The notes under the pieces were generated by a model that worked only from the letters and a program-made list of their open reading frames with translations, did no database searches and was not told the DNA's origin. Positions 1 through 64,000 of a stretch of DNA of 64,000 nt are shown here, piece by piece. The DNA lies in contig CP054185.1 of assembly GCA_015180985.1 (NCBI GenBank), positions 2,727,225 to 2,791,224 of the forward strand. The letters run 5' to 3'. Both the position numbers and the translations under genes were made by a program. The DNA is from Flammeovirgaceae bacterium. Lineage in GTDB: Bacteria > Bacteroidota > Bacteroidia > Cytophagales > Cyclobacteriaceae. Each line of letters begins with the position of its first letter. The first letter of the stretch is position 1.

Positions 1-251
1 AGCGTAAGATTATTGCGCTGGGTAAATCGAAAAACTATTTTGAGATGAAGGGTTCCGATGAGAAAAACGGTTCTTCGAAAGAATTATCAAAGCTAAGAGC
101 GGAAGCCATTCAATCCTACCTGGCCGAAAACGGCATTGATAAAAAACGAACCGAAATCTTTGCCTGGGGCGGCACCAACATGCTGGTAGGCGAAAACAGC
201 GCCAGCGCCCGGCTTAATGATCGCATTGAAATTGAAATACTGGAGGAGTAG
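1..251 (+). CDS. OmpA-family C-terminal domain protein (3' end only)
   Basis: The reading frame is open from the left edge (first full codon at 3) and stops with TAG at 249-251, so only about the last 82 residues are present. The segment with KLRAEAIQSYLAENGID followed by a run ending NDRIEIEILEE matches the end of the OmpA-like peptidoglycan-binding fold. In that family the helix with xxRAxxVxxYL and the final NRRVEI-type strand close the domain, and here the strand reads LNDRIEIEI. Known family role: non-covalent anchoring of an outer-membrane or periplasmic protein to peptidoglycan. The N-terminal part, and therefore the full architecture, lies outside the window. Confidence 0.8.
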   Translation, partial: RKIIALGKSKNYFEMKGSDEKNGSSKELSKLRAEAIQSYLAENGIDKKRTEIFAWGGTNMLVGENSASARLNDRIEIEILEE

Positions 252-358
252 TTGAGCGCCTTCAAACGATTGCAGCATACATTCATTTCCACTCAGACGT
301 TTGCGTGGTGTAAACGTGAAATCTATTTCGTTACTTGAGTGTGCTTAATACAATACCT

Positions 359-2188
359 ATGCGATTATTATTCCTTCTGTTACTTGGCATCGGTTTTACT
401 GCGCTGGCCCAGCCACAGGTTTATCCGCCACACTGGTGGGTGGGCATGAAAAACCCGTCCCTTCAGCTGATGATTTACGGGCAGGATATCGGTAAAGAAA
501 GACCTGCTGTAACCATAAAATATCCGGGCATTCAGGTTAACAAAGTTCATTATCCTGATAATGATAACTACCTGTTTGTTGATTTAACCGTATCGCCTAA
601 AACGGCCCCTGGCAAATTTTCAATCACCATTCAATCCACCACCATCGACTATGTAGTAAAACCCCGCAGAAACGGAAACGGTACCGAGTTTGCGAAGGGC
701 ATCACCCCGGCCGACCTGGTGTACCTGCTCATGCCCGATCGGTTCAGTAATGGCGACCCATCTAACGATCGCATTCCGGGCTTGCGCGATCAAAGTTTAA
801 ACCGCGATTCAATATTTCACCGGCACGGAGGCGATTTGCAGGGCGTTATCAATCACCTGGACTACCTGCAGGATTTAGGCGTTACTGCCCTATGGATGAC
901 GCCCGTAATTCAAAACGATATGCCCGACCGAACCGAGCACGGTTATGCCTTTACCAACCATTATAAAATTGAACCGCGCTTTGGCGGAGAAGAGCAATAC
1001 AAAAAACTGGGGTATGAATTGCACAGGCGCGGCATGAAACTGGTACAGGATGCCGTGTATAATCATGTTGGTCTTTACCATTTTACCGTGCAGGATAAAC
1101 CCATGCACGACTGGCTGCACGAGTGGCCCGTGTACACCAATACCACTTATAAAGATCAAACGTTGTTTGATCCGTACGCTGCCGCAAGCGATCGCAAAAA
1201 GATGACGGACGGCTGGTTTACACCCAACATGCCCGACCTGAACCACCACAATCCGTTTGTTGCCACCTACCTCATTCAACATGCCATTTACTGCGTTGAA
1301 GAATTTGCCGTTGACGGCTGGCGCATAGATACCTATTTCTACAACGACCTGGAATTTATGAACCGGTGCAACAAAGCGCTGCTGGATGAGTACCCTAAGC
1401 TAACCCTGTTTGGTGAAACCTGGGTACACGGCACCGTAAACCAGGCCTTCTTTGCTGAAAATAACCTGGATATAAAATTTAAAAGCAACCTGCCAGGGGT
1501 AACCGATTTCCAGACATTATTCTACGGTATCCAGGCAGCCGTAAACGAAAAATTCGGGTGGACGGAGGGCGTTAACAAACTCTATCAAACACTGTCGAAT
1601 GACATCCTGTACAAAGACCCGATGAAAAACGTCATCTTCCTTGATAACCACGACCTGAACCGGTTTTTCTCGGTGGTTGGCGAAGACCTGAATAAAATTA
1701 AAGTGGCCTTCACCTGGCTGCTTACCTGCCGGGGCATTCCGCAATTGTATTATGGCGGTGAAATACTGATGAAAGGCTTTACCAACCCTGACGGCTGGGT
1801 GAGACTGGATTTTCCGGGGGGATGGCCGGGTGACAAGGTTAATAAATTCACTGCCGAAGGCCGCACAAAAGACGAGAATGAAGTTTTCAACCTCATCCGC
1901 ACGCTGGCCAACTACCGTAAAAAATCAAGCGCCATTACCACCGGAAAATTTATGCACTACCTGCCTGTTGATGGTGTTTATGTTTACTTCCGGTATGACG
2001 AGAAGCAAACCATTATGTGTATAATGAATACAAGCGATAAAGACCGGTTAATTGACTTTACAAAATATACCGAACGCACTACAGGCTTTACAAAAGCCAC
2101 AAATATTTTATCGGGCGAAAATTTAACTACATCTTCACCCCTGAACACAAAACCAATGAGCCTGGTGGTACTGGAATTGAAAAAGTAA
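359..2188 (+). CDS. Secreted GH13 alpha-amylase, cyclomaltodextrinase/neopullulanase type
   Basis: This 609-residue protein hydrolyses alpha-1,4-glucans or cyclodextrins, judging by family. The four GH13 signature regions are visible: DAVYNH (231-236), GWRID with the nucleophile Asp324, GETW with the acid/base Glu353, and DNHD with Asp432. An N-terminal beta domain of about 110 residues and a C-terminal beta domain fit the Cyc-maltodext_N/alpha-amylase/C-terminal arrangement of SusA-like enzymes. I chose ATG at 359 because it gives a clean signal peptide ending in ALAQ; a TTG at 335 and a GTG at 341 would add a poorly fitting extension. Secretion to the periplasm or surface is inferred. No sus-type transporter genes adjoin it. 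Confidence 0.93.
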   Translation: MRLLFLLLLGIGFTALAQPQVYPPHWWVGMKNPSLQLMIYGQDIGKERPAVTIKYPGIQVNKVHYPDNDNYLFVDLTVSPKTAPGKFSITIQSTTIDYVVKPRRNGNGTEFAKGITPADLVYLLMPDRFSNGDPSNDRIPGLRDQSLNRDSIFHRHGGDLQGVINHLDYLQDLGVTALWMTPVIQNDMPDRTEHGYAFTNHYKIEPRFGGEEQYKKLGYELHRRGMKLVQDAVYNHVGLYHFTVQDKPMHDWLHEWPVYTNTTYKDQTLFDPYAAASDRKKMTDGWFTPNMPDLNHHNPFVATYLIQHAIYCVEEFAVDGWRIDTYFYNDLEFMNRCNKALLDEYPKLTLFGETWVHGTVNQAFFAENNLDIKFKSNLPGVTDFQTLFYGIQAAVNEKFGWTEGVNKLYQTLSNDILYKDPMKNVIFLDNHDLNRFFSVVGEDLNKIKVAFTWLLTCRGIPQLYYGGEILMKGFTNPDGWVRLDFPGGWPGDKVNKFTAEGRTKDENEVFNLIRTLANYRKKSSAITTGKFMHYLPVDGVYVYFRYDEKQTIMCIMNTSDKDRLIDFTKYTERTTGFTKATNILSGENLTTSSPLNTKPMSLVVLELKK

Positions 2189-2256
2189 TGTTTAGATGTT
2201 GGGCAGGTAGTCTATTCAAGACTAAGAAATAAGAACCAAATACCGAACAACCATCA

Positions 2257-4740
2257 TTACCTTCGTTTCACTACTCCCCGTACCGCCTTGGCCGTCCACG
2301 GATCATCGGGCCAGGCATGTTTCGGGTAACGCCTTTTCAGTTCCTTTTTCACTTCGTAGTAGGTGGTATTCCAGAAACTCCTCAAATCCTGCGTAACCTG
2401 CACCGGTTTATAGCCGGGCGAAAGCAGGTGCATGGTAATTTTTATCCGGCCGTCATTTACGGTTGGTGTATCCGGCCATCCAAAAACTTCCTGTAAGCGA
2501 ACTTCCATAACAGGAGGTTGACCATTGCTGAAATAATTTACCGGAATTAAAGAACCGCTGGGTACTTCTAATTTTACGGGCGTCAGTTTTCCGAGTTTTG
2601 TTTGAAGTTCCCACGGCAATAAAGCCGGCAACACTTCGCTAATATCAATTCGCTGGAGATCTGTGCGTGAGTTTGCCACATTCACAAAAGGTGTTAACCA
2701 GGAAGAAACATTTTCCAGCAACGCTTTATCCGAAACATCAGGCCAACCGTCATCCGGTCGCCAAAGCCGCAGGCTCAGCACGCGGTTTTGCCATTGGGTG
2801 TGTACTTCCTGCCAGTTGAGTACGCGTAATCCCTCTTCCTGAACGACTTTGCAAAGTATTGCAGCCCGGGCTTGGTTGTTACCTGCCGGCATTGTCTTTT
2901 TGGCCACTACCAGATTGCCTATTCGCTTTTCCTGAACACCCTCAACAAGTCCGCGCTCTTTGTCCCATCGAACTACATCAACGGTTTGAACGAATCTCAT
3001 CAAATCTTCCTCGTTTATAGCCGAACCCAGAAAAATTTTTCCTTCACCAGTTCCGGCATCAAGCTGGGCGGCCACAATCCATTCGGCATGCATAAGCGGA
3101 TCGTGTGCGGGCAGACTGGCTACCCGGCCATTGGTCAACTTATATCGTTCGCTGTGTTTATTAACACGCTGGGCGATACGTTCAGGATAAGCCAGTGCCA
3201 ACAAGGCACCCACCTCACCTTCGGAAACAGAAGTATTGTCAACATCCAGCGAAAACAAGTTACGCCATGCTTTGGCCAATCGCTCAATCCGTTCAAGAAG
3301 CATCCTATCGGCTCCTGCTAAGTCACCGCTGCGCCATTTTCGAAGTTGATCAACACGCAGAGAAAGGTCGGCACTACGTTCATTAATCAGCGGGTCACGC
3401 TCTTCCAACAGTGCGGCAATATCCGTTGCCAGGGCCCGTCTTCGTTTATCATGGTCCACTGCTGTAAGCATGTGTGCTAACCTTGGATGCGTGGGCAATG
3501 CAACCATTTTACGTCCCCAGTCCGTTATCCTGTTTTCTTCCAGTGCTTCAAGTTTTACTAACAGATCGCTTGCCTGTTGCGTTGCGCCTGCCGGTGGGGG
3601 CGTTATCCAATTTATGTTGTTCAGATCATGGATGCCCCATGCGGCTAACTCAAGTACGAGCGAAGCCAAATCAGCTTCCAGTATTTCGGGTTTGCGCTGT
3701 GCCACCAGGCTTCGTTGAGTAGCTTCGCTCCATAGCCGGTAACAGGTTCCTGCTGTCAGTCGGCCGGCACGGCCGGCACGTTGGTCGGCTGCATCGCGGG
3801 TAACGCGCACGGTTTCCAGCCGGGTAAGTCCGCTGCGCGGATCAAACTTCGGAACCCGCGACAATCCGGAATCAATTACCATAGTAATTCCTTCAATGGT
3901 TAACGAGGTCTCGGCAATGGAGGTGGCCAACACAATTTTTCTCCGGCCTTGTGCATCGGGTTCGATGGCCCGCTGTTGCAATGTAAAGGACAGCTCGCCA
4001 TATAGCGGAACAACCAGGGCCTGAATTTTTTCAGCTTCGAGCAATTCCATCGTGCGTTTTATTTCACCCGTGCCCGGCAGAAAACAAAGAATATCGCCCG
4101 AATGCACGGCAAGCGCTTTTCGAACAGCTTTCACCATTTTTACCGGCAATGGGGTGTGCTGGTCATCACCCAGGTAAAAAATTTCAACGGGGTATGCTTT
4201 GCCTGTGCTGCTGATAACCGGTGCGTTGTTTAGTTGTGCCGAAAGTTTTTCCGCATCAAGAGTAGCCGACATGATCAGTATCCGTAAATCGGGCCGAAGG
4301 ATGGATTGAACCTGCAGGCACAGCGCAAGGGCCAGGTCGGCTTGCAGGCTGCGTTCATGAAACTCATCGAAAATAACCAGACCAACATGGGTAAGCGCGT
4401 TATCCTTTTGGAGCATCCGCGTTAGTATTCCTTCGGTAACAACTTCTATTTCGGTACGCGCGCTCACTTTGGCATCGAAGCGGATGCGATACCCTACACG
4501 ATCACCAATTTCCTCATTAAGTAAAGAGGCCATGCGCATTGCCACCGAACGGGCTGCCAGCCTGCGCGGCTCAAGCATGATAATTTTTTTACCGGCAAGC
4601 CACGAGTCACCCATCAGGGCTAACGGCACAACGGTAGACTTGCCCGCTCCTGGCGGAGCCTGAAGTATAACCACAGATTGGTTATGTAACTGTTCCTTCA
4701 GAACAGGCAGTACATCATGTACCGGGTAGGTTACCTCCAT
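2257..4740 (-). CDS. hrpB: ATP-dependent helicase HrpB
   Basis: This is an 827-residue DEAH-type superfamily 2 helicase. Visible motifs are Walker A APPGAGKST (28-36), DEFH (125-128), SAT (158-160) and motif VI QRAGRAGR (320-327). A long C-terminal half follows, with HA2-like and HrpB-specific regions. The length and the DEFH variant of motif II fit HrpB rather than HrpA, which is about 1300 residues. The cellular substrate of HrpB is poorly known; an RNA helicase role is usually assumed. The gene runs leftward, converging on the amylase gene with a gap of about 70 bp. The ATG at 4740 is the natural start, since the P-loop is close to the N-terminus as in relatives. Confidence 0.93.
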   Translation of the reverse strand: MEVTYPVHDVLPVLKEQLHNQSVVILQAPPGAGKSTVVPLALMGDSWLAGKKIIMLEPRRLAARSVAMRMASLLNEEIGDRVGYRIRFDAKVSARTEIEVVTEGILTRMLQKDNALTHVGLVIFDEFHERSLQADLALALCLQVQSILRPDLRILIMSATLDAEKLSAQLNNAPVISSTGKAYPVEIFYLGDDQHTPLPVKMVKAVRKALAVHSGDILCFLPGTGEIKRTMELLEAEKIQALVVPLYGELSFTLQQRAIEPDAQGRRKIVLATSIAETSLTIEGITMVIDSGLSRVPKFDPRSGLTRLETVRVTRDAADQRAGRAGRLTAGTCYRLWSEATQRSLVAQRKPEILEADLASLVLELAAWGIHDLNNINWITPPPAGATQQASDLLVKLEALEENRITDWGRKMVALPTHPRLAHMLTAVDHDKRRRALATDIAALLEERDPLINERSADLSLRVDQLRKWRSGDLAGADRMLLERIERLAKAWRNLFSLDVDNTSVSEGEVGALLALAYPERIAQRVNKHSERYKLTNGRVASLPAHDPLMHAEWIVAAQLDAGTGEGKIFLGSAINEEDLMRFVQTVDVVRWDKERGLVEGVQEKRIGNLVVAKKTMPAGNNQARAAILCKVVQEEGLRVLNWQEVHTQWQNRVLSLRLWRPDDGWPDVSDKALLENVSSWLTPFVNVANSRTDLQRIDISEVLPALLPWELQTKLGKLTPVKLEVPSGSLIPVNYFSNGQPPVMEVRLQEVFGWPDTPTVNDGRIKITMHLLSPGYKPVQVTQDLRSFWNTTYYEVKKELKRRYPKHAWPDDPWTAKAVRGVVKRR

Positions 4741-4974
4741 GAAGTAAAACTAAAAAATTGACAACCATCCGGAACAACCGGGGATTGAATAAGTTACGCA
4801 ATGACGAAACCCGGTTATTCCGCATGCGTACATAGTGATGTGCTGATATTTTTTTAAACAGGTTTAGCATAATGAGCAAAACATTTGCAGTTGTATTGGA
4901 CAGAAGGCAGGCGAAATGTTTTGCTGAAGAAGAGTTTTGAAAAATTTTTTGGTCTGATTGGCACTAAAAGCAAA

Positions 4975-5286
4975 ATGAAAACAAAGAAAAGAAATTGGAT
5001 TCCTGTTTACCTGGTTGGGCGCGATTGCTTTCAGAAGCCGGTACTGGAAGCGCTCGACCGGTCTGACTTGCCCTTTATGCCGGGCTACTTGTTTGACAAC
5101 TCCCTTTCGGGCGACTACGGGATGTTATGGGTTGATGAGCAGGTTAACCTTCGCGAATACAAAAAAGCCATTGGCGGAAAGTTAATCTGGAAGCACCGGA
5201 TACGGTTTTTTACCGACCTGAATGAATTTACCTCCAATTCGAAGGCTCCTGTAAACACGCCTGAGGAGTTTGACACTGCAGCATAG
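4975..5286 (+). CDS. Small hypothetical protein
   Basis: This is a 103-residue protein I do not recognise. The frame stays open upstream to a TTG at 4885, but the ATG at 4975 gives a conventional start (MKTKKRNWIPVYLVGRD). The protein is mixed alpha/beta with many aromatic residues, no signal peptide and no membrane segment. The C-terminal tail after about residue 87 is rich in Asn, Ser, Pro and Glu and looks disordered. It lies between the divergent hrpB gene and a MaoC hydratase gene (58 bp gap, same strand), so it could be cotranscribed with the latter. A 22-codon open frame with an ATG at 4872 lies just upstream. Confidence 0.6.
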   Translation: MKTKKRNWIPVYLVGRDCFQKPVLEALDRSDLPFMPGYLFDNSLSGDYGMLWVDEQVNLREYKKAIGGKLIWKHRIRFFTDLNEFTSNSKAPVNTPEEFDTAA

Positions 5287-5343
5287 CGGCTTTCCGGAAA
5301 CGGGTGTAAACTGTATATTTACTCATGCCAATGCTGCCCCTTC

Positions 5344-5808
5344 ATGAGTAAAGTTGTCATCAACGGTTTTTCTGAATTTGAAAAGTTCACCGGGCTTGAA
5401 ATCGGGGTATCCGGTTATCTGAAAATCACCCAGGAACAAATCAACAAGTTTGCCGAGGCCACCCTTGACCACCAATGGATACACACCGACCCGGAACGGG
5501 CAAAAGCTGAAAGTCAGTTTAAAAGTACCATTGCCCACGGCTACCTTACACTTTCGCTCATACCGTACCTCTGGGAACAAATTGCCCAGGTAAACAACAG
5601 CAAAATGCTGGTGAATTACGGTATTGAAAACCTGCGGTTTAACCAACCGGTTTTGGTTAACCAGGAGGTACGGCTACGGGTAAAACTGAAAAGCATTGCC
5701 GACCTGCGGGGCATTGCCAAAGCCGAAATGCTGGTAACCCTCGAAATCAGAGATAACCCAAAGCCGGCTTTTACGGCCACCATTGTTTTTCTGTATCACT
5801 TTCGTTGA
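5344..5808 (+). CDS. MaoC-family (R)-specific enoyl-CoA hydratase
   Basis: This 154-residue single hot-dog domain protein has the hydratase-2 motif around residues 36-50 (FAEATLDHQWIHTDPER), with the catalytic Asp42 and His47 in the expected spacing. The conserved IAHGYLTLSL segment follows. Enzymes of this family hydrate trans-2-enoyl-CoA to (R)-3-hydroxyacyl-CoA, linking beta-oxidation to other acyl-CoA pathways. The length is normal for a stand-alone MaoC domain. The cytoplasmic location is inferred from the lack of a signal peptide. Other lipid genes in the window (acyl-CoA-binding protein, FadD) are not adjacent, so the exact substrate is unknown. Confidence 0.88.
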   Translation: MSKVVINGFSEFEKFTGLEIGVSGYLKITQEQINKFAEATLDHQWIHTDPERAKAESQFKSTIAHGYLTLSLIPYLWEQIAQVNNSKMLVNYGIENLRFNQPVLVNQEVRLRVKLKSIADLRGIAKAEMLVTLEIRDNPKPAFTATIVFLYHFR

Positions 5809-5917
5809 TTTTTCGATTAGCGGGCCTTACTTGAATTTCTTAACATTGGCGTAATATGCCCTATGGTTTTTTCAGGCATTTTTGCCGGCTAAGGCATGTA
5901 TTATTTTTTAAAACCCC

Positions 5918-7117
5918 ATGGCGCCCCACAATGAACTGATTGATAACCGCAGGAAGAACCGGATTACCCATCCGTACCTGAATTTACTTGAGTTTGCCAC
6001 CCGGGAACGCACCTTTCTTATTATAATCGGAATTGCCTTCATCATGGCAGCCTTTGCTACCCTCAACTGGCACTTTGCCATGTGGCTTGGATTTACGTTT
6101 GCTTCCTACTCGGCTGTAGCCAACGACAGCATTCAATCGCTGGGTACGTTTATTGAAAGTAATAAAAAACGAAAGTGGTATATTCTCTGGCTGTTTACAG
6201 GGCTTATTCTGATAGTTACCATCTCGTTCAGCTATTTTTATTTTAAAGGTGATGTTACTTACCAGCGCCTGCTGGACGACCAGGGCAATACGGCTTACCC
6301 GCACCCCGAGACCTTTTCATTTTTTCAGATAATTGCCCCGATTGTTCTGCTGATTCTTACCCGGCTGCGCATGCCGGTGTCCACCACCTTTTTGCTGCTA
6401 AGTGTTTTCAGTGCTTCTGCGGAAGGCATTACTTCCATTGTTTCGAAAAGTATTTCGGGTTACCTCATTTCCTTTATTCTTTCATTCGTAATCTGGTACG
6501 CAGGATATGACCTTATCCGCAAATACTTTAAAAAAAGAAAAGCCCATGTTGCCTGGCCGATTATTCAATGGGCTGTCAGCGGAGCATTGTGGTCGGTTTG
6601 GCTGATGCAGGACGGAGCTAACATTGCCGTTTTCTTGCCGCGTAAACTTGAATTTTACCAGTTTATAATTTTCACAGGCACCATCTTCCTCGGGTTGGGC
6701 CTGTTGTTTTATCTGCGCGGGGATAAAATCCAGGAAATTGTAAGTGAAAAAGTAAGAATATCAGATGTACGGGCAGCTACGCTGGTTGACTTTACTTATG
6801 TGTTGCTGCTGATCTATAAATTACTTGACAGCACCGTTCCGCTGAGTACCACCTGGGTATTTCTGGGTGTGATTGGCGGGCGCGAAATTGCGGTGAACAT
6901 CGCGCGGAATAAAAAAGGCATGAAACACAAACGCAAAGCACTCGGCCAAATCGGCCGTGATTTGCTGTATGCCACCATCGGGCTTATTATCTCAGTAGCA
7001 CTTGCATCAGGTGCTAACCCGTTAATACGGAAAGAGATTATGGATTTTCTCTCGTCACTTACAGACTTCAGCGCCTTCAGTTGGCTGGCGTGGTGGCTTC
7101 CGGTATATCTACGGTAA
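5918..7117 (+). CDS. Divergent PiT-like (inorganic phosphate transporter family) membrane protein
   Basis: This 399-residue protein has roughly ten hydrophobic segments. It carries two copies of a motif pair that recalls the duplicated PiT/PHO4 signature. In the first half these are VANDSIQSLGT (67-77) and PVSTT (153-157); in the second half, DGANI (232-236) and VPLSTTW (307-313). PiT proteins use GAND and PVSTTH-type motifs in both repeats to bind phosphate and cation. Here the repeats are recognisable but altered, with Ala-Asn-Asp in one half and Gly-Ala-Asn-Ile in the other, and no His after STT. The substrate may therefore differ. The 3' end overlaps the converging kinase pseudogene by 41 bp. 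The family assignment is inference from motifs. Confidence 0.6.
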   Translation: MAPHNELIDNRRKNRITHPYLNLLEFATRERTFLIIIGIAFIMAAFATLNWHFAMWLGFTFASYSAVANDSIQSLGTFIESNKKRKWYILWLFTGLILIVTISFSYFYFKGDVTYQRLLDDQGNTAYPHPETFSFFQIIAPIVLLILTRLRMPVSTTFLLLSVFSASAEGITSIVSKSISGYLISFILSFVIWYAGYDLIRKYFKKRKAHVAWPIIQWAVSGALWSVWLMQDGANIAVFLPRKLEFYQFIIFTGTIFLGLGLLFYLRGDKIQEIVSEKVRISDVRAATLVDFTYVLLLIYKLLDSTVPLSTTWVFLGVIGGREIAVNIARNKKGMKHKRKALGQIGRDLLYATIGLIISVALASGANPLIRKEIMDFLSSLTDFSAFSWLAWWLPVYLR

Positions 7118-8727
7118 CTGTAGTTCCCTCTCCTTCGGTTGAGGTTATCGCTATCGAACCATTCAGTTTAGCCAGAGTTTCTTTTACAATATAAAGCCCA
7201 AGCCCCGAACCGGCCCCCTCATCCGTTGCACGGTAAAACATCTTTCCGAGGTTCGGCAAATGTTCTTTGCTTATTCCTCGTCCGTTATCCGCAACCGAAA
7301 TTCGATATAAGATTGTTCAGGATGATTTTCAGTCGCCATTTGTCGCAGTAAAACTCCTGAGGTTGGTTAATCTCAACAATCCGTTCAAATTGAACGCCCT
7401 TCAGGTTGGCATAACTAAGTTGCTCAAAGGTTTCGTCAACCAACTGGCTTAACTGAACCGATTCGGGTTTAACTTCCAGCCGGGCGTTGCGCGACTGATC
7501 GAGAATTTCGCGAATGAAATAATCCTGCTGCCTTGCGCTTTTTTCAATCATTTCTAAATACATAATCGAATTGGTGCCCTGATCTTTTTTAGCCAGATTA
7601 ATCAATCCAAGTATGGAAGAAATGGGAGCCCGTAAATCATGCGAAACGCTGTAAACAAAATTATCGAGCTCCATATTTCGCTTCATTAACTCTTTGTTGC
7701 TTTGCTCAAGCTTATCCTGGGTTTCAATACGTTTATTAATCTCGTCCATAAGCGCTTTCGTACGTTGCTGAACGGTTGATTCCAGGTTCTCATTAAACCG
7801 CTTTAAATCGTTCTGAGCTTGCTGGCGTTCATTAACTGCCGAAGAAAGCACCAGTGCCGAAAGACTTATTACCCCTACGTAAACCTGCACCAGGAATATT
7901 GAATTAGCAGGTGGCCCGTCCATTGTAAAAGGGCCTACATTATGGCCGGTAAAATAAAAGGCTGTTATAGCAACTAAAATCAATGCAACGGTTGATACAA
8001 CCGTGTGGAACCGAAACGCAAGCCATAACAAAAGCGGAATGACAGCAAACGGGTACACATACGGAGCCACCTGATTAACATAGTCGGTTGATAAAAGTGC
8101 AAATACCAGCAATGCGCTCAGGATGAGCAAAGCGAACTCGCCTGCTTTCTGGAAATCAGGCTTCGTAATACGAAGTTGAGCAACCGAAATTAAAAGTGGG
8201 GCGAATAAGATCATGCCGGTTACGTTGCTGAGCCACAATTCAAAAAAGCGGGTAAACACCAACTCATTTGAAATAACCGATGAAAGATTAAGGCTAAGTA
8301 CAATGAAGGAAGAACTGATAACCGAAACAACAAAAACCACCAGCACAAACTGGAAAGCATGCAGGGTAGTTGAAAACGGATAAGTTTTTTTAACAAGCCG
8401 GTTAAGCAGGTAGTGACCGGCCAATGGCTCTAACACCCGGCCTGCGGCAATTGCTGCCGAAACGGCAATGATTATTTCAACCGAACCAATTGCATTATTC
8501 CAGAAACCTTTTACAGCAATAATCAGCGAACCGATGGCTATACCAGGCCAAACCCTGCGCCCGAGCAGCATAACCAACGCCAGACCAATGCCGGCAGGCG
8601 GCCACAGCGGCAGAACTCCTGTAGTGCCAAAGTACAGAAAGTACCCGAGCTCGGCCATCAGGTAATATGCCAGAGCAACCAGCAAAATCATCAAATCGGG
8701 CGATTGCCAAATCATCAACTTTTTCAT
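7077..8727 (-). pseudogene. MASE1-domain sensor histidine kinase, broken by an out-of-frame deletion
   Basis: The intact 5' part (start 8727) encodes a MASE1-type integral membrane sensor (eight or so segments, PPAGIGLALVMLLGRR near residue 43). A coiled coil and a HisKA domain with the phospho-acceptor in SVSHDLRAP follow. The frame reads into the N box (LNNLISN) at about 7300-7317 and then hits a stop near 7285. In another frame the G1 box DNGRGI (7272-7289) and the G2 box GSGLGLYIVK continue to a TGA at 7077. Only about 10 nt separate the N-box Asn from the G1-box Asp. In the other kinase of this window there are 28 residues, so about 70-80 bp appear to be missing. The ATPase domain cannot be made as read. 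An assembly error is the alternative. Confidence 0.8.
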
Positions 8728-8976
8728 AGGGGCAGGTTTTCCAACCTACATATTAAGCTGTTCATGTTTGTGGCAACAGAATTATTGTATCAAGAGATTA
8801 AAAGTCCGATATAAAGACAGATTACCCGCTAAACAGCAGGTACTTATCGTTTCATGAACAAAAAATACTTCAAATAGCATTTAACTATAAACTAACTCTA
8901 AACACAAATACGCTCTCAATATTTGATTTATTGAATCGATAGAATAACTTAACTACTGAATATAACCCGATAACTC
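8728..8976. other. AT-rich divergent intergenic region
   Basis: These 249 bp separate the leftward kinase pseudogene from a rightward lipoprotein gene and presumably hold both promoters. I see no open frame worth reporting, no strong hairpin and no exact TAnnTTTG box. Confidence 0.5.
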
Positions 8977-9459
8977 ATGAAAACGACCTCCCCTCTCCTT
9001 ATCCTTACGGTCTGGTTACTAACAGCCTGCTCCTTTAGTGCCGGAACCAAGAAAGACTTAACCACGGGTCTCTCCTACTCCTACAATGGATTTACGGTTT
9101 CGGAGGTTTATTTTGTTGATGCCGAAAACATACCCAAAGGCACAAACGAAGTTGACCTCAACACCGAAGTGGCCCTGGTTGTACAGGGCATCTCAAACTA
9201 TACGCTGGTTGATGAAAAAGCCTACCCCGGTATGAGCCTTTATGTTACCGATAACAACGGAAACCAGGTTATTGCAGAAGCCGATATGTTTGCAAGTAAC
9301 ATTGGTTACTCGGCCGAAGATGCGTCCGTGCTGCGGGGCACCATCACGGTTGGGGAGCCGATGGTGTCAGGCGAAACCTACCATGTAGAAATGAAAATAT
9401 GGGATAAAAATAAAACCGATAACACTATTTCGGTCGGGGTTGACCTACGCGTTAAGTAA
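8977..9459 (+). CDS. Hypothetical lipoprotein
   Basis: This is a 160-residue protein with a lipoprotein signal: a Lys near the N-terminus, a hydrophobic core and the lipobox LTAC, giving Cys18 as the lipidated residue. The mature part looks like a beta-sandwich made of alternating hydrophobic strands, with a conserved-looking segment on binding or modulating (VDLNTEVALVVQGI). I cannot assign a family. It is monocistronic: a divergent pseudogene lies upstream and a convergent gene begins 19 bp after its stop. Confidence 0.75.
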   Translation: MKTTSPLLILTVWLLTACSFSAGTKKDLTTGLSYSYNGFTVSEVYFVDAENIPKGTNEVDLNTEVALVVQGISNYTLVDEKAYPGMSLYVTDNNGNQVIAEADMFASNIGYSAEDASVLRGTITVGEPMVSGETYHVEMKIWDKNKTDNTISVGVDLRVK

Positions 9460-9478
9460 TTGGCTGCAACCAAAATCG

Positions 9479-10198
9479 CTATTCGCGGAACAACCATTTT
9501 TTGAATTTACCCCACAAGCTATCGGGTTGCTGTATGGAAGTAATTGGTTGTGATTGAACAACTCTTTTAGCTGATGACTTACCTGTCTTTACACGCTTAT
9601 AGCCTGAAACTTTAGCCTGGTATTTCTGCGTACGTCTTTGCTTTTGCTGTTCTGCTTCAAGTTGCTTTTGTTTTTCAAGGTCGCGCTGTTGGCGTTCACG
9701 GGCTATGGCAATAGGATTTTTCTGCTGGCGTCTAAACCGTTGGCGATTCTGGAATGTTTCCTTAATCGATAACTCAGCAGTCTTTTTATTTTCATTTTCA
9801 GTCGGGACAACTTCCTTTTTCTTCTTTTCAGGCAAATCTATCTTACCAATTACTTTAAGCCCGGGCAGTTCAACCTTTGGCGCTTTTATCAATTCAGGTT
9901 TTTGTTCTGATGCCTGATTCATTTCTTCGGTAAATGCTGGGGAGTCAGGAATCACCTCCTCTTGCACGGGTGGCACACCACTTTCCTGGGGTACTATATC
10001 AACCTCATCTTCTGCTAAAACTTCTGGTAAAAGGTTTGCCCAATTTTCAGGTTTAAAAAACTGCACAACCTCCTTAACCTGGCCATCGGTAAGCCGGGTA
10101 TTTGAAGTAGTATCAGGCGGTACGCTTCCGGCCGGGAGCGCAGCCATTACATCGGCAGGGCGAAGATTTAGCTTTCGGGCAAGTTGTCCGAGACGCAT
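9479..10198 (-). CDS. IF2-N-like domain protein with a long basic coiled-coil tail
   Basis: This is a 239-residue protein if it starts at the ATG at 10198 (MRLGQLARKLNLRP). The frame extends upstream to 10294, but the internal ATG puts the conserved-looking segment at the N-terminus. Residues 1-50 resemble the small helical IF2_N domain found at the N-terminus of initiation factor IF-2 in Bacteria (MRxxxxAKxLNVxxxxIxxxL), including the later NTRLTDGQVKEV segment. No GTPase follows. The middle is acidic and proline-rich, and residues from about 150 are a Gln/Arg/Lys-rich helix ending in basic residues. It is the last gene of a leftward run with ArfB and a CHY zinc finger. A role in translation or RNA binding is inference. 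Confidence 0.65.
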   Translation of the reverse strand: MRLGQLARKLNLRPADVMAALPAGSVPPDTTSNTRLTDGQVKEVVQFFKPENWANLLPEVLAEDEVDIVPQESGVPPVQEEVIPDSPAFTEEMNQASEQKPELIKAPKVELPGLKVIGKIDLPEKKKKEVVPTENENKKTAELSIKETFQNRQRFRRQQKNPIAIARERQQRDLEKQKQLEAEQQKQRRTQKYQAKVSGYKRVKTGKSSAKRVVQSQPITSIQQPDSLWGKFKKWLFRE

Positions 10199-10251
10199 AA
10201 TAGGTTCGTTAAAAGAAGGCAAAAATAGATACAGCCCGGCAATTGTAAAAA

Positions 10252-10569
10252 TCAACTGAATGACCCGAAATACAACGGATAGTGGTTGGAACAACCGGGG
10301 TTAAACAGCGCCCCGCAATGCAGACACTGGTTGTTACACGCCAGGTATTGGTTAATCGTCAGGGTTCGTTTACATACTCCGCATAGCACCGCCTGCTCCT
10401 CATATTCCTCAGTAAGCCAAACGGTTGCCGGGTGGCCGGCCGCCTCATGGTGGCAGTAGTAACAGGCATACCACGTATTACAGCATTTAAACTTGATGGC
10501 TATAACATCGCGGTGAGTATGATAATGAATACAGCGGGTCTGTTCATCTACCAATGTACCTTTAACCAT
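10252..10569 (-). CDS. CHY zinc finger protein
   Basis: This 105-residue protein is almost entirely a CHY zinc finger. It has regularly spaced Cys and His pairs: CIHYHTHRDVIAIKFKCC, then CYYCHHE, CGVCKR and CLHCGALFNPGC. The first His-x-His and the CxxC pairs are the expected zinc ligands of the family, which in eukaryotes occurs in Pirh2-type proteins and in bacteria stands alone. The biochemical role of the bacterial stand-alone form is not known to me. The start at 10569 leaves only 1 bp to the arfB stop codon at 10571, so translation is probably coupled. The IF2-N-like gene lies 53 bp downstream. Confidence 0.88.
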   Translation of the reverse strand: MVKGTLVDEQTRCIHYHTHRDVIAIKFKCCNTWYACYYCHHEAAGHPATVWLTEEYEEQAVLCGVCKRTLTINQYLACNNQCLHCGALFNPGCSNHYPLYFGSFS

Positions 10570-10570
10570 G

Positions 10571-10978
10571 TCAGTAAAGTTTCTTTCGCCATTGTTTCTT
10601 TTCGGCTTTACGCTTTTTCCCTTCCAACCGTTTCAGGCGGGAGGCACTGGTTGGCCGGGTTGCCATCCGCTTCTTTTTTACAGCAAACGCCTTTTGCAGC
10701 AGGGTGTCAAGTTTTTGAATAACCTGAGATTTGTTTTGAAGTTGCGACCGGCTAGTTTGGGCGTGCAAAACAAGGTCACCGTCATGCGAAATGTATCGTG
10801 CCAGCTTTTGTATACTCAAAAGCCGTTGCTCGTGAGTTAATGCTGTTGAGTTGGCCACATTCCAGCGCAACGTTACACGCGAATTGGTTTTGTTAATATG
10901 TTGCCCACCCGGACCGCTGCTGCGCGAGGTTACAAAATGAAGTTCATGGACTATATTTTGGCTTGTTATTCTTTGCAT
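10571..10978 (-). CDS. arfB: Alternative ribosome rescue factor ArfB (YaeJ-type peptidyl-tRNA hydrolase)
   Basis: This 135-residue protein has the class I release factor catalytic motif in SSGPGGQHINKT (GGQ at 24-26). It lacks any codon-recognition domain and ends in a Lys/Arg-rich tail (about residues 105-135), exactly the ArfB layout. ArfB enters stalled ribosomes, places its basic tail in the empty mRNA channel and hydrolyses peptidyl-tRNA. The start at 10978 overlaps the stop of the upstream gene by one base (TAATG), a coupling signal; a longer frame to 11011 would overlap more. The next gene, a CHY zinc finger, follows after 1 bp. Confidence 0.9.
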   Translation of the reverse strand: MQRITSQNIVHELHFVTSRSSGPGGQHINKTNSRVTLRWNVANSTALTHEQRLLSIQKLARYISHDGDLVLHAQTSRSQLQNKSQVIQKLDTLLQKAFAVKKKRMATRPTSASRLKRLEGKKRKAEKKQWRKKLY

Positions 10979-11358
10979 TATCCTACTTCTACGGCTCGCC
11001 CGTTTTCCCAAATTAACCCGAAAAGATGACCGTACCGCTTAACCCAATCGCGATCGGTTGCAAAATCAAAAAGTTCGATTAACCCTTTCTGGTACAGTTC
11101 TTTTAACTCCTCATCCGGCAAACCGGTTATCGAAATGAATCCGCCCGGTGAAAAGTTAAAGCGGGCGCGGTTAAACAAACGGGCTTCATTAACCAGTTTC
11201 TTTAATTCTGCTAACCGGGCATTGATCTCTTCAATAAGGCGGATGGCTTCATCAAGGGTTTTGGTTATATCGGGTATTTCACCTTCATTATTAAAATCGT
11301 GGTGGCGCAATATCGGAACGGGGTTCAGGTGAATTTCACCTGTGTAGCGGTTAATCAT
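10978..11358 (-). CDS. Hypothetical coiled-coil protein
   Basis: This 126-residue acidic protein has an amphipathic helical segment at about 32-60 (TLDEAIRLIEEINARLAEL), followed by a short alpha/beta part. I do not recognise a named family. It heads a tight leftward run; its TAA overlaps the arfB start codon by one base, so the two are probably translated from one mRNA. No signal peptide or membrane segment is seen. Confidence 0.65.
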   Translation of the reverse strand: MINRYTGEIHLNPVPILRHHDFNNEGEIPDITKTLDEAIRLIEEINARLAELKKLVNEARLFNRARFNFSPGGFISITGLPDEELKELYQKGLIELFDFATDRDWVKRYGHLFGLIWENGRAVEVG

Positions 11359-11418
11359 AGATTTCGAAGAAAAAATTGAACTCCAAGGTAATTATTTTAC
11401 CTAAGAGTAATCCGGCCG

Positions 11419-12132
11419 TTAACTGCCCTGACTTTCAGCCAGCCGGAAAAAGATGGGAATAACCATTCGCTGGCGTACCGGTTTGCCGCGTTGTTTGCCG
11501 GGGTTCCACGGTGGCGCGTTTTTCAAAACGCGCACCGCTTCTTCATCGCAACCGGCACCGATGCCTTTTACCACCGTAAACTGAGTTAGGGTACCATCGC
11601 GATCAACCACAAACTCAACAAATACTTTCCCCTCAATACCCATGCGCCTGGCCTGTGCCGGATAGCGGATGTTATCGCTGACATATTTATAGAATGCAGC
11701 CATACCGCCTGTTGGCGATGCCGACTGCTCAACCACCAGAAAAATCTTATCCGCTTCTTCTTCGGGTTCTTCAATCTTCGGGGTTTCGATAACCGGCAAC
11801 TCCTGGATGACGGTTTTATCGGTAACATCAATATCAAACTCCACTTTAATTTCTTCCTTTATTTCCTCTTCATTGGGCACTTCCACAATCCGGGGCTGCT
11901 GCAAAACAGGTGGTGGTGGCGGAGGTATTTCAGTTTGAGGAATTTCGGTCATTTCCTCAAACGTGTTACTGCTGCGGGAAATAGCTTTTACATCAGGCTT
12001 ATCGATGGTTTTCCACTCAAAAGCCAAAACCACCATCAGCATCGTAATGGTTAAACTTATGCTTAACAACAGGGGCTTTATTTTTTCCAAATCGGCCCCG
12101 CTATATTTTTTCGGTTCATAAAAAGGGCCCAT
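11419..12132 (-). CDS. tonB: TonB-family energy transducer
   Basis: This 237-residue protein has a cytoplasmic N-terminus and one transmembrane helix at about 23-42. A proline-rich and Glu-rich periplasmic stretch follows, containing a run of seven prolines near residue 70. The TonB C-terminal domain occupies about 145-231 (YPAQARRMGIEGKVFVEF, then GCDEEAVRVLKNAPPWNPG). This layout is typical of Bacteroidota TonB proteins. The protein carries proton-motive energy from ExbB/ExbD to TonB-dependent receptors such as the SusC-type protein at the right end of the window. No exbB or exbD is adjacent. The ATG at 12132 is the only start that keeps the membrane anchor complete. Confidence 0.92.
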   Translation of the reverse strand: MGPFYEPKKYSGADLEKIKPLLLSISLTITMLMVVLAFEWKTIDKPDVKAISRSSNTFEEMTEIPQTEIPPPPPPVLQQPRIVEVPNEEEIKEEIKVEFDIDVTDKTVIQELPVIETPKIEEPEEEADKIFLVVEQSASPTGGMAAFYKYVSDNIRYPAQARRMGIEGKVFVEFVVDRDGTLTQFTVVKGIGAGCDEEAVRVLKNAPPWNPGKQRGKPVRQRMVIPIFFRLAESQGS

Positions 12133-12231
12133 AAAAAAATCATTTGCCGATTTTACCTCATTATTTCAAAACACTAAATGATATTTGTTAGGAACCGGTA
12201 TGACAATTAGCAGGATATGATGACAGCCAAT

Positions 12232-12239
12232 TATATTTG
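12232..12239 (+). promoter_or_regulatory. Putative -7 promoter box (TATATTTG)
   Basis: TATATTTG is an exact match to the Bacteroidota -7 consensus TAnnTTTG and lies 16 bp before the ATG of the TPR gene. No clear TTG-type -33 box is seen at the usual distance, so this is tentative. Confidence 0.4.
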
Positions 12240-12255
12240 AATTAACTTCCAGTTT

Positions 12256-13812
12256 ATGAAAGCCGTTGTAATCGTTTTACTTCTTAGTAGTCTTTATCCC
12301 GCTCTTGCCCAGGACAGCCTGGTTTATTTAAATGAAATACAATTCGATTCGCCTTTCGAAAAATATGTATTTGGTACAGTGAATGCCAGTAAAGATTTTG
12401 CTCCATTTGATCTGCTTATTGCAAACGGGACTCTGTTGAACGAAGCGCAGATTGCCAAATCCAGGAACCGATTTTATGACTACCTGAAGTCACAAGACAA
12501 CGAAAAATTTCATAAGAAAAGTGCTCCTGCCAAAATAAAAATCTTAACAACCGACTTTCGAAAGGACTACCTTTTGAAATATGTTGCACTAAGCCGGTTT
12601 GAAGACATCTTTGCGGCCGGTCATTTTAGTGAAGTTTCAGGTACAGCGCTTTATTGTATCGCCTTTGAGTACCTGAACATTCCCTATAACATTCGTGAAG
12701 AACAGGCAAATACCTATGTGATTGCCTACCCGGAAACAAGCCGAATTGTTGTAGAATCGACAACCGCAGCCATAACATTCTTTACTTACGATGCTACTTT
12801 TAAACAGGAGTATGTACAATCTTTACGAAGGCAAAGGATTATTAGCGAGCAGGAGTTTGCCAAATCAACTATCAATACGCTGTTTGATAAATATTACATC
12901 GGGCAAAACCAGTTTATTACCATCAGGGATCTGGCAGGACTTCAATACCTGAACGAAGGTGTTATGCTGCTTCAAAACAACAATCCGGAAGGGGCATTCA
13001 GCAAATTGGAAAAGGCTTATTTTCTTTCACCATCACCAAAGATTACTTATATGCTCATGCAGGCGGGTAGTCGTGCATTTTTAAATCGTTCAAAAAGAGA
13101 TTTAAACCATGCTGCGTTACTTGGTAAGCTAAGCCGGTATTCGGGAATTGGGATAACGGACGATGCTGTTAGTGGAGAATTTTATCAGGTAATCCAGGAC
13201 CTGCTTTTTGACCGGGGCCAACCTGACCAATTGGAAGCATATTATAACGTTCTTGCTGAAACCATCCGCAAACCCGAAACAAAGCAAGAAATTGATTTCA
13301 TCTATCAGTTTGAGAAGGGCCTATATTATTACAATAAGGATCGATGCTATTCTGCCCTCACCCATTTCGAAAATGCCCTGAAACTAAAGCCTGCCAACCA
13401 ACAGGCAGCCAACATGATTATTGGGTGCATGGGTACGCTTGCCGAAAGCTGGGTACATGATGAAGACTTTATTAACAAGTTGGCGTTCTTCCGACAACAA
13501 TATCCATCACTGGCAGATAATAACACTTACAATGCACTGGTAGCCCATGCTTACCTCATTAACTGCGCTTCGAATTTTGAAGACAATAAACCGACCGAAG
13601 CCGAGCGGTTCAGGAATATGTTTGAAGAATTAGTGAAGATGGAACCGGACCTCAATCTGCGTAGTGACCTGGTTGGCCGCGCTTACTCAGCAGGCGTTGT
13701 ATATTATTTCCGGAAGGGGCAAACCAAACGCGCCCAGGCTTTACTGGATGCCGGATTAAAAATTTCGCCAGGAAATTACGAGCTTACGGTAAGAAAAAAC
13801 ATGATTCGTTGA
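12256..13812 (+). CDS. Secreted TPR protein with a transglutaminase-like N-terminal region
   Basis: This 518-residue protein has a signal peptide ending in ALAQ (residues 1-19). Residues of about 125-175 include SGTALYCIAFEYLNIPYNI followed by an ETSRIVVESTT segment. This recalls the Cys helix of transglutaminase-like folds, but I see no matching catalytic His. The C-terminal two thirds contain helical TPR-like repeats (for example NEGVMLLQNNNPEGAFSKLEKA and FEKGLYYYNKDRCYSALTHFENAL). The function is unknown; a periplasmic scaffold is plausible. It converges on the MORN-repeat gene, whose end lies 9 bp away. Confidence 0.7.
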   Translation: MKAVVIVLLLSSLYPALAQDSLVYLNEIQFDSPFEKYVFGTVNASKDFAPFDLLIANGTLLNEAQIAKSRNRFYDYLKSQDNEKFHKKSAPAKIKILTTDFRKDYLLKYVALSRFEDIFAAGHFSEVSGTALYCIAFEYLNIPYNIREEQANTYVIAYPETSRIVVESTTAAITFFTYDATFKQEYVQSLRRQRIISEQEFAKSTINTLFDKYYIGQNQFITIRDLAGLQYLNEGVMLLQNNNPEGAFSKLEKAYFLSPSPKITYMLMQAGSRAFLNRSKRDLNHAALLGKLSRYSGIGITDDAVSGEFYQVIQDLLFDRGQPDQLEAYYNVLAETIRKPETKQEIDFIYQFEKGLYYYNKDRCYSALTHFENALKLKPANQQAANMIIGCMGTLAESWVHDEDFINKLAFFRQQYPSLADNNTYNALVAHAYLINCASNFEDNKPTEAERFRNMFEELVKMEPDLNLRSDLVGRAYSAGVVYYFRKGQTKRAQALLDAGLKISPGNYELTVRKNMIR

Positions 13813-13820
13813 ATACCCTG

Positions 13821-14606
13821 CTAATTGTGCTCAATAGCAATGTTGTACCGTTTCTCGGTAATGTAATAGTTATCCTGAACCGTTTTTACTTTAGCAATTA
13901 CATTAATGGTTCTCATCATAAAAGTTCCTTTCGGCAAGTAGAAGTCAAGCGTTGCCACACCATCCCGATCAAAATCATCAACCTTCTCAAGCCGGTTGAT
14001 CATACAGCCTTCCTTGCTTAATTCCCCTATAAAAAATTCGACCGCCCGATGATTATCGGATAACGAAAAACGGAGCGTATATGTATCGTTCTTTAATAAA
14101 CTATTAATCGCGGTTATCACGATGGTGGGATAGTTTTTCTTAATAGTTCCATCGCGCAAATATTCTACTAAACCCCTACAAGGCTCATCCTCATAGTAGG
14201 TTGCAACCGAAAGCACAGAGCCGTCTGACTTGAATTTTTCGAGTTTGCCATGCCGCCTGTTTGAATCGTAAGTAGTTACCTGATGGATAGCACCGTTTTC
14301 ATAGTACCGTTTGGCAAGGCCGTGTTTTAACCCGTTTCTATATTCAATTTCCTGGTAAATAATGCCGGTTTCATAAAATTCCCTGCCAATACCGCTCTTC
14401 TTCCCCTTTTGATAGGGTATCTCCACCTTCAGTTTTCCATTTTTGAAGTAAGCCTTGTAAACACCATCAGTAACGGCAGGTTCATTTTGCGTTGCCTCGC
14501 TTATTCCTTTCGTTTTCTTTCGCTGGGCCTGCGTGTCGCACGACAATTGACTGAGTGACACGATTAGGCAAAAAAGCGAAAATAAAACACTTGCTCTTTC
14601 TACCAT
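13821..14606 (-). CDS. MORN-repeat (YwqK-like) lipoprotein
   Basis: The start at 14606 gives a 261-residue protein with a lipoprotein signal (hydrophobic core then SQLSC); ATGs at 14630 and 14666 in the same frame add residues before it. After a short linker come several copies of the YwqK/MORN-variant repeat, as in GVYKAYFKNGKLKVEIPYQ and GREFYETGIIYQEIEYRNG. These repeats are widespread in Bacteroidota and in the antitoxin-labelled YwqK family, but repeat number alone does not define function. The C-terminal 90 residues form a beta-rich domain without repeats. Surface or periplasmic location is inferred from the lipobox. Confidence 0.75.
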   Translation of the reverse strand: MVERASVLFSLFCLIVSLSQLSCDTQAQRKKTKGISEATQNEPAVTDGVYKAYFKNGKLKVEIPYQKGKKSGIGREFYETGIIYQEIEYRNGLKHGLAKRYYENGAIHQVTTYDSNRRHGKLEKFKSDGSVLSVATYYEDEPCRGLVEYLRDGTIKKNYPTIVITAINSLLKNDTYTLRFSLSDNHRAVEFFIGELSKEGCMINRLEKVDDFDRDGVATLDFYLPKGTFMMRTINVIAKVKTVQDNYYITEKRYNIAIEHN

Positions 14607-14707
14607 CGGATACACCAGTATCCGACTCATTTCGCAGAATGATAATCTGAACTTTTGCATAAACACAAAACAGAAAACTGGAACAAAACAGTCTTAAAAT
14701 TAAACCG

Positions 14708-14715
14708 TATCTTTG
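14708..14715 (+). promoter_or_regulatory. Putative -7 promoter box (TATCTTTG)
   Basis: TATCTTTG matches TAnnTTTG exactly and lies 96 bp before the helicase start, leaving a leader of about 90 nt. The leader contains the palindrome GGCCTAAGGCC near 14751. No -33 box was identified. Confidence 0.35.
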
Positions 14716-14810
14716 AGGCTGACAATACAACTCCATTACCCCTCCTTTGCGGCCTAAGGCCTCTAACCGGGAAATAGACTGTAGTTCCCAAACAAACTTA
14801 AATCCAACTC

Positions 14811-16496
14811 ATGAAATCATTTCAAAGCCTGGGGTTATCCCGGGAATTAACACAAGCCGTTGAACTAATCGGCTTTGAAACACCCACACCCATCCAGGAA
14901 AAAGCCATTCCGGTACTGCTTAAAGGCAATCGCGACTTTATCGGGCTGGCTCAAACCGGAACCGGCAAAACAGCCGCCTTCGGCTTGCCGCTGCTAGAAC
15001 TGGTGGATGAAAAAATTGAAACTACCCAGGCGCTGGTGCTTGCCCCAACACGCGAACTGGGCCTTCAGATTGTGAGTGACCTTGAAAACTTTACCGAAAA
15101 TTTCAAAAACCTTAGCATTGTTGCCATTTACGGTGGGGCCAGCATCAGCGAACAAATCCGAAAGGTTAAACGCGGAGCACAACTTATTGTAGCCACACCC
15201 GGCCGGCTGATTGACATGCTCGGCCGTAAAGCCGTTAACCTCAGTTCCATCCGCTATGTTATCCTTGACGAAGCCGATGAAATGCTTAACATGGGCTTCA
15301 AAGAAGATATTGACGAAATCCTGTCAAAAACTCCGGATGAAAAAATAACCTGGCTCTTTTCGGCTACCATGCCCGCAGAAGTACGGGGCATAGCCAGCAA
15401 CTACATGGATAATCCGGTTGAACTAACCGTTGGCGAAAAAAATACAGGTAATGTTAACATTGAGCATCAGTATATGGTGGTTAATGAAAGCGACAAGTAT
15501 ATCGCCTTAAAGCGATTGCTTGACTTTACCCCCGATATCTTCGGATTAATCTTCTGCCGCACACGCATCGACACCCAGCGCATTGCCGAAAACCTGCTGA
15601 AAGACGGGTACAATGCCGATTCACTGCATGGCGATTTAAACCAGGCCCAACGCGATAGGGTGATGATGAAATTCAGAAACCGGTCGCTGAACATCCTGGT
15701 TGCCACCGATGTTGCAGCCCGTGGCATTGATGTAGAAAGCATCAGCCACGTCATCCACATGAATTTGCCCGATGAGATGGAATTTTATACGCACCGCAGC
15801 GGACGTACGGCACGTGCCGGTAAAAAAGGAATTTCCATAGCGTTAATAACACCTAAGGAACAGGGCAAGATCAAGCAGATAGAGAAGCGGCTGAAAAGTC
15901 CCTTCAGGCAAATACCAATTCCAACCGGGGCAGCAGTATGCCAAAAACAGTTATTGGCTTTGATGCGAAAAGTACATGAGGTGAAGATTAACGAAGACGA
16001 AATTGAATCCTTCTTACCTGCTGTATATGAGGAACTTAAGGACCTATCAAAAAATGAACTGATTAAGCGCTTCGCCTCAATTGAATTTAACCGGTTTCTG
16101 GATTACTACCGCGATGCCCCGGATTTGAATGTTAAAATACGGGAAACCCAAGCCGCAGAACGGTATACCACAGGTACGCGTTTTTTTATTAACCTGGGAA
16201 AAATGGACAACCTGGACAAGGCTACCCTGCTGGAAATGCTGGACGACTGTTGCGGAGTTAGCAAAAAGTACATTGGAAAAATTGACATCAAGGGTGCATA
16301 CTCCTTTTTTGAAATTGAGCCCGGCAAAGCAGATGACATACTGGCCGGATTGAACGGGATCGAATTCAGAAACCGACCCGTTCGTGTTGAACGAACCGAT
16401 GATCGAAAATCAGCATCCAGCGGATGGCCCGGCAGAAAAAATAAGAAGAAAAAAACGTTAACCGGAAACAGTACCAGGCCGGTTAAACCACGTTAA
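14811..16496 (+). CDS. DEAD-box RNA helicase with DbpA-type RNA-binding domain
   Basis: This 561-residue protein carries the complete DEAD-box set. It has the Q motif (TPIQ 26-29), motif I AQTGTGKT (47-54), APTREL, DEAD (153-156), SAT (184-186) and HRSGRTARAG in motif VI near 330. A helical linker leads to a DbpA RNA-binding fold at about 460-535 and a Lys/Arg-rich tail. This is the DeaD/CsdA plan, which acts in ribosome assembly and mRNA remodelling, often at low temperature. Whether it corresponds to deaD or dbpA cannot be settled here, so no symbol is given. The end overlaps the converging frameshifted gene by 14 bp. Confidence 0.93.
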   Translation: MKSFQSLGLSRELTQAVELIGFETPTPIQEKAIPVLLKGNRDFIGLAQTGTGKTAAFGLPLLELVDEKIETTQALVLAPTRELGLQIVSDLENFTENFKNLSIVAIYGGASISEQIRKVKRGAQLIVATPGRLIDMLGRKAVNLSSIRYVILDEADEMLNMGFKEDIDEILSKTPDEKITWLFSATMPAEVRGIASNYMDNPVELTVGEKNTGNVNIEHQYMVVNESDKYIALKRLLDFTPDIFGLIFCRTRIDTQRIAENLLKDGYNADSLHGDLNQAQRDRVMMKFRNRSLNILVATDVAARGIDVESISHVIHMNLPDEMEFYTHRSGRTARAGKKGISIALITPKEQGKIKQIEKRLKSPFRQIPIPTGAAVCQKQLLALMRKVHEVKINEDEIESFLPAVYEELKDLSKNELIKRFASIEFNRFLDYYRDAPDLNVKIRETQAAERYTTGTRFFINLGKMDNLDKATLLEMLDDCCGVSKKYIGKIDIKGAYSFFEIEPGKADDILAGLNGIEFRNRPVRVERTDDRKSASSGWPGRKNKKKKTLTGNSTRPVKPR

Positions 16497-16903
16497 CATG
16501 ATATACATCCTGCCGGTTTCGGCAAATGCCGGAAACAAAAAAACCGCCCGGCTGGGGTATATCCTCAACCAGATTAAAAACCCGGCATGATTTGCTTAGG
16601 CCCTCAAATATTAACAGAAAGGAATACGCCTGACCTGGCGGCACCAACGTCCACACCGGGGCATAGGTAATATTTTCAGCATGGAGTAAGGCCCGCCCGA
16701 TTTGGTGCATGTTGATCAATGAGATAGGTACTTTTCCATATCCGGATAAGCACTTCCTGCACGGACACCGGAACATGGCAATGGATGTAGATGCAGGCTT
16801 CATTCAGTAAATCGGGTCTTTCCGAAAACAATTTATTAAGGTCAATGCGGGGCTTTGCCGTAACCGGCAGGGTTTCGGTATGCGATATTGGTATAGAACC
16901 CAT
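16483..16903 (-). pseudogene. Small conserved hypothetical gene with a single-base frameshift
   Basis: Two leftward frames overlap and join into one sensible protein. The 5' frame (ATG at 16903) reads through IYIHCHVPVSVQEVLIRIW and WKSTYLIDQHAPNRAGL and then stops. The 3' frame picks up as RALLHAENITYAPVWTLV and runs to GGFFVSGICRNRQDVYHVNV, ending at 16483. One extra G in the GC run at 16690-16698 accounts for the break; removing it gives NRAALLHAENI. From memory, short Bacteroidota proteins with an RIWKSTYL...LLHAENI...PVWT pattern exist, which is why I read it as one gene. It may be a real lesion or a sequencing error. The function is unknown. Confidence 0.55.
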
Positions 16904-17017
16904 TTCCAAAAATACCAATGGAGCCGGTAATCCTGACGATTGACGGCAAGCATCCTGATTTTACTCATACCCGCCTGTTTATTAAGCAATTACCTTGGCT
17001 TCTAAAATTAAAGGCAT

Positions 17018-17215
17018 ATGAAACGGATACTTGTTACCCTTAAAAAGAAAGTGGACCCCGCCCCAAAACTAATGGTTACCGAATGGGTAACCGAAGAGGA
17101 ACTGAAGGCCATCCGCAAAAAATACGGTAACCAGTTTGATCCGGAGGAACCCATAATTAATTTCCTCAGCGACCAGCTTGTACTGGTTTCGTTTACCGTT
17201 TGGGTGAATAGCTGA
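17018..17215 (+). CDS. Small hypothetical protein
   Basis: This is a 65-residue protein starting with a basic stretch (MKRILVTLKKK), followed by a mixed helix/strand region (TEWVTEEELKAIRKKYGNQF). It has no signal peptide or membrane helix. I do not recognise a family. It lies between the frameshifted gene and the Lys/Ala-rich gene, 77 bp before the latter. The ATG at 17018 is the only start upstream of the sensible sequence. Confidence 0.5.
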   Translation: MKRILVTLKKKVDPAPKLMVTEWVTEEELKAIRKKYGNQFDPEEPIINFLSDQLVLVSFTVWVNS

Positions 17216-17292
17216 GTAAAAAAAATTAAAGCCCAACGGTTAACGGAGCACTGAAATATTTTATACTTTTCAGTTCTAAATTTTAAGTTGCT

Positions 17293-17544
17293 ATGGCTAA
17301 GAAAAAAGCTACCAAAAAGTCGAAAGCGAAACCCAAAAAGGCTGCGAAGAAATCAAAAGCCAAGGGTAAGAAGGCGGCAAAACCGGCTAAAAAGAAAGTG
17401 GTAAAGAAAGCTGCAAAGAAAAAGGCTGCCCCCGGCAAGAAGGCCGCCCCTAAACCTGCCCCAGCCCCCGCACCACAACCGGCCGCCCCTGCTCCAGCCC
17501 CCACCTTGTTCGGTACAAGCGAAGGCAGCGGAACGGGTATGTAA
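17293..17544 (+). CDS. Lysine/alanine/proline-rich histone H1-like protein
   Basis: This 83-residue protein has about 50 N-terminal residues made almost only of Lys, Ala and a few Ser/Pro in KKAxKK-type repeats. A Pro/Ala segment (APAPAPQPAAP) and a short non-basic end (LFGTSEGSGTGM) follow. Such tails bind DNA non-specifically, and small H1-like proteins are common in Bacteroidota and Chlamydiae. Nucleoid association is inferred from composition only. The same composition recurs in the aconitase tail at 58984-59157. A strong terminator follows at 17571-17597, so the gene is probably its own transcription unit. Confidence 0.75.
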   Translation: MAKKKATKKSKAKPKKAAKKSKAKGKKAAKPAKKKVVKKAAKKKAAPGKKAAPKPAPAPAPQPAAPAPAPTLFGTSEGSGTGM

Positions 17545-17570
17545 TACCGGGTTTCCCGACACAAAAAAGA

Positions 17571-17597
17571 AGCGACCGTGGGTGGTCGCTTTTTTTA
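17571..17597 (+). terminator. Intrinsic terminator after the Lys/Ala-rich gene
   Basis: A perfect 7-bp stem, AGCGACC (17571-17577) with GGTCGCT (17584-17590), has a 6-nt loop and is followed by a run of T. It ends the rightward unit and sits at the 3' end of the converging acyltransferase gene. Confidence 0.85.
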
Positions 17598-18155
17598 TAA
17601 ATGCCCCAGGCCATATTCGGGAATTTTACCCTGAATCGGCCTGAAAAACGAAAGTATCTTTTCAAAATCGGCAGCCGGATTGTCCGTAACCTTAAACGGC
17701 TCAGAAAAAATTACCTGTTTATTTCCAAAATCCAACGCCACCATAACAATCGGCACATTTGCCTGCTTTGCAATATTGTAAAATCCGGTGCGCAGCCGGT
17801 CAACCCGTTTACGGGTACCTTCGGGCGACAAGGCCAGTGCAAATTCAGTATTAGCGTTAAACAGTTTTACCACCTCTTCAACCGCATTCTGGCTCGAGGT
17901 GCGGTCAACAGGTGTACCGCCAAGCCACCGGAAGATGAACCCAAAAGGCGGCCTGAACAACTCTTTCTTACCCAGGTAGCGGGCGTGCTCAAGCCGAAGT
18001 ACACTGCGGTAAAGTACACCTATAACGAAATCCCAGTTGCTGGTATGCGGAGCCACAATAACCACGTATTTTTTTTCATTTACCGGAAAAGCACCAAGCG
18101 GTTTTGTTTGCCAACCCAACACCATTAAAATAAATTTTGCAAGCCAGCGAAACAT
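17595..18155 (-). CDS. PlsC-like lysophospholipid acyltransferase
   Basis: This 186-residue protein has the HX4D catalytic motif HTSNWD (37-42) and the substrate-binding PEGTR motif (111-115), both diagnostic of glycerol-3-phosphate/1-acylglycerol-3-phosphate acyltransferases. The N-terminal hydrophobic stretch (AKFILMVLGW) suggests peripheral membrane association. It is shorter than classical PlsC (about 240 residues) and resembles the small GPAT-fold subgroup with FRPPFGFIFRWLGG between the two motifs. Its exact acyl acceptor cannot be told. It sits 5 bp downstream of the histidine kinase stop on the same strand... the kinase ends at 18161, just upstream, so the two may be cotranscribed. 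Confidence 0.85.
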   Translation of the reverse strand: MFRWLAKFILMVLGWQTKPLGAFPVNEKKYVVIVAPHTSNWDFVIGVLYRSVLRLEHARYLGKKELFRPPFGFIFRWLGGTPVDRTSSQNAVEEVVKLFNANTEFALALSPEGTRKRVDRLRTGFYNIAKQANVPIVMVALDFGNKQVIFSEPFKVTDNPAADFEKILSFFRPIQGKIPEYGLGHL

Positions 18156-18160
18156 AGAGA

Positions 18161-20863
18161 TTACACGGCAATCATACTGAGTTTGGTATTACGCGGCAAC
18201 ACAACTTTAAACGTTGTACCTAAATCAATCTGGGAGGTAAAAGATATTTGGCCATCCAGTTTTTCAACGGCTTTCTTAACAATATAAAGTCCCAGTCCAT
18301 TGCCTTTCGAATAATGGCTGGCCCTGAAGTACATATCAAAAATTTTATCGTGGTAGGCCGCATCTATCCCATGGCCGTTATCAGTCAGTTCCAATACTAC
18401 CTTGTCGCCTTCTTCATAAACCTGTAAACTTAGTTTAGGATTTACGGGTGAGGCAAACTGAAGGGAGTTCTCAACCAGGTTTTCTAGAATAACTTTTATC
18501 AGCACCGGGTATGATGTAAAGGGGGTTGCCAGGTTAACGGTGCAGTCTATCAAAAAATGTTTGCGTGTCAATTCTTCACGGTAACTGTCGCAAACCGAAT
18601 CAAACAGTTCCCGTACTGCCACTTCTTTGTAATACAGTTCCAGGGTACCCACATCGCTGATGGATTGAAGTTTTACCAGCATTTTATCCAGGTTCATGGC
18701 TGTTTCGCGCACGCGTTCAAACAATTCAAGCGCGGCCGGATCTTTAACGGTAATCTTAGCAACCTCGGCCAAACCCAAAAAAGTGGTAAGCGGCCGCCTG
18801 AAATCGTGCGATGAGCGGTAAAAAAAGGTGTCTAACTCTTTATAGGCCTGTTTTAACTCGTTGGTACGCCTGCTCACCTCTTCTTCAAGGCCGCGGTTAA
18901 TTTCGTTAATGGTTTGGTTGGCCTCCATCAGTTCTTCCGACTGGGCCTGGATTTCTTCCTGCTTTTCGGCCAATTGCTGATTAAGTTTAGAAAGTTCACG
19001 GTTCGCCTCAGTTAGTTCTTCCGTTTGGGTTTGAATCTCCTCATGCTGCTCTTTTATTTCCAGGTGGGCCCGCTGGATAGTTTGCTTTGACTTGTAAATA
19101 TTCCAGGCCAATGCACTTATCAGTACAAAAGCAAAAATTGCAGATGCAATAACCAGCCGCTGTGTTTGAATTTGAGTTTGTTGTATTGACAATTGGTTCT
19201 CACGGATTTGCTTCTCCTGGTTTAGTAGTTTAATCTGCTGTTCTTTCTGTTCAATCTGGTAGATAGCCTGCATCTCGGCCATCTTGGCCCGGCTGCTGGT
19301 AGTATAAATACTGTCGCTCAGTACCTTTGCCTTTCGCTGGTATTCGAACGCCTTTTTATAATCGTTACGGCTACTGTAAAACTCCGCATAATTTTCATAA
19401 TTATTTTTTAGAAGCAATCGTGAGTTCGTCTCAATGGCTGCCTTGTTGGCCATGCGTAAATAGCCTTCAGCTTCGCCCAGCCGGTTAAGCCGCATTAAGG
19501 TTTTGGCAATGGCATTGTACGAAATACCCTGACTGAGTTTACTGGTTACCCGCTCTTCAATACTGATGGCCTGTTTTTGAAGAGCTAATGCTTTTTCCAG
19601 TTGCCCCATGTCTTCATATACCAGCGACAGGTTGAAAATGGTTGCCGATACACCTTCAAGGTGCCCGATAACTTCCCTGATTTGTTTTGATTTCTCCAAT
19701 TCCTGAATAGCCTCGGCATGCCGTTTCTGCAGGAGGTAAATGAGCCCGCGCACATTGTGGCAATACGAAACACCGTGCTGGTTGCCAATTGCCGCATGGA
19801 TGGACTGCGAACGATTTACATAATCTAAGGCCAAGTCATAATTACTTAATTCCTTATACACCCAGGCCAACTCGCTATAAGCCGTTGCAGTACGCAAACG
19901 CAGGTTGTGCTTTTCGGTAATTTTAAGCGTTTCGTAAAAATATCTGGCTGCCATCTCAAACTGACCAAGTTCCTCATAAATTTCACCAATGCGTTGAAGT
20001 ACTTCGGCCTGCTGGGGCGGGTATTGGTACTGCTTTAGTATCTCAAAGGCCTCAAAAGCTTCTTCAAGCGCTTCGGAGTAATTGCTTTGGCGCATGGCCA
20101 GATCGGCCAGGTTAAGATGGTACTGAATGAGTTGATAGCGATTTGCAATCCTGTTTACCAGGGTCAGGCTTTTAAGGTAGTATTCCTTTGCCTTATCATA
20201 TTGCAAAAGGTTGGCATAGGCCTTTCCGGTATATAACCAGATGCCTATTTGAACAACAGGATCAGAAACCTCATCGGTATATTGTTGGGCTAACGCCAGT
20301 GCTTCCAGCGCTTCAACATTCCGATACCGGACTACATTAGTTAAACCAATGTTTTTATACGCTGTGGCAATGGATTTTCTATCGTTTGTGGCCAGCGCCT
20401 CTTTCAGGGCCAGGTTGTAATAATGCTCGGCTGAATCAAAATTGGACAGATCGCGGTAGGCGCTTCCCATCATAGAATAATTATACAGCGTCAATTCGGT
20501 TGAATTTTCAACCTTTACCGAATCCGATAACCGATAGTACCGGAAAGCTGTTGGAAAATCGGATTTACTAACATAGCCTATGCCCACATAACAGTAACTG
20601 CGTTTAATGCCTTTAAGGTAATTTGCAGCCAATGCCTGCTTCAGGGCTTTTTCAGCAAACTCAAGGGCTAAAGAATCATCAAAATCATAAAGTTCATAGG
20701 CAATATCGCAGAGAATGTCAACCCGTTTTGCCGGGTCTCGCTCAATCGTAAGTATCGTACGAAGACTATCGGCAACAGGGGTTTGACCCAAAAGGCTGTT
20801 TGTAATGAGTAAAGCAAAAAAGCCACCCAGCCAAAACCTACTACGAAACCTCACTGCAGACAA
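18161..20863 (-). CDS. TPR-containing hybrid-less sensor histidine kinase
   Basis: This 900-residue protein starts with a signal peptide (ends LLGQ near residue 27) and a long array of TPRs (about 60-530) in the periplasm. One membrane helix follows near 565-585 (LVIASAIFAFVLISALAWNI). A cytoplasmic coiled coil with repeated EELxEAN segments leads to a HisKA domain with the phospho-acceptor in SSHDFRRP. The HATPase domain has N box ENLVEN, G1 box DNGHGID and G2 box GNGLGLYIVKK. This TPR-kinase layout is common in Bacteroidota; the TPR part probably senses a periplasmic partner. No response regulator gene is adjacent, so the partner is unknown. The ATG at 20863 gives the signal peptide. Confidence 0.9.
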   Translation of the reverse strand: MSAVRFRSRFWLGGFFALLITNSLLGQTPVADSLRTILTIERDPAKRVDILCDIAYELYDFDDSLALEFAEKALKQALAANYLKGIKRSYCYVGIGYVSKSDFPTAFRYYRLSDSVKVENSTELTLYNYSMMGSAYRDLSNFDSAEHYYNLALKEALATNDRKSIATAYKNIGLTNVVRYRNVEALEALALAQQYTDEVSDPVVQIGIWLYTGKAYANLLQYDKAKEYYLKSLTLVNRIANRYQLIQYHLNLADLAMRQSNYSEALEEAFEAFEILKQYQYPPQQAEVLQRIGEIYEELGQFEMAARYFYETLKITEKHNLRLRTATAYSELAWVYKELSNYDLALDYVNRSQSIHAAIGNQHGVSYCHNVRGLIYLLQKRHAEAIQELEKSKQIREVIGHLEGVSATIFNLSLVYEDMGQLEKALALQKQAISIEERVTSKLSQGISYNAIAKTLMRLNRLGEAEGYLRMANKAAIETNSRLLLKNNYENYAEFYSSRNDYKKAFEYQRKAKVLSDSIYTTSSRAKMAEMQAIYQIEQKEQQIKLLNQEKQIRENQLSIQQTQIQTQRLVIASAIFAFVLISALAWNIYKSKQTIQRAHLEIKEQHEEIQTQTEELTEANRELSKLNQQLAEKQEEIQAQSEELMEANQTINEINRGLEEEVSRRTNELKQAYKELDTFFYRSSHDFRRPLTTFLGLAEVAKITVKDPAALELFERVRETAMNLDKMLVKLQSISDVGTLELYYKEVAVRELFDSVCDSYREELTRKHFLIDCTVNLATPFTSYPVLIKVILENLVENSLQFASPVNPKLSLQVYEEGDKVVLELTDNGHGIDAAYHDKIFDMYFRASHYSKGNGLGLYIVKKAVEKLDGQISFTSQIDLGTTFKVVLPRNTKLSMIAV

Positions 20864-20947
20864 TTTAATGACCTCAAGCTAAGAGTTTTATACGGCTCAA
20901 TCAATAGATTTAATTTCACAGCAAAATCCTTATTAACTTTCAGCCTG

Positions 20948-21691
20948 ATGCTTGGTAAATTATCATTTGTTGGAAGCAAAGGACTTCAGCAGGAAAAACA
21001 AAAGGACTACCGCAACGTGGTGCTCATCCAGGTAGCTATTATTACCATGGGGATGCTCCTGTCGGGTCCACTGCTGGAGGATTCCCGGAGCGAGATTTCT
21101 AAATTCATTATTTCGGTTTTCTCATTTTTTGGTGCGCTTTATGCATTTTTGCTATGGGACCTGCTTCGGAATTTCACCACCAGCAACCTGCTCATCCGGG
21201 TCATCCTCTTCATCTTAATAGGCATTGTGGTATTCGGCATTCTGATTGAATTCCCCTATTATAAGCTAATAGAAATTGAAAACAGGCGGGCTGCCCTGCT
21301 GGTTATCCACGGCTTGCTCTTCCCTATTGAAATCATCGTCATTGCCTTTACGATACGGGATATATTCGGGTCAGAATTTCTAACCCCCGATAAACTTTGG
21401 GGCTCGGCCTGTGTTTACCTCATGACGGGTATTTCGTTTGGAAGTTTGTACGACCTAATCTGCATCAGCGGCTTTGGCAACCTGGGTATCGATTTGGAGC
21501 TGGGCATACCCAACTATGCCGAGTGCGTTGGCCATAGCCTGAGCCTGCTGGGCGGAATAGACTCACGTTATCCGGATGCTACCTACCTGATTAAAAACCT
21601 GGGCGTAATTGAAGGACTGTGGGGCAGTTTGTTTACCGTGCTCATTATTGGCAAATTGCTGGGCTTACCCAAACCCACTGAGAAAAGTTAA
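20948..21691 (+). CDS. Membrane protein related to two-helix ion channels, without a recognisable selectivity filter
   Basis: This 247-residue protein has about four N-terminal helices (residues 25-135), then a C-terminal pair resembling an Ion_trans_2 pore module. The first helix is SACVYLMTGISFGSLYDLI and the last is VIEGLWGSLFTVLIIGKLLG. In potassium channels the loop between them carries TxGYG; here the matching stretch reads SLSLLGGIDSRYPDAT. The flanking pattern (Y/HSL..LGxxD..YPxA..IxxLGxxEGLxGxLF) still lines up with channel proteins of the type RSLAILEAIIGQLYLAVLVARLV. Family assignment is inferred from this pattern. It precedes the prohibitin gene by 31 bp on the same strand and could be cotranscribed with it. 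Confidence 0.5.
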   Translation: MLGKLSFVGSKGLQQEKQKDYRNVVLIQVAIITMGMLLSGPLLEDSRSEISKFIISVFSFFGALYAFLLWDLLRNFTTSNLLIRVILFILIGIVVFGILIEFPYYKLIEIENRRAALLVIHGLLFPIEIIVIAFTIRDIFGSEFLTPDKLWGSACVYLMTGISFGSLYDLICISGFGNLGIDLELGIPNYAECVGHSLSLLGGIDSRYPDATYLIKNLGVIEGLWGSLFTVLIIGKLLGLPKPTEKS

Positions 21692-21722
21692 CATGCACTT
21701 AAACCAAAATTAAAATACCACT

Positions 21723-22541
21723 ATGAAAGGAAACCGTTTCTTACCCTTTATTATCCTCGGTGTAATCGCCCTGTTTGTGATAGCCGGGATATCATCAAGC
21801 TTATTTTACACCGTTCAGGCCGATGAGCGCGCTGTTATTTTTTACAAGTTTGGCAGCGGGCTGGATAAAGAAAATGTGATTCAACCCGGGTTTCATACCA
21901 AAGCCCCGTGGAACGATGTGTACATCTATACCGTAAGGGAAACAGCCACCGATGAAAACATGGATGTACTTGATAAAAATGGCTTACCCATCCATGTAGA
22001 TGTAACGGTTCGTTTCTTTCCTGTGCCTGAAAAAATCGGCTACATCCACGAAAAGTTTAACCGCGGTTATGTAAACACCCTTATTATACCCGAAGCCCGC
22101 TCGGCCGTGCGCCAGGTGATGGGTCGTTACACTGCCGAAGAAATTTACTCGACCAAACGGGCCGAAGTAGAAAACACCATCAAGTCTGAATGTGAAAACA
22201 TCCTCAGCCAGAACAATGTACACATGGCCGCCCTGCTTATCCGGTCTATCCAGTTGCCCGAACAGATTCGGGTGGCGATCCAGAACAAATTGCAACAGGA
22301 ACAGGAGGCGCTGGCCTACCAGTTCAGACTTGAAAAAGAAAAAAGCGAAGCCGAGCGTAAGCGCATCCAGGCCGAGGGTGAGGCCAGGGCCAATAACATT
22401 ATTAACAACAGCCTTACCGATAAACTGCTAAAAATGAGGGGGATAGAGGCAACTTTAGAATTGGCTAAATCGCCTAACTCAAAGGTGGTTGTTGTCGGCT
22501 CCGGCAAGGATGGTTTGCCGATGATACTGGGAAATAATTAA
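21723..22541 (+). CDS. Prohibitin-family (SPFH/band 7) membrane protein
   Basis: This 272-residue protein has an N-terminal membrane anchor (about 8-30), then an SPFH domain (VQADERAVIFYKFGSGLD, PGFHTKAPWNDVYIY). A charged coiled coil follows (QEQEALAYQFRLEKEKSEAE), ending in a hydrophobic VVVVGSGKDGLP segment. This is the prohibitin pattern rather than HflK or HflC. Prohibitins form large membrane rings that organise membrane domains and, in mitochondria, control the FtsH-type protease. The bacterial role is less clear. It is followed by the citrate synthase gene after a gap of 89 bp, so it probably ends a unit begun by the channel-like gene. Confidence 0.9.
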   Translation: MKGNRFLPFIILGVIALFVIAGISSSLFYTVQADERAVIFYKFGSGLDKENVIQPGFHTKAPWNDVYIYTVRETATDENMDVLDKNGLPIHVDVTVRFFPVPEKIGYIHEKFNRGYVNTLIIPEARSAVRQVMGRYTAEEIYSTKRAEVENTIKSECENILSQNNVHMAALLIRSIQLPEQIRVAIQNKLQQEQEALAYQFRLEKEKSEAERKRIQAEGEARANNIINNSLTDKLLKMRGIEATLELAKSPNSKVVVVGSGKDGLPMILGNN

Positions 22542-22630
22542 TTACAACAACCATATTTTTTTGAAAAAGGCAACCTGTTATCTTTAAAAGCATCAGAAAA
22601 AAATACTAAGCACCAGAAAAACAAACTGAC

Positions 22631-23917
22631 ATGGCAAAAACGGTTGAACTTATTATTGAGGGTAAATCCTACACCTTCCCTGTAGTTGAAGGCAGTGAAA
22701 AAGAACTGGCCATCGACATCAGCGACCTGCGCGACAAAACCGGGTACATAACGCTCGACATCGGGTATAAAAATACCGGTTCAACCAAAAGCGCCATTAC
22801 GTTTCTGGATGGTGAACAGGGCATATTGCACTACAGAGGGTATGCCATCGAAGAACTGGCCGAAAAATCGACTTTTCTTGAAGTTGCCTATCTGTTGATC
22901 TTCGGTGAGTTGCCTACCAAGGCTGAGTACGAAAAGTTTACAACCGACATCACCAAGCGCACGCTGGTGCATGAGGACATTAAAAAAATATTGGATGGGT
23001 TTCCGTCCACCTCCCACCCGATGGGTGTGCTTTCTTCGCTTTTCTGTGCGCAAACGGCCTTCTACCCCGAATCGCTTAACCCAAACCGGCCTCCGGATGG
23101 CGTGTACCTGAGCATCATCCGCTCGCTGGGCAAAATGCCCACCTTCGCGGCCTGGTCGTACAAAAATGCCATCGGCCACCCCGTGAATTACCCCGACAAC
23201 AAGCTGGATTACTGTGCCCGTTTTTTAAAGATGATGTTTGCATTACCCGGGCAGGACTATGAAGTTGACCCTGTTGTTGCCGATGCCCTGGATAAACTCT
23301 TCATTCTGCATGCCGACCACGAGCAGAACTGCTCCACCTCTACGGTTCGCATAGTAGGGTCATCCAAAGCAAGTATCTATTCAGCCATATCAGCAGGTAT
23401 TAATGCGCTGTGGGGCCCCTTGCATGGTGGCGCCAACCAGGAAGTGATCATTATGCTGGAAAACATCCGCAAAGACGGTGGCAACATTGATAAGTGGATC
23501 GCCAAAGCAAAAGACAAAAACGATCCGTTCCGGCTGATGGGTTTCGGCCACCGTGTGTACAAAAACTTCGACCCCCGTGCTAAAATCATCAAGAAAGCTG
23601 CCGATGACGTGTTGACAAAACTAGGCGTTAATGACCCGATATTGGACATAGCCAAGCAATTGGAAGAAATTGCATTGAAGGACCCTTATTTCGTTGAGCG
23701 CAAGCTCTACCCGAATGTTGACTTCTATTCAGGTATTATTTATCGGGCATTGGGCATTCCTGTAGACATGTTTACCGTAATGTTTGCCATGGGCAGGCTG
23801 CCCGGCTGGATTGCCCAATGGAAAGAACTGCGCGACCAGGGCGAACCAATTGGCCGGCCGCGCCAGGTGTACACCGGCAAAACCATCCGGCCGTTTGTGC
23901 CCATTGATAAACGGTGA
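22631..23917 (+). CDS. gltA: Citrate synthase
   Basis: This 428-residue enzyme condenses acetyl-CoA and oxaloacetate to citrate in the TCA cycle. The catalytic segments are present: HADHEQNCSTSTVRIVGSS with the first His, GPLHGGANQ with the second, FGHRVYKNFDPRA, and the Asp of YPNVDFYSG. The N-terminal beta-rich extension (about 45 residues) and the total length fit the hexameric, type II bacterial form. A terminator at 23942-23976 follows directly. Aconitase, the next enzyme of the cycle, is encoded 33 kb away in this window. Confidence 0.96.
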   Translation: MAKTVELIIEGKSYTFPVVEGSEKELAIDISDLRDKTGYITLDIGYKNTGSTKSAITFLDGEQGILHYRGYAIEELAEKSTFLEVAYLLIFGELPTKAEYEKFTTDITKRTLVHEDIKKILDGFPSTSHPMGVLSSLFCAQTAFYPESLNPNRPPDGVYLSIIRSLGKMPTFAAWSYKNAIGHPVNYPDNKLDYCARFLKMMFALPGQDYEVDPVVADALDKLFILHADHEQNCSTSTVRIVGSSKASIYSAISAGINALWGPLHGGANQEVIIMLENIRKDGGNIDKWIAKAKDKNDPFRLMGFGHRVYKNFDPRAKIIKKAADDVLTKLGVNDPILDIAKQLEEIALKDPYFVERKLYPNVDFYSGIIYRALGIPVDMFTVMFAMGRLPGWIAQWKELRDQGEPIGRPRQVYTGKTIRPFVPIDKR

Positions 23918-23941
23918 GCCGCGTTCGTCATTTGAATTTCT

Positions 23942-23976
23942 AAGGCTGAAGGATTACTTTCAGCCTTATTTTTTTT
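23942..23976 (+). terminator. Intrinsic terminator after citrate synthase, abutting the next start codon
   Basis: A 9-bp stem, AAGGCTGAA (23942-23950) with TTCAGCCTT (23959-23967), is followed by a T run (23969-23976) that ends one base before the ATG of the acyl-CoA-binding protein gene. Confidence 0.8.
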
Positions 23977-24240
23977 ATGGAACTCAGCGAACAATTTAAC
24001 CAGGCCGTAGGCCGCTCGAAAGAACTGACCAAACGGCCGACCAACGAGGAACTGCTTCAACTCTATGCTTTGTACAAACAAGGATCCGAGGGCGATGTCA
24101 GCGGAGAGCGACCCGGTGGCTTTGATTTTAAGGCGATTGCTAAGTACAATGCGTGGGCCGAACTCAAAGGTAAAACCCGCGAACAGGCTATGCAGGAATA
24201 CATCATCCTTGTAAAAAAACTGGAGGAAACCTATCGGTAA
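23977..24240 (+). CDS. Acyl-CoA-binding protein
   Basis: This 87-residue protein matches the four-helix ACBP fold along its whole length. It has the segments LYALYKQGSEGDV (ligand-binding Tyr and Lys), FDFKAIAKYNAWAELKG (with the Trp next to the ligand site) and AMQEYIILVKKL. ACBPs bind medium to long acyl-CoA esters with high affinity and buffer or shuttle them. Bacterial copies are patchy and common in Bacteroidota. Its start codon directly follows the U-tract of the citrate synthase terminator, so translation requires read-through or a promoter inside the hairpin. The rsmE gene starts 5 bp downstream. Confidence 0.9.
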   Translation: MELSEQFNQAVGRSKELTKRPTNEELLQLYALYKQGSEGDVSGERPGGFDFKAIAKYNAWAELKGKTREQAMQEYIILVKKLEETYR

Positions 24241-24245
24241 CGGGT

Positions 24246-24971
24246 ATGCAAACCCTGTTTTATCAGCCCGGCATTCTAACAGGAGTAACACACCTAAATC
24301 CGGAAGACTCGCGTCACTGCGTTAAAGTACTCCGAAAAAAAAGCGGAGATACGATTTATATTACCGATGGTGCCGGGTCAATTGCTGAGGCTGTTATTAA
24401 CGATGCTTCGTCCGACCGATGCATTTTTAGAATACAGCAAACAATACAGCATGCTCCCCGTGGCTATTTCTTTTGGTTGGCCGTTGCCCCCACAAAAAAC
24501 ACCGATCGGATGGAATGGCTTGTTGAAAAATGTGTTGAAATCGGGATTGACCGCATTTCGTTTATTCAAACCGTGCATTCAGAACGAACGAATGTAAATA
24601 TAGAGCGAATACAGAAAATTGCCGTCAGTGCAATGAAGCAGGCCCTTCTACCCTTTTGTCCGGTCATTGATCCGGTGCTTTCCTTTGATCAGTTTATAGG
24701 CAGCATAACCAGTGGCCAGCGGTTTATTGCAAAAGGTAATGCCGGTAACATGCACCTGATGGATAGTGCAAAAGCCGGCCAGGCGTGTACGGTTTTGATT
24801 GGCCCGGAGGGCGATTTCACCGATGATGAACTTTCGATGGCCATCCATTCCGGTTTCATCCCTGTTTCATTGGGTAATTCCCGGTTGCGTACAGAAACGG
24901 CAGGGCTGTCTGCCTGCCTCACCATCAGCTTGATAAACAGGCATTTGAACCAAAACCTTACACAGCCATGA
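24246..24971 (+). CDS. rsmE: 16S rRNA m3U1498 methyltransferase RsmE
   Basis: This 241-residue SPOUT-fold enzyme methylates N3 of U1498 in 16S rRNA. The N-terminal PUA-like part includes HLNPEDSRHCVKVLRKKSGD. The C-terminal knot has GPEGDFTDDE (about 181-190) and LGNSRLRTETA, both hallmarks of RsmE and involved in S-adenosylmethionine binding. The length is normal. It begins 5 bp after the acyl-CoA-binding protein gene and is likely cotranscribed with it. Confidence 0.94.
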   Translation: MQTLFYQPGILTGVTHLNPEDSRHCVKVLRKKSGDTIYITDGAGSIAEAVINDASSDRCIFRIQQTIQHAPRGYFFWLAVAPTKNTDRMEWLVEKCVEIGIDRISFIQTVHSERTNVNIERIQKIAVSAMKQALLPFCPVIDPVLSFDQFIGSITSGQRFIAKGNAGNMHLMDSAKAGQACTVLIGPEGDFTDDELSMAIHSGFIPVSLGNSRLRTETAGLSACLTISLINRHLNQNLTQP

Positions 24972-25024
24972 AAATGGACACACCGCCCGTGGAGGATGTC
25001 AATGTTTCTAAGTAACATTGTGGT

Positions 25025-25474
25025 ATGGAACGAAAAGCCGAAATTCAAAAAACCATCTACGACAACGCCAAGTCGCACTTTTTAGGAAATTTTCCGGACT
25101 CACTGCCAATCGAACAAGCCTATGTGCACATTGGCATGTACCTGGGTTGGATTATCGACAATGACCTGTACTCAGAATACTTTGAGGAAGAAGCCTCCAT
25201 CCAGATTTTCCGGTTTAAACGAAGAGAAATTTCATGTACAATATTAAGCGAGATATGGGACGGATACCTTGGTTATGAATTGTTTAACCGGCAGGGCAAT
25301 ATGTTTACGTACTACTACTACGGTGGCGGCCTGTATCGCAACGATTATGATGAAATCCTGGTAAAATCCTTACCCTCCATTTACCACGTTACCGATAGCT
25401 GGGAGAATTACGAAAAGATGAAAACGCGGATTGACATGCGTTTTCAGGATTGGAAAAAACTGGTGGGCAACTAA
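25025..25474 (+). CDS. DUF7832-like hypothetical protein
   Basis: This is a 149-residue protein. The segment with GNFPDSLPIEQAYVHIGMYLGWIID (residues about 18-45) resembles a family in which xDFPxDLPxxxAxxHIGxFLAWxL is conserved; I recall it under the number DUF7832, not as a known function. The rest is aromatic-rich (MFTYYYYGGGLYRNDYDE) with no signal peptide. Such proteins often appear as stand-alone or immunity-like proteins, but nothing here proves that. It converges on the TPR gene that ends at 25476, one base away. Confidence 0.65.
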   Translation: MERKAEIQKTIYDNAKSHFLGNFPDSLPIEQAYVHIGMYLGWIIDNDLYSEYFEEEASIQIFRFKRREISCTILSEIWDGYLGYELFNRQGNMFTYYYYGGGLYRNDYDEILVKSLPSIYHVTDSWENYEKMKTRIDMRFQDWKKLVGN

Positions 25475-25475
25475 G

Positions 25476-27242
25476 CTATTTTATCTTTCCGGATTTATCC
25501 ACTACGATTCGCTGCTCGCCAGCCCGCAGTATTAAATCGCCAGTATCAACTTGAAATTGTAGTTCTTCCGGAACAAAGTCCATCGGCAGGTTAATAGCCC
25601 ACGATAACCCATCGGATCGGTAAATTTTTGTAAGCGTAGCCGGGTATTTTTCTTTAACCTTCTGGCCCCACCAAATAAGCACGAAAAATATATTTTCTCC
25701 TTGATCCACAGTAAGACGTGCCCTGATACCTTCCAATCTGCGTTCTTTCAGGTTCGCTTTATCAATAGGAAACTTTACTTTGATAGTTGGTTTACGCGAG
25801 GGGGTAATGTTATAAAAGTATCCTTCGCCATTCAGTGAATCCGTAAAAACAATGCCTGCCGAGTATCGCTGTTCAATAAGCAGGGGCTTAAATTTAGATT
25901 TACGCTGAATGGTGAGCGGAATGGAATCTGAACCGGCCAGCAGCCAATTGATGGCTTCTGTCCGCTGTGCCAACTCCTCGAATTTTTTCTTCATTTCACG
26001 GTCGGCAAATTCACGTTCAGCTTTTATCCAGCTTTTAAGCAACGAAGTACTGTTGTAGGTGCTGGTAACAAAGTGCTGATAGTTCAGGGCTTCTTCATCC
26101 ACATTGCGCATCAACAACTTAACAGCCAGACTATCAACCTTTTTCAGTTGCTTAATCTCACGTTTGATCAGTTCAAGCTGCAAAAAAACATCGGCTGAAT
26201 CTTTTAATTTTCTTGAATCCACCAGGGCCGATTTATATTCCAAATCAGCCATCTTCAATGCTAAAACATCCATGGGCAATGGTTCCGGATCCAGCTTTTT
26301 GAGTTTGTCGTTCAGTAAACTTTCGGCCAACCGGGCCAAACCGCTTTGCACCGATACCGAGTCGGCCTTTAACTTATCGGAAAGTTTATTGATTTCGATG
26401 TCGTAAGTAACCAGATCAGCTTTTACCGGCTTGAGTTCATTGTCAATTATCTTAATGGCCTGTTCAGCAAACAATTTATAGTTCCAAATCAGCAGGTTGT
26501 TTTGGTAAAAATCTGTCATTTCGGCTCCATCAGTTTTGAAGTCCTTAATCTCGCGAAGATTCCATTGTTGATTATAGGGTGTTTTGCCCAGGTTGCTGAT
26601 ACTGGTTTTATAGTTTTCGAATGACTTTGAAGCTGCGTCAAACGTTGTTGAAAGTTCCTTCAACTGAGCCACTACACGGTCATCGGCCCGCAGGTAAAAT
26701 TCGCGTAAACCCGGATAGCCCTGTTGCAGGCCCACAAACAACTCGTTGCAGCGGGTATAGGCTGATTGTGTTTCCGTAAAGTAATGTTTAACCATGTTTA
26801 CCTTATCCTTCCGCTCGCGCATACCGTTAATGCGGTTTTGTAAATCGAACTGGATATGCGCCAGTTTTATTTCCATAACACCGGTGCGCAGGTCGCGCTG
26901 TGAATACATGGCATAATAATCCTTCTCCTTTTTAATTTCCTTATCGGTAATCATGGCGTTGGCCTTGTTAAATAACAGAATGGCCGAATCCATGTTGACC
27001 AGCGCCTGCTGGGTATTCTTCAGCACGTCCTCTTTAATGGCTTTTTGTTCATAAATTAAGCCCAGGTACAGGTACGCGTTTGGATTGTCGGTAGTTTCTT
27101 TAAGGTACTTTTTAAGAAAGGGTTCAGCCGCTTCGTACTGGTTGGTGCTGAGCAGAGAAAAAATATCCTTATACTTCAGTTTTTGCGGAAAGGCCACCAC
27201 CGAAGCTAAAGCAAAAAGAAGAAGATTGAAGGCTCTAATCAT
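25476..27242 (-). CDS. Secreted TPR/helical protein of unknown function
   Basis: This 588-residue protein has a signal peptide (ALASVVAFPQ) and a TPR pair near residues 24-70 (NQYEAAEPFLKKYLKE and NPNAYLYLGLIYEQKA). A long, charged helical region runs to about 450, and the C-terminal part is beta-rich (PTIKVKFPIDKANLKERRLE onward). I do not recognise a family. Export to the periplasm is inferred. It converges on the DUF7832-like gene and is divergent from the TlpA gene, whose start lies 76 bp upstream. Confidence 0.7.
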   Translation of the reverse strand: MIRAFNLLLFALASVVAFPQKLKYKDIFSLLSTNQYEAAEPFLKKYLKETTDNPNAYLYLGLIYEQKAIKEDVLKNTQQALVNMDSAILLFNKANAMITDKEIKKEKDYYAMYSQRDLRTGVMEIKLAHIQFDLQNRINGMRERKDKVNMVKHYFTETQSAYTRCNELFVGLQQGYPGLREFYLRADDRVVAQLKELSTTFDAASKSFENYKTSISNLGKTPYNQQWNLREIKDFKTDGAEMTDFYQNNLLIWNYKLFAEQAIKIIDNELKPVKADLVTYDIEINKLSDKLKADSVSVQSGLARLAESLLNDKLKKLDPEPLPMDVLALKMADLEYKSALVDSRKLKDSADVFLQLELIKREIKQLKKVDSLAVKLLMRNVDEEALNYQHFVTSTYNSTSLLKSWIKAEREFADREMKKKFEELAQRTEAINWLLAGSDSIPLTIQRKSKFKPLLIEQRYSAGIVFTDSLNGEGYFYNITPSRKPTIKVKFPIDKANLKERRLEGIRARLTVDQGENIFFVLIWWGQKVKEKYPATLTKIYRSDGLSWAINLPMDFVPEELQFQVDTGDLILRAGEQRIVVDKSGKIK

Positions 27243-27317
27243 TCGTTACTACGGGTTTTCGGTCGAAATTAAGTATTTTCCGAATATTGCATAATTTGTA
27301 CCAACAACGCGTCCAAA

Positions 27318-27929
27318 ATGAAAATTTTTAAAGCTCAATACAAAACTACAGGCCTATACCGTTTTGCCAAACCACTTTTAACGGTGTTGGTTATTATGCT
27401 TATCCTCCATTACTCTGGAATGCTTGCCGGGGTGACGGGCTTAACCAACAGCCAACCGGCCTATTCGGGCAAAAGAGAATTTAGCGAAGAAAGTACCGCA
27501 ACAACCGAACGCTTTAATTACGACTTTATGGTTAAGGATATGGATGGTAACCGGTTTAGCTTTACTGACTACAAAGGCAAGGTTGTATTCCTTAACCTGT
27601 GGGCAACCTGGTGCGGCCCCTGCCGGGCTGAGATGCCCGGTATTCAAAGCCTGTATTCAAAAATTAAAAACGAAAATGTTCGATTTGTTATGCTCTCTAT
27701 TGATGAGGACAGGCAGCAGGCAAAGGTAAAAAAGTACGTAAGCGACAAGCGGTTTACTTTTCCTGTATTTATGCCCAGCGGCCAGTTAACGCAGCAATTG
27801 TCAGTACCATCTATTCCTACCACGTTTATCATCAATAAATACGGCATAGTGGTTCAAAAAAAAATCGGAACCACCAATTTCGATACACCTAAATTCAAGA
27901 AATTTCTTGAGGACCTGGCCGCTGAATAA
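27318..27929 (+). CDS. TlpA-family thioredoxin-like protein
   Basis: This 203-residue protein has an N-terminal membrane anchor (about 16-34) and a periplasmic thioredoxin fold. The active site is WATWCGPCR, with Cys99 and Cys102. The cis-Pro motif SIPTTFIINKYG lies further on. This is the TlpA/ResA group, which reduces or isomerises disulfides in the periplasm, for example in cytochrome c maturation. No cytochrome gene is adjacent, so the client is unknown. The neighbours on both sides are on the opposite strand, so it is a single-gene unit. Confidence 0.9.
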   Translation: MKIFKAQYKTTGLYRFAKPLLTVLVIMLILHYSGMLAGVTGLTNSQPAYSGKREFSEESTATTERFNYDFMVKDMDGNRFSFTDYKGKVVFLNLWATWCGPCRAEMPGIQSLYSKIKNENVRFVMLSIDEDRQQAKVKKYVSDKRFTFPVFMPSGQLTQQLSVPSIPTTFIINKYGIVVQKKIGTTNFDTPKFKKFLEDLAAE

Positions 27930-27932
27930 AAT

Positions 27933-28697
27933 TTAAACACGCTCCCCCACCAGCCGGAGGCCGTCAAGTGTCAGGTTTGGATCAACCGCTGTAAATGTTC
28001 CGTTTAACGGTGTGATAATGGACGATAATCCGCCTGTTGCAATGGATTTTATTTCCGGATCATTGAGTTCTGTTTTGATCCGCGTAAGCATGGATTTAAC
28101 CAATCCTTCATAACCCATCAGAATACCCGCCTGAATGGCGTGCACGGTATTTTTACCGAGCACCGAGTGGGGTAGCTCCAGCGGAACATCAAAAAGCTTA
28201 GCCGTATTTTGCGAGAGCGCCCGGATAGCGGTTTTTAAACCGGGCACGATGGCCACACCTTCAATGCTGCCAGCCCCCGAAATGGTAGTGAACGTTAGTG
28301 CAGTACCAAAATCAACCACTACACAGTTGGCTTTGTACTTATCGTAAGCAGCCACTGCATTGGCTACCAGGTCGCTGCCGATTTCATAGGGATTAAGCAC
28401 TTTAATGTTCAGCTTAGGATACACGTCAGGGCCCAGCACAACCGGGTTCTTTTCAAAAAGTGTAACCGTTACGTTAATAATTTTTCCGGTAAGGTTTGGC
28501 ACTACGCTGCTCATGATGATGCGGGCCACATCGGCAGTCTGAATACCGGCTTCAGAAAAAAACTCACGGATTTTAATACCATAAAACAATTCAGGCCTAT
28601 CAGCCACGGCTGGAATACGCCATACGTGCAACCAGGAAGTACCTTTGGCAAGGCCAATGGTTACATCCGAATTGCCGATATCAATTACGAGTATCAT
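27933..28697 (-). CDS. coaX: Type III pantothenate kinase CoaX
   Basis: This 254-residue ASKHA-fold kinase phosphorylates pantothenate, the first step of coenzyme A synthesis. It has the phosphate-1 motif DIGNSDVTIG (6-15), the catalytic-Asp segment VVDFGTALTFTTI and the C-terminal ATGGLSS segment. CoaX uses a monovalent cation and is not inhibited by CoA in characterised members. The start overlaps the sirtuin stop by 4 bp, so the two are translated together from one mRNA. Confidence 0.94.
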   Translation of the reverse strand: MILVIDIGNSDVTIGLAKGTSWLHVWRIPAVADRPELFYGIKIREFFSEAGIQTADVARIIMSSVVPNLTGKIINVTVTLFEKNPVVLGPDVYPKLNIKVLNPYEIGSDLVANAVAAYDKYKANCVVVDFGTALTFTTISGAGSIEGVAIVPGLKTAIRALSQNTAKLFDVPLELPHSVLGKNTVHAIQAGILMGYEGLVKSMLTRIKTELNDPEIKSIATGGLSSIITPLNGTFTAVDPNLTLDGLRLVGERV

Positions 28698-29383
28698 GCC
28701 AGTTCGATGAGTTGTTTTTTTAATTTCTTCATTCCGCTACTGGCTTTATCGGCTATTCCGGTCAGTTTGGAAATACCGTAAACATCCGGAAGTTTTGGAT
28801 CAACAACAAATTTAGGGGTATCATAAGGAACATAATGGATGAGTCCGGCTGCCGGATAAACCACCAGCGAAGTTCCCACCACCAGAAAGACATCGGCTTG
28901 CTGAGCATACAGAATGGCCTCGTCCATACGAGGCACCAGTTCGCCAAACCAGACAATGTTGGGCCGCAACTGCGATCCTCTTTCGCATAAATCGCCAGGG
29001 TTAAGCTGCCAGCCGGTTATGGGATACACCAGGCTTTCATCGGCTGTACTGCGCGATTCAAACAGGCTTCCGTGCAGGTGAATGACACGGGTTGAACCCG
29101 CGCGTTCATGAAGGTCATCCACATTCTGCGTAACAACCGTTACATGAAAATACTCCTCAAGTTCGGCAATTACCCGATGCCCTTCGTTAGGTTCTGCTTC
29201 ACGAGCGCGCTTTCTGCGTTGATTATAAAAATCCAACACCATAGCCGGGTTACGCGCCCAGCCTTCAGGTGAGGCCACGTCTTCAACACGGTAGCCTTCC
29301 CACAAGCCACCGTTGTCGCGGAAGGTGGGTATGCCGCTTTCGGCACTGATGCCCGCCCCTGTAAGCACCACCAGTTTTTTCAT
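28694..29383 (-). CDS. cobB: Sir2-family NAD-dependent protein deacylase
   Basis: This 229-residue sirtuin has the NAD motif GAGISAESGIPTFRD (9-23), TQNVDDLHERAGS and the catalytic His in HLHG. The segment FYNQRRKRA carries the Tyr-xx-Arg pair that, in SIRT5 and CobB, favours acidic acyl groups such as succinyl. The usual four zinc cysteines are not all there: only one Cys (DLCERGSQLRP) is seen in the small domain, a pattern known in class III bacterial sirtuins. It is cotranscribed with topA upstream (2 bp) and coaX downstream (4-bp overlap). Confidence 0.9.
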   Translation of the reverse strand: MKKLVVLTGAGISAESGIPTFRDNGGLWEGYRVEDVASPEGWARNPAMVLDFYNQRRKRAREAEPNEGHRVIAELEEYFHVTVVTQNVDDLHERAGSTRVIHLHGSLFESRSTADESLVYPITGWQLNPGDLCERGSQLRPNIVWFGELVPRMDEAILYAQQADVFLVVGTSLVVYPAAGLIHYVPYDTPKFVVDPKLPDVYGISKLTGIADKASSGMKKLKKQLIELA

Positions 29384-29385
29384 GT

Positions 29386-31722
29386 TTATTCAACCGCTTT
29401 CTTCCTGCGCGTAAATCCACGGCCTTTTCTTTCGGGTGCAGCATCGGCAAGAGCTACACACTCCTCCAGAGTTAATTCCTTAGGGTTTTTATCTTTCGGG
29501 ATCTTTACATTCTTCTTCCCCGCCTTTATGTACGGACCAAACCGGCCATTCAATACCTGGATATCCGGGTTCTCATCAAATACCTTAATGGTTTTGTTGG
29601 CATCGGCTATACGCTTGTTTTGTATTAACTCAATGCACCGATCATAAGTAACGGTGTAAGGATCATCTTCTTTCGGGATGGAGACATACTTCTTATCGTG
29701 CAATACATAAGGACCGAAGCGGCCAATGCCTACAACCACAGGCTTGCCTTCAAACTCGCCCATCTGCCGGGGCATCTTCATTAACTCCAGCGCCTCTTCA
29801 AGGGTAATGCTTTCGATAAACTGCCCTGGCCGCAGGCTTGCAAATTTTGGTTTTTCACCGCCATTATCATCGGGGTTTTCGCCTATTTGCACATAGGCAC
29901 CAAACCTGCCCAGCTTGGCATACACGTTCTTACCCGTTTTCGGGTCAACACCCAACTCACGACTTTTACCTACCGATGATCGCTCAACCTGCTCGGTCTT
30001 CCGCACCTTTTTGCTGAACGGCTTGTAAAAGTTATCAATCATTTTACGCCATTCCAGCTTCCCTTCGGCAATCTCATCAAACTCCAGTTCTATCTCCGAA
30101 GTAAAGGAGTAGTCGGTAATATCGGGGAAATGTTCTACCAGAAAATCGTTTACCACCATGGCGGTGTTGGTCGGGAACAATTTATTCTTCTCAGCACCAG
30201 TAATCTCAGTCTCCTTCGTCTTGGTTACTGAGTTATTTTTCAAAATAAACACATTGTATTCCCGCTCAACGCCCTCGCGGTTCTCTTTAACAACGTACCC
30301 GCGTTTCTGAATGGTGGAAATTGTAGGTGCATACGTTGACGGCCGGCCAATACCCATTTCTTCCAGCTTTTTAACCAGGCTGGCTTCGGTATACCGTGGC
30401 GGTGTTCGCGAAAAAGCCTGCCGCGCCAGCATTTCGTTCAGGTTTAGAGTCTGTCCCATGGTAAGTGGTGGCAGTACTTTACCGTTTTCCTGCTCATCAT
30501 CCTCATCGCCCGACTCCATATATACTTTCAGAAACCCTTCAAACTTCACCACCTCGCCAGTGGCCGATAGTGTTTGCGGATTGGTGGATATTGAAATAGT
30601 GGCCGTGGTTTTTTCCAGTTCCGCATCGGCCATTTGTGAGGCGATGGCGCGTTTCCAGATTAACTCGTACAACCGGAGGGCGTTTCGGTCCATGTTGGGA
30701 TCCAACACCGAAAAATCCGTAGGCCTGATGGCTTCGTGTGCCTCCTGGGCTGAAGATGATTTGTTTTTATACTGGCGCAGTTGAACAAATTCATTTCCAT
30801 AAGCCGAAATGATTTGCTGCCGGGCCCCCTGTTGGGCTTCGTCCGAGAGGTTAACCGAGTCGGTACGCATGTAGCTGATCTTACCGGCTTCATACAACTT
30901 CTGAGCAACCACCATGGTTTGCGATACCGAAAAACCAAGTTTGCGTGCCGCTTCCTGTTGCAGGGTTGACGTTGTAAACGGAGGCGCTGGCGAACGCTTA
31001 ACGGGGCGGGTTTGTAAATCAGCAATGGTATAAACTGCCCCTTTGCATGACTCAAGAAATTCAAGCGCTTCTTTTTCCGTTTCAAAACGCTCACCTAATT
31101 CGGCCTGCAATTGCTTACCATTGCCTAAATCAAACTGGGCGGTTACCCGGTAAGCACTCTTTATTTTAAAGTCGGCTATTTCACGTTCGCGTTCCACCAC
31201 CAAACGCACAGCCACCGACTGCACCCGGCCGGCCGAAAGACCGGTTTTAATTTTCTTCCAAAGAATAGGCGATAGCTCATAGCCCACCAGCCTGTCAAGC
31301 ACCCTGCGTGCCTGTTGCGCATTAACCAGGTCGGTATCAATGCCGCGAGGATTTTCAATGGCGTTGAGAATGGCCTTTTTGGTTATCTCGGTAAAAACAA
31401 TACGCCTGGTTTTCTTATCATTCAGGTTCAGTACTTCCTTCAGGTGCCAGGATATAGCCTCTCCTTCGCGATCTTCATCGCTGGCGAGATAGACCATCTC
31501 CGCATCCTCAGAAAGTTTTTTAAGTTTATCAATAACCTCCTTTTTATCGGGGCTTATTTCATAGGTAGGCTCATATCCATTCTCCACATCAATGGCATCA
31601 CCGCCCTTGGGTAAATCGCGCACATGCCCCATGCTGGAAGCAACTTTATATTCCTTTCCCAGGTAGCTTTCTATTGTTTTTGCTTTCGCAGGAGACTCAA
31701 CAATTACAAGGTTTTTTGCCAT
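29386..31722 (-). CDS. topA: DNA topoisomerase I
   Basis: This 778-residue type IA topoisomerase relaxes negative supercoils. The N-terminal TOPRIM domain (VIVESPAKAKTIESYLG; acidic triad in SDEDREGE, 81-88) precedes the central domain. The active-site Tyr284 lies in GKISYMRTDS. The C-terminus has three copies of a glycine-rich repeat (LGRFGAYVQIG, IGRFGPYVLHD, NGRFGPYIKAG) instead of Cys4 zinc fingers, and ends in a basic tail. The gene begins a leftward operon with the sirtuin and coaX. Confidence 0.96.
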   Translation of the reverse strand: MAKNLVIVESPAKAKTIESYLGKEYKVASSMGHVRDLPKGGDAIDVENGYEPTYEISPDKKEVIDKLKKLSEDAEMVYLASDEDREGEAISWHLKEVLNLNDKKTRRIVFTEITKKAILNAIENPRGIDTDLVNAQQARRVLDRLVGYELSPILWKKIKTGLSAGRVQSVAVRLVVEREREIADFKIKSAYRVTAQFDLGNGKQLQAELGERFETEKEALEFLESCKGAVYTIADLQTRPVKRSPAPPFTTSTLQQEAARKLGFSVSQTMVVAQKLYEAGKISYMRTDSVNLSDEAQQGARQQIISAYGNEFVQLRQYKNKSSSAQEAHEAIRPTDFSVLDPNMDRNALRLYELIWKRAIASQMADAELEKTTATISISTNPQTLSATGEVVKFEGFLKVYMESGDEDDEQENGKVLPPLTMGQTLNLNEMLARQAFSRTPPRYTEASLVKKLEEMGIGRPSTYAPTISTIQKRGYVVKENREGVEREYNVFILKNNSVTKTKETEITGAEKNKLFPTNTAMVVNDFLVEHFPDITDYSFTSEIELEFDEIAEGKLEWRKMIDNFYKPFSKKVRKTEQVERSSVGKSRELGVDPKTGKNVYAKLGRFGAYVQIGENPDDNGGEKPKFASLRPGQFIESITLEEALELMKMPRQMGEFEGKPVVVGIGRFGPYVLHDKKYVSIPKEDDPYTVTYDRCIELIQNKRIADANKTIKVFDENPDIQVLNGRFGPYIKAGKKNVKIPKDKNPKELTLEECVALADAAPERKGRGFTRRKKAVE

Positions 31723-31971
31723 GCTTTGGGTTTATCAACGGTTTCAAATATCTGTAAAATTTTAAATAATCAAATTTTGATCAGTACAGCATGTACACGA
31801 ACCGGATAACTAAGTAACTGAATTACACCAAGGTTATTGCAACTTTACACACACGTTTGATAATTCTTTTTTGATGTATGTATCATCCGATTTGCTGGTA
31901 AAATCTCTGATAAAGTACTTCGCGGGCTGTGCACAGAAGATATAGTATATTCACGCAAAATTTTTGTTCGT
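31723..31971. other. Divergent intergenic region between topA and the ureohydrolase gene
   Basis: These 249 bp are AT-rich and hold the promoters of two diverging units. I see no gene, no terminator hairpin and no clear TAnnTTTG box. Confidence 0.5.
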
Positions 31972-33027
31972 ATGACGCACGATGAGTCAATACAATCCTT
32001 TAATCCGAATGCTCCCGGTCTTACGGGAAATGTATTTGGATTACCATTTACGCCAGAAAATGCGGAACTCATTATTGTACCGGTTCCATGGGAAGTAACA
32101 GTATCGTACCAAACGGGTGCGGCACAAGGGCCGGAAGCTATACTACAGGCATCGGTACAGGTTGATTTATACGACAGAAACATTGCCGATGCCTGGAAGA
32201 TTGGAATTGCCATGGTTCCGGTTAATGATGAAATTTTAAAGGAAAACATCCGCCTGCGCGAATTGGCTGCCCAGCACATCGCATCGCTTGAAGGGGGAGA
32301 CGAAACAGGCGCCAACAATCCGCTGCTCAGAAAAATCAATGAAGGGTGCGAAAACCTGAATGTATATGTAAAAGCCACCACCACAAACTACCTGAAAGAA
32401 GGCAAACTCGTTGCTTTGCTGGGAGGCGACCACAGCACACCGCTGGGTTTCATCAGGGCGCTAAGCGAACGGTACGACCGGTTCGGTATTTTGCAGATTG
32501 ATGCCCATGCCGATTTGCGAAAAGCATACGAAGGATTTATTTACTCGCATGCCTCTATCATGTACAACGCACTAAAACTTCCGTCAGTAAACCGCCTGGT
32601 ACAAGTGGGAATCCGCGATTTTTGTGAAGAAGAAATACAGGTGATGGATCGATCGATGGGGCGCATAAAAACATTTTTTGATGAAGACCTTAAAGCCCAG
32701 CAATTTGCCGGAAAAACCTGGGATGCCCTGTGCGATGAAATCATCCGTGAATTGCCTGAACTGGTGTACATCAGTTTTGATATTGACGGCCTCGACCCGA
32801 AACTTTGTCCCAACACAGGTACTCCTGTTGCCGGTGGGTTTGAGTTTCACCAGATTACCTACCTGCTAAGGAAGCTGGTTCAGTCCGGACGGAAAATCAT
32901 CGGTTTTGATTTAAACGAAGTGGCTCCGGGTAGTGACGAGTGGGATGCCAACGTAGGCGCCCGCATGCTGTACCAATTATGTAACTGGATGGCCGTCTCG
33001 CAAGGTAAAGCAAAACCTGCACGCTGA
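31972..33027 (+). CDS. Ureohydrolase (arginase/agmatinase/formimidoylglutamase family)
   Basis: This 351-residue protein has the binuclear manganese ligands of the family: GGDHS, then DAHADLR with the paired His and Asp residues, and SFDIDGLDP near the end. These enzymes hydrolyse arginine, agmatine or formimidoylglutamate to release urea or formamide. Sequence alone does not fix the substrate; Bacteroidota members are annotated as either agmatinase or formimidoylglutamase. It is monocistronic as far as can be seen, 43 bp before an AGCS transporter gene on the same strand, so amino acid uptake and breakdown may be linked. Confidence 0.88.
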   Translation: MTHDESIQSFNPNAPGLTGNVFGLPFTPENAELIIVPVPWEVTVSYQTGAAQGPEAILQASVQVDLYDRNIADAWKIGIAMVPVNDEILKENIRLRELAAQHIASLEGGDETGANNPLLRKINEGCENLNVYVKATTTNYLKEGKLVALLGGDHSTPLGFIRALSERYDRFGILQIDAHADLRKAYEGFIYSHASIMYNALKLPSVNRLVQVGIRDFCEEEIQVMDRSMGRIKTFFDEDLKAQQFAGKTWDALCDEIIRELPELVYISFDIDGLDPKLCPNTGTPVAGGFEFHQITYLLRKLVQSGRKIIGFDLNEVAPGSDEWDANVGARMLYQLCNWMAVSQGKAKPAR

Positions 33028-33070
33028 TGCTAACGGGTAATTTCCTATTTTGCTGCCTTAACACCTCTTC

Positions 33071-34453
33071 ATGAGCCAACTTATTCAAACCATTGCCAAC
33101 GGCATCTGGACGCCCGTACTCTTCCTGTTAATACTTGGCGGCCTGTTCTTCTTTTTCTACTCACGGTTTATTCAGTATAAATATTTTTTTCATGCCATCG
33201 CCATTTTACGCGGCAAGTACGACAACCCGAACGATCCGGGTTACATTAATGCCTACCAGGCATTATCCACTGCCCTGGCTTCAACAGTTGGCATGGGCAA
33301 TATTGCCGGAGTAGCCTTTGCCATTAGTATTGGCGGGCCGGGCGCGTTGTTCTGGATGTGGGTAGCCGCATTTGTAGGTATGTCATCTAACTTTTTTACC
33401 AGCACACTTTCGGTTATGTACCGTGGTAAAGATTCGGAGGGTAATATTCAGGGCGGCCCGATGTATGTTATCCGCGAAGCACTGGGAAAAAACTGGTATC
33501 CGCTTGCCGTAATTTTCAGTGTGTGCTGTTTAATCGGATGTTTACCCATCTTTCAGGCTAACCAGCTTACGCAGGCTATTATTGATATCGGATTTCCTGC
33601 AGTTTCGTTCGGTGAATTTGTTATCGGTGACTTTGCAGTTAACAATTTTAAATTACTGATTGGTGTGGTGCTGACAGTTTTTGCCGGTATTGTTATTCTG
33701 GGCGGCATTCAGCGCATTGGTAACTGGGCCGGTAAAATGGTGCCGCTGATGATTGTGCTGTACTTTCTTTCGGTACTAGCAATTTTGCTGCTCAATATTG
33801 AGGTCGTTCCCAAATACCTCTGGATGATCTTTACCGATGCCTTTTCAGCCGAATACTATAAAGGACCGCTGTTTGGTGGTGTTGTTGGCGGACTCATTCA
33901 AACCGGAGTGCGCAGGGCATCGTTTTCAAATGAAGCCGGGATTGGTACAGCACCCATGGCGCTGGGTGCATCACGCAGTACGGAGCCCATCCGCGAAGGA
34001 CTCGTATCCATGCTGAGCCCGGCCATCGATACGCTGCTGGTTTGCACGCTTACGGCACTTGCCATACTTGTAACCGGTGTATGGCAGTCGAGCGACTCAA
34101 ACGGAGTAACGCTAACGGCTACCGCGTTTCAAAACGCCTTGCCCGGCTTTGGTAAATACCTGTTGCTGTTGTGCTGCTTCTTTTTTGCGGTTACTTCGCT
34201 GTTCTCGTACAGCTATTATGGCAGCAAGGCCATGTCGTTTCTTGTTGGCGTTAAAAATGGAGAGCTGTATAACTATTTTTACCTGGCCACTATTATTTTC
34301 GGAGCTGTGGTTTCCATGGAAACCATCATCAATATTATTGATATCGCCTACGCCATCATGGCGTTTCCTACCATGATCTCGGGGTTTATACTGGCACCTA
34401 AGGTTATGGAAGAAGCAAAACGGTATTTTGCCCGCTTAAAATCAACCACCTAA
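33071..34453 (+). CDS. Alanine/glycine:cation symporter (AGCS family)
   Basis: This 460-residue protein has about eleven membrane helices and the AGCS motifs: ASTVGMGNIAG near residue 73 and SNEAGIGTAPMA in the second half. Family members import alanine or glycine with sodium or protons. Length and topology are normal. It may be cotranscribed with the ureohydrolase gene upstream (43 bp). A hairpin after the stop separates it from the converging lipoprotein gene. Confidence 0.93.
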   Translation: MSQLIQTIANGIWTPVLFLLILGGLFFFFYSRFIQYKYFFHAIAILRGKYDNPNDPGYINAYQALSTALASTVGMGNIAGVAFAISIGGPGALFWMWVAAFVGMSSNFFTSTLSVMYRGKDSEGNIQGGPMYVIREALGKNWYPLAVIFSVCCLIGCLPIFQANQLTQAIIDIGFPAVSFGEFVIGDFAVNNFKLLIGVVLTVFAGIVILGGIQRIGNWAGKMVPLMIVLYFLSVLAILLLNIEVVPKYLWMIFTDAFSAEYYKGPLFGGVVGGLIQTGVRRASFSNEAGIGTAPMALGASRSTEPIREGLVSMLSPAIDTLLVCTLTALAILVTGVWQSSDSNGVTLTATAFQNALPGFGKYLLLLCCFFFAVTSLFSYSYYGSKAMSFLVGVKNGELYNYFYLATIIFGAVVSMETIINIIDIAYAIMAFPTMISGFILAPKVMEEAKRYFARLKSTT

Positions 34454-34459
34454 AAACAA

Positions 34460-34487
34460 AAAGGGCTGTTTGCAAAAACAACCCTTT
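34460..34487. terminator. Bidirectional terminator-like hairpin
   Basis: The stem AAAGGGCTGTTT (34460-34471) pairs with AAACAACCCTTT (34476-34487) with one mismatch and a 4-nt loop. It lies between two converging genes and could serve both. Confidence 0.65.
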
Positions 34488-34508
34488 CTGTATCAGGTAG
34501 TACCTTAA

Positions 34509-35234
34509 TCAGTAGGTGCGCTTTGCACTCCATGTACCACTGCCCTCGCCTTGCGCCCAGGTACCGCTCATCGAGTTACCGCTTATCGTTCCGGTAAATT
34601 CCATATCGCCTGTACCATCGCCATCTATGTCGCAATCGCAACCCAAGGTATTGCCATTCAGTTCGCCGTCCAGTTCAGCCTCATCATCAGATGAGCCACC
34701 GTCAGGACGTGCCAGGGCTGCCCATTCATCATCAACAATTAAAAAATTGATAATACCCGAGTCGGAGCCGGAAAATGTTCCTTCAAAACACCGCACCAGG
34801 GCGTTGGATTTCTCCTTAACAAGAATGAAGGATACATCGGGATGGCCCGGGATTTCTACGCCAAAAAACCCGAATTCGGTACCCGTGGTATTGGTATAAA
34901 ATCCAACGGTAGCAAGGCCACCGGTTACTGCCCCGGTGAAGTATCCCTGAAACCCAACATCCGGATTGTATGTCTGCTCAGTTTCCAGATCATAGGATTC
35001 ACCATCCAGATTTAAGGTTAAGGAGATTACGCCATCGCCAAGGTTATCAAGGTTAACTTTAATAAAGCCGGATGAGCCGATAAATACACCTTTGTAAACT
35101 CCTTTGCCGCTGGCATCGTTTTCAGAGCGTGCTTCCGGAGTAGTTACGAAAGAAGGCCCGGAATCATCATCACCACAGCCTGTGTAAACAAGCAGGGATA
35201 AAAGCAAAAATAACGATGAAATTTTTGTTCGCAT
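34509..35234 (-). CDS. Hypothetical secreted lipoprotein
   Basis: The ATG at 35234 gives a 241-residue lipoprotein with the lipobox YTGC (Cys20), followed by an Asp-rich linker (GDDDSGPS). An upstream ATG at 35258 would add a poor extension. The mature part is rich in Gly, Asp and Ser and strand-forming residues and ends with repeated GTWAQGEGSGTWSAKR-type segments. No family is recognised. It converges on the AGCS transporter gene. Confidence 0.75.
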   Translation of the reverse strand: MRTKISSLFLLLSLLVYTGCGDDDSGPSFVTTPEARSENDASGKGVYKGVFIGSSGFIKVNLDNLGDGVISLTLNLDGESYDLETEQTYNPDVGFQGYFTGAVTGGLATVGFYTNTTGTEFGFFGVEIPGHPDVSFILVKEKSNALVRCFEGTFSGSDSGIINFLIVDDEWAALARPDGGSSDDEAELDGELNGNTLGCDCDIDGDGTGDMEFTGTISGNSMSGTWAQGEGSGTWSAKRTY

Positions 35235-35372
35235 AAGGTTTAAAATTTGGTTTAACATTTATGGCCGTCCATCCTGCCATTTGCTGAAAAGTAACCCCGT
35301 AAGCGGCTGCTCATCGGACATCCACGGAAAAAAATCCTGTAAATCAGGGCTTAAGAAGTAACCGGGGTTGGA

Positions 35373-36827
35373 CTATTTTTTTAGATAATCAACGGCAGCC
35401 GGATTTTCCATTTTAGTGAGCGGGTACTCAAATAAGCCGTTTTCTTTAATGGCTTCTTCTACCTTGTGCGGCACAAACTTTTCCCAGCCCGGTTCACCCT
35501 TCTTAATCATGGCCAGTACGTTATCGCTGATGATGTGCAGGTTATTCACGTTGGCATCGTCAATATCTTCAAGTTTGTTATTGTCCATCAGGTAGCGGAA
35601 CAGGTTTTTAAGGTTTTTGGGAAGTGTGTGTTCAAAATCACGTAGGGTGAACAACTTACCCGTATCGTTAATCAGGGCAGGATAAATATAAAGTTTAACA
35701 TTTGTGCCGAATAGGGAAGCGAAGCACTCAAGAATACCTCCCCGGATATTGACATAGGTACGCTCATCGAATACTTTCTGTAAAGCATTTATCCCCATCA
35801 CAATGCCTATTTTTTTACCTTTCGTAATGCGCGACAGGTAATCCATCAGCCGGTAGTATTCAAAGTAATTTGAAATCAGCACGTTCTGGCCAAGCGAACA
35901 CAGAATATCAGCCCGGTTTAAAAAGTCTTTTTCATCAATGGCGCCATCCGGCCCAAGGTCGTTCAACGTAAGTTCGGTAAGAAGCACCATTTTTGACCGA
36001 TCAACATCCGGTTCATTCTTAAAATGCCTGCGCGAGGTAAGCAGCATATCCACGTTTACGTGGGTTGGCGGTCGAAACCTGCCACGCAGCACCAGCACAT
36101 TTTTTTTGTACAATTCATCGGAGGGTTGCATTACCTCGCCATCGGGGCCAAACATGGCGGCACGGGTCAGGCCGTTCTTCACCAGCTTCAGTGCCATTAA
36201 CCGGTTATCAACATGTTTAAAATCCGGTCCGGTAATACGAAACATGTCAATTTCTATCCTGCGGGTACTCAGCCCATCCATTAACGCCATCAGAATCTGC
36301 TCCGGATCAGTATAAAACGAGCAGGCATAAATCATATTAACTCCCACAATGCCCAATGCCAGTTGCTGCTGTATCGAATCATTATCATGCATCTTTACAT
36401 GAATGATGCAATCGTTGGGTTCGGCTTCAGGCCGCAACTGAAAACGCAGGCCCATCCAGCCATGCGCCTGGTTGGTACGCTCGAAGTTTAAAACCTCCAC
36501 GGTATCGGCAAAGGCAAAGAAGCGGGTATCATTAACACGGTGAGGCAGCCGCTCCGGTAACAATTCGTATTCGTGGTCGAGCATTTTAAAAAGCCGTTCT
36601 TCGCACACATAGCGTTCGCAATAACCATAAATGGCATCGCTGAATTTCATGTCGTAAGCGCTGATGGTTTTGGCAATGGTGCCGGAGGCTCCACCGGCTT
36701 TAAAGAAGTTTGCGGCTACTTCCTGCCCTGCCCCGATTTCGGCAAAGGCCCCGTAAATATCTTTTTTGAGATTGATGCGGAGGGCTTTCTCCTGTGTGGT
36801 TAGTTTCCTGAATTCATCCATATCCAA
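35373..36827 (-). CDS. Large conserved protein of unknown function
   Basis: This 484-residue cytoplasmic-looking protein has a strongly conserved-looking N-terminal half. It opens with TTQEKALRINLKKDIYGAF, and further on come FAEIGAGQEVAANFF, GTIAKTISAYDM and RFFAFADTVEV. From memory, homologues occur in several phyla and carry conflicting labels such as nicotinate-nucleotide adenylyltransferase or TonB-dependent receptor. I see no HxGH adenylyltransferase motif and no beta-barrel, so neither label fits. No signal peptide is present. The gene stands alone between a lipoprotein gene and a divergent NSS transporter. Confidence 0.7.
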   Translation of the reverse strand: MDMDEFRKLTTQEKALRINLKKDIYGAFAEIGAGQEVAANFFKAGGASGTIAKTISAYDMKFSDAIYGYCERYVCEERLFKMLDHEYELLPERLPHRVNDTRFFAFADTVEVLNFERTNQAHGWMGLRFQLRPEAEPNDCIIHVKMHDNDSIQQQLALGIVGVNMIYACSFYTDPEQILMALMDGLSTRRIEIDMFRITGPDFKHVDNRLMALKLVKNGLTRAAMFGPDGEVMQPSDELYKKNVLVLRGRFRPPTHVNVDMLLTSRRHFKNEPDVDRSKMVLLTELTLNDLGPDGAIDEKDFLNRADILCSLGQNVLISNYFEYYRLMDYLSRITKGKKIGIVMGINALQKVFDERTYVNIRGGILECFASLFGTNVKLYIYPALINDTGKLFTLRDFEHTLPKNLKNLFRYLMDNNKLEDIDDANVNNLHIISDNVLAMIKKGEPGWEKFVPHKVEEAIKENGLFEYPLTKMENPAAVDYLKK

Positions 36828-36956
36828 CTGCGACAGTAAAAGTAAATCAAATTAATCAGGTCATCAAAATGCAATACAAAGTTTACTGTATAAGTAACCT
36901 GTTTTTGATTATTAAGGTTTAAGGTCTATTTTTCGAAATTCAACCCCCCTCACTGC

Positions 36957-38333
36957 ATGGAGTTACGTGGTAGTTTTACGAGTCGGATTGGTTTTATTCT
37001 GGCCGCTGCAGGTTCAGCCGTTGGGCTTGGCAATATCTGGCGGTTCCCCTACCTGGCCGGCCAAAATGGTGGTGCGGCTTTTTTGCTTATCTATCTGATC
37101 TTCATCTTCTTACTCTGCTTCCCGGTACTTGTTGGTGAAATAGCCATTGGACGTGCAGCCGGGCGTGATGCCTATGGGTCGTACTCCCACCTGGGTGGTA
37201 AACGCTGGGGGTACCTGGGTATATTTGGTATTCTGGCCGGGATTTTCATACTCTCCTTTTATAATGTAGTGGCCGGTTGGGCTTTTGGCTATTTTTTGGA
37301 GATATCCTTCGGCAACCTGCTTGGCGAACCGGATTTCGGGAAATTCTTCGGCAATTATGTAAACGACATCAGCGACAATTTTTGGTTTTCGCTTGGTTTT
37401 ATGGTCATCACTGCCCTGATCGTTTCACGGGGCATTCAAAAAGGTGTTGAAGCGGCCAACAAAATCATGATGCCGGCACTTTATATAATTTTGATTCTGC
37501 TTATCGCATACAGCCTCACCTTACCCAACGCCTGGGCCGGTGTACGGTTTTACCTGGTACCGGAATTGAATGAAATCAACGCTCAAACTATTTATGACGG
37601 CCTCAAACAAGCATTCTTTTCGCTCTCTCTTGGAATGGGGTGCCTAATTACCTATGGTTCGTATGTTAGCAAAACCCAAAACGTAATAAAGTCGGCTGCC
37701 ATTATATCTGTGGCCGATTCGATGGTAGCTTTTCTGGCGGGATTTATGATTTTCCCGATGGTCTTTTCTCAGAACATCTCTCCTACCGAAGGACCTGCCC
37801 TGGTGTTTATTGTTTTACCCGATGTATTCCGGGACATGGGCCCGCTGCTCGGGCGCATTGTGGGCGGTTCATTCTTTCTGCTACTTTGTTTTGCTGCCCT
37901 TACTTCAACCATTTCATTGTTGGAGGTGCCCACAACTTACGTGGTTGACCAACTTAAGTTCAGGCGCACACGCGTGGTTTGGTTTCTGGCATTACTCATT
38001 TTTGTACTGGGCTTACCCACCATGTTTAGCCAGGGCATGATACCCGCATTGAACAAGTTACCGTTTTACCTTAACCGCGACTGGCTGTCGTTTGTATCGG
38101 ATATGTGCGACATCAGTTTAACTGTGGGGGGCTGCCTGATGTGCATTTTCATCGTCAGACAATGGAAGATTAATAACATGGATGCCGAACTGGTTAACGG
38201 AAACCCCGGTTACATGAATTCCTTTATGCGGAAGTATCTGCATGTTATGATAACGTGGGTTTGCCCGGTACTTTTAGGCGGACTATCGGTGTTGATAATT
38301 GACCGGTATTTCGGTTTAGGCGTGTTCTTTTAG
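36957..38333 (+). CDS. Sodium-dependent transporter, NSS (SNF) family
   Basis: This 458-residue, roughly twelve-helix protein has the family's first-helix signature GSAVGLGNIWRFPYL (residues about 19-33) and the unwound-helix region SLGMGCLITYGSYV. NSS members such as LeuT import amino acids or amines with sodium; the bacterial substrate cannot be told here. Its stop codon overlaps the end of the converging TerB-like gene by 4 bp. Confidence 0.93.
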   Translation: MELRGSFTSRIGFILAAAGSAVGLGNIWRFPYLAGQNGGAAFLLIYLIFIFLLCFPVLVGEIAIGRAAGRDAYGSYSHLGGKRWGYLGIFGILAGIFILSFYNVVAGWAFGYFLEISFGNLLGEPDFGKFFGNYVNDISDNFWFSLGFMVITALIVSRGIQKGVEAANKIMMPALYIILILLIAYSLTLPNAWAGVRFYLVPELNEINAQTIYDGLKQAFFSLSLGMGCLITYGSYVSKTQNVIKSAAIISVADSMVAFLAGFMIFPMVFSQNISPTEGPALVFIVLPDVFRDMGPLLGRIVGGSFFLLLCFAALTSTISLLEVPTTYVVDQLKFRRTRVVWFLALLIFVLGLPTMFSQGMIPALNKLPFYLNRDWLSFVSDMCDISLTVGGCLMCIFIVRQWKINNMDAELVNGNPGYMNSFMRKYLHVMITWVCPVLLGGLSVLIIDRYFGLGVFF

Positions 38334-38833
38334 CCTTTCTTTTTATTAAGATATTTTTCCTGGGCTTCGCGTTTTATTTCGGTCCATTCATCGGGCGGTG
38401 GCGGGGTTCCGTTTTCGAAGACCTGGAGCAACCAGGGCACAATTTCTTTTTTCATCCCAAACCGTTTGGCTACATCCTGGCAAAATTCAATCTCCCGTTT
38501 TTCTACTTTTTCATCGGCATACACCATTAAAATCAAATCGTACAGCAGGTTCATCCGATCGTTAAAGTTATCAGGGATGTTCAGCTCAAATTTCTCTTGG
38601 CTGTCCACCAGGTTTTTTACCTGCCATTCTTTAAGGCCGTACCGCTGCCCGATTTTGTAAAGCAGCTCAACTTCTTTTTTGTGCATGTGTCCATCGGCAT
38701 TGGCCAGGGCCAGCAGGTTGCGGATGTGATTTTTTTTGTACGACAGGTACTGGTGTTCAAAGAAACCGATCATAACCGTTGGATGTGTTAGAGACTCACC
38801 TTCAAAAGTATCAAACAAATCCTTAAAGGCCAA
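38330..38833 (-). CDS. TerB-like (tellurite-resistance type fold) protein
   Basis: This 167-residue helical protein has two similar halves. ALANADGHMHKKEVELLYKIG is followed about 55 residues later by MVYADEKVEKREIEFCQDVA. Such acidic-xD-Gly/Glu-xx-E repeats mark the TerB-like fold, which binds metal in some members and is often a stand-alone protein of unknown role. It sits 6 bp downstream of the PD40 gene and is probably cotranscribed with it. Confidence 0.75.
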   Translation of the reverse strand: MAFKDLFDTFEGESLTHPTVMIGFFEHQYLSYKKNHIRNLLALANADGHMHKKEVELLYKIGQRYGLKEWQVKNLVDSQEKFELNIPDNFNDRMNLLYDLILMVYADEKVEKREIEFCQDVAKRFGMKKEIVPWLLQVFENGTPPPPDEWTEIKREAQEKYLNKKKG

Positions 38834-38839
38834 TTGCAG

Positions 38840-39940
38840 TTATTCAACCCAATCGGCCACAAACAGGTTGGTATCGCGGGTACCGTTATTGTTGCGGTTG
38901 CTTGAAAAAATAATCCGCTTGCCGTCAGGCGAAAACATGGGGAACGAATCGAATACCTTGTCGTAGGTAATTTGCTCCAGGCCGGTGCCGTCTTCATTAA
39001 TCATAAAAAGATTAAACTGAAAACCGCGCTGGCTGTGGTGGTTCGAGCTGAAAATGATCTTCTTTCCGGAGGGATGGTAAAACGGAGCCCAGTTTGCTTT
39101 CCCCAGGTTAGTAACCTGGCGAAGATTAGAGCCATCGGCATTGCAAACAAAAATTTCCATGGCCGTAGGTGCTACCAGCCCCTGCTTCAGGTAATCAATA
39201 TATTCCTGTTTCTCCTCCGCTGTTTTAAACCGAGAAGCCCTGAATACAATTTTGGAGCCATCGGGTGAAAAGAAGGCGCCTCCGTCATAACCCAATTCAT
39301 TTGTAATCTGCTTAACGCCAGAACCATCAATGTTCATCACATATAAATCCAGGTCACCGTTTCGCATGGAGGTAAACACAATTTTATCGCCTTTAGGCGA
39401 CACGGTAGCCTCAGCATCATAGCCGGGTGTTGTTGTAAGTTGCTTCCTGATTTTTCCTTTAAGATCAGCAACAAAAACATCGTAGCTATCATAGATGGGC
39501 CACAGGTATTTTCCGCCCGGGGTGCGGCCCGGTTCGGGTGGGCACGCTTTGTCGCCCAGGTGTGTGGAAGCATAAAGTATTCGTTTGTCGCCCGGAAGAA
39601 AATACGAGCAGGTAGTACGGCCTGAACCGGTACTGATAAGTTGCGGCTTCTTACCCGGCTGCAGGGCGGGGCCATCCACATTCAGGTAAAAAATCTGATC
39701 GCACGCAAGGCCCCAGGCCTTGTTGTTGGATTGAAAGGCTACCATCTTGCCGTTAAAACTCCAATAGGCCTCGGCATTATCGCCACCAAAAGTAAGTTGG
39801 CGTAAATTTCTCAGGTGCTTTTCCTGTGAATAGCGCAGAGAGTCAGTTGAAGTACCTCTGTTTGCAGGCGCCTTATCTATAAACGATAAACACAGCCCCA
39901 ATACAAAAACAAGCAGCAAAACCGAATAAAGCCGTTTCAT
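38840..39940 (-). CDS. TolB-like PD40 beta-propeller protein
   Basis: With the ATG at 39940 this is a 366-residue protein with a signal peptide (MKRLYSVLLLVFVLGLCLSF). It has at least five PD40 blades: FSPDGSKIVFRASR, VSPKGDKIVFTSMRNGD, FHPSGKKIIFSSNHH and FSPDGKRIIFSSNRN, plus a first blade near residue 45. The frame remains open to 40090, but that would overlap the end of the FadD gene by 89 bp and add an unlikely leader. The propeller resembles TolB and DPP4-like N-terminal domains; a periplasmic ligand- or partner-binding role is inferred. No peptidase domain follows. Confidence 0.85.
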   Translation of the reverse strand: MKRLYSVLLLVFVLGLCLSFIDKAPANRGTSTDSLRYSQEKHLRNLRQLTFGGDNAEAYWSFNGKMVAFQSNNKAWGLACDQIFYLNVDGPALQPGKKPQLISTGSGRTTCSYFLPGDKRILYASTHLGDKACPPEPGRTPGGKYLWPIYDSYDVFVADLKGKIRKQLTTTPGYDAEATVSPKGDKIVFTSMRNGDLDLYVMNIDGSGVKQITNELGYDGGAFFSPDGSKIVFRASRFKTAEEKQEYIDYLKQGLVAPTAMEIFVCNADGSNLRQVTNLGKANWAPFYHPSGKKIIFSSNHHSQRGFQFNLFMINEDGTGLEQITYDKVFDSFPMFSPDGKRIIFSSNRNNNGTRDTNLFVADWVE

Positions 39941-40001
39941 ACCAAAAAATTTGGCAAAAATAGATTCTTTAGTTGAGGTAAAATATCCTTCTGCGTAATA
40001 A

Positions 40002-41681
40002 TTATGCCGCCCGGGCTGGTTCTTCTTCACGCAATAGCCTTCGCATAATTTTACCAACATTCGACTTTGGCAGTTCATTCCGGAAGACAAAGTACTTGGG
40101 AACTTTATAGTTGGTCAGGTTTTTATGGCAATACTCCCTGAGTTCGTCTTCGGTAAGACTTTGATCGCGTTTCACTACAAAAGCTTTTATCACCTCACCC
40201 GACCGCTCATCAGGCACACCAATAGCGGCCACCTCCAGGACTTTCGGATGGGCGGCAATTATGTTTTCGATTTCGTTCGGATAAACATTAAAGCCCGATA
40301 CTTTGATCATATCCTTTTTCCGATCGACAATTTTGAAAAAGCCCTGCTCATCCATCAGGCCGATGTCGCCTGTTTTAAACCACCCGCCCGGATAGAACAC
40401 ATCCGAGTTATCTTTCTCCCAATAGCCGGAAAACACCTGGGGCCCTCTTGCACAAATCTCACCGGTTTGTCCTTGTGGTAGTTGGTTGCCGTTGTCATCG
40501 AAGATGGCTACTTCCGTGCTGGGCATCGGCAAACCGATGGTACCCAGTTTGTGGGTGCCATCCAGCGGATTGCAACAGAGCACTGGCGATGTTTCGCTCA
40601 GTCCGTACCCTTCAACCAGGGGCTTACCGGTAACTTGCTCCCACTTTTTGGCTACCACATCCTGAACGGCCATGCCTCCGCCAACGGCTCCTTTCAGTTT
40701 CGAAAAGTCGAGATTTTTGAAATCCGGATTATTCAACAGGCCGTTGAATAATGTGTTCACCCCGGTTATGATGGTAAACTTGTGCTTCTTAAGTTCTTTT
40801 ATAAATCCCGGTATATCGCGTGGGTTAGTAATCAATACATTTTTGGCACCAACGCTAAGCTTCAAAATTCCATTAACCGTTAGTGCAAATATGTGGTACA
40901 TCGGGATGGCCGTGATAATAATATCCTGTTCAGCCGACTGGCTGTGGTACGGTTTAAACCATTGGGTAATCATGGAGTTGTGTGCCACCAGGTTAGCGTG
41001 TGTTAACGCAGCGCCTTTTGAAAGACCGGTGGTGCCACCGGTATATTGAAGTACGGCAACATCGGTAAGCGAAAATGATGGTTTAGTAAATGCAAGCACT
41101 GCACCTTTTTTAAGAGCCGAATTGAATGAAACAGCGCCCGGCAGATGGTAAGCCGGTACCATTTTCTTTACACGCTTAACCACAAAATTTACCAGGGCAC
41201 CTTTCAGGCCACCAAGCATATCGCCCAACTCAGTAATAATTACATGTTTTATTGGTGTGTTATGAATAATCTGCTGCAGGTTGTTGGCGAAGTTGGCTAC
41301 GATAACAATAGCCTTGGCACCCGAATCTTTAAATTGGTGCTCCATTTCGCGTGGTGTATAAAGCGGATTCGTATTGACAACAATCAGGCCGGCACGGAGC
41401 GCACCAATAAAAGCAACCGGAAATTGAAGCAGGTTAGGCATTTGTATAGCAATCCTATCACCTTTCTGTAATCCTATCGACTGAAGGTAGGCCGCAAAAT
41501 GTCTCGACAGTTCATCAACCTGTTCATAGGTTAACTGTTTACCCATATTTTCATAAGCAACACGACTACTGTACTTTTTAAATGAATCTTCAAACAACTC
41601 AACAATGGAGTTGTAGTCGTAAAGGTTAATTTCAGCGGGAATACCTGTTGGGTAGCTTTTTATCCAGGGAAAATCTTTCAT
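40002..41681 (-). CDS. fadD: Long-chain fatty-acid-CoA ligase
   Basis: This 559-residue adenylate-forming enzyme activates fatty acids with ATP and CoA. The AMP-binding motif YTGGTTGLSKGA, the YGLSETSP motif and the C-terminal DRKKDMIKVSGFNVYP hinge segment are all present. The Lys needed for adenylation lies near the end (KSNVGKIMRR). Length is normal for FadD. The PD40 gene follows 61 bp downstream on the same strand. Upstream lies the terminator of the tRNA-like gene. Confidence 0.93.
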   Translation of the reverse strand: MKDFPWIKSYPTGIPAEINLYDYNSIVELFEDSFKKYSSRVAYENMGKQLTYEQVDELSRHFAAYLQSIGLQKGDRIAIQMPNLLQFPVAFIGALRAGLIVVNTNPLYTPREMEHQFKDSGAKAIVIVANFANNLQQIIHNTPIKHVIITELGDMLGGLKGALVNFVVKRVKKMVPAYHLPGAVSFNSALKKGAVLAFTKPSFSLTDVAVLQYTGGTTGLSKGAALTHANLVAHNSMITQWFKPYHSQSAEQDIIITAIPMYHIFALTVNGILKLSVGAKNVLITNPRDIPGFIKELKKHKFTIITGVNTLFNGLLNNPDFKNLDFSKLKGAVGGGMAVQDVVAKKWEQVTGKPLVEGYGLSETSPVLCCNPLDGTHKLGTIGLPMPSTEVAIFDDNGNQLPQGQTGEICARGPQVFSGYWEKDNSDVFYPGGWFKTGDIGLMDEQGFFKIVDRKKDMIKVSGFNVYPNEIENIIAAHPKVLEVAAIGVPDERSGEVIKAFVVKRDQSLTEDELREYCHKNLTNYKVPKYFVFRNELPKSNVGKIMRRLLREEEPARAA

Positions 41682-41737
41682 GATTAGTTGTGGTTAATGC
41701 CGAACGATTGTTTGTTTTCAAATATAGGCATCGGAAC

Positions 41738-41767
41738 AAAAAAGTCCTGACCGTTGGTCAGGACTTT
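41738..41767 (-). terminator. Strong intrinsic terminator after the tRNA-like gene
   Basis: A perfect 12-bp inverted repeat, AAAGTCCTGACC (41741-41752) with GGTCAGGACTTT (41756-41767), has a 3-nt loop. Read leftward it is followed by six T (41743-41738), placing it 26 nt past the CCA end of the tRNA-like RNA. Confidence 0.9.
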
Positions 41768-41792
41768 ACCCTAAATAATAACCGCGAAAAAG

Positions 41793-41961
41793 TGGCTGTA
41801 GAGGGAGGGCTCGAACCTCCACGGGGAAGTTAGCTACAGAACAACCAGTGGTGGTCAACCCCTGTCTGCCGCAGTACCTTCGGCAGGCTATATCCTGCGT
41901 TTATCCTTGACTCCCCACCCCCGAGACAGGAGGGCTTGTCTGCCAATTTCAACACCCTACA
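41793..41961 (-). tRNA. tRNA-like RNA, class II body with a 97-nt variable region, anticodon loop reads GTC
   Basis: Read leftward from 41961, the RNA folds as a complete cloverleaf. The acceptor is TGTAGGG with CTCTACA, followed by G73 and an encoded CCA (41795-41793). The D arm is TTG/CAA with a loop containing GG, and TG fills positions 8-9. The anticodon stem is CCCTC/GGGGG with loop CTGTCTC (41929-41923), giving anticodon GTC. The T arm is GGAGG-TTCGAGC-CCTCC. The D arm and TG-TTG-AAATTGGCAGA run resemble bacterial tRNA-Leu. The variable region (41917-41821) starts and ends with a leucine-like stem GGGGA/TCCCC but contains about 80 extra nt. Total length is 169 nt against about 87 for a normal class II tRNA. 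U37 and T1 are unusual. A pseudogene is possible. Confidence 0.65.
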
Positions 41962-42082
41962 GTGTACAAACGTTGACAAAGAGAAAAATTGTTATGTTTT
42001 TATTCAACATATTCATTTTTTTTTATAAAATATTTAATTAATTTGATATTAAATGAATATTTTTTATAAATGAAAGAGATGT
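41962..42082. other. AT-rich intergenic region upstream of the Lrp gene and the tRNA-like gene
   Basis: These 121 bp separate the leftward tRNA-like gene from the rightward Lrp gene and must contain promoters for both. The DNA is very AT-rich, with TTTATAAAATATTTAATTAA-like stretches around 42020-42040. No exact TAnnTTTG box was found for either direction. Confidence 0.45.
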
Positions 42083-42547
42083 ATGCCCCAGAATTATAAA
42101 ATTGACAATACCGATTTGAAGATTCTTGAAATCTTAATGCGTGATGCCAGCAGGCCGCTTAGCGAGATAGCCAACAAGGTTCATGTTTCAGTAGGCACGG
42201 TACATGTGCGCACCAACAAGCTTCGTGAGTCCGGCATTATCGAGAAGACAACCCTGAAGGTAAACTACGCAAAACTCGGTTACGACATTACGGCATTCAT
42301 AGGTATCTTCCTGGAAAAGAGTGCTTTATACGATTCAGTGATGGCTAAACTTAAAGCCATACCGGAAATTACCAATATCCATTATACCACAGGTAACTAC
42401 AGCATGTTCGTAAAAATCCACTGTAAAGACACTAACCACCTCAAACTGGTATTGCACGATAAAATCCAGCAGGTTGATGGAATTGAGCGTACAGAAACCA
42501 TGATTTCGCTGGAAGAAAGCCTGGATCGTAACCTTAACCTGCTTTAA
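42083..42547 (+). CDS. Lrp/AsnC-family transcriptional regulator
   Basis: This 154-residue protein has an N-terminal winged helix-turn-helix (DNTDLKILEILMRDASRPL then SEIANKVHVSVGTVHVRTNK) and a C-terminal RAM ligand-binding domain (residues about 65-150). Family members form octameric or larger rings and sense amino acids. It lies 85 bp before sufB on the same strand. It may control the suf operon or respond to amino acid state; the sequence does not show which. The ATG at 42083 follows an AT-rich leader. Confidence 0.92.
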   Translation: MPQNYKIDNTDLKILEILMRDASRPLSEIANKVHVSVGTVHVRTNKLRESGIIEKTTLKVNYAKLGYDITAFIGIFLEKSALYDSVMAKLKAIPEITNIHYTTGNYSMFVKIHCKDTNHLKLVLHDKIQQVDGIERTETMISLEESLDRNLNLL

Positions 42548-42587
42548 ACAAAGGTTCGAAAAGAACCTATTTACCGCATTTCTGTTA

Positions 42588-42595
42588 TATCTTTG
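42588..42595 (+). promoter_or_regulatory. Putative -7 promoter box before sufB (TATCTTTG)
   Basis: TATCTTTG matches TAnnTTTG exactly, 37 bp before the sufB ATG. Just upstream is a hairpin AGGTTC-GAAAA-GAACCT (42552-42568) that may end the Lrp transcript, though no U-tract follows it. No -33 box was identified. Confidence 0.4.
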
Positions 42596-42632
42596 AGCTT
42601 TATTTGAAATTAGTCTAAATAATTACCCTTAC

Positions 42633-44078
42633 ATGAGCAAAGACAACCAGATTCTGGAAGAGCTGACCTCCAGGGAATACGAGCACGGCTGGACTTCCAA
42701 CATCGAAATGGAGTCGGCTCCTAAGGGCCTTAACGAGGATATCATCCGGTTTATAAGTGCTAAAAAACATGAACCCGAATGGCTGCTGGAATGGCGCCTG
42801 AAAGCTTACCGGCAATGGACAAAGATGGCCGAACCAAAATGGCCAAACGTAACCTACCCGGAAATCAACTACCAGGACATTATATATTACGCAGCCCCTA
42901 AACAGAAAGTAAAGCCGAAGAGCCTGGAAGAGGTGGACCCGGAGTTATTAAAGACTTTCGAGAAGCTGGGTATCTCTCTTACCGAGCAAAAACGCCTGAC
43001 GGGAGTGGCCGTTGATGCCGTACTGGACAGTGTATCAGTAGCAACAACGTTTAAAGAAAAGCTTGCCGAACTGGGTATCATCTTTTGCTCGTTCAGCGAG
43101 GCGGTGCGTGAACATCCGGAACTGGTAAAAAAATACCTGGGCTCGGTTGTGCCAATGAATGACAACTATTTCGCAGCTCTTAATTCGGCCGTCTTCAGCG
43201 ATGGTTCTTTCTGCTACATACCCAAAGGCGTTCGCTGCCCGATGGAATTGTCAACCTACTTCCGGATCAACGCGGCCAACACAGGTCAGTTTGAGCGTAC
43301 GCTTATTGTTGCCGATGAAGGATCATACGTAAGTTACCTGGAAGGCTGCACCGCACCCCAGCGTGACGAAAACCAACTTCATGCGGCTGTGGTAGAGATT
43401 TATGCAATGAAAGAGGCGCATGTAAAATATTCAACCGTGCAAAACTGGTACCCGGGCGATAAAGAAGGCAAAGGCGGCATCTATAATTTCGTTACCAAGC
43501 GGGCCTTGTGTGCCGGAGAAAGCTCCAAAGTTTCGTGGACACAGGTTGAAACCGGTTCGGCCATCACCTGGAAATATCCTTCGTGTGTACTCAAAGGCGA
43601 TAACTCCAGCGGTGAGTTTTACTCCGTGGCCGTTACCAACAACCACCAGCAAGCCGACACCGGCACGAAAATGATTCACATCGGCCGAAACACCAAATCG
43701 CGAATTGTCTCAAAAGGTATTTCAGCCGGTCATTCACAAAACAGCTACCGCGGCCAGGTGCATGTACTGAAGCGTGCCGAAAATGCCCGCAACTTCTCGC
43801 AGTGCGACTCGCTGCTGATGGGCAACAAATGCGGGGCGCACACCTTCCCCTATATTGATGTGGAGAACAATACGGCCCGCGTTGAGCATGAAGCAACCAC
43901 ATCGAAAATTGGTGAAGACCAGATTTTTTATTGCCAGCAGCGCGGTATCGATGAAGAGTCGGCTGTTGCCCTGATTGTAAATGGCTATGCAAAAGAAGTA
44001 TTGAATCAATTACCGATGGAATTTGCCGTAGAAGCGCAAAAACTGTTGGCGCTCACACTTGAAGGAAGTGTAGGGTAA
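42633..44078 (+). CDS. sufB: Fe-S cluster assembly scaffold SufB
   Basis: This 481-residue protein is SufB by length and by its beta-helix core. Visible landmarks are [27 protein letters not shown] with a conserved Cys, and [15 protein letters not shown] near the C-terminal third. The C-terminal segment is [13 protein letters not shown]-like ([20 protein letters not shown]). SufB with SufC and SufD forms the scaffold that builds 4Fe-4S clusters. A 74-bp gap before sufC holds a heptamer repeat array. It starts the suf operon, 85 bp after the Lrp gene. Confidence 0.96.
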
Positions 44079-44101
44079 TCGATTCAGCACCCGTATCAAT
44101 A

Positions 44102-44145
44102 ACCTTGAACCTTGAACCTTGAACTTTGAACCTTGAACTTTGAAC
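44102..44145. repeat. Tandem heptamer array between sufB and sufC
   Basis: Six tandem units of the type CCTTGAA/CTTTGAA fill most of the 74-bp gap. The same units flank the four-helix-bundle gene at 48195-48735, so this is a dispersed repeat family. Confidence 0.85.
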
Positions 44146-44152
44146 TAAGCAT

Positions 44153-44908
44153 ATGTTATCAATAAAAAACTTAAGCGCCCAGATTGACGGCAAACAAATT
44201 CTTAACGGAATAAACCTTGAAGTAAAAGCCGGTGAAGTGCACGCCATTATGGGGCCAAACGGCTCAGGAAAGAGCACCCTGGCTTCGGTTCTTGCCGGCC
44301 GCGAAGAGTTTGAAGTAACCGGTGGCACCGTTGAGTACCTGGGAAAAAATTTACTCGACCTGGAACCAGACGAACGTGCCCGCGAAGGTGTATTCCTCGC
44401 ATTTCAGTACCCGGTTGAAATACCCGGGGTGAGCACCATCAACTTTATGAAAACAGCGGTGAACCAGGTGCGGGAGCACCGCGGACAAGATCCATTGGAT
44501 GCTGTTTCTTTTTTGGGGCTGATGAAAGAAAAAATGAAACTCGTTGAAATCGATCAGTCGCTTTTAAACCGGTCGCTCAACGAGGGCTTCTCGGGCGGAG
44601 AAAAAAAACGCAACGAAATTTTTCAGATGGCCATGCTGGAACCCAAACTGGCTATACTGGATGAAACCGATTCAGGGCTTGATATTGACGCCTTGAAAAT
44701 TGTTGCTAACGGTGTAAACAAACTACGGTCGAAAAATAATGCCATTATTGTAGTTACCCACTACCAGCGCCTGCTTAATTACATTGTTCCTGATTTTGTG
44801 CATGTGCTTTATAAAGGAAAGATTGTAAAATCAGGTGGCAAAGAGCTTGCGCTCGAGTTAGAGTCGAAAGGATACGATTGGATTAAAGCCGAAGCAGAAG
44901 TTGCATGA
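44153..44908 (+). CDS. sufC: Fe-S cluster assembly ATPase SufC
   Basis: This 251-residue ABC-type ATPase has Walker A GPNGSGKST (residues about 35-43), the signature LNEGFSGGEKKR and Walker B LAILDETDSGLD. SufC powers assembly on the SufB-SufD scaffold. Its end overlaps the sufD start by 4 bp (ATGA), so the two are translationally coupled. Confidence 0.96.
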   Translation: MLSIKNLSAQIDGKQILNGINLEVKAGEVHAIMGPNGSGKSTLASVLAGREEFEVTGGTVEYLGKNLLDLEPDERAREGVFLAFQYPVEIPGVSTINFMKTAVNQVREHRGQDPLDAVSFLGLMKEKMKLVEIDQSLLNRSLNEGFSGGEKKRNEIFQMAMLEPKLAILDETDSGLDIDALKIVANGVNKLRSKNNAIIVVTHYQRLLNYIVPDFVHVLYKGKIVKSGGKELALELESKGYDWIKAEAEVA

Positions 44909-46188
44909 GCGAAAATTTAATACATACCAACCTGCTGGATACACTTACCGAATCTGTTTATCCGCAAACTGATTTACAAAAAGAAGCCTTATCGGTTCTA
45001 CGCCAACTTGGACTACCGGGTAATAAAAACGAAGAGTATAAGTATACACCCCTGACCCGTGCATTGGAAAAGGGCCTACAGTTAGGCCACTCATTTGTAA
45101 CCAGCGGGGATTTACCAACGGATGAACACTGGAAAATACCCGGGCTGGATGCTTACGAGGTTATTTTAGTGAATGGTAAATTCATTGCCGAAAAATCCTC
45201 CCTGCCGGTTACAGCAAAAGCAACTCCCATGCACCAGGCCTCCGATCGCCTGCATGCCGATAAACTTATCGGAAGGTATGCTGATTTCAAAACCGATGCT
45301 TTTGCGGCCTGGAATACTGCAACGTGGAATGACGGCCTTTACCTGGAAATTCCGGATGGCATAAAACTGGATAAGCCACTCATTATATATTACCTCCACG
45401 ATTCCGCCAACGGACAAGTTAAATCAGTAAGCCGGAACATGGTAGTGGCCGGTGCATCAAGCGAAGCTACTTTAATTGAAAAATGGTGTTCATTCGGAAA
45501 CAACACCGCCCTATCTAATACGCTTTCGGAGATTGTGCTGCACGAACATGCTCAGCTAAATCACCTGGTCATTCAAAACGATGTACCTACACATATTCAA
45601 TACCTTTTTAACCAGTTCTGGCAGCGCACCGGCAGTAAACTTAACAGTCATGTAGTTACGTTAGACGGTGCCTTCATCCGCAACAACACGCGCGTTTCAT
45701 TAGATGGTGAAAACTGCGATAGTCACCTTTACGGATTATACCTGCTTCATAACCATACGCTGGCCGATAATCATACGGTGGTTGATCACCGGAAGCCGAA
45801 CTCATACAGTAATGAACTGTATAAAGGGATTCTGGAAGACCAGTCGAAAGGTGTATTTAACGGAAAAATTTTTGTGCGGCCGGATGCACAAAAAACCAAT
45901 GCCTTCCAATCCAACCGTAACATCCTGCTTTCGGATAAAGCAACAATCAATACTAAACCGCAGCTTGAAATATGGGCCGATGATGTAAAGTGCTCGCACG
46001 GTTGCACCACCGGTCAGTTGGATGAAGAAGCCATCTTTTATCTGCGCTCGCGTGGTATTAACCAAGAAACTGCCCGGGCCATGGTACTGTACGCTTTTGC
46101 CAGCGAAGTGCTTGAAACAATAACTGACACTTCACTGAGAACCTATATTGATAACCTTGTCAGCGAGAGGCTGCATAAAAACTTCTGA
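44905..46188 (+). CDS. sufD: Fe-S cluster assembly protein SufD
   Basis: This 427-residue paralogue of SufB has the matching C-terminal half (KCSHGCTTGQLDEEAIFYLRS and GINQETARAMVLYAFASEV). It lacks the cysteine-rich insertion of SufB. SufD completes the SufBCD scaffold and helps iron entry. It overlaps sufC by 4 bp and precedes sufS by 2 bp. Confidence 0.95.
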   Translation: MSENLIHTNLLDTLTESVYPQTDLQKEALSVLRQLGLPGNKNEEYKYTPLTRALEKGLQLGHSFVTSGDLPTDEHWKIPGLDAYEVILVNGKFIAEKSSLPVTAKATPMHQASDRLHADKLIGRYADFKTDAFAAWNTATWNDGLYLEIPDGIKLDKPLIIYYLHDSANGQVKSVSRNMVVAGASSEATLIEKWCSFGNNTALSNTLSEIVLHEHAQLNHLVIQNDVPTHIQYLFNQFWQRTGSKLNSHVVTLDGAFIRNNTRVSLDGENCDSHLYGLYLLHNHTLADNHTVVDHRKPNSYSNELYKGILEDQSKGVFNGKIFVRPDAQKTNAFQSNRNILLSDKATINTKPQLEIWADDVKCSHGCTTGQLDEEAIFYLRSRGINQETARAMVLYAFASEVLETITDTSLRTYIDNLVSERLHKNF

Positions 46189-46190
46189 AG

Positions 46191-47426
46191 ATGGATAGTC
46201 AGGTTATTGCGGCTAATGTTGCGGAAATCCGGAAGCAATTTCCGGTACTGAACCAGCAGGTAAATGGCCGTGACCTGGTTTATTTTGATAATGCCGCCAC
46301 CACGCAAAAACCTTTGCGGGTCATCAACGCATTAACTGAGTACTACAAGGGCTATAATGCCAATATCCACAGGGGTATTCACACCCTGGCCGAAAAGGCA
46401 ACCAAAGCCTATGAAGAGACACGGCAGGCAGGTAAAGACTTCATTAATGCTAATTCTGCTGAAGAAATAATTTTTGTTCGTGGCGTAACAGAGGCCATAA
46501 ATCTTGTTGCTTCTTCATACGGAAGAACTTTTCTGAAGCCGGGTGATGAAGTAATCATCTCCGGTCTTGAACATCACTCCAACATAGTTCCCTGGCAATT
46601 GGTTTGCGGAGAAAAGAGAGCCCATCTTAAAATCATTCCGGTTTTAGAAAATGGCGAACTTAATCTAAATGCCTACCGGAAATTGCTTTCCGATAAGACC
46701 AGAATTGTGGCCGTCAATCACGCATCAAACAGCCTGGGCACGATTAATCCTGTTAAAGAAATTATTGATTTGGCTCATCAGGTTGGTGCGGTGGTTCTGA
46801 TTGACGGAGCCCAGGCGGGCGCACATGTACCCATTGATGTGCAATACCTCGGTTGCGATTTCTATTGCCTCTCCTCACATAAAATGTACGGGCCAACCGG
46901 CACGGGCATTCTGTACGGAAAAAAAGAACTGCTTGAAAAAATGCCTCCTTACCAGGGCGGAGGGGAAATGATCAAAGAAGTTACCTTCGCAAAAACAACG
47001 TATAACGACCTGCCCTACAAATTCGAAGCCGGCACACCCAACATTGCCGATACCATTGCCTTTAAAAGTGCTATAGACTTTATTAATGAAACCGGAAAGG
47101 AAAATATAGCTGCTCACGAAAGTAATTTGCTTGCTTATGCTACAGGAAAAGTGGAAGCCTTACCCCGTACTCGGATTATCGGCCAGGCATCACAAAAAGT
47201 AAGTGTTCTCTCATTTATTATCGATGGCATTCATCCGTTCGACATCGGCCAGATGCTGGATGCGCGAGGTATTGCCGTTCGTACCGGGCATCATTGCACG
47301 CAACCCCTGATGGACCAGTTTGGTATTGATGGAACTGTTCGCGCCTCATTCGCAGTTTATAACACAAAAGAAGAAATTGATCAACTGGTGGAGGCACTTA
47401 ACCGCATCATCAACTTTATGAGATGA
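46191..47426 (+). CDS. sufS: Cysteine desulfurase SufS
   Basis: This 411-residue PLP enzyme takes sulfur from cysteine for Fe-S assembly. The PLP lysine is Lys231 in SSHKMYGPTG and the sulfur-carrying Cys369 lies in RTGHHCTQPLM. This is the group II desulfurase form. Its end overlaps the sufE start by 4 bp. Confidence 0.95.
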   Translation: MDSQVIAANVAEIRKQFPVLNQQVNGRDLVYFDNAATTQKPLRVINALTEYYKGYNANIHRGIHTLAEKATKAYEETRQAGKDFINANSAEEIIFVRGVTEAINLVASSYGRTFLKPGDEVIISGLEHHSNIVPWQLVCGEKRAHLKIIPVLENGELNLNAYRKLLSDKTRIVAVNHASNSLGTINPVKEIIDLAHQVGAVVLIDGAQAGAHVPIDVQYLGCDFYCLSSHKMYGPTGTGILYGKKELLEKMPPYQGGGEMIKEVTFAKTTYNDLPYKFEAGTPNIADTIAFKSAIDFINETGKENIAAHESNLLAYATGKVEALPRTRIIGQASQKVSVLSFIIDGIHPFDIGQMLDARGIAVRTGHHCTQPLMDQFGIDGTVRASFAVYNTKEEIDQLVEALNRIINFMR

Positions 47427-47854
47427 AATCCATCGTTGACATACAAAACGAGATTATACAGGAGTTCTCGCTGCTGGATGGCGACATGGAGATGACTGTA
47501 TTTTACATCATGGAGCTGGGTCAAAAACTGCCTCCAATGAACGAATCGGGTAAAACGGATGAAAACCTGGTGAAAGGATGCCAATCAAAAGTTTGGCTAA
47601 CAGCCCGATTGCAGAACGACAGTGTGTACTTTGAGGCCGACAGCAACACAGCCATTACCAAAGGCCTGGTAAGTTTGCTGGTACGTATTTTCAACGGCCA
47701 AACTCCTGAAGCTATACTAAATGCCGATTTGTACTTCATGAACAAAATCGGGATGGAGCGGTTTATCGGTACGCAGCGGTCAAACGGTTTTGCCGCCATG
47801 ATTAAACAAATGAAGTTGTACGCACTGGCTTTTAAAACAAAACAGGAAGTATGA
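47423..47854 (+). CDS. sufE: Sulfur acceptor protein SufE
   Basis: This 143-residue protein has the acceptor Cys53 in LVKGCQSKVWL and matches SufE in length and order of elements. SufE receives persulfide from SufS and passes it to SufB. It overlaps both neighbours by 4 bp, so expression is tightly coupled. Confidence 0.95.
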   Translation: MKSIVDIQNEIIQEFSLLDGDMEMTVFYIMELGQKLPPMNESGKTDENLVKGCQSKVWLTARLQNDSVYFEADSNTAITKGLVSLLVRIFNGQTPEAILNADLYFMNKIGMERFIGTQRSNGFAAMIKQMKLYALAFKTKQEV

Positions 47855-48195
47855 AAGAAGAAAACCAAACAGACGTACAGCAAACCGAAATAGCCAACCT
47901 GCGTGAGAAGGTGATAGGCGCGATTAAGAGCGTGTATGATCCGGAAATACCCGTTGATATCTATGAACTTGGCCTGATATATGAAATCAACGTCTATCCT
48001 ATCAATAATGTGTATGTACTGATGACGCTCACCTCACCCTCCTGCCCCTCGGCTGAGGTAATACCCGGTGAAGTGGAACAGAAGATAAAAGCCATAGAAG
48101 GCGTAAACGATGTGAAAGTTGAAATCACATTCGATCCACCCTACTCGCAGGACATGATGAGCGAAGCGGCTAAACTGGAACTTGGCTTTTTATAA
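47851..48195 (+). CDS. sufT: SufT-like (MIP18/DUF59 family) Fe-S maturation protein
   Basis: This 114-residue protein has the MIP18 segments YDPEIPVDIYELGLIYEI and the conserved Cys in TSPSCPSAEVIPG, with FDPPYSQDMMSEAAK near the end. Members at suf operons help insert or deliver clusters. It ends exactly where the left heptamer arm of the following element begins. Confidence 0.92.
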   Translation: MKEENQTDVQQTEIANLREKVIGAIKSVYDPEIPVDIYELGLIYEINVYPINNVYVLMTLTSPSCPSAEVIPGEVEQKIKAIEGVNDVKVEITFDPPYSQDMMSEAAKLELGFL

Positions 48196-48238
48196 TTCAA
48201 GGTTTAAAATTCAAGGCTCAAGGTTTAAGGTTTAAGAT
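48195..48238. repeat. Left heptamer arm of the four-helix-bundle gene
   Basis: Units of TTCAAGG, CTCAAGG and TTTAAGG run through this stretch, the reverse complement of the CCTTGAA-type units on the right side of the gene. Confidence 0.8.
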
Positions 48239-48248
48239 TGAAAGGAAA

Positions 48249-48671
48249 GTGGCAACAATAAATTCATTCGAAGACCTGGAGGTTTGGAAAAAAGCCAGAA
48301 CGCTGGCCAGGGAAATTTTTGAAATTACGCTACGTGGAAATTTGAGGAAGGATTTTTCGCTTAAAGAAGCAATCAATAAAACTACCGGTAGCATTATGGA
48401 TAATATTGCCGAAGGTTTTGATCGGGGAGGAAATAAGGAGTTTATTCAATTTCTATTTATTGCCAAGGGCTCTGCCGCAGAATTGCGATCTCAACTTTAC
48501 CGTGCACTTGACAGAAACCACCTGGAGCAAGGTGAATTTGAATCACTGAAAGTCCAGGTAGAAACCATCAGTAAACAATTATCTGCATTAATCACCTATT
48601 TGAAGTGTTCAGATCTCAAAGGTCCGAAATACGTAAACGAACCACTTGAAAATTATGGAAACCTGAAATAA
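48249..48671 (+). CDS. Four-helix-bundle protein (23S rRNA intervening-sequence type)
   Basis: This 140-residue protein begins with GTG at 48249, preceded by AAAGGAAA. It has the family landmarks EDLEVWKKARTLAREIFEIT at the N-terminus, SIMDNIAEGFDRGGNKEFIQF in the middle and AKGSAAELRSQLYRALD later. This S23-like family occurs inside 23S rRNA intervening sequences of several bacteria and as stand-alone intergenic genes in Bacteroidota. Its biochemical role is not established. Here it is bracketed by inverted heptamer arrays and breaks the otherwise tight suf cluster before the bacilliredoxin gene. Confidence 0.88.
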   Translation: MATINSFEDLEVWKKARTLAREIFEITLRGNLRKDFSLKEAINKTTGSIMDNIAEGFDRGGNKEFIQFLFIAKGSAAELRSQLYRALDRNHLEQGEFESLKVQVETISKQLSALITYLKCSDLKGPKYVNEPLENYGNLK

Positions 48672-48735
48672 ACCTTAAACCCGAAACTTTGAACCTTGAA
48701 CTTTGAACTTTGAACTTTGAACTTTGAACCTTGAA
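48672..48735. repeat. Right heptamer arm of the four-helix-bundle gene
   Basis: About nine units of CTTTGAA and CCTTGAA (with CCTTAAA and CCCGAAA variants at the start) run through this stretch. They are complementary to the left arm at 48195-48238. Confidence 0.85.
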
Positions 48736-48771
48736 TCTCTAACGAATGTTGAACCAAAAAAAAAATGAAGT

Positions 48772-49188
48772 ATGTATCCCGAACCACTTGTAGCCCCCAT
48801 GCGCTCCGACCTGACCAGCGCAGGCTTTAAAGAGTTGCGCACCCCTGCCGATGTTGACACAACCCTGAAAGACAGCAAGGGCACCATCTTGCTCGTATTT
48901 AATTCTGTATGCGGGTGTGCTGCAGGCGCTGCACGCCCCGGTATTAAATGGGCATTACAAAACAGTACTAAAAAGCCCGACCAGCTAACAACCGTATTTG
49001 CCGGTGCCGATATTGAGGCGGTGGCCCGTGCCAGAGAATATACATTGCCTTACCCGCCATCATCGCCATCCATCGCGTTATTTAAAGATGGCGAACTGGT
49101 GCACTTCATTGAACGCCACCATATTGAAGGCCGCAACGCCCAGATGATTGGCGAGCATCTGGTAGAAGTGTTTGATGAGTATTGCTGA
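48772..49188 (+). CDS. Bacilliredoxin, BrxA/BrxB family
   Basis: This 138-residue protein has the CGC active site in NSVCGCAAG (Cys47, Cys49) on a thioredoxin-like fold. Such proteins remove bacillithiol from S-thiolated proteins in Firmicutes, and relatives are common in Bacteroidota. Its position after sufT and the four-helix-bundle element suggests a redox role next to Fe-S assembly. A strong terminator follows. Confidence 0.92.
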   Translation: MYPEPLVAPMRSDLTSAGFKELRTPADVDTTLKDSKGTILLVFNSVCGCAAGAARPGIKWALQNSTKKPDQLTTVFAGADIEAVARAREYTLPYPPSSPSIALFKDGELVHFIERHHIEGRNAQMIGEHLVEVFDEYC

Positions 49189-49209
49189 TTTTAGTTTAGC
49201 ATTGTATTT

Positions 49210-49240
49210 AATAAAAGCGACTGATTGAGTCGCTTTTATT
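49210..49240 (+). terminator. Intrinsic terminator after the bacilliredoxin gene
   Basis: The 13-bp stem AATAAAAGCGACT (49210-49222) pairs with AGTCGCTTTTATT (49228-49240) across a 5-nt loop. It closes the suf-bacilliredoxin unit. Confidence 0.85.
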
Positions 49241-49323
49241 GTTTAAAACGTTGAGTATCTTCTACAAGATTACCAAAAGGTTAACTGATAATCCGTAAAG
49301 ATACCTAAGCTGAATACGCTCCC

Positions 49324-49415
49324 GGGCCGTATGGCCCCGCATACTCGTTCAACGCTGTGCCCAATCCGCACCTGCCCCGCCAGTCCAAAGATTGGCCAAG
49401 GCGTTGTCTGAGTAT
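49324..49415. other. GC-rich structured intergenic element (RNA or dispersed palindromic repeat)
   Basis: A GC-rich island in an AT-rich gap contains a short hairpin GGGCC-GTAT-GGCCC (49324-49337). Next comes a rod of three nested helices: ATACTC with GAGTAT (49341-49346/49410-49415), CAACGC with GCGTTG (49350-49355/49401-49406) and CCAATC with GATTGG (49361-49366/49390-49395). The internal loops are symmetric (3 by 3 and 5 by 5). No open frame is convincing on either strand. It may be a small RNA, a leader of the adhesin gene, or a dispersed palindromic repeat; the strand cannot be told. Confidence 0.5.
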
Positions 49416-49561
49416 ACTGAAAATAAACTCACATTCAATGGTTAGTGAATTATAGTGGTATGATTGCGAGCCATCAGAAAAGGTTAATAGTAAAATTAAC
49501 AAATCAACCATTTGCATAAGTGCCAAAATATAATGAAACTGGAAGAGGAAATTTACAATTT

Positions 49562-51772
49562 ATGAAGCAGGCTTGGCTACTAACAGCTCTGTTACTTTTT
49601 ATTCTCGGGGGCGTATTCAATATCCAGGCGCAGACAAAAAAGGTTAAAGAATCATTTAAGGTACTGGATGATGGTACTGTTCATATCCAAAACGAAGCCG
49701 TGCAGGATGAGAACTGCTTGTTTGGCAGTGATGGTGAAATCGATATCAGTGTGTATGGTGGTGTTTCACCTTATACCTACGAATGGACAGATGGTATCGG
49801 TACGGTGGTTGCCACAACGCAAGACCTGATTGGCGTTGTTGCCGGTGACTATTCGGTTACCGTTACCGACAACACCGGGTGCTCCTCCTCGGCAAATTTT
49901 ACCCTGGGTTATTTTTGTCCCTATACCTGCTCCGGCCTGCTGGAAGTTACCACTATTGATCCAAGTTCCTGCCAGGCATCTGATGGGGAGATTAACGCCA
50001 CTTTACTGGAGCCGGGCCCCTACGTGTACAACCTTTACCGCTATGATCAATACAACAATTCCTACACCCTAATTGATAATGGCTCATCAGTAGGCGCCAC
50101 CTTCAACCGGCTGTTTACCAATTTACCGCCCGGTCGGTATGAACTTGAAGTTACCGCAGCCGGACCCTGTACGTATACTACATCAGCCGACCTTGCCGGC
50201 ACCGACTTTTACCTTACCGGTTCTTCAAGTACAAACAATACTTCGTGTGTAACACCCAACGGATCCATTACTGTTGATATTCTTGACACTACCCTTCCGC
50301 ATAATTTTCAGGTTCGCTGGAAAAACATTTATACCGGGGCTGAAGATTCGCAGCTCGAAAACTCCACAACCATAACAATCAGTAATCTGGTGGCCGGTTA
50401 TTATGTTGTTGAGGTGCGCGACCTGGATACCGGGTGTATGATTCAGCATGGATTATTTGTTAATAGTTCAGCTCCTTTTCTTACCGTTACCACCAACAGC
50501 ATTGTGCCACAATCCACCTGTACACCTCCTAATGGCTCAATTAGTATTGACGTAACCGGAGGAAGCGGGTCATATACCTTTACCTGGTTCACTCCTTCGG
50601 GTGTACAGTCCACCAAAGACATCACAAATCTTACGGCTGGGTCTCATTTTCTTTATGTTAATGATTTGGTGAGTGGCTGCACCAATGACGTTGCCAGCAA
50701 CACCTTTACAGTTGCTAATACTGCCGTTACCCCTTCAGCAATCTATGTGGTAACGCCAAATACATCCTGTACCGGAAATAATGGCGCCATCGACCTTACA
50801 CCCATTGGAATAGGCCCCTTTACAATTACCTGGTACAACGAGATGTTGGATCCGATAGCCGGCACCGAGGATTTGATTAATGTTGCGCCCGGAATTTATG
50901 GCGTGCGTATTACAGACCAATCCAACGGATGCTCGCGCTTTTTGTTTCCGGGAGACGGTAGTCCGGAAGTTACCGACCATTCCTTGCCGGCCATATCCCT
51001 CACCAGCCAGGTGTTTAACAGCACCGATTGCAACGGTATTCCCGGTAATGGAGCTATTGACTTAACCGTAACTACTGCTGCACCAACAGTAACCTACCTG
51101 TGGAACGGGCCTTTTGGCTTTACTTCGCCCGATGAAGATATTGCCAACCTTCCGGCAGGCGACTATACAGTTACTGTTGAAGTGACCTGCATTGCCAACA
51201 CGCCTCCTGTAATTACTCCTGATCCTTTATCGGCAACCAGCGGCCAAACCCTCATTGACCTTGACCTGCTGGCTATTATTACCGATGCCGAAAACAACTT
51301 TGTGATTGACTCCCTCAAAATCATTCGCCAGCCGGTTAGCGGAGCCTTTGCCGAACTGATTAAAACACCCACTACGGCATCGCTTCGCATTGATTATTCC
51401 GGCATCAGCTACCTTGGTATTGATTCGGTTCGCATTGAAGCCTGCGATGCCCTGGGCGCCTGTTCGCAGCAGGAAATTTTTATTACGGTAGAGGTAACCT
51501 CATCCATAGTTATCTACAATGCCGTTTCACCGGTTGGGGCCCCCGGCAACCAATACCTCCGTATTGATGGACTACCACAATCCGCAAACCGGGTTAGCAT
51601 TTACAACCGCTGGGGTGATCTGGTCTTTAGTATTAATGATTATGATAACCTGACCAGACGGTTTGAGGGTATTAGTAATTCAGGAAAAGATTTACCTTCC
51701 GGTACTTATTTCTATAAAATTGAAATCAGTGGTGGCCCGGTAGTAACCGGCTTCCTTTCATTAAAACGCTAA
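49562..51772 (+). CDS. Secreted SprB-repeat protein with a gliding-motility/type B sorting C-terminal domain
   Basis: From the ATG at 49562 this is a 736-residue protein with a signal peptide ending NIQAQ. Repeats of the SprB/HYR-like kind follow, for example NGSISIDVTGGSGSYTFTW and AGDYSVTVTDNTGCSS. The C-terminal part (about 650-736) is the gliding-motility-associated sorting domain (VSIYNRWGDLVFSINDYDN, then LPSGTYFYKIEISGG). Such domains send proteins through the type IX secretion system. A GTG at 49520 is possible but less likely. The PorP/SprF gene starts 4 bp later, the usual cargo-plus-partner pair. Confidence 0.88.
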   Translation: MKQAWLLTALLLFILGGVFNIQAQTKKVKESFKVLDDGTVHIQNEAVQDENCLFGSDGEIDISVYGGVSPYTYEWTDGIGTVVATTQDLIGVVAGDYSVTVTDNTGCSSSANFTLGYFCPYTCSGLLEVTTIDPSSCQASDGEINATLLEPGPYVYNLYRYDQYNNSYTLIDNGSSVGATFNRLFTNLPPGRYELEVTAAGPCTYTTSADLAGTDFYLTGSSSTNNTSCVTPNGSITVDILDTTLPHNFQVRWKNIYTGAEDSQLENSTTITISNLVAGYYVVEVRDLDTGCMIQHGLFVNSSAPFLTVTTNSIVPQSTCTPPNGSISIDVTGGSGSYTFTWFTPSGVQSTKDITNLTAGSHFLYVNDLVSGCTNDVASNTFTVANTAVTPSAIYVVTPNTSCTGNNGAIDLTPIGIGPFTITWYNEMLDPIAGTEDLINVAPGIYGVRITDQSNGCSRFLFPGDGSPEVTDHSLPAISLTSQVFNSTDCNGIPGNGAIDLTVTTAAPTVTYLWNGPFGFTSPDEDIANLPAGDYTVTVEVTCIANTPPVITPDPLSATSGQTLIDLDLLAIITDAENNFVIDSLKIIRQPVSGAFAELIKTPTTASLRIDYSGISYLGIDSVRIEACDALGACSQQEIFITVEVTSSIVIYNAVSPVGAPGNQYLRIDGLPQSANRVSIYNRWGDLVFSINDYDNLTRRFEGISNSGKDLPSGTYFYKIEISGGPVVTGFLSLKR

Positions 51773-51776
51773 GGTT

Positions 51777-52697
51777 ATGAAACTGCGCTACATCACATTA
51801 GTTCTCCTGTTCTTTTACTCGGCAGCTAAAGCACAGGTTGACCCGCTTTACGCCCAATACCTGAACAATCCATTCCTGATAAACCCTGCTTATGCCGGCA
51901 TGAACAAATACCTTAATGTAATGGCGGGTTTCCGCAAGCAGTGGACTGGTTTTGATGGCAGCCCCACCACCCTGGCACTCACCGGGCACACCAGCGTGGC
52001 CGATAATAAGATGGGGCTGGGAATACTCATATCGCAGGATAGAATCGGTGAAAACACCAACACACTTGTTCAGGCGGTGTATGCCTATAAAATAAATCTG
52101 AATCAAAGCACGTTGTTGTCATTTGGGTTACAGGCCGGCATGATGAATTACCGAACCGACAACAGTGAACTGAATCCCTACGACCCGACCGACCCGCTCT
52201 TCTCGGGCGTGCAAAACACCACCAAGCCAACGTTTGGCGCAGGTGTTTTGGTCAAAAGCGATAAGTATTTTGTTGGCCTGGCGGTGCCCCGGTTACTAAA
52301 AGCAACAACCGATTTTGAATCAACTTCCGGTACCGGTGAGGTTGACCTGTACACCCAGCATTTCTATGGATTTGCCTCCTATTTATTTATGATCTCAGAC
52401 CGGCTTCGGTTTAAACCTGGTGTTTTGGTGCGAGCGGTTTCCGGTTCACCGCTTTCAGCGGATATCAACGCACAATTGAATATCGAGGATCGTTATGCAG
52501 TAGGATTATTCACACGTAATTTCAATACCTATGGGCTGTTGGCCCAAATCAAATTCAATCAATTCCGATTTGGGTATACCTTCGAACTACCTACCAACAA
52601 ATCGGTGGGTACTAATTTTACCACCCATGACCTGACCGTGGGTATCAACCTGGGATTGCTCCGCTTTCACGATACGCTTGAACTGAGTGATTTTTAG
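51777..52697 (+). CDS. PorP/SprF-family type IX secretion membrane protein
   Basis: This 306-residue outer-membrane protein has a signal peptide and the family hallmark near the N-terminus, where DPLYAQYLNNPFLINPAYAG follows the cleavage site. The beta-strand-rich remainder ends in SDF. PorP/SprF proteins act in secretion or attachment of type B cargo such as the adhesin-like protein upstream. The 4-bp spacing indicates one operon. Confidence 0.93.
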   Translation: MKLRYITLVLLFFYSAAKAQVDPLYAQYLNNPFLINPAYAGMNKYLNVMAGFRKQWTGFDGSPTTLALTGHTSVADNKMGLGILISQDRIGENTNTLVQAVYAYKINLNQSTLLSFGLQAGMMNYRTDNSELNPYDPTDPLFSGVQNTTKPTFGAGVLVKSDKYFVGLAVPRLLKATTDFESTSGTGEVDLYTQHFYGFASYLFMISDRLRFKPGVLVRAVSGSPLSADINAQLNIEDRYAVGLFTRNFNTYGLLAQIKFNQFRFGYTFELPTNKSVGTNFTTHDLTVGINLGLLRFHDTLELSDF

Positions 52698-52820
52698 AGA
52701 CGGAAGATTTTACCAAAGCCATAAACTTTAGCATACCAACCACGCTTCATTATTCCGAAAGTTATTCAAAGAGGTTACTCGCAACCTAAAAACCCGCTTG
52801 TGGAACCATGGGCCTCTTTT

Positions 52821-53354
52821 TCATTTCTCAATAAACCGGTAGTAATGCCGCTGCATAAATGAATCTGGTATTTCAGATTTGAAATAAACTCCGTGTTGGC
52901 GGACAAACGAAAAAAGCGCAAAAGCGCTGGGCCCTTCCAAGTTGCATTGATGCAGATCTAGTTCTATTGGGCTTTTTGATTCTGACTTATAAAAAATCAA
53001 TACCGGCAGCGGATATACGTGATTTCCTCTATCGATCTCCTGATTAAACTTTGCGTACACATTACCGAGTTCTTTTTGATTATTCATTTCATTTAATTGA
53101 AGAAATTCCTCTACTGAAATAACTCCATTTACAGTTGCCCTACTTAAGAAATCAGCGAACTTAAGAACAAACTCATCATAAACGCTCTTATCTGACAATT
53201 GGGCTTGATGAAGGTACCAGTACTGGTACACAGGAGGATGGACTGGTTGAGGCAAAGCCCCCCCATATGTGCCGCTTTTATAGTCACCAAAACTAATACC
53301 GGCATATAGATGTGTGGTTACATTCATCATAAAAAGTGAGTATGTAAAAAACAA
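52821..53354 (-). CDS. Orphan hypothetical protein
   Basis: This is a 177-residue protein with no recognised family. It starts at 53354, or at ATGs at 53330 or 53327 that look as good. Aromatic-rich segments (PPVYQYWYLHQAQL) are followed by a mainly helical region. No signal peptide is seen. It is transcribed away from the next orphan gene, with about 70 bp of shared upstream DNA. Confidence 0.5.
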   Translation of the reverse strand: MFFTYSLFMMNVTTHLYAGISFGDYKSGTYGGALPQPVHPPVYQYWYLHQAQLSDKSVYDEFVLKFADFLSRATVNGVISVEEFLQLNEMNNQKELGNVYAKFNQEIDRGNHVYPLPVLIFYKSESKSPIELDLHQCNLEGPSAFALFSFVRQHGVYFKSEIPDSFMQRHYYRFIEK

Positions 53355-53426
53355 CTATTGTTACAAACGGTTATAAAGCTAAAGTTATTACTTTGCAAGT
53401 ACTAGTAGAAATTAAAATTCGAAATA

Positions 53427-53858
53427 ATGAAAATTAGCAAACAGTTTTTAAGGGAAGCACTGGCCATCATTTTTAACGACCAACTCTTCACATTCAGTCC
53501 TTCCGATGATTTTCATCATGCGGATCCTTATCTTTTCGAGCAAAGTTTAAAGAAGCTTGCCGCCTTAATAAACAATAATCCACATTCCCTGTATTACTTC
53601 AGGGCAGGCTTGGCATTTCTTTATAATAATCCAAAGCTTGTTCACCCTGGTTTACTTTCTTTGCACGCTATTCCATTTACAACACAAGAAATAAAACCTA
53701 TTCTAGCCAAGGCATTTAATCACTTTTGGCCTGATGAGGATATTGCCTCATACAACATTGATCATTTGCTTCCTGTTGAAATTGTAGAGATGAGCGAGGA
53801 TGAGTGGAGAGTTCGCACAACCCCTGATTCCTCAGAAGGCGGCCTGTTTAAGAGTTAA
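53427..53858 (+). CDS. Orphan hypothetical protein
   Basis: This is a 143-residue protein without a recognised family, mainly helical (FLREALAIIFNDQLFTF, EQSLKKLAALINNN) with an acidic, Ser-rich end. It is divergent from the orphan gene at 52821-53354. Both look AT-rich next to their neighbours, which may mean a later acquisition. No toxin or immunity motif is visible. Confidence 0.5.
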   Translation: MKISKQFLREALAIIFNDQLFTFSPSDDFHHADPYLFEQSLKKLAALINNNPHSLYYFRAGLAFLYNNPKLVHPGLLSLHAIPFTTQEIKPILAKAFNHFWPDEDIASYNIDHLLPVEIVEMSEDEWRVRTTPDSSEGGLFKS

Positions 53859-53875
53859 GCTGGCTTAACTAACAT

Positions 53876-54796
53876 TTAGAAACTGAATTTATCCAGAAAC
53901 GCACGTAGTTCCGCTTTGAACGTTTCAGCGTTGCGTATATCCAGAGACTGGTTAACTAACTGATTAACTTTTATGCTCAACTGACTAAACCGGATATGCT
54001 GGTTAATCATAATAAATTCCAGGTCGGGAATGAGTTGCTTTAATTCATCCACAATATCAATCACCTTCAGGTTGCGGCTTACCAGGTTATAGGTGCCGCC
54101 CGGCAGGTTGGTATGCAGGGTTGCCGCCAGCGCCTGTGCTACCTGGTTGATGTGAATAAACGCGCGCGCCTGGTTGCCATCGCCATGAATGGTGATGCGC
54201 TTTTCAAAGTTGGCTTCAAACACAAACTTGTTGATAACAGCATCGAACCGCATGCTGCGGCTGTAGCCATATACGTTGCCGCACCGGAAAATAAAGGTAT
54301 CCATCCGGCCGGCCAGCCTGCGCACATGTTCCTCACCACGAAGTTTGGATATCGCATAAAAGGTAGTCGGGTGGGGTTTGTATAATTCATCAATTTCATC
54401 ATCCGAAGAACCATACACCCCTGCGCTGCTGGTATAGATGAATCGGTTAACCTTGCTCTCTTCAACGGCATACACCAGTTCAGCCGTACCCCAGTGATTT
54501 ACCTGTTCGTACAAATGCGCATCGGCATTGGCAAACGGTGTGGTAACCCGTGCAGCCAGGTGATACACTACATCTATTCCCTGCAGTGATCTTTTAAGTC
54601 CGCGGCTATCCAGCAGTTCGCCTTTCTGGAAATGAATCTTTCCGTGCTCTTCAATCTTGCCGCCCAGAAACAAATTAAAATTGCTTCGGCTCAGGTTATC
54701 AAAAATCACAATCCGGTCAACAGCCGGATTGCGGGCCAGCAGTTCAACCAGTTCCGTTCCGATATACCCGGCTCCACCGGTAACAAGCACATTCAT
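53876..54796 (-). CDS. NAD-dependent epimerase/dehydratase (extended SDR)
   Basis: This 306-residue protein has the Rossmann motif TGGAGYIG (6-13) and the catalytic Tyr-x3-Lys in TFYAISKLRGE. The substrate segment GSSDDEIDELYKPHPT lies just before it. It belongs with UDP-sugar 4-epimerases and related dehydratases, but the exact sugar cannot be told. It is followed on the same strand by nothing obvious; upstream, the APS reductase gene ends 12 bp away, so the two may be one operon. Confidence 0.88.
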   Translation of the reverse strand: MNVLVTGGAGYIGTELVELLARNPAVDRIVIFDNLSRSNFNLFLGGKIEEHGKIHFQKGELLDSRGLKRSLQGIDVVYHLAARVTTPFANADAHLYEQVNHWGTAELVYAVEESKVNRFIYTSSAGVYGSSDDEIDELYKPHPTTFYAISKLRGEEHVRRLAGRMDTFIFRCGNVYGYSRSMRFDAVINKFVFEANFEKRITIHGDGNQARAFIHINQVAQALAATLHTNLPGGTYNLVSRNLKVIDIVDELKQLIPDLEFIMINQHIRFSQLSIKVNQLVNQSLDIRNAETFKAELRAFLDKFSF

Positions 54797-54807
54797 TGCT
54801 TAACCAT

Positions 54808-55479
54808 TTACTTCGAAACTAATTCTGTATGCAGTCCGCATTCTACTTTCTTCAGTCCAAACCAGCGCGCCTCACGCTCCTGCATGTTGGGGTCTAACCT
54901 TCGGGTGCATGGCTCACAACCAATGCTTACATAGCCCTGTTCTTCCAGCGGATGCCTGGGCAGTTTAAATTCCTTCTGGTATTCCCAAATCATTTTGCTT
55001 GTCCAGTCGAGCATCGGGTGAAACCGCAGTTTTCCATACGGGGCCGGTTGTTCCACCCGCATGGCGGCTCGCACCGAACTTTGGTCGGCCCGCACCCCGT
55101 TTATCCACACATCGAACTCGCGCAATACGCCATCCATGGGCTGGGTTTTATTCAGGTAGCAGCAATGGTCCGGGTCGGACGTAAACAGTAACTTTCCTTC
55201 GGCATCGCGCTGCATAAACTTGGGCACTTCGGGCTTTAAATCAATGGTATTTATACCAAACAATGCGGTCACTTCATCGCGAAAGCGGATTGTTTCAGGA
55301 AAGTGGTAGCCGGTATTAATAAAGTACACGGGTATGGTGCGGTCTATCCGGCTCAGCATGTGCAGCAACACCAGGCTGTGCGACTGGAACGATGAACTTG
55401 TAAACAGTTTCTTACCGGCTGCCTGGTAACGGTGAATCTGGTCATATAGAGCTTCGAAAGTCATAAAAGCTGTACCCAA
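54808..55479 (-). CDS. cysH: Adenylylsulfate reductase (CysH, Fe-S type)
   Basis: This 223-residue protein reduces APS to sulfite. It has the PP-loop-like SSSFQSHSLVLLHMLSR segment. The cluster cysteines are the pair in DHCCYLNKT and CEPCTRR, and the catalytic Cys lies in ECGLH near the C-terminus. The paired cysteines mark the APS-using, 4Fe-4S form rather than the PAPS form. It needs Fe-S clusters, such as those made by the suf operon. Confidence 0.92.
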   Translation of the reverse strand: MGTAFMTFEALYDQIHRYQAAGKKLFTSSSFQSHSLVLLHMLSRIDRTIPVYFINTGYHFPETIRFRDEVTALFGINTIDLKPEVPKFMQRDAEGKLLFTSDPDHCCYLNKTQPMDGVLREFDVWINGVRADQSSVRAAMRVEQPAPYGKLRFHPMLDWTSKMIWEYQKEFKLPRHPLEEQGYVSIGCEPCTRRLDPNMQEREARWFGLKKVECGLHTELVSK

Positions 55480-55556
55480 TATTAAAAATATTAATCGGCA
55501 AACCGGTAATTCCTGAACCTTTTAACCGCAATCCTGTTTAACTTTAGACGCCACAA

Positions 55557-55967
55557 ATGAAAGTAAAGATTTCGCGCAAGGAGCACTTTAACGCAGCCCA
55601 CCGCCTGTTTAATCCGGCCTGGACTGACGAACAAAACCAAAAGGTATTTGGCAAATGTGCCAACCCGAATTATCACGGCCATAACTATGAAATTATTGTA
55701 AGCCTTACCGGAGCGCCTGATAAAGAGACCGGGTATGTGTATGATATGAAAGAACTTAGCGACCTGATACGCGAACAGGTAACATCAAAGTTTGACCACA
55801 AAAACCTTAACCTTGATACCGAGCATTTTAAAAACCTGAACCCCACTGCCGAAAATATTGCCATGGTTATCTGGAATATTCTTCGAAGCAAAATTGATAA
55901 ATCACTTGACCTGAAAATCACACTTTATGAGACAGAAAGAAATTTCGTTGAATATCCGGCCGATTAA
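55557..55967 (+). CDS. queD: 6-carboxytetrahydropterin synthase QueD
   Basis: This 136-residue protein has the zinc histidines in FNAAHRL and YHGHNYE and the active-site Cys in VFGKCANPN. QueD makes 6-carboxy-tetrahydropterin for queuosine synthesis from dihydroneopterin triphosphate, the product of FolE. Its 3' end overlaps the folE start by 41 bp in another frame, so the two pterin enzymes are tightly linked. Confidence 0.92.
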   Translation: MKVKISRKEHFNAAHRLFNPAWTDEQNQKVFGKCANPNYHGHNYEIIVSLTGAPDKETGYVYDMKELSDLIREQVTSKFDHKNLNLDTEHFKNLNPTAENIAMVIWNILRSKIDKSLDLKITLYETERNFVEYPAD

Positions 55968-56622
55968 TCCTGAAGTTTATCTTGACGACCAGGGCGATGA
56001 CCATGTAGGCACCTCGTACAACACACCCCTTCGAGCCGATGCCTTTGATATGCCCGATGACGAGAAAGTGGAGAAGATTGAAAAGCATTTCCGCGAAATC
56101 ATGCACATTCTCGGGCTTGACCTCACAGACGACAGCCTGCAAGGTACACCACGAAGGGTGGCGAAGATGTATGTAAAAGAAGTGTTCAGCGGACTGAACC
56201 CGAAAAACCGCCCCCATGCGAGGCTGTTCGAAAACAAATACAAGTACAACCAGATGTTGGTAGAGAAGGAGATCACCTTCTACTCACATTGCGAACACCA
56301 CTTTGTGCCTATTTACGGCAAGGCCCATGTGGCCTACTTCTCAAGTGGTAAGGTTATCGGCCTTTCGAAAATCAACCGCATTGTTCAGTATTTTTCAAAA
56401 CGCCCGCAGGTACAGGAGCGCCTTACCGTACAGATTGCCCGCGAAATGATGCGCGTACTAAAAACCGAAGATGTTGGTGTGGTGATTGACGCTACCCATT
56501 TGTGTGTTGCCTCCCGGGGTGTGGGCGATACGAACAGCCGCACGGGAACGGCCTATTTTTCGGGTAAGTTTAACGATGAGAATATCAAACGGGAGTTTTT
56601 GAATTATATCAACAGCAAATAG
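55927..56622 (+). CDS. folE: GTP cyclohydrolase I
   Basis: This 231-residue enzyme makes dihydroneopterin triphosphate from GTP. The zinc and catalytic segments are SHCEHHFVPIYGKAHVAY and ATHLCVASRGVGD, and GTPRRVAKMY lies earlier. The start at 55927 gives an N-terminal extension that may be flexible, and a downstream start near MPDDEKV (about 56048) is possible. It overlaps queD by 41 bp. Confidence 0.94.
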   Translation: MRQKEISLNIRPINPEVYLDDQGDDHVGTSYNTPLRADAFDMPDDEKVEKIEKHFREIMHILGLDLTDDSLQGTPRRVAKMYVKEVFSGLNPKNRPHARLFENKYKYNQMLVEKEITFYSHCEHHFVPIYGKAHVAYFSSGKVIGLSKINRIVQYFSKRPQVQERLTVQIAREMMRVLKTEDVGVVIDATHLCVASRGVGDTNSRTGTAYFSGKFNDENIKREFLNYINSK

Positions 56623-56721
56623 GCCCTCCACATAATTTGCCCGGAATCCCGACAGGCCACCGGCCAGATCGCAAATAATCCAATTACTTAGTAGATTAGC
56701 GGGTCTAATTAAATTACGCAT

Positions 56722-59160
56722 ATGGTATTCGACCTCGACATGATTAAAGCGGTTTACCGGGAACTGCCCGGCCGCATTGCGAAAGCCCGCAAAACAGTAA
56801 ACCGCCCACTCACCCTATCTGAAAAAATCCTGTTTTCGCACCTGCACAGCGACCAGAAACTGGAAGATTTTGCGCGGGGCAAATCCTATGTAAACTTCTC
56901 GCCCGATCGCGTTGCCATGCAGGACGCTACCGCCCAGATGGCCCTGCTCCAATTTATGTCGGCCGGAATACCCAAGGTACGCGTTCCCTCAACCGTGCAC
57001 TGCGACCATCTGATTCTGGCTAAAAACGGAGCTGCCCAGGATTTGAAAGAATCGCTTACCGCCAGCGGTGAAGTGTTTAATTTTCTTGAATCGGTATCCA
57101 ATAAATACGGCATCGGTTTCTGGAAACCGGGGGCCGGCATTATCCACCAGGTTGTTTTGGAGAACTACGCTTTTCCGGGCGGTATGATGATTGGTACCGA
57201 TTCGCACACGGTAAATGCCGGAGGGCTGGGCATGGTAGCCATTGGCGTTGGCGGAGCCGATGCAGTTGATGTGATGTCGGGCATGCCATGGGAACTGAAG
57301 TGGCCTAAACTGATTGGCGTCAAACTAACCGGTAAACTAAGCGGATGGACTTCTTCAAAAGATGTGATTCTAAAAGTGGCGGGCATTCTAACTGTAAAAG
57401 GAGGAACCGGTGCCATTGTCGAGTATTTCGGACCGGGTGCGTTAACCCTTTCGTGTACCGGCAAAGGAACCATCTGTAATATGGGTGCAGAGATTGGTGC
57501 CACCACCTCCACTTTCGGTTACGATGAAAAGATGGCACAATACCTGCGCGGCACCGGCCGCAAAGAAGTGGCCGACCTGGCCAACAAGGTAAAAGAACAT
57601 TTAACGGGCGACCCGGAAGTATATGCCAACCCCGAAAAGTATTTCGACCAGGTAATTGAAATTGATCTTTCCACACTTGAACCGCATGTAAACGGACCCT
57701 TCACCCCCGACCGCGCCATACCGGTTTCGAAGTTTGCTGATGAGGTGCGTAAGAACGGCTGGCCGCAACAATTGGAAGTCGGCCTGATTGGTTCTTGTAC
57801 CAACTCCTCGTACGAAGACATAACACGTTCGGCATCGCTGGCAAAACAGGCGGTGGATAAAAAACTAAAAGCAAAAGCCGAGTTCACCATTACACCGGGT
57901 TCGGAACAAGTTCGCTACACGGTTGAACGTGACGGCTACCTGGGCATATTCGAAAAGATGGGTGGCGTTGTGCTTGCCAACGCGTGCGGCCCGTGCATCG
58001 GGCAGTGGGCGCGGCACACCAACGATCCGAACAGAAAAAATTCCATCATCACTTCGTTTAACCGGAATTTCGCCAAGCGCAACGATGGCAACCCGAATAC
58101 CCATGCGTTTGTTGCTTCACCTGAAATAACAACTGCTTTTGCTATTGCCGGAGATTTAACCTTTAATCCCCTAAAGGATACCTTAATTAACGAAGAAGGC
58201 AAGCCTGTAAAACTGGACGAGCCCACTGGTGTTGAGTTTCCGCCAAAAGGCTTCGATGTGAAAGACCCGGGCTACATTGCCCCGGCCAAAGACGGCAGCA
58301 AAGTAAAGGTAAAGATCGATCCGAAATCAAACCGCCTGCAGGCGTTAAGTCCGTTTGCCCCGTGGGACGGCAAGAACCTGACCGGCATGAAGCTGCTGAT
58401 TAAAGCCAAAGGAAAATGCACCACCGACCATATTTCCATGGCCGGCCCGTGGCTGCGCTTCCGTGGGCACCTCGATAACATCAGCAACAATACCTTAACG
58501 GGAGCAGTGAACTACTTTAACGATAAGACCGACAGCGTGAAGAATCAATTAACCGGTGAGTATGGTCCTGTTCCTGCTACACAGCGCGCGTACAAAGCGG
58601 CTGGTATCCCGACCATCGTGGTGGGCGACCATAACTATGGCGAGGGATCCTCGCGCGAGCATGCTGCCATGCAGCCCCGCCACCTGGGCATCCGGGTTAT
58701 TCTGGTCAAATCATTTGCGCGCATTCACGAAACCAATCTGAAAAAACAAGGCATGCTGGCGCTGACGTTTGCCAACGAAGCGGATTACGATAAAATTCAG
58801 GAAGACGATACCATTGATATTGTTGACCTGACTTCCTTTGCTCCGGATAAACCGCTTACACTGGTGCTGAAGCACAAAAACGGAACTACTGACACCATTA
58901 AAGCCAACCATAGCTACAATGCCGGGCAGATTGAGTGGTTCAAGGCGGGCTCAGCCCTTAACCTGATGGCTAAGCAAATTGCCGCATCAGAGAAAAAGCC
59001 TGCCAGCAAAAAAGTGAAGAAGAAACCGGCTAAGAAGAAACCGGCAAAAAAAGCTGCACGCAAGACAGCTAAAAAGTCAGTTGCCAAAAAGAAAGCAAAG
59101 AAAGTTGCCAAACCGAAGAAAGCTGTGAAGAAACCTGCAAAAAAGAAAAAGGAACGGTAA
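56722..59160 (+). CDS. acnA: Aconitate hydratase with a Lys/Ala-rich C-terminal tail
   Basis: This 812-residue aconitase isomerises citrate to isocitrate. Landmarks are [20 protein letters not shown], the cluster-Cys segments [10 protein letters not shown] and [10 protein letters not shown], and [15 protein letters not shown] of the swivel domain. The mitochondrial-type order is clear; the symbol is by convention. Residues 755-812 form an added tail made of Lys, Ala and Pro ([15 protein letters not shown] and similar), like histone H1 tails and unlike normal aconitases. The tail looks like a fusion, not a frame error, since it runs straight to a normal stop. The ferritin gene follows after 12 bp. 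Confidence 0.95.
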
Positions 59161-59172
59161 ACCGGTAAACCA

Positions 59173-59724
59173 ATGAAACAACAAATCGTTACTCCGGCCC
59201 GGTCGCTTACCAAAGAAACCGAGGCGCTGCTGAACAAGCAGATAGTGATGGAAGGCAAATCGGCTGCCGCTTATTTGTCGATGGGCTCCTGGTGCGAAAC
59301 CAAAGGGTATGAAGTCTCATCGCAGTTTCTGTTTAAACATAGTGATGAAGAGCGCATGCATATGCTGAAGCTTATTCACTATGTGAACACAGCCGGGGGT
59401 CATGGCCTGCAACCCGAGATCACTAAAATAAAGCATACCTTTAAAAGCCTGCGCGAAGTTTTTGAAACCGTGCTCAACCACGAACTTGAAGTAACCAAAT
59501 CCATCAACAGCATTGTTGACCATTGCTTTACCATCAAGGATTTTGCCACGTTTAATTTTCTGCAATGGTATGTGATGGAACAACGCGAAGAAGAGACCCT
59601 GGCCCGCAGGGCAGTTGAACTGTTCGACCTGATTGGCGAAGAGGGTGTTGGTTTGTGGATGATTGACCAGGAAATCGGTAAACTGGAAATGTACGCTGCG
59701 AAAGTTTCGGGTAAACCGGCCTGA
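59173..59724 (+). CDS. ftnA: Ferritin
   Basis: This 183-residue four-helix ferritin stores iron. The ferroxidase residues are present: Glu27, Glu60 and His63 (EERMHML), Glu104 (NHELEV) and Glu136 (MEQREEE). It follows aconitase by 12 bp on the same strand, so iron storage and an Fe-S enzyme may be one unit. The symbol is by family. Confidence 0.93.
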   Translation: MKQQIVTPARSLTKETEALLNKQIVMEGKSAAAYLSMGSWCETKGYEVSSQFLFKHSDEERMHMLKLIHYVNTAGGHGLQPEITKIKHTFKSLREVFETVLNHELEVTKSINSIVDHCFTIKDFATFNFLQWYVMEQREEETLARRAVELFDLIGEEGVGLWMIDQEIGKLEMYAAKVSGKPA

Positions 59725-59728
59725 GTAT

Positions 59729-60367
59729 TTACAGTACATCGCGAAGCACAAGCCTGAACTCATTCAGCATCATGGCGGTAGCGCCCCACACGATTTCGCC
59801 ATCAATTTCGAAGTGGGGCGCCAGCATGGTGTAGCGGTTAGCGACAACAATCTCTTTTGATTTGATGGCGCTGTCATCAAGAATGTCCGACAGTTTACCC
59901 ATCAGAATCTTTACAACTTCATGCTGATCCGGCTTGAATACCGGTGTTGCTTTTGCAAAGCCCACGACAGGCGTTACCATAAAGTTGCTGGGGACGACAA
60001 AAAAATCTGTCAGTCTGCCAAGTACGTTTACCTGAGCGGGGTCAATACCGATTTCTTCTTGTGCCTCGCGCAAAGCGGTTTCAACGGCTGTTTCCCCGGA
60101 TTCAGCCTTCCCTCCCGGCAAACTTATCTGGCCACTGTGCAAACCGGAATAATCCGGTCGCTTGATGAGCGGAAAAATAAAGCTATCGGTTTGCGGGCAC
60201 AGCAGAATCAACACACTGCCGGGCCTTGGCGGAGTTTTATGCTCAAACCGCGGAATAACCTGCCCCACCGGCTTTGCCCGCAGGGGTTCGTGGGCAAAAG
60301 AACCAGGAAGTTTACCTGCCAAACGTTTGGTAAGCGTCTTTAAAAAAGATTCATCGGTCAGGTACAT
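59729..60367 (-). CDS. NUDIX hydrolase, CoA pyrophosphatase type
   Basis: This 212-residue protein has a complete Nudix box from LPGGKAESGE (84-92) to REAQEEIGID (100-109), and the CoA-pyrophosphatase segment HSGQISLPGG just before. Relatives such as NudL cleave coenzyme A or acyl-CoA. It converges on the ferritin gene with a 4-bp gap. Confidence 0.9.
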   Translation of the reverse strand: MYLTDESFLKTLTKRLAGKLPGSFAHEPLRAKPVGQVIPRFEHKTPPRPGSVLILLCPQTDSFIFPLIKRPDYSGLHSGQISLPGGKAESGETAVETALREAQEEIGIDPAQVNVLGRLTDFFVVPSNFMVTPVVGFAKATPVFKPDQHEVVKILMGKLSDILDDSAIKSKEIVVANRYTMLAPHFEIDGEIVWGATAMMLNEFRLVLRDVL

Positions 60368-60401
60368 GACATGGTGAAGTATATTCGATAAACTTTTGAA
60401 A

Positions 60402-60417
60402 GTAATACAAGTATTAC
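60402..60417. promoter_or_regulatory. Operator-like palindrome before the SusC gene
   Basis: GTAATAC-AA-GTATTAC is a perfect 7-bp inverted repeat, about 15 bp before a -7 box. A regulator-binding site is inferred. Confidence 0.45.
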
Positions 60418-60431
60418 AAAAAAAATACTTA

Positions 60432-60439
60432 TAAATTTG
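60432..60439 (+). promoter_or_regulatory. Putative -7 promoter box before the SusC gene (TAAATTTG)
   Basis: TAAATTTG matches TAnnTTTG exactly and lies 50 bp before the ATG at 60489. No -33 box at normal spacing was found. Confidence 0.45.
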
Positions 60440-60488
60440 ATAAGGTGCGGATTATCCACACCTACAGGCGTATCTAAACCAATAATCT

Positions 60489-63400
60489 ATGAAGAAAATG
60501 TACCACTTAAAAAGTGCTGCCTTGTTGCTACTGATTTTAGTAACAGGGTTTGTTTATGCACAAAACTACACGGTTACCGGAACCGTGAAAGACGCAAAAA
60601 CAGGTGAGGGAATGGCCGGAGTGAACGTTGTTGTGAAAGGCACTTCACAGGGAACGATCACTGACAATACCGGTGCCTTTACCATCAGTGTTCCAACCAG
60701 TCCAGCGACCCTTCAAATCTCATTTATCGGCTACAGGACTGCTGAGGTTCAAGTAAGTACATCTGTAACAAGCATCAGTGCATCATTAGAAGAAGATGTT
60801 ACCAGCCTTGAAGAAGTTGTAATATCAGGGCTGGCAACAACGGTAAAACGAACAAATCTTGCTAATGCCGTTGCCAGTGTTGATGGAAAAGAGTTGATGG
60901 GGACTACAAATCCACAAACATTAGATTATGCATTGTATGGCAAAATGACAGGGGTAAACATGAACTCTAATGGAGGTGCTCCTGGCGGAGGTGTAAACGT
61001 TAACTTCAGAGGGATAACCACATTGGGTGCCGGTTCTTCACAACCCTTATACATTATTGATGGCGTTTACATGAATAACTCAGCCATTCGTAATGGACGT
61101 TCGGAAGCAAATCAGGCCGGAGCCGGTTCAAACACCAGCAATCAGGATGATGCCGCAAATCGACTGGCCGACCTGAACCCGGATGATGTTGAGCGCGTAG
61201 AAGTATTAAAAGGCCCATCAGCGGCTGCCATCTATGGAACCCGGGCCAATGCCGGTGTAGTTATCATTACCACCAAGAAAGGAAAGCAGGGCAAAACCAA
61301 AATTTCGTTTAACCAGGATTTGGGTTTTGCAAAAGCACAAAACCTCAATTTCTACGAGCCATGGAACGAAGACAAAGTGACTTACTATCAAACTGAGTAC
61401 TTAGGTAATCCGGGAGCAATACCAACAGAAGTTGCTGCGCTGAATCAGGCCCTTGCAGAGGGTAGAAATCTAGATTTAGAAAAAGAGATGTACGGAGAAA
61501 CCGGATTTCTAACCAATACCCAAATCAGCGCCTCAGGTGGAAATGAAAAAACCTCATTCTTTGTATCCGCAGGCATTCAGGATGAAGATGGAATAATCAA
61601 GCATACAGGTTTCAAAAGGTATTCAATAAGAACAAACATCGACCATAGTATTTCAGACCGGATTAAGCTTGGTTTGAATACAAACTATGTTAAAACAGAC
61701 AATCAACGGGGTTTCACCGGGAACCAGAACAACACCGGGGGTAGCCTGGGTTATGCCATTGCTTATACACGGTCATACCGAAACTTAAAGCCCGATGCCA
61801 ATGGAAATTATCCTGATAACCCCGATTTCAATGATAATCCATTCGCCATACGCGACTTAGCAGAAAATAACCAAACAGTAAACAGGTTCATTACTGCCGG
61901 AAACCTGAGCGTTGGCATCTTACAAAAACCAAACTACGACCTTAAAGTTATTCTGAATGGCGGTGTTGACTATATGGGAGCCAACACAAAAGTTTATATG
62001 CCTGAAATTCTGCAACACCAGCGCGCATTACCAAATCCGGGCGATGTTATTTATGGTAACCAGAATGACCTGAACTCGAATATCCAGGGCTTTCTTGTAT
62101 TCAACCTGTCGCAGGGCGCCACAACTTTCACAACGCAGGCCGGTGCTGTTCGGCTTGACCAAAATTCCAGATACCAACTAATCCGTGGGCAGGGACTCAA
62201 TGGCGGCCAAAGCAATTTGGCCTACGCTCAGGTTGTTTCAAACATGTCACAGATAAATCAACGAACTTCGGATGTCGGATTATATGCACAGCAGGAAGTG
62301 AATTGGGGCGATAAAATAATTGGTACACTCGGGCTACGCTTCGATAAATCAACCCTAAACCTCGATCAGGATAAGTTCTACTCATTCTATAAAGGCTCAA
62401 TTGCAGCAAATATTTCCAATTTTGAGTTCTGGAATGTTGAACAGGTTAATCAATTAAAACTTCGTATGGCATTTGGTCAATCCGGTGGTCTGCCCCTTTA
62501 TAACAGAACGTTTGTTGTAATGAATTCTCAACTAATTGGTGGCGAGATTGGCTTTCAGGTTGGAACAAGAGATGTTGACCCTAACCTTAAACCCGAAATT
62601 GCGAATGAGTTGGAATTTGGAGTTGATGCCGGGTTTTTGAATAACAAAATCTCGCTTGAGGCCAGTTACTACATCAAAAATGTAAATGACTTAATTATCG
62701 ACCTGGTACCAGCCGAATCAACCGGCATTACTGCCATTGCCACCAATGGTGCTGACTTACAAAACAAAGGTATCGAACTTGCATTGGGGGCAACGCCTGT
62801 TAGTACAAATCAAATCAACTGGTTTACACGCGTTGCGTGGTGGCGGAACAGAGCTGAAATAACTGATTTAAAAATTCCAGCATACACATTTGGAGGATTC
62901 GGTACGGCACTCGGAACGTACATTATTGCGGAAGGCTACTCACCAACCACCATTGTTGGAACACCTGCCGATGTTGACAACCCAACACCAGTTCCGGGGG
63001 TACAGGTTATCGGTGACCGCCAAGCTGATTTTGATATGTCGTGGTACAATTCAGTAACCTTCCTTAAAAACTTTGAATTTTCGTTCTTATTGCACTATAA
63101 AAAAGGTGGTGATAACATTAACCTATCAGCCTTACTTTGGGATGATGGAGGCTCAACACAAGGGTATATGAATGATCCGGATGGCGATGGGCTGGTTTTT
63201 GGATTAGGTCGCTTATTGGATTGGGTCGGTACCGGACAGGGGCGCGTTCCGGCTACCTATATTCAAGATGCCAGCTACTTGAAACTTCGTGAAGTTGGTC
63301 TTTATTACAATGTTCCGAAATCAATCACAACAGGATGGTTTAACGGAGCTATTAGCAATGTAAAAATTGGTTTTTCAGCTAACAACATCCTGGTTTCAAC

Positions 63401-63524
63401 TAAATATGGCAGCTACGACCCTGAAGTTTCAAACTTTGGCGCACAACCCATTAACTCGAACGTTGAGGTTACTCCTTATCCCAGTTCAAGGAGATACTTC
63501 TTCCACTTAAGTGTTGACTTCTAA
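60489..63524 (+). CDS. SusC/RagA-family TonB-dependent outer-membrane transporter
   Basis: This 1011-residue protein has a signal peptide ending VYAQ and a carboxypeptidase-regulatory-like domain (VTGTVKDAKTGEGMAGVNVV). A TonB-box-like region, the plug (YIIDGVYMNNS, DPDDVERVEVLKGPSAAAIYG-like) and the 22-strand barrel follow, ending in an aromatic residue (SVDF). It imports a nutrient, often a glycan, with the SusD lipoprotein encoded just downstream. The substrate is unknown; no glycosidase gene is next to it in the window. Confidence 0.95.
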   Translation: MKKMYHLKSAALLLLILVTGFVYAQNYTVTGTVKDAKTGEGMAGVNVVVKGTSQGTITDNTGAFTISVPTSPATLQISFIGYRTAEVQVSTSVTSISASLEEDVTSLEEVVISGLATTVKRTNLANAVASVDGKELMGTTNPQTLDYALYGKMTGVNMNSNGGAPGGGVNVNFRGITTLGAGSSQPLYIIDGVYMNNSAIRNGRSEANQAGAGSNTSNQDDAANRLADLNPDDVERVEVLKGPSAAAIYGTRANAGVVIITTKKGKQGKTKISFNQDLGFAKAQNLNFYEPWNEDKVTYYQTEYLGNPGAIPTEVAALNQALAEGRNLDLEKEMYGETGFLTNTQISASGGNEKTSFFVSAGIQDEDGIIKHTGFKRYSIRTNIDHSISDRIKLGLNTNYVKTDNQRGFTGNQNNTGGSLGYAIAYTRSYRNLKPDANGNYPDNPDFNDNPFAIRDLAENNQTVNRFITAGNLSVGILQKPNYDLKVILNGGVDYMGANTKVYMPEILQHQRALPNPGDVIYGNQNDLNSNIQGFLVFNLSQGATTFTTQAGAVRLDQNSRYQLIRGQGLNGGQSNLAYAQVVSNMSQINQRTSDVGLYAQQEVNWGDKIIGTLGLRFDKSTLNLDQDKFYSFYKGSIAANISNFEFWNVEQVNQLKLRMAFGQSGGLPLYNRTFVVMNSQLIGGEIGFQVGTRDVDPNLKPEIANELEFGVDAGFLNNKISLEASYYIKNVNDLIIDLVPAESTGITAIATNGADLQNKGIELALGATPVSTNQINWFTRVAWWRNRAEITDLKIPAYTFGGFGTALGTYIIAEGYSPTTIVGTPADVDNPTPVPGVQVIGDRQADFDMSWYNSVTFLKNFEFSFLLHYKKGGDNINLSALLWDDGGSTQGYMNDPDGDGLVFGLGRLLDWVGTGQGRVPATYIQDASYLKLREVGLYYNVPKSITTGWFNGAISNVKIGFSANNILVSTKYGSYDPEVSNFGAQPINSNVEVTPYPSSRRYFFHLSVDF

Positions 63525-63542
63525 CAATTAACCATGATTACT

Positions 63543-64000
63543 ATGAAAATTAAAGTTATAATCTTATCCATCAGTTTGGTGATACTCACGCAGACTGCCT
63601 GTGAAATAGAGCCTGTAGTTGACCCGGATAACCCAACACTGGCCGGTGTGCTTACCAATGCATCCAAAGCTCAATTACGGGTGTTGGTTACAGGCCTGGA
63701 AGCACGAAGCCGCGGGTATTTTGAGAATGCGACAGAAATGTTTGGAAGTTTTGCACGCGAAGTCGCACCTTTTTTTGCTTCCGATCCGCGGTTCGGCAAC
63801 GATTGGTATGGAACAACCACGTACCCTGATTTCTTTGCTTCGAATGGCACGTACCTGACTCCCTATCTTGCAGTGAAACAGGCTAACATTCTTATTCAAT
63901 CTGTAAATAATACTTCAGCAGTAACTGCCACAGAGGCCGCTGGCTATATTGGGTTTGCCAAGACCATGAAAGCCTACCAACTTTTATGGCCTCTTATGCA
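63543..64000 (+). CDS. SusD/RagB-family lipoprotein (5' part only)
   Basis: The frame is open from ATG 63543 (ATG 63534 in frame is possible) to the right window edge, about 152 residues. A lipoprotein signal ends in LTQTAC. The text then matches a SusD start (GVLTNASKAQLRVLVTGLEA, helical, with aromatic runs). SusD binds the nutrient at the cell surface over the SusC pore. It follows the SusC gene by 18 bp. Confidence 0.85.
   Translation, partial: MKIKVIILSISLVILTQTACEIEPVVDPDNPTLAGVLTNASKAQLRVLVTGLEARSRGYFENATEMFGSFAREVAPFFASDPRFGNDWYGTTTYPDFFASNGTYLTPYLAVKQANILIQSVNNTSAVTATEAAGYIGFAKTMKAYQLLWPLM

Follow-up and report, generated by a model that had tools for sequence, protein, structure and literature searches.

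A tRNA-like gene in the genome of a Flammeovirgaceae bacterium is a member of a conserved family of tRNA-shaped RNAs found in Bacteroidota and their phages. The family is widespread, with 1 to 11 copies per positive genome, and is missed by ARAGORN and Rfam 15. The reading that we favor, with somewhat more confidence than doubt, is that the RNA does not decode and would instead act as a dedicated carrier tRNA on which asparagine is formed by the tRNA-dependent route. The gene lies in a stretch of 64,000 nucleotides, the whole of which is referred to here as the window.

Anatomy of the window copy

All the elements that a first-pass annotation of this DNA had described (four arms, elbow loops, G73, CCA, and a variable region of about 97 nt) are present on the minus strand at 41961-41793, and the 12-bp terminator that it had placed downstream of the RNA is found at 41767-41741. 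The RNA and its parts are as follows.

41793..41961, minus strand: whole tRNA-like RNA, with a body at 41961-41796 (ending in G73) and an encoded CCA at 41795-41793
41797..41961, minus strand: acceptor stem, 5' strand TGTAGGG (41961-41955) and 3' strand CTCTACA (41803-41797), with U-A as pair 1-72 and G-C as pair 2-71
41796, minus strand: discriminator base G73, kept in 217/217 and 237/237 copies of two overlapping sets
41936..41952, minus strand: Leu-like D arm, stem TTG/CAA (41952-41950 / 41938-41936) and loop AAATTGGCAGA (41949-41939)
41918..41934, minus strand: anticodon-like arm, stem CCCTC/GGGGG (41934-41930 / 41922-41918) and loop CTGTCTC (41929-41923)
41927, 41926, 41925, 41924, and 41923, minus strand: anticodon-like loop bases G34, U35, C36, U37, and C38, respectively
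41823..41916, minus strand: variable arm, made up of V1, bulge, V2, internal loop, closing pair, and V3
41916-41913 / 41826-41823, minus strand: V1 stem, supported by the pair scoring in 52 copies
41912-41909, minus strand: variable-arm bulge of 4 nt
41908-41906 / 41829-41827, minus strand: V2 stem, which covaries in 29 long-class inserts
41905-41900 / 41833-41830, minus strand: variable-arm internal loop, GATAAA / CTAA
41899-41834, minus strand: variable-arm closing pair, a standard pair in 197/217 copies
41897-41891 / 41843-41837, minus strand: V3 stem, CAGGATA / TGTTCTG, which covaries in 29 long-class inserts
41866..41886, minus strand: lineage-specific hairpin CTGCCG/CGGCAG, the 3' side of which overlaps AGACAGG (41867-41861)
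41851..41860, minus strand: GGTTGACCAC motif, the apical element of long-class inserts, with variants in 99/213 unique inserts
41804..41820, minus strand: T arm, stem GGAGG/CCTCC (41820-41816 / 41808-41804, 100% paired in 52 copies) and loop TTCGAGC

In this copy, 97 nt (41917-41821) separate the anticodon and T stems. It scores 128.3 bits with our covariance model, R1. When the window copy was folded singly, its stability was no better than that of shuffled sequences (z 0.19), so that single-sequence folding gives no signal and the evidence beyond chance is comparative. The encoded CCA of the window copy is shared by a minority of the family, with GCCA in 27/237 parsed copies; N73 followed by C, with no encoded CCA, is also the commoner arrangement in the same genome, where 7/38 tRNA genes encode it. 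The suggestion that AGACAGG (41867-41861) masks the anticodon did not survive comparison. This string is present in only 2/237 parsed copies, namely the window copy (L001) and that of a congener (L002), and is absent from a third congener (L003).

The fold and the variable arm

We scored 25 named pairs in 52 diverse copies. In total, 99.2% of the cells were paired, compared to 90.0% in shuffles and 53-62% when the pairs were slid, and the observed level was reached in 0/500 shuffles. Double changes were detected at 15/25 pairs: acceptor pairs 4-7 vary with compensation, and the D-arm pair 10-25 covaries among U-A, A-U, and G-C. This pattern of pairing indicates that the cloverleaf fold, with its acceptor, D, anticodon, and T arms, is under selection.

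In plan, the variable arm has a 4-bp V1 and a 3-bp V2, an internal loop (AYAAA / CTAA), and one more helix. Covariation of this helix and of V2 is seen in 29 long-class inserts. Within CTAA, the four bases are conserved in 207, 202, 212, and 211 of 213 inserts. A GACCAC motif, in the form GTTGACCAC, ATTGACCAC, GTAGACCAC, or GTCGACCAC, occurs in 99/213 unique inserts, and GAGCTC occurs in 25/213. Long-class inserts reach 112 nt, while short inserts of 27-34 nt are found in 26/217 copies and one copy has an insert of 4 nt. Since covarying helices of its own are maintained in the variable region, nothing suggests splicing of a tRNA intron. The anticodon stem can be read as containing an anti-Shine-Dalgarno string, CCUCCU, but variation at the fourth pair of this stem means that the string is not a conserved one. 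Separately, several copies (L018:1611-1742, L018:1791-1922, L028, and L263) are interrupted by palindromes of the type TCCCGATAGCTATCGGGA, which appear to be a mobile short repeat and are located either in the variable arm or between the D and anticodon loops.

Distribution and detection of the family

R1 was built from 52 copies. With presence defined as E <= 1e-20 or 1e-19, R1 detected the RNA in 123/148 genomes of the family (1 to 11 copies each), 171/241 genomes of the order, and 61/345 genomes of the class, counts that may miss divergent copies since most sources of R1 came from pattern searches and searches over 40 genomes used stricter filters. BLAST with the window copy gave 122/148 family genomes at E <= 0.001, some of the matches being partial. 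Given the covariation and wide conservation, the decaying gene that the first-pass annotation had listed as an alternative is not supported.

Across 395 genomes of the phylum, the matches listed formed a group at >=86 bits, plus one 76-nt short form at 70 bits; the next matches listed were of about 84 nt and <=62 bits. We take the latter for canonical tRNA-Leu; in the viral loci, hits of this kind coincide with ARAGORN tRNA-Leu genes. Two further copies, from the class-level search, scored 77 and 81 bits. Carriers among the matches listed include Cyclobacteriaceae, Fulvivirga, Flammeovirga, Sporocytophaga, Cesiribacter, Hymenobacter, and Saprospiraceae, as well as metagenome-assembled genomes (MAGs) of Chitinophagaceae and Flavobacteriales. 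The genome that contains the window has a single copy; it also has tRNA-Asp(GTC) and several tRNAs of the Leu and Ser types. In one MAG titled Rickettsiales (L078, PBTY01000006.1), the RNA adjoins the same AsnC-like gene as in Bacteroidota; the label is probably a mislabelling or reflects contamination.

A sequence-pattern search located the RNA in 34 viral contigs. By BLAST, the window copy had no match in annotated phages or plasmids and the viral copy L157 had none in annotated phages; with the viral copy L151, a single huge-phage record (LR756504.1) was matched.

Standard tools did not report the RNA. ARAGORN called no tRNA in the window or at the first 30 homologous loci. With Rfam 15, neither the window nor 20 homologue-bearing loci gave a match that reached the gathering score. 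In the same genome, the RNA was not among the 38 matches to RF00005 (150/192 candidates scored). Titles and abstract openings in the open-licence literature yielded no description of such an RNA, which lends weak support to its absence from print; the family apparently has not been described so far.

Aspartate identity elements, an asparagine amidation signal, and a loop mostly unsuited to decoding

To count conserved bases, we used two overlapping sets. The main set holds 217 unique copies (234 model matches minus 14 duplicates, 2 truncated copies, and one 28-bit match), found by model or BLAST independently of the loop pattern and including inserts of <35 nt. The other, of 237 copies found by BLAST and pattern, was parsed earlier. 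The genome-contig and viral patterns fixed GTCTC, and loops obtained with them were therefore kept out of the identity counts.

U1-A72, G2-C71, and G73 are each present in 217/217 copies. In the 237-copy set, G2-C71 and G73 are likewise invariant (237/237), and U1-A72 is found in 235/237, the exceptions being L033 (A-A) and L169 (A-U). Among 214 seven-base loops, U35 and C36 are present in all 214, C38 in 212, and G34 in 194, base 34 being A, U, or C in the other 20/214. According to the excerpted parts of two published studies, G73, G34, U35, C36, and C38 are the strong aspartate determinants and G2-C71 is a minor one (PMC9976931; PMC6523644). The five strong determinants are all present in the window copy. 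The first-pass annotation was right about G73 and C38 as AspRS identity elements, which proved to be the key to our reading, and about the GTC anticodon and the Leu-like body.

As far as the excerpts of PMC9976931 and PMC4206432 describe it, U1-A72 is what allows Asp-tRNA-Asn to be amidated, while G1-C72 and U20a prevent amidation in tRNA-Asp. In our own numbering, base 20a of the RNA is A in 210/213 copies, U in 2, and C in 1. The RNA thus unites the Asp anticodon set with U1-A72, the signal for amidation to Asn. At position 10, A or U predominates, so that G10, an Asp element in E. coli, is absent from most copies, and G1-C72, which is strictly conserved in bacterial tRNA-Asp, is replaced by U1-A72; charging with Asp could consequently be weak. 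The acceptor end also fits SerRS or GlnRS identity in part (PMC9976931, in the excerpted text), but U35, C36, and C38 point to AspRS.

The bases flanking the anticodon are another matter. U33 is present in 176/214 loops, and position 37 is a pyrimidine in 205/214 and a purine in 9/214; U33 together with a purine at 37, as decoding needs, occurs in 9/214 loops. A non-canonical tRNA with a Leu-like body and an Asp-type anticodon, as first suggested for the window copy, is supported, with decoding positions 33 and 37 not kept across the family.

Among 190 copies with longer inserts, 12/128 genomes are left without any copy bearing the full identity set. Two copies from genus g85 (L276 in genome G309 and L274 in G527) have C34 in the loop, and the sole copy of G218 (L289), a form of 76 nt, has A34 and a variable loop of normal size. 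G309 also has AsnA, which would fit decay of the RNA where a synthetase is present, yet AsnA occurs alongside copies with the full identity set in G078, G305, and G543.

Co-occurrence with GatB and asparagine synthetases

We compared 40 genomes with the RNA to 40 without it, hand-chosen from the high-completeness genomes listed, and searched them for GatB as a marker of GatCAB. GatB was found in 40/40 genomes with the RNA (at C1:2325884-2327305 in the genome of the window). Among the genomes without the RNA, it was found in 3/28 from the same family, order, or class (G188, G540, and G546) and in 12/12 sampled from other classes of the phylum. Excluding three RNA-containing genomes of another class, the comparison is 37/37 versus 3/28 (Fisher p = 5e-15, a nominal value, as are all Fisher values here, since the genomes are related). 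The two features also go together within families: both are absent from G010 in family f1, from G149 and G266 in f4, and from G259 and G164 in f5, and both are present in G225, G244, and G403 in f4 and in nine other f5 genomes.

AsnRS scored over its cut-off in 78/80 genomes, including all 40 with the RNA, so that GatCAB is not needed there merely to supply Asn-tRNA-Asn. A GlnRS signature was not found in the window, in 1.2 Mb of its genome, or in the loci examined; GlnRS is thus not established by this search, and GatCAB could serve tRNA-Gln.

Turning to asparagine synthetases, AsnA was detected in 4/40 genomes with the RNA (one match lying just under the cut-off) versus 7/28 without. Taken together, AsnB-family proteins do not distinguish the two groups, being over the cut-off in 34/40 versus 24/28. 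Within this family, we defined an "E. coli-type AsnB" as a class of our own (a split profile match in an open reading frame of 528-584 aa), which among the matches listed was present in 0/40 genomes with the RNA versus 19/28 without. AsnA or E. coli-type AsnB, again among the matches listed, was found in 4/40 versus 22/28 (p = 1.3e-8, nominal). In six genomes with the RNA (G057, G293, G332, G391, G411, and G752), AsnA had no match and the AsnB family had none over the cut-off; the same is true of G164, which lacks the RNA and GatB as well. The genome of the window encodes two long AsnB-family proteins, which may make asparagine. The excerpted text of PMC4206432 describes genera, some of them Bacteroidetes, with AsnRS, GlnRS, and GatCAB but no asparagine synthetase, and considers for them asparagine synthesis on tRNA-Asn by a relaxed AspRS.

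Genomic neighborhood and signals for expression and processing

Three further features of the window flank the RNA.

42083..42547, plus strand: AsnC-like regulator gene of the Lrp/AsnC family (PF01037 + PF13412), divergent neighbor of the RNA
41977..42007, minus strand: possible promoter, TTG (42007-42005) and TTTG (41980-41977)
41741..41767, minus strand: intrinsic terminator with a 12-bp stem, a 3-nt loop, and a T tract

Of 12 NCBIfam models matched by the neighboring protein, the best is AsnC (NF008384), with 168 bits against a cut-off of 227, for which reason we name it "AsnC-like" only; the Lrp model gives 41 bits. The same Lrp/AsnC-family gene is the divergent neighbor of the RNA in 51/143 chromosomal loci, a count in which some contigs appear twice under two labels. 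Among the 72 best-scoring loci retrieved with the model, the AsnC-like neighbor is present in at least 46, a lower bound since some flanks are short, and all 46 are divergent. In the window, sufB follows the AsnC-like gene and an acyl-CoA ligase gene lies on the other side of the RNA; these recur in 29 and 28 loci, respectively. The earlier proposal to compare the fadD-lrp locus among relatives was well aimed, its "lrp" gene being the AsnC-like, conserved neighbor. This adjacency may reflect an old gene order.

TTG and TTTG would correspond to the Bacteroidota -33/-7 promoter type. By eye, TTTG..TANNTTTG occurs in the same intergenic space of many relatives, and many chromosomal copies have a promoter-like leader before them and a terminator-like hairpin after them. 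A sigma-70 scan, which does not model the -33/-7 type, gave no site at the possible promoter. In many Cyclobacteriaceae copies (for example, L011, L012, L013, L033, and, in slightly different form, L024), a conserved trailer TTATTTTGGGTTTATTGTTAATTGACTAAAGC lies between the 3' end and the terminator; it was not seen by eye after the tRNA genes of the genome of the window.

In phage arrays L157, L158, L171, L179, L181, and L182, only 4-9 nt separate a copy from tRNA genes called by ARAGORN. With such spacing, the ends of the RNA should be made by tRNA processing, and the RNA is probably processed like a tRNA.

Proposed function and alternatives

We propose the following route. The RNA would be transcribed alone or within phage tRNA arrays, trimmed in the manner of a tRNA, and completed with CCA, as its anatomy suggests. 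AspRS would then recognize the conserved G73, G2-C71, G34, U35, C36, and C38 and attach Asp. The conserved U1-A72, together with the co-occurrence of GatB, suggests that GatCAB could turn Asp-RNA into Asn-RNA; a true tRNA-Asp, with G1-C72, would resist this amidation. The altered loop and the large variable arm would keep Asn-RNA(GUC) from reading Asp codons. Asparagine would finally be released for general use, the weakest step of the scheme. The AsnC-like regulator, observed in divergent orientation next to the RNA, may set the level of the RNA in response to asparagine. In its fullest form, to which we give belief and doubt in equal measure, the proposal would be of a Bacteroidota tRNA that never serves translation: a tRNA-Asp/tRNA-Asn hybrid on a tRNA-Leu body, acting as a reusable cofactor of AspRS and GatCAB in place of AsnA and AsnB, controlled by the AsnC-like protein and carried by large phages. 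If true, it would show that evolution can turn a tRNA of mixed identity into a cofactor dedicated to metabolism. It would also offer one explanation of asparagine formation, with no need of a relaxed AspRS, in the Bacteroidota that, in the excerpted text of PMC4206432, have AsnRS, GlnRS, and GatCAB but no synthetase.

The Asp identity elements would be expected equally of an Asp-chargeable tRNA mimic, bound or charged by AspRS, that would work with AsnC as a regulator or sensor, reporting or buffering the supply of Asp and Asn with no biosynthetic role as a carrier. The AsnC-like neighbor and the AsnB-family proteins over the cut-off in 34/40 RNA-containing genomes would suit such a sensor, which would also be spared the release of asparagine that the carrier reading leaves unexplained. 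By itself, however, sensing does not account for U1-A72 in 217/217 copies or for the association with GatB, unless amidation is the sensed step, and we regard it as rather unlikely.

A structural small RNA housed in a tRNA shell, which would serve its processing and its stability, with a working variable arm and identity elements that are relics, would explain the conserved variable-arm domain with its covarying helices and fixed internal loop, as well as the loss of G34 from 20/214 loops; a second phage RNA family (see below) does put a tRNA-Leu-like shell around arbitrary inserts. If the identity elements were relics, however, 1-72, 2-71, 73, 35, 36, and 38 would not have stayed near-invariant alongside the drift seen in pairs 4-7 and at base 33. 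The link to GatB is left without a reason, and the inserts of 26/217 copies are only 27-34 nt long, with one of 4 nt. These points make the structural reading distinctly unlikely.

The presence of the RNA in 34 viral contigs, and in up to 11 copies per genome, might suggest a phage-derived decoy or a mobile element spread in tandem. We hold this to be very improbable, given a chromosomal position beside the AsnC-like gene that is conserved across many genera, promoter-like and terminator-like sequences (by eye), and the GatB association.

There is the slimmest chance that the RNA decodes, as an unusual tRNA-Asp or a suppressor-like tRNA inserting Asp or Asn at GAC/GAU: the GUC anticodon, the intact elbow, and the phage tRNA arrays would agree with it, but only 9/214 loops have U33 with a purine at 37, and 20/214 have A, U, or C as base 34. 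The genome also has a normal tRNA-Asp(GUC), and toxicity would be expected if Asn were inserted at Asp codons.

Comparison with known systems

The proposed carrier most resembles the route in which a nondiscriminating AspRS and GatCAB act on tRNA-Asn in Deinococcus, Thermus, and Bdellovibrio. Both would use AspRS followed by GatCAB, with U1-A72 as the amidation signal, and the known route occurs where asparagine synthetases are missing despite the presence of AsnRS (PMC4206432, in the excerpted text). The known route, however, employs a translational tRNA-Asn and a relaxed AspRS, whereas here a separate RNA has a loop that is mostly unfit for decoding. Since the Asp anticodon is on this RNA itself, an AspRS of the ordinary, discriminating kind could be enough.

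With bacterial tRNA-Asp(GUC), the RNA shares G73, G2-C71, U3-A70, and a loop of C-U-G-U-C-N-C (CTGTCAC in the tRNA-Asp of the same genome); it differs in its Leu-like D arm, its insert, U1-A72 in place of G1-C72, the usual absence of G10, and a pyrimidine at position 37. With class II tRNA-Leu, it shares the D arm GAAAYTGGCAGAC, A15 and U48 (our own numbering), and a long variable arm; unlike tRNA-Leu, it has G73 rather than A73, a GUC-type loop, and a conserved internal loop in the variable arm. Staphylococci have a non-translational tRNA-Gly that serves cell-wall synthesis. It, too, is a tRNA retained for work away from the ribosome, with a different amino acid, pathway, and structure.

YrlA-type bacterial Y RNAs have a tRNA-like domain too, and the UUGACC string of our RNA resembles Y RNA. 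The acceptor stem of our RNA, in contrast, is closed. No match to the TROVE/Rsr protein (PF05731) was found in the genome, and Rfam gave no match at gathering score and none to any Y RNA family at E <= 10. Thus, of the readings put forward by the first-pass annotation, the non-canonical tRNA is supported, and the Y-RNA-like RNA, the decaying gene, and the anticodon-masking fold (2/237 copies) are not. A tmRNA-like role was also discarded: the RNA has no Rfam match, and a separate, normal tmRNA is located at C1:1636287-1636677.

Other tRNA-like genes

The viral tRNA arrays contain a second tRNA-shell family, with constant tRNA-Leu-like ends (AGTCAGGTGGCG...CCTGACTA) around hypervariable inserts of 60-100 nt. 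Its members have no evident anticodon arm and receive no ARAGORN call. They are located as follows.

L157, minus strand: 7683-7830, 6478-6616, 6143-6262, 5130-5276, 7947-8052, and 8137-8251
Other loci: L158:4907-5049, L158:5866-5973, L178:3170-3298, L179:5065-5185, L179:5270-5412, L181, and L182

In another viral tRNA array, an ARAGORN tmRNA call (L183:543-885) overlaps tRNAs. Finally, the genome of the window has two tRNAs (L220; C1:3052813-3052889 and C1:3054170-3054247) that combine a Ser-like D arm and a long variable arm with an Ile (GAT) anticodon, and these are the two lowest scores of the 38 tRNA-model matches.
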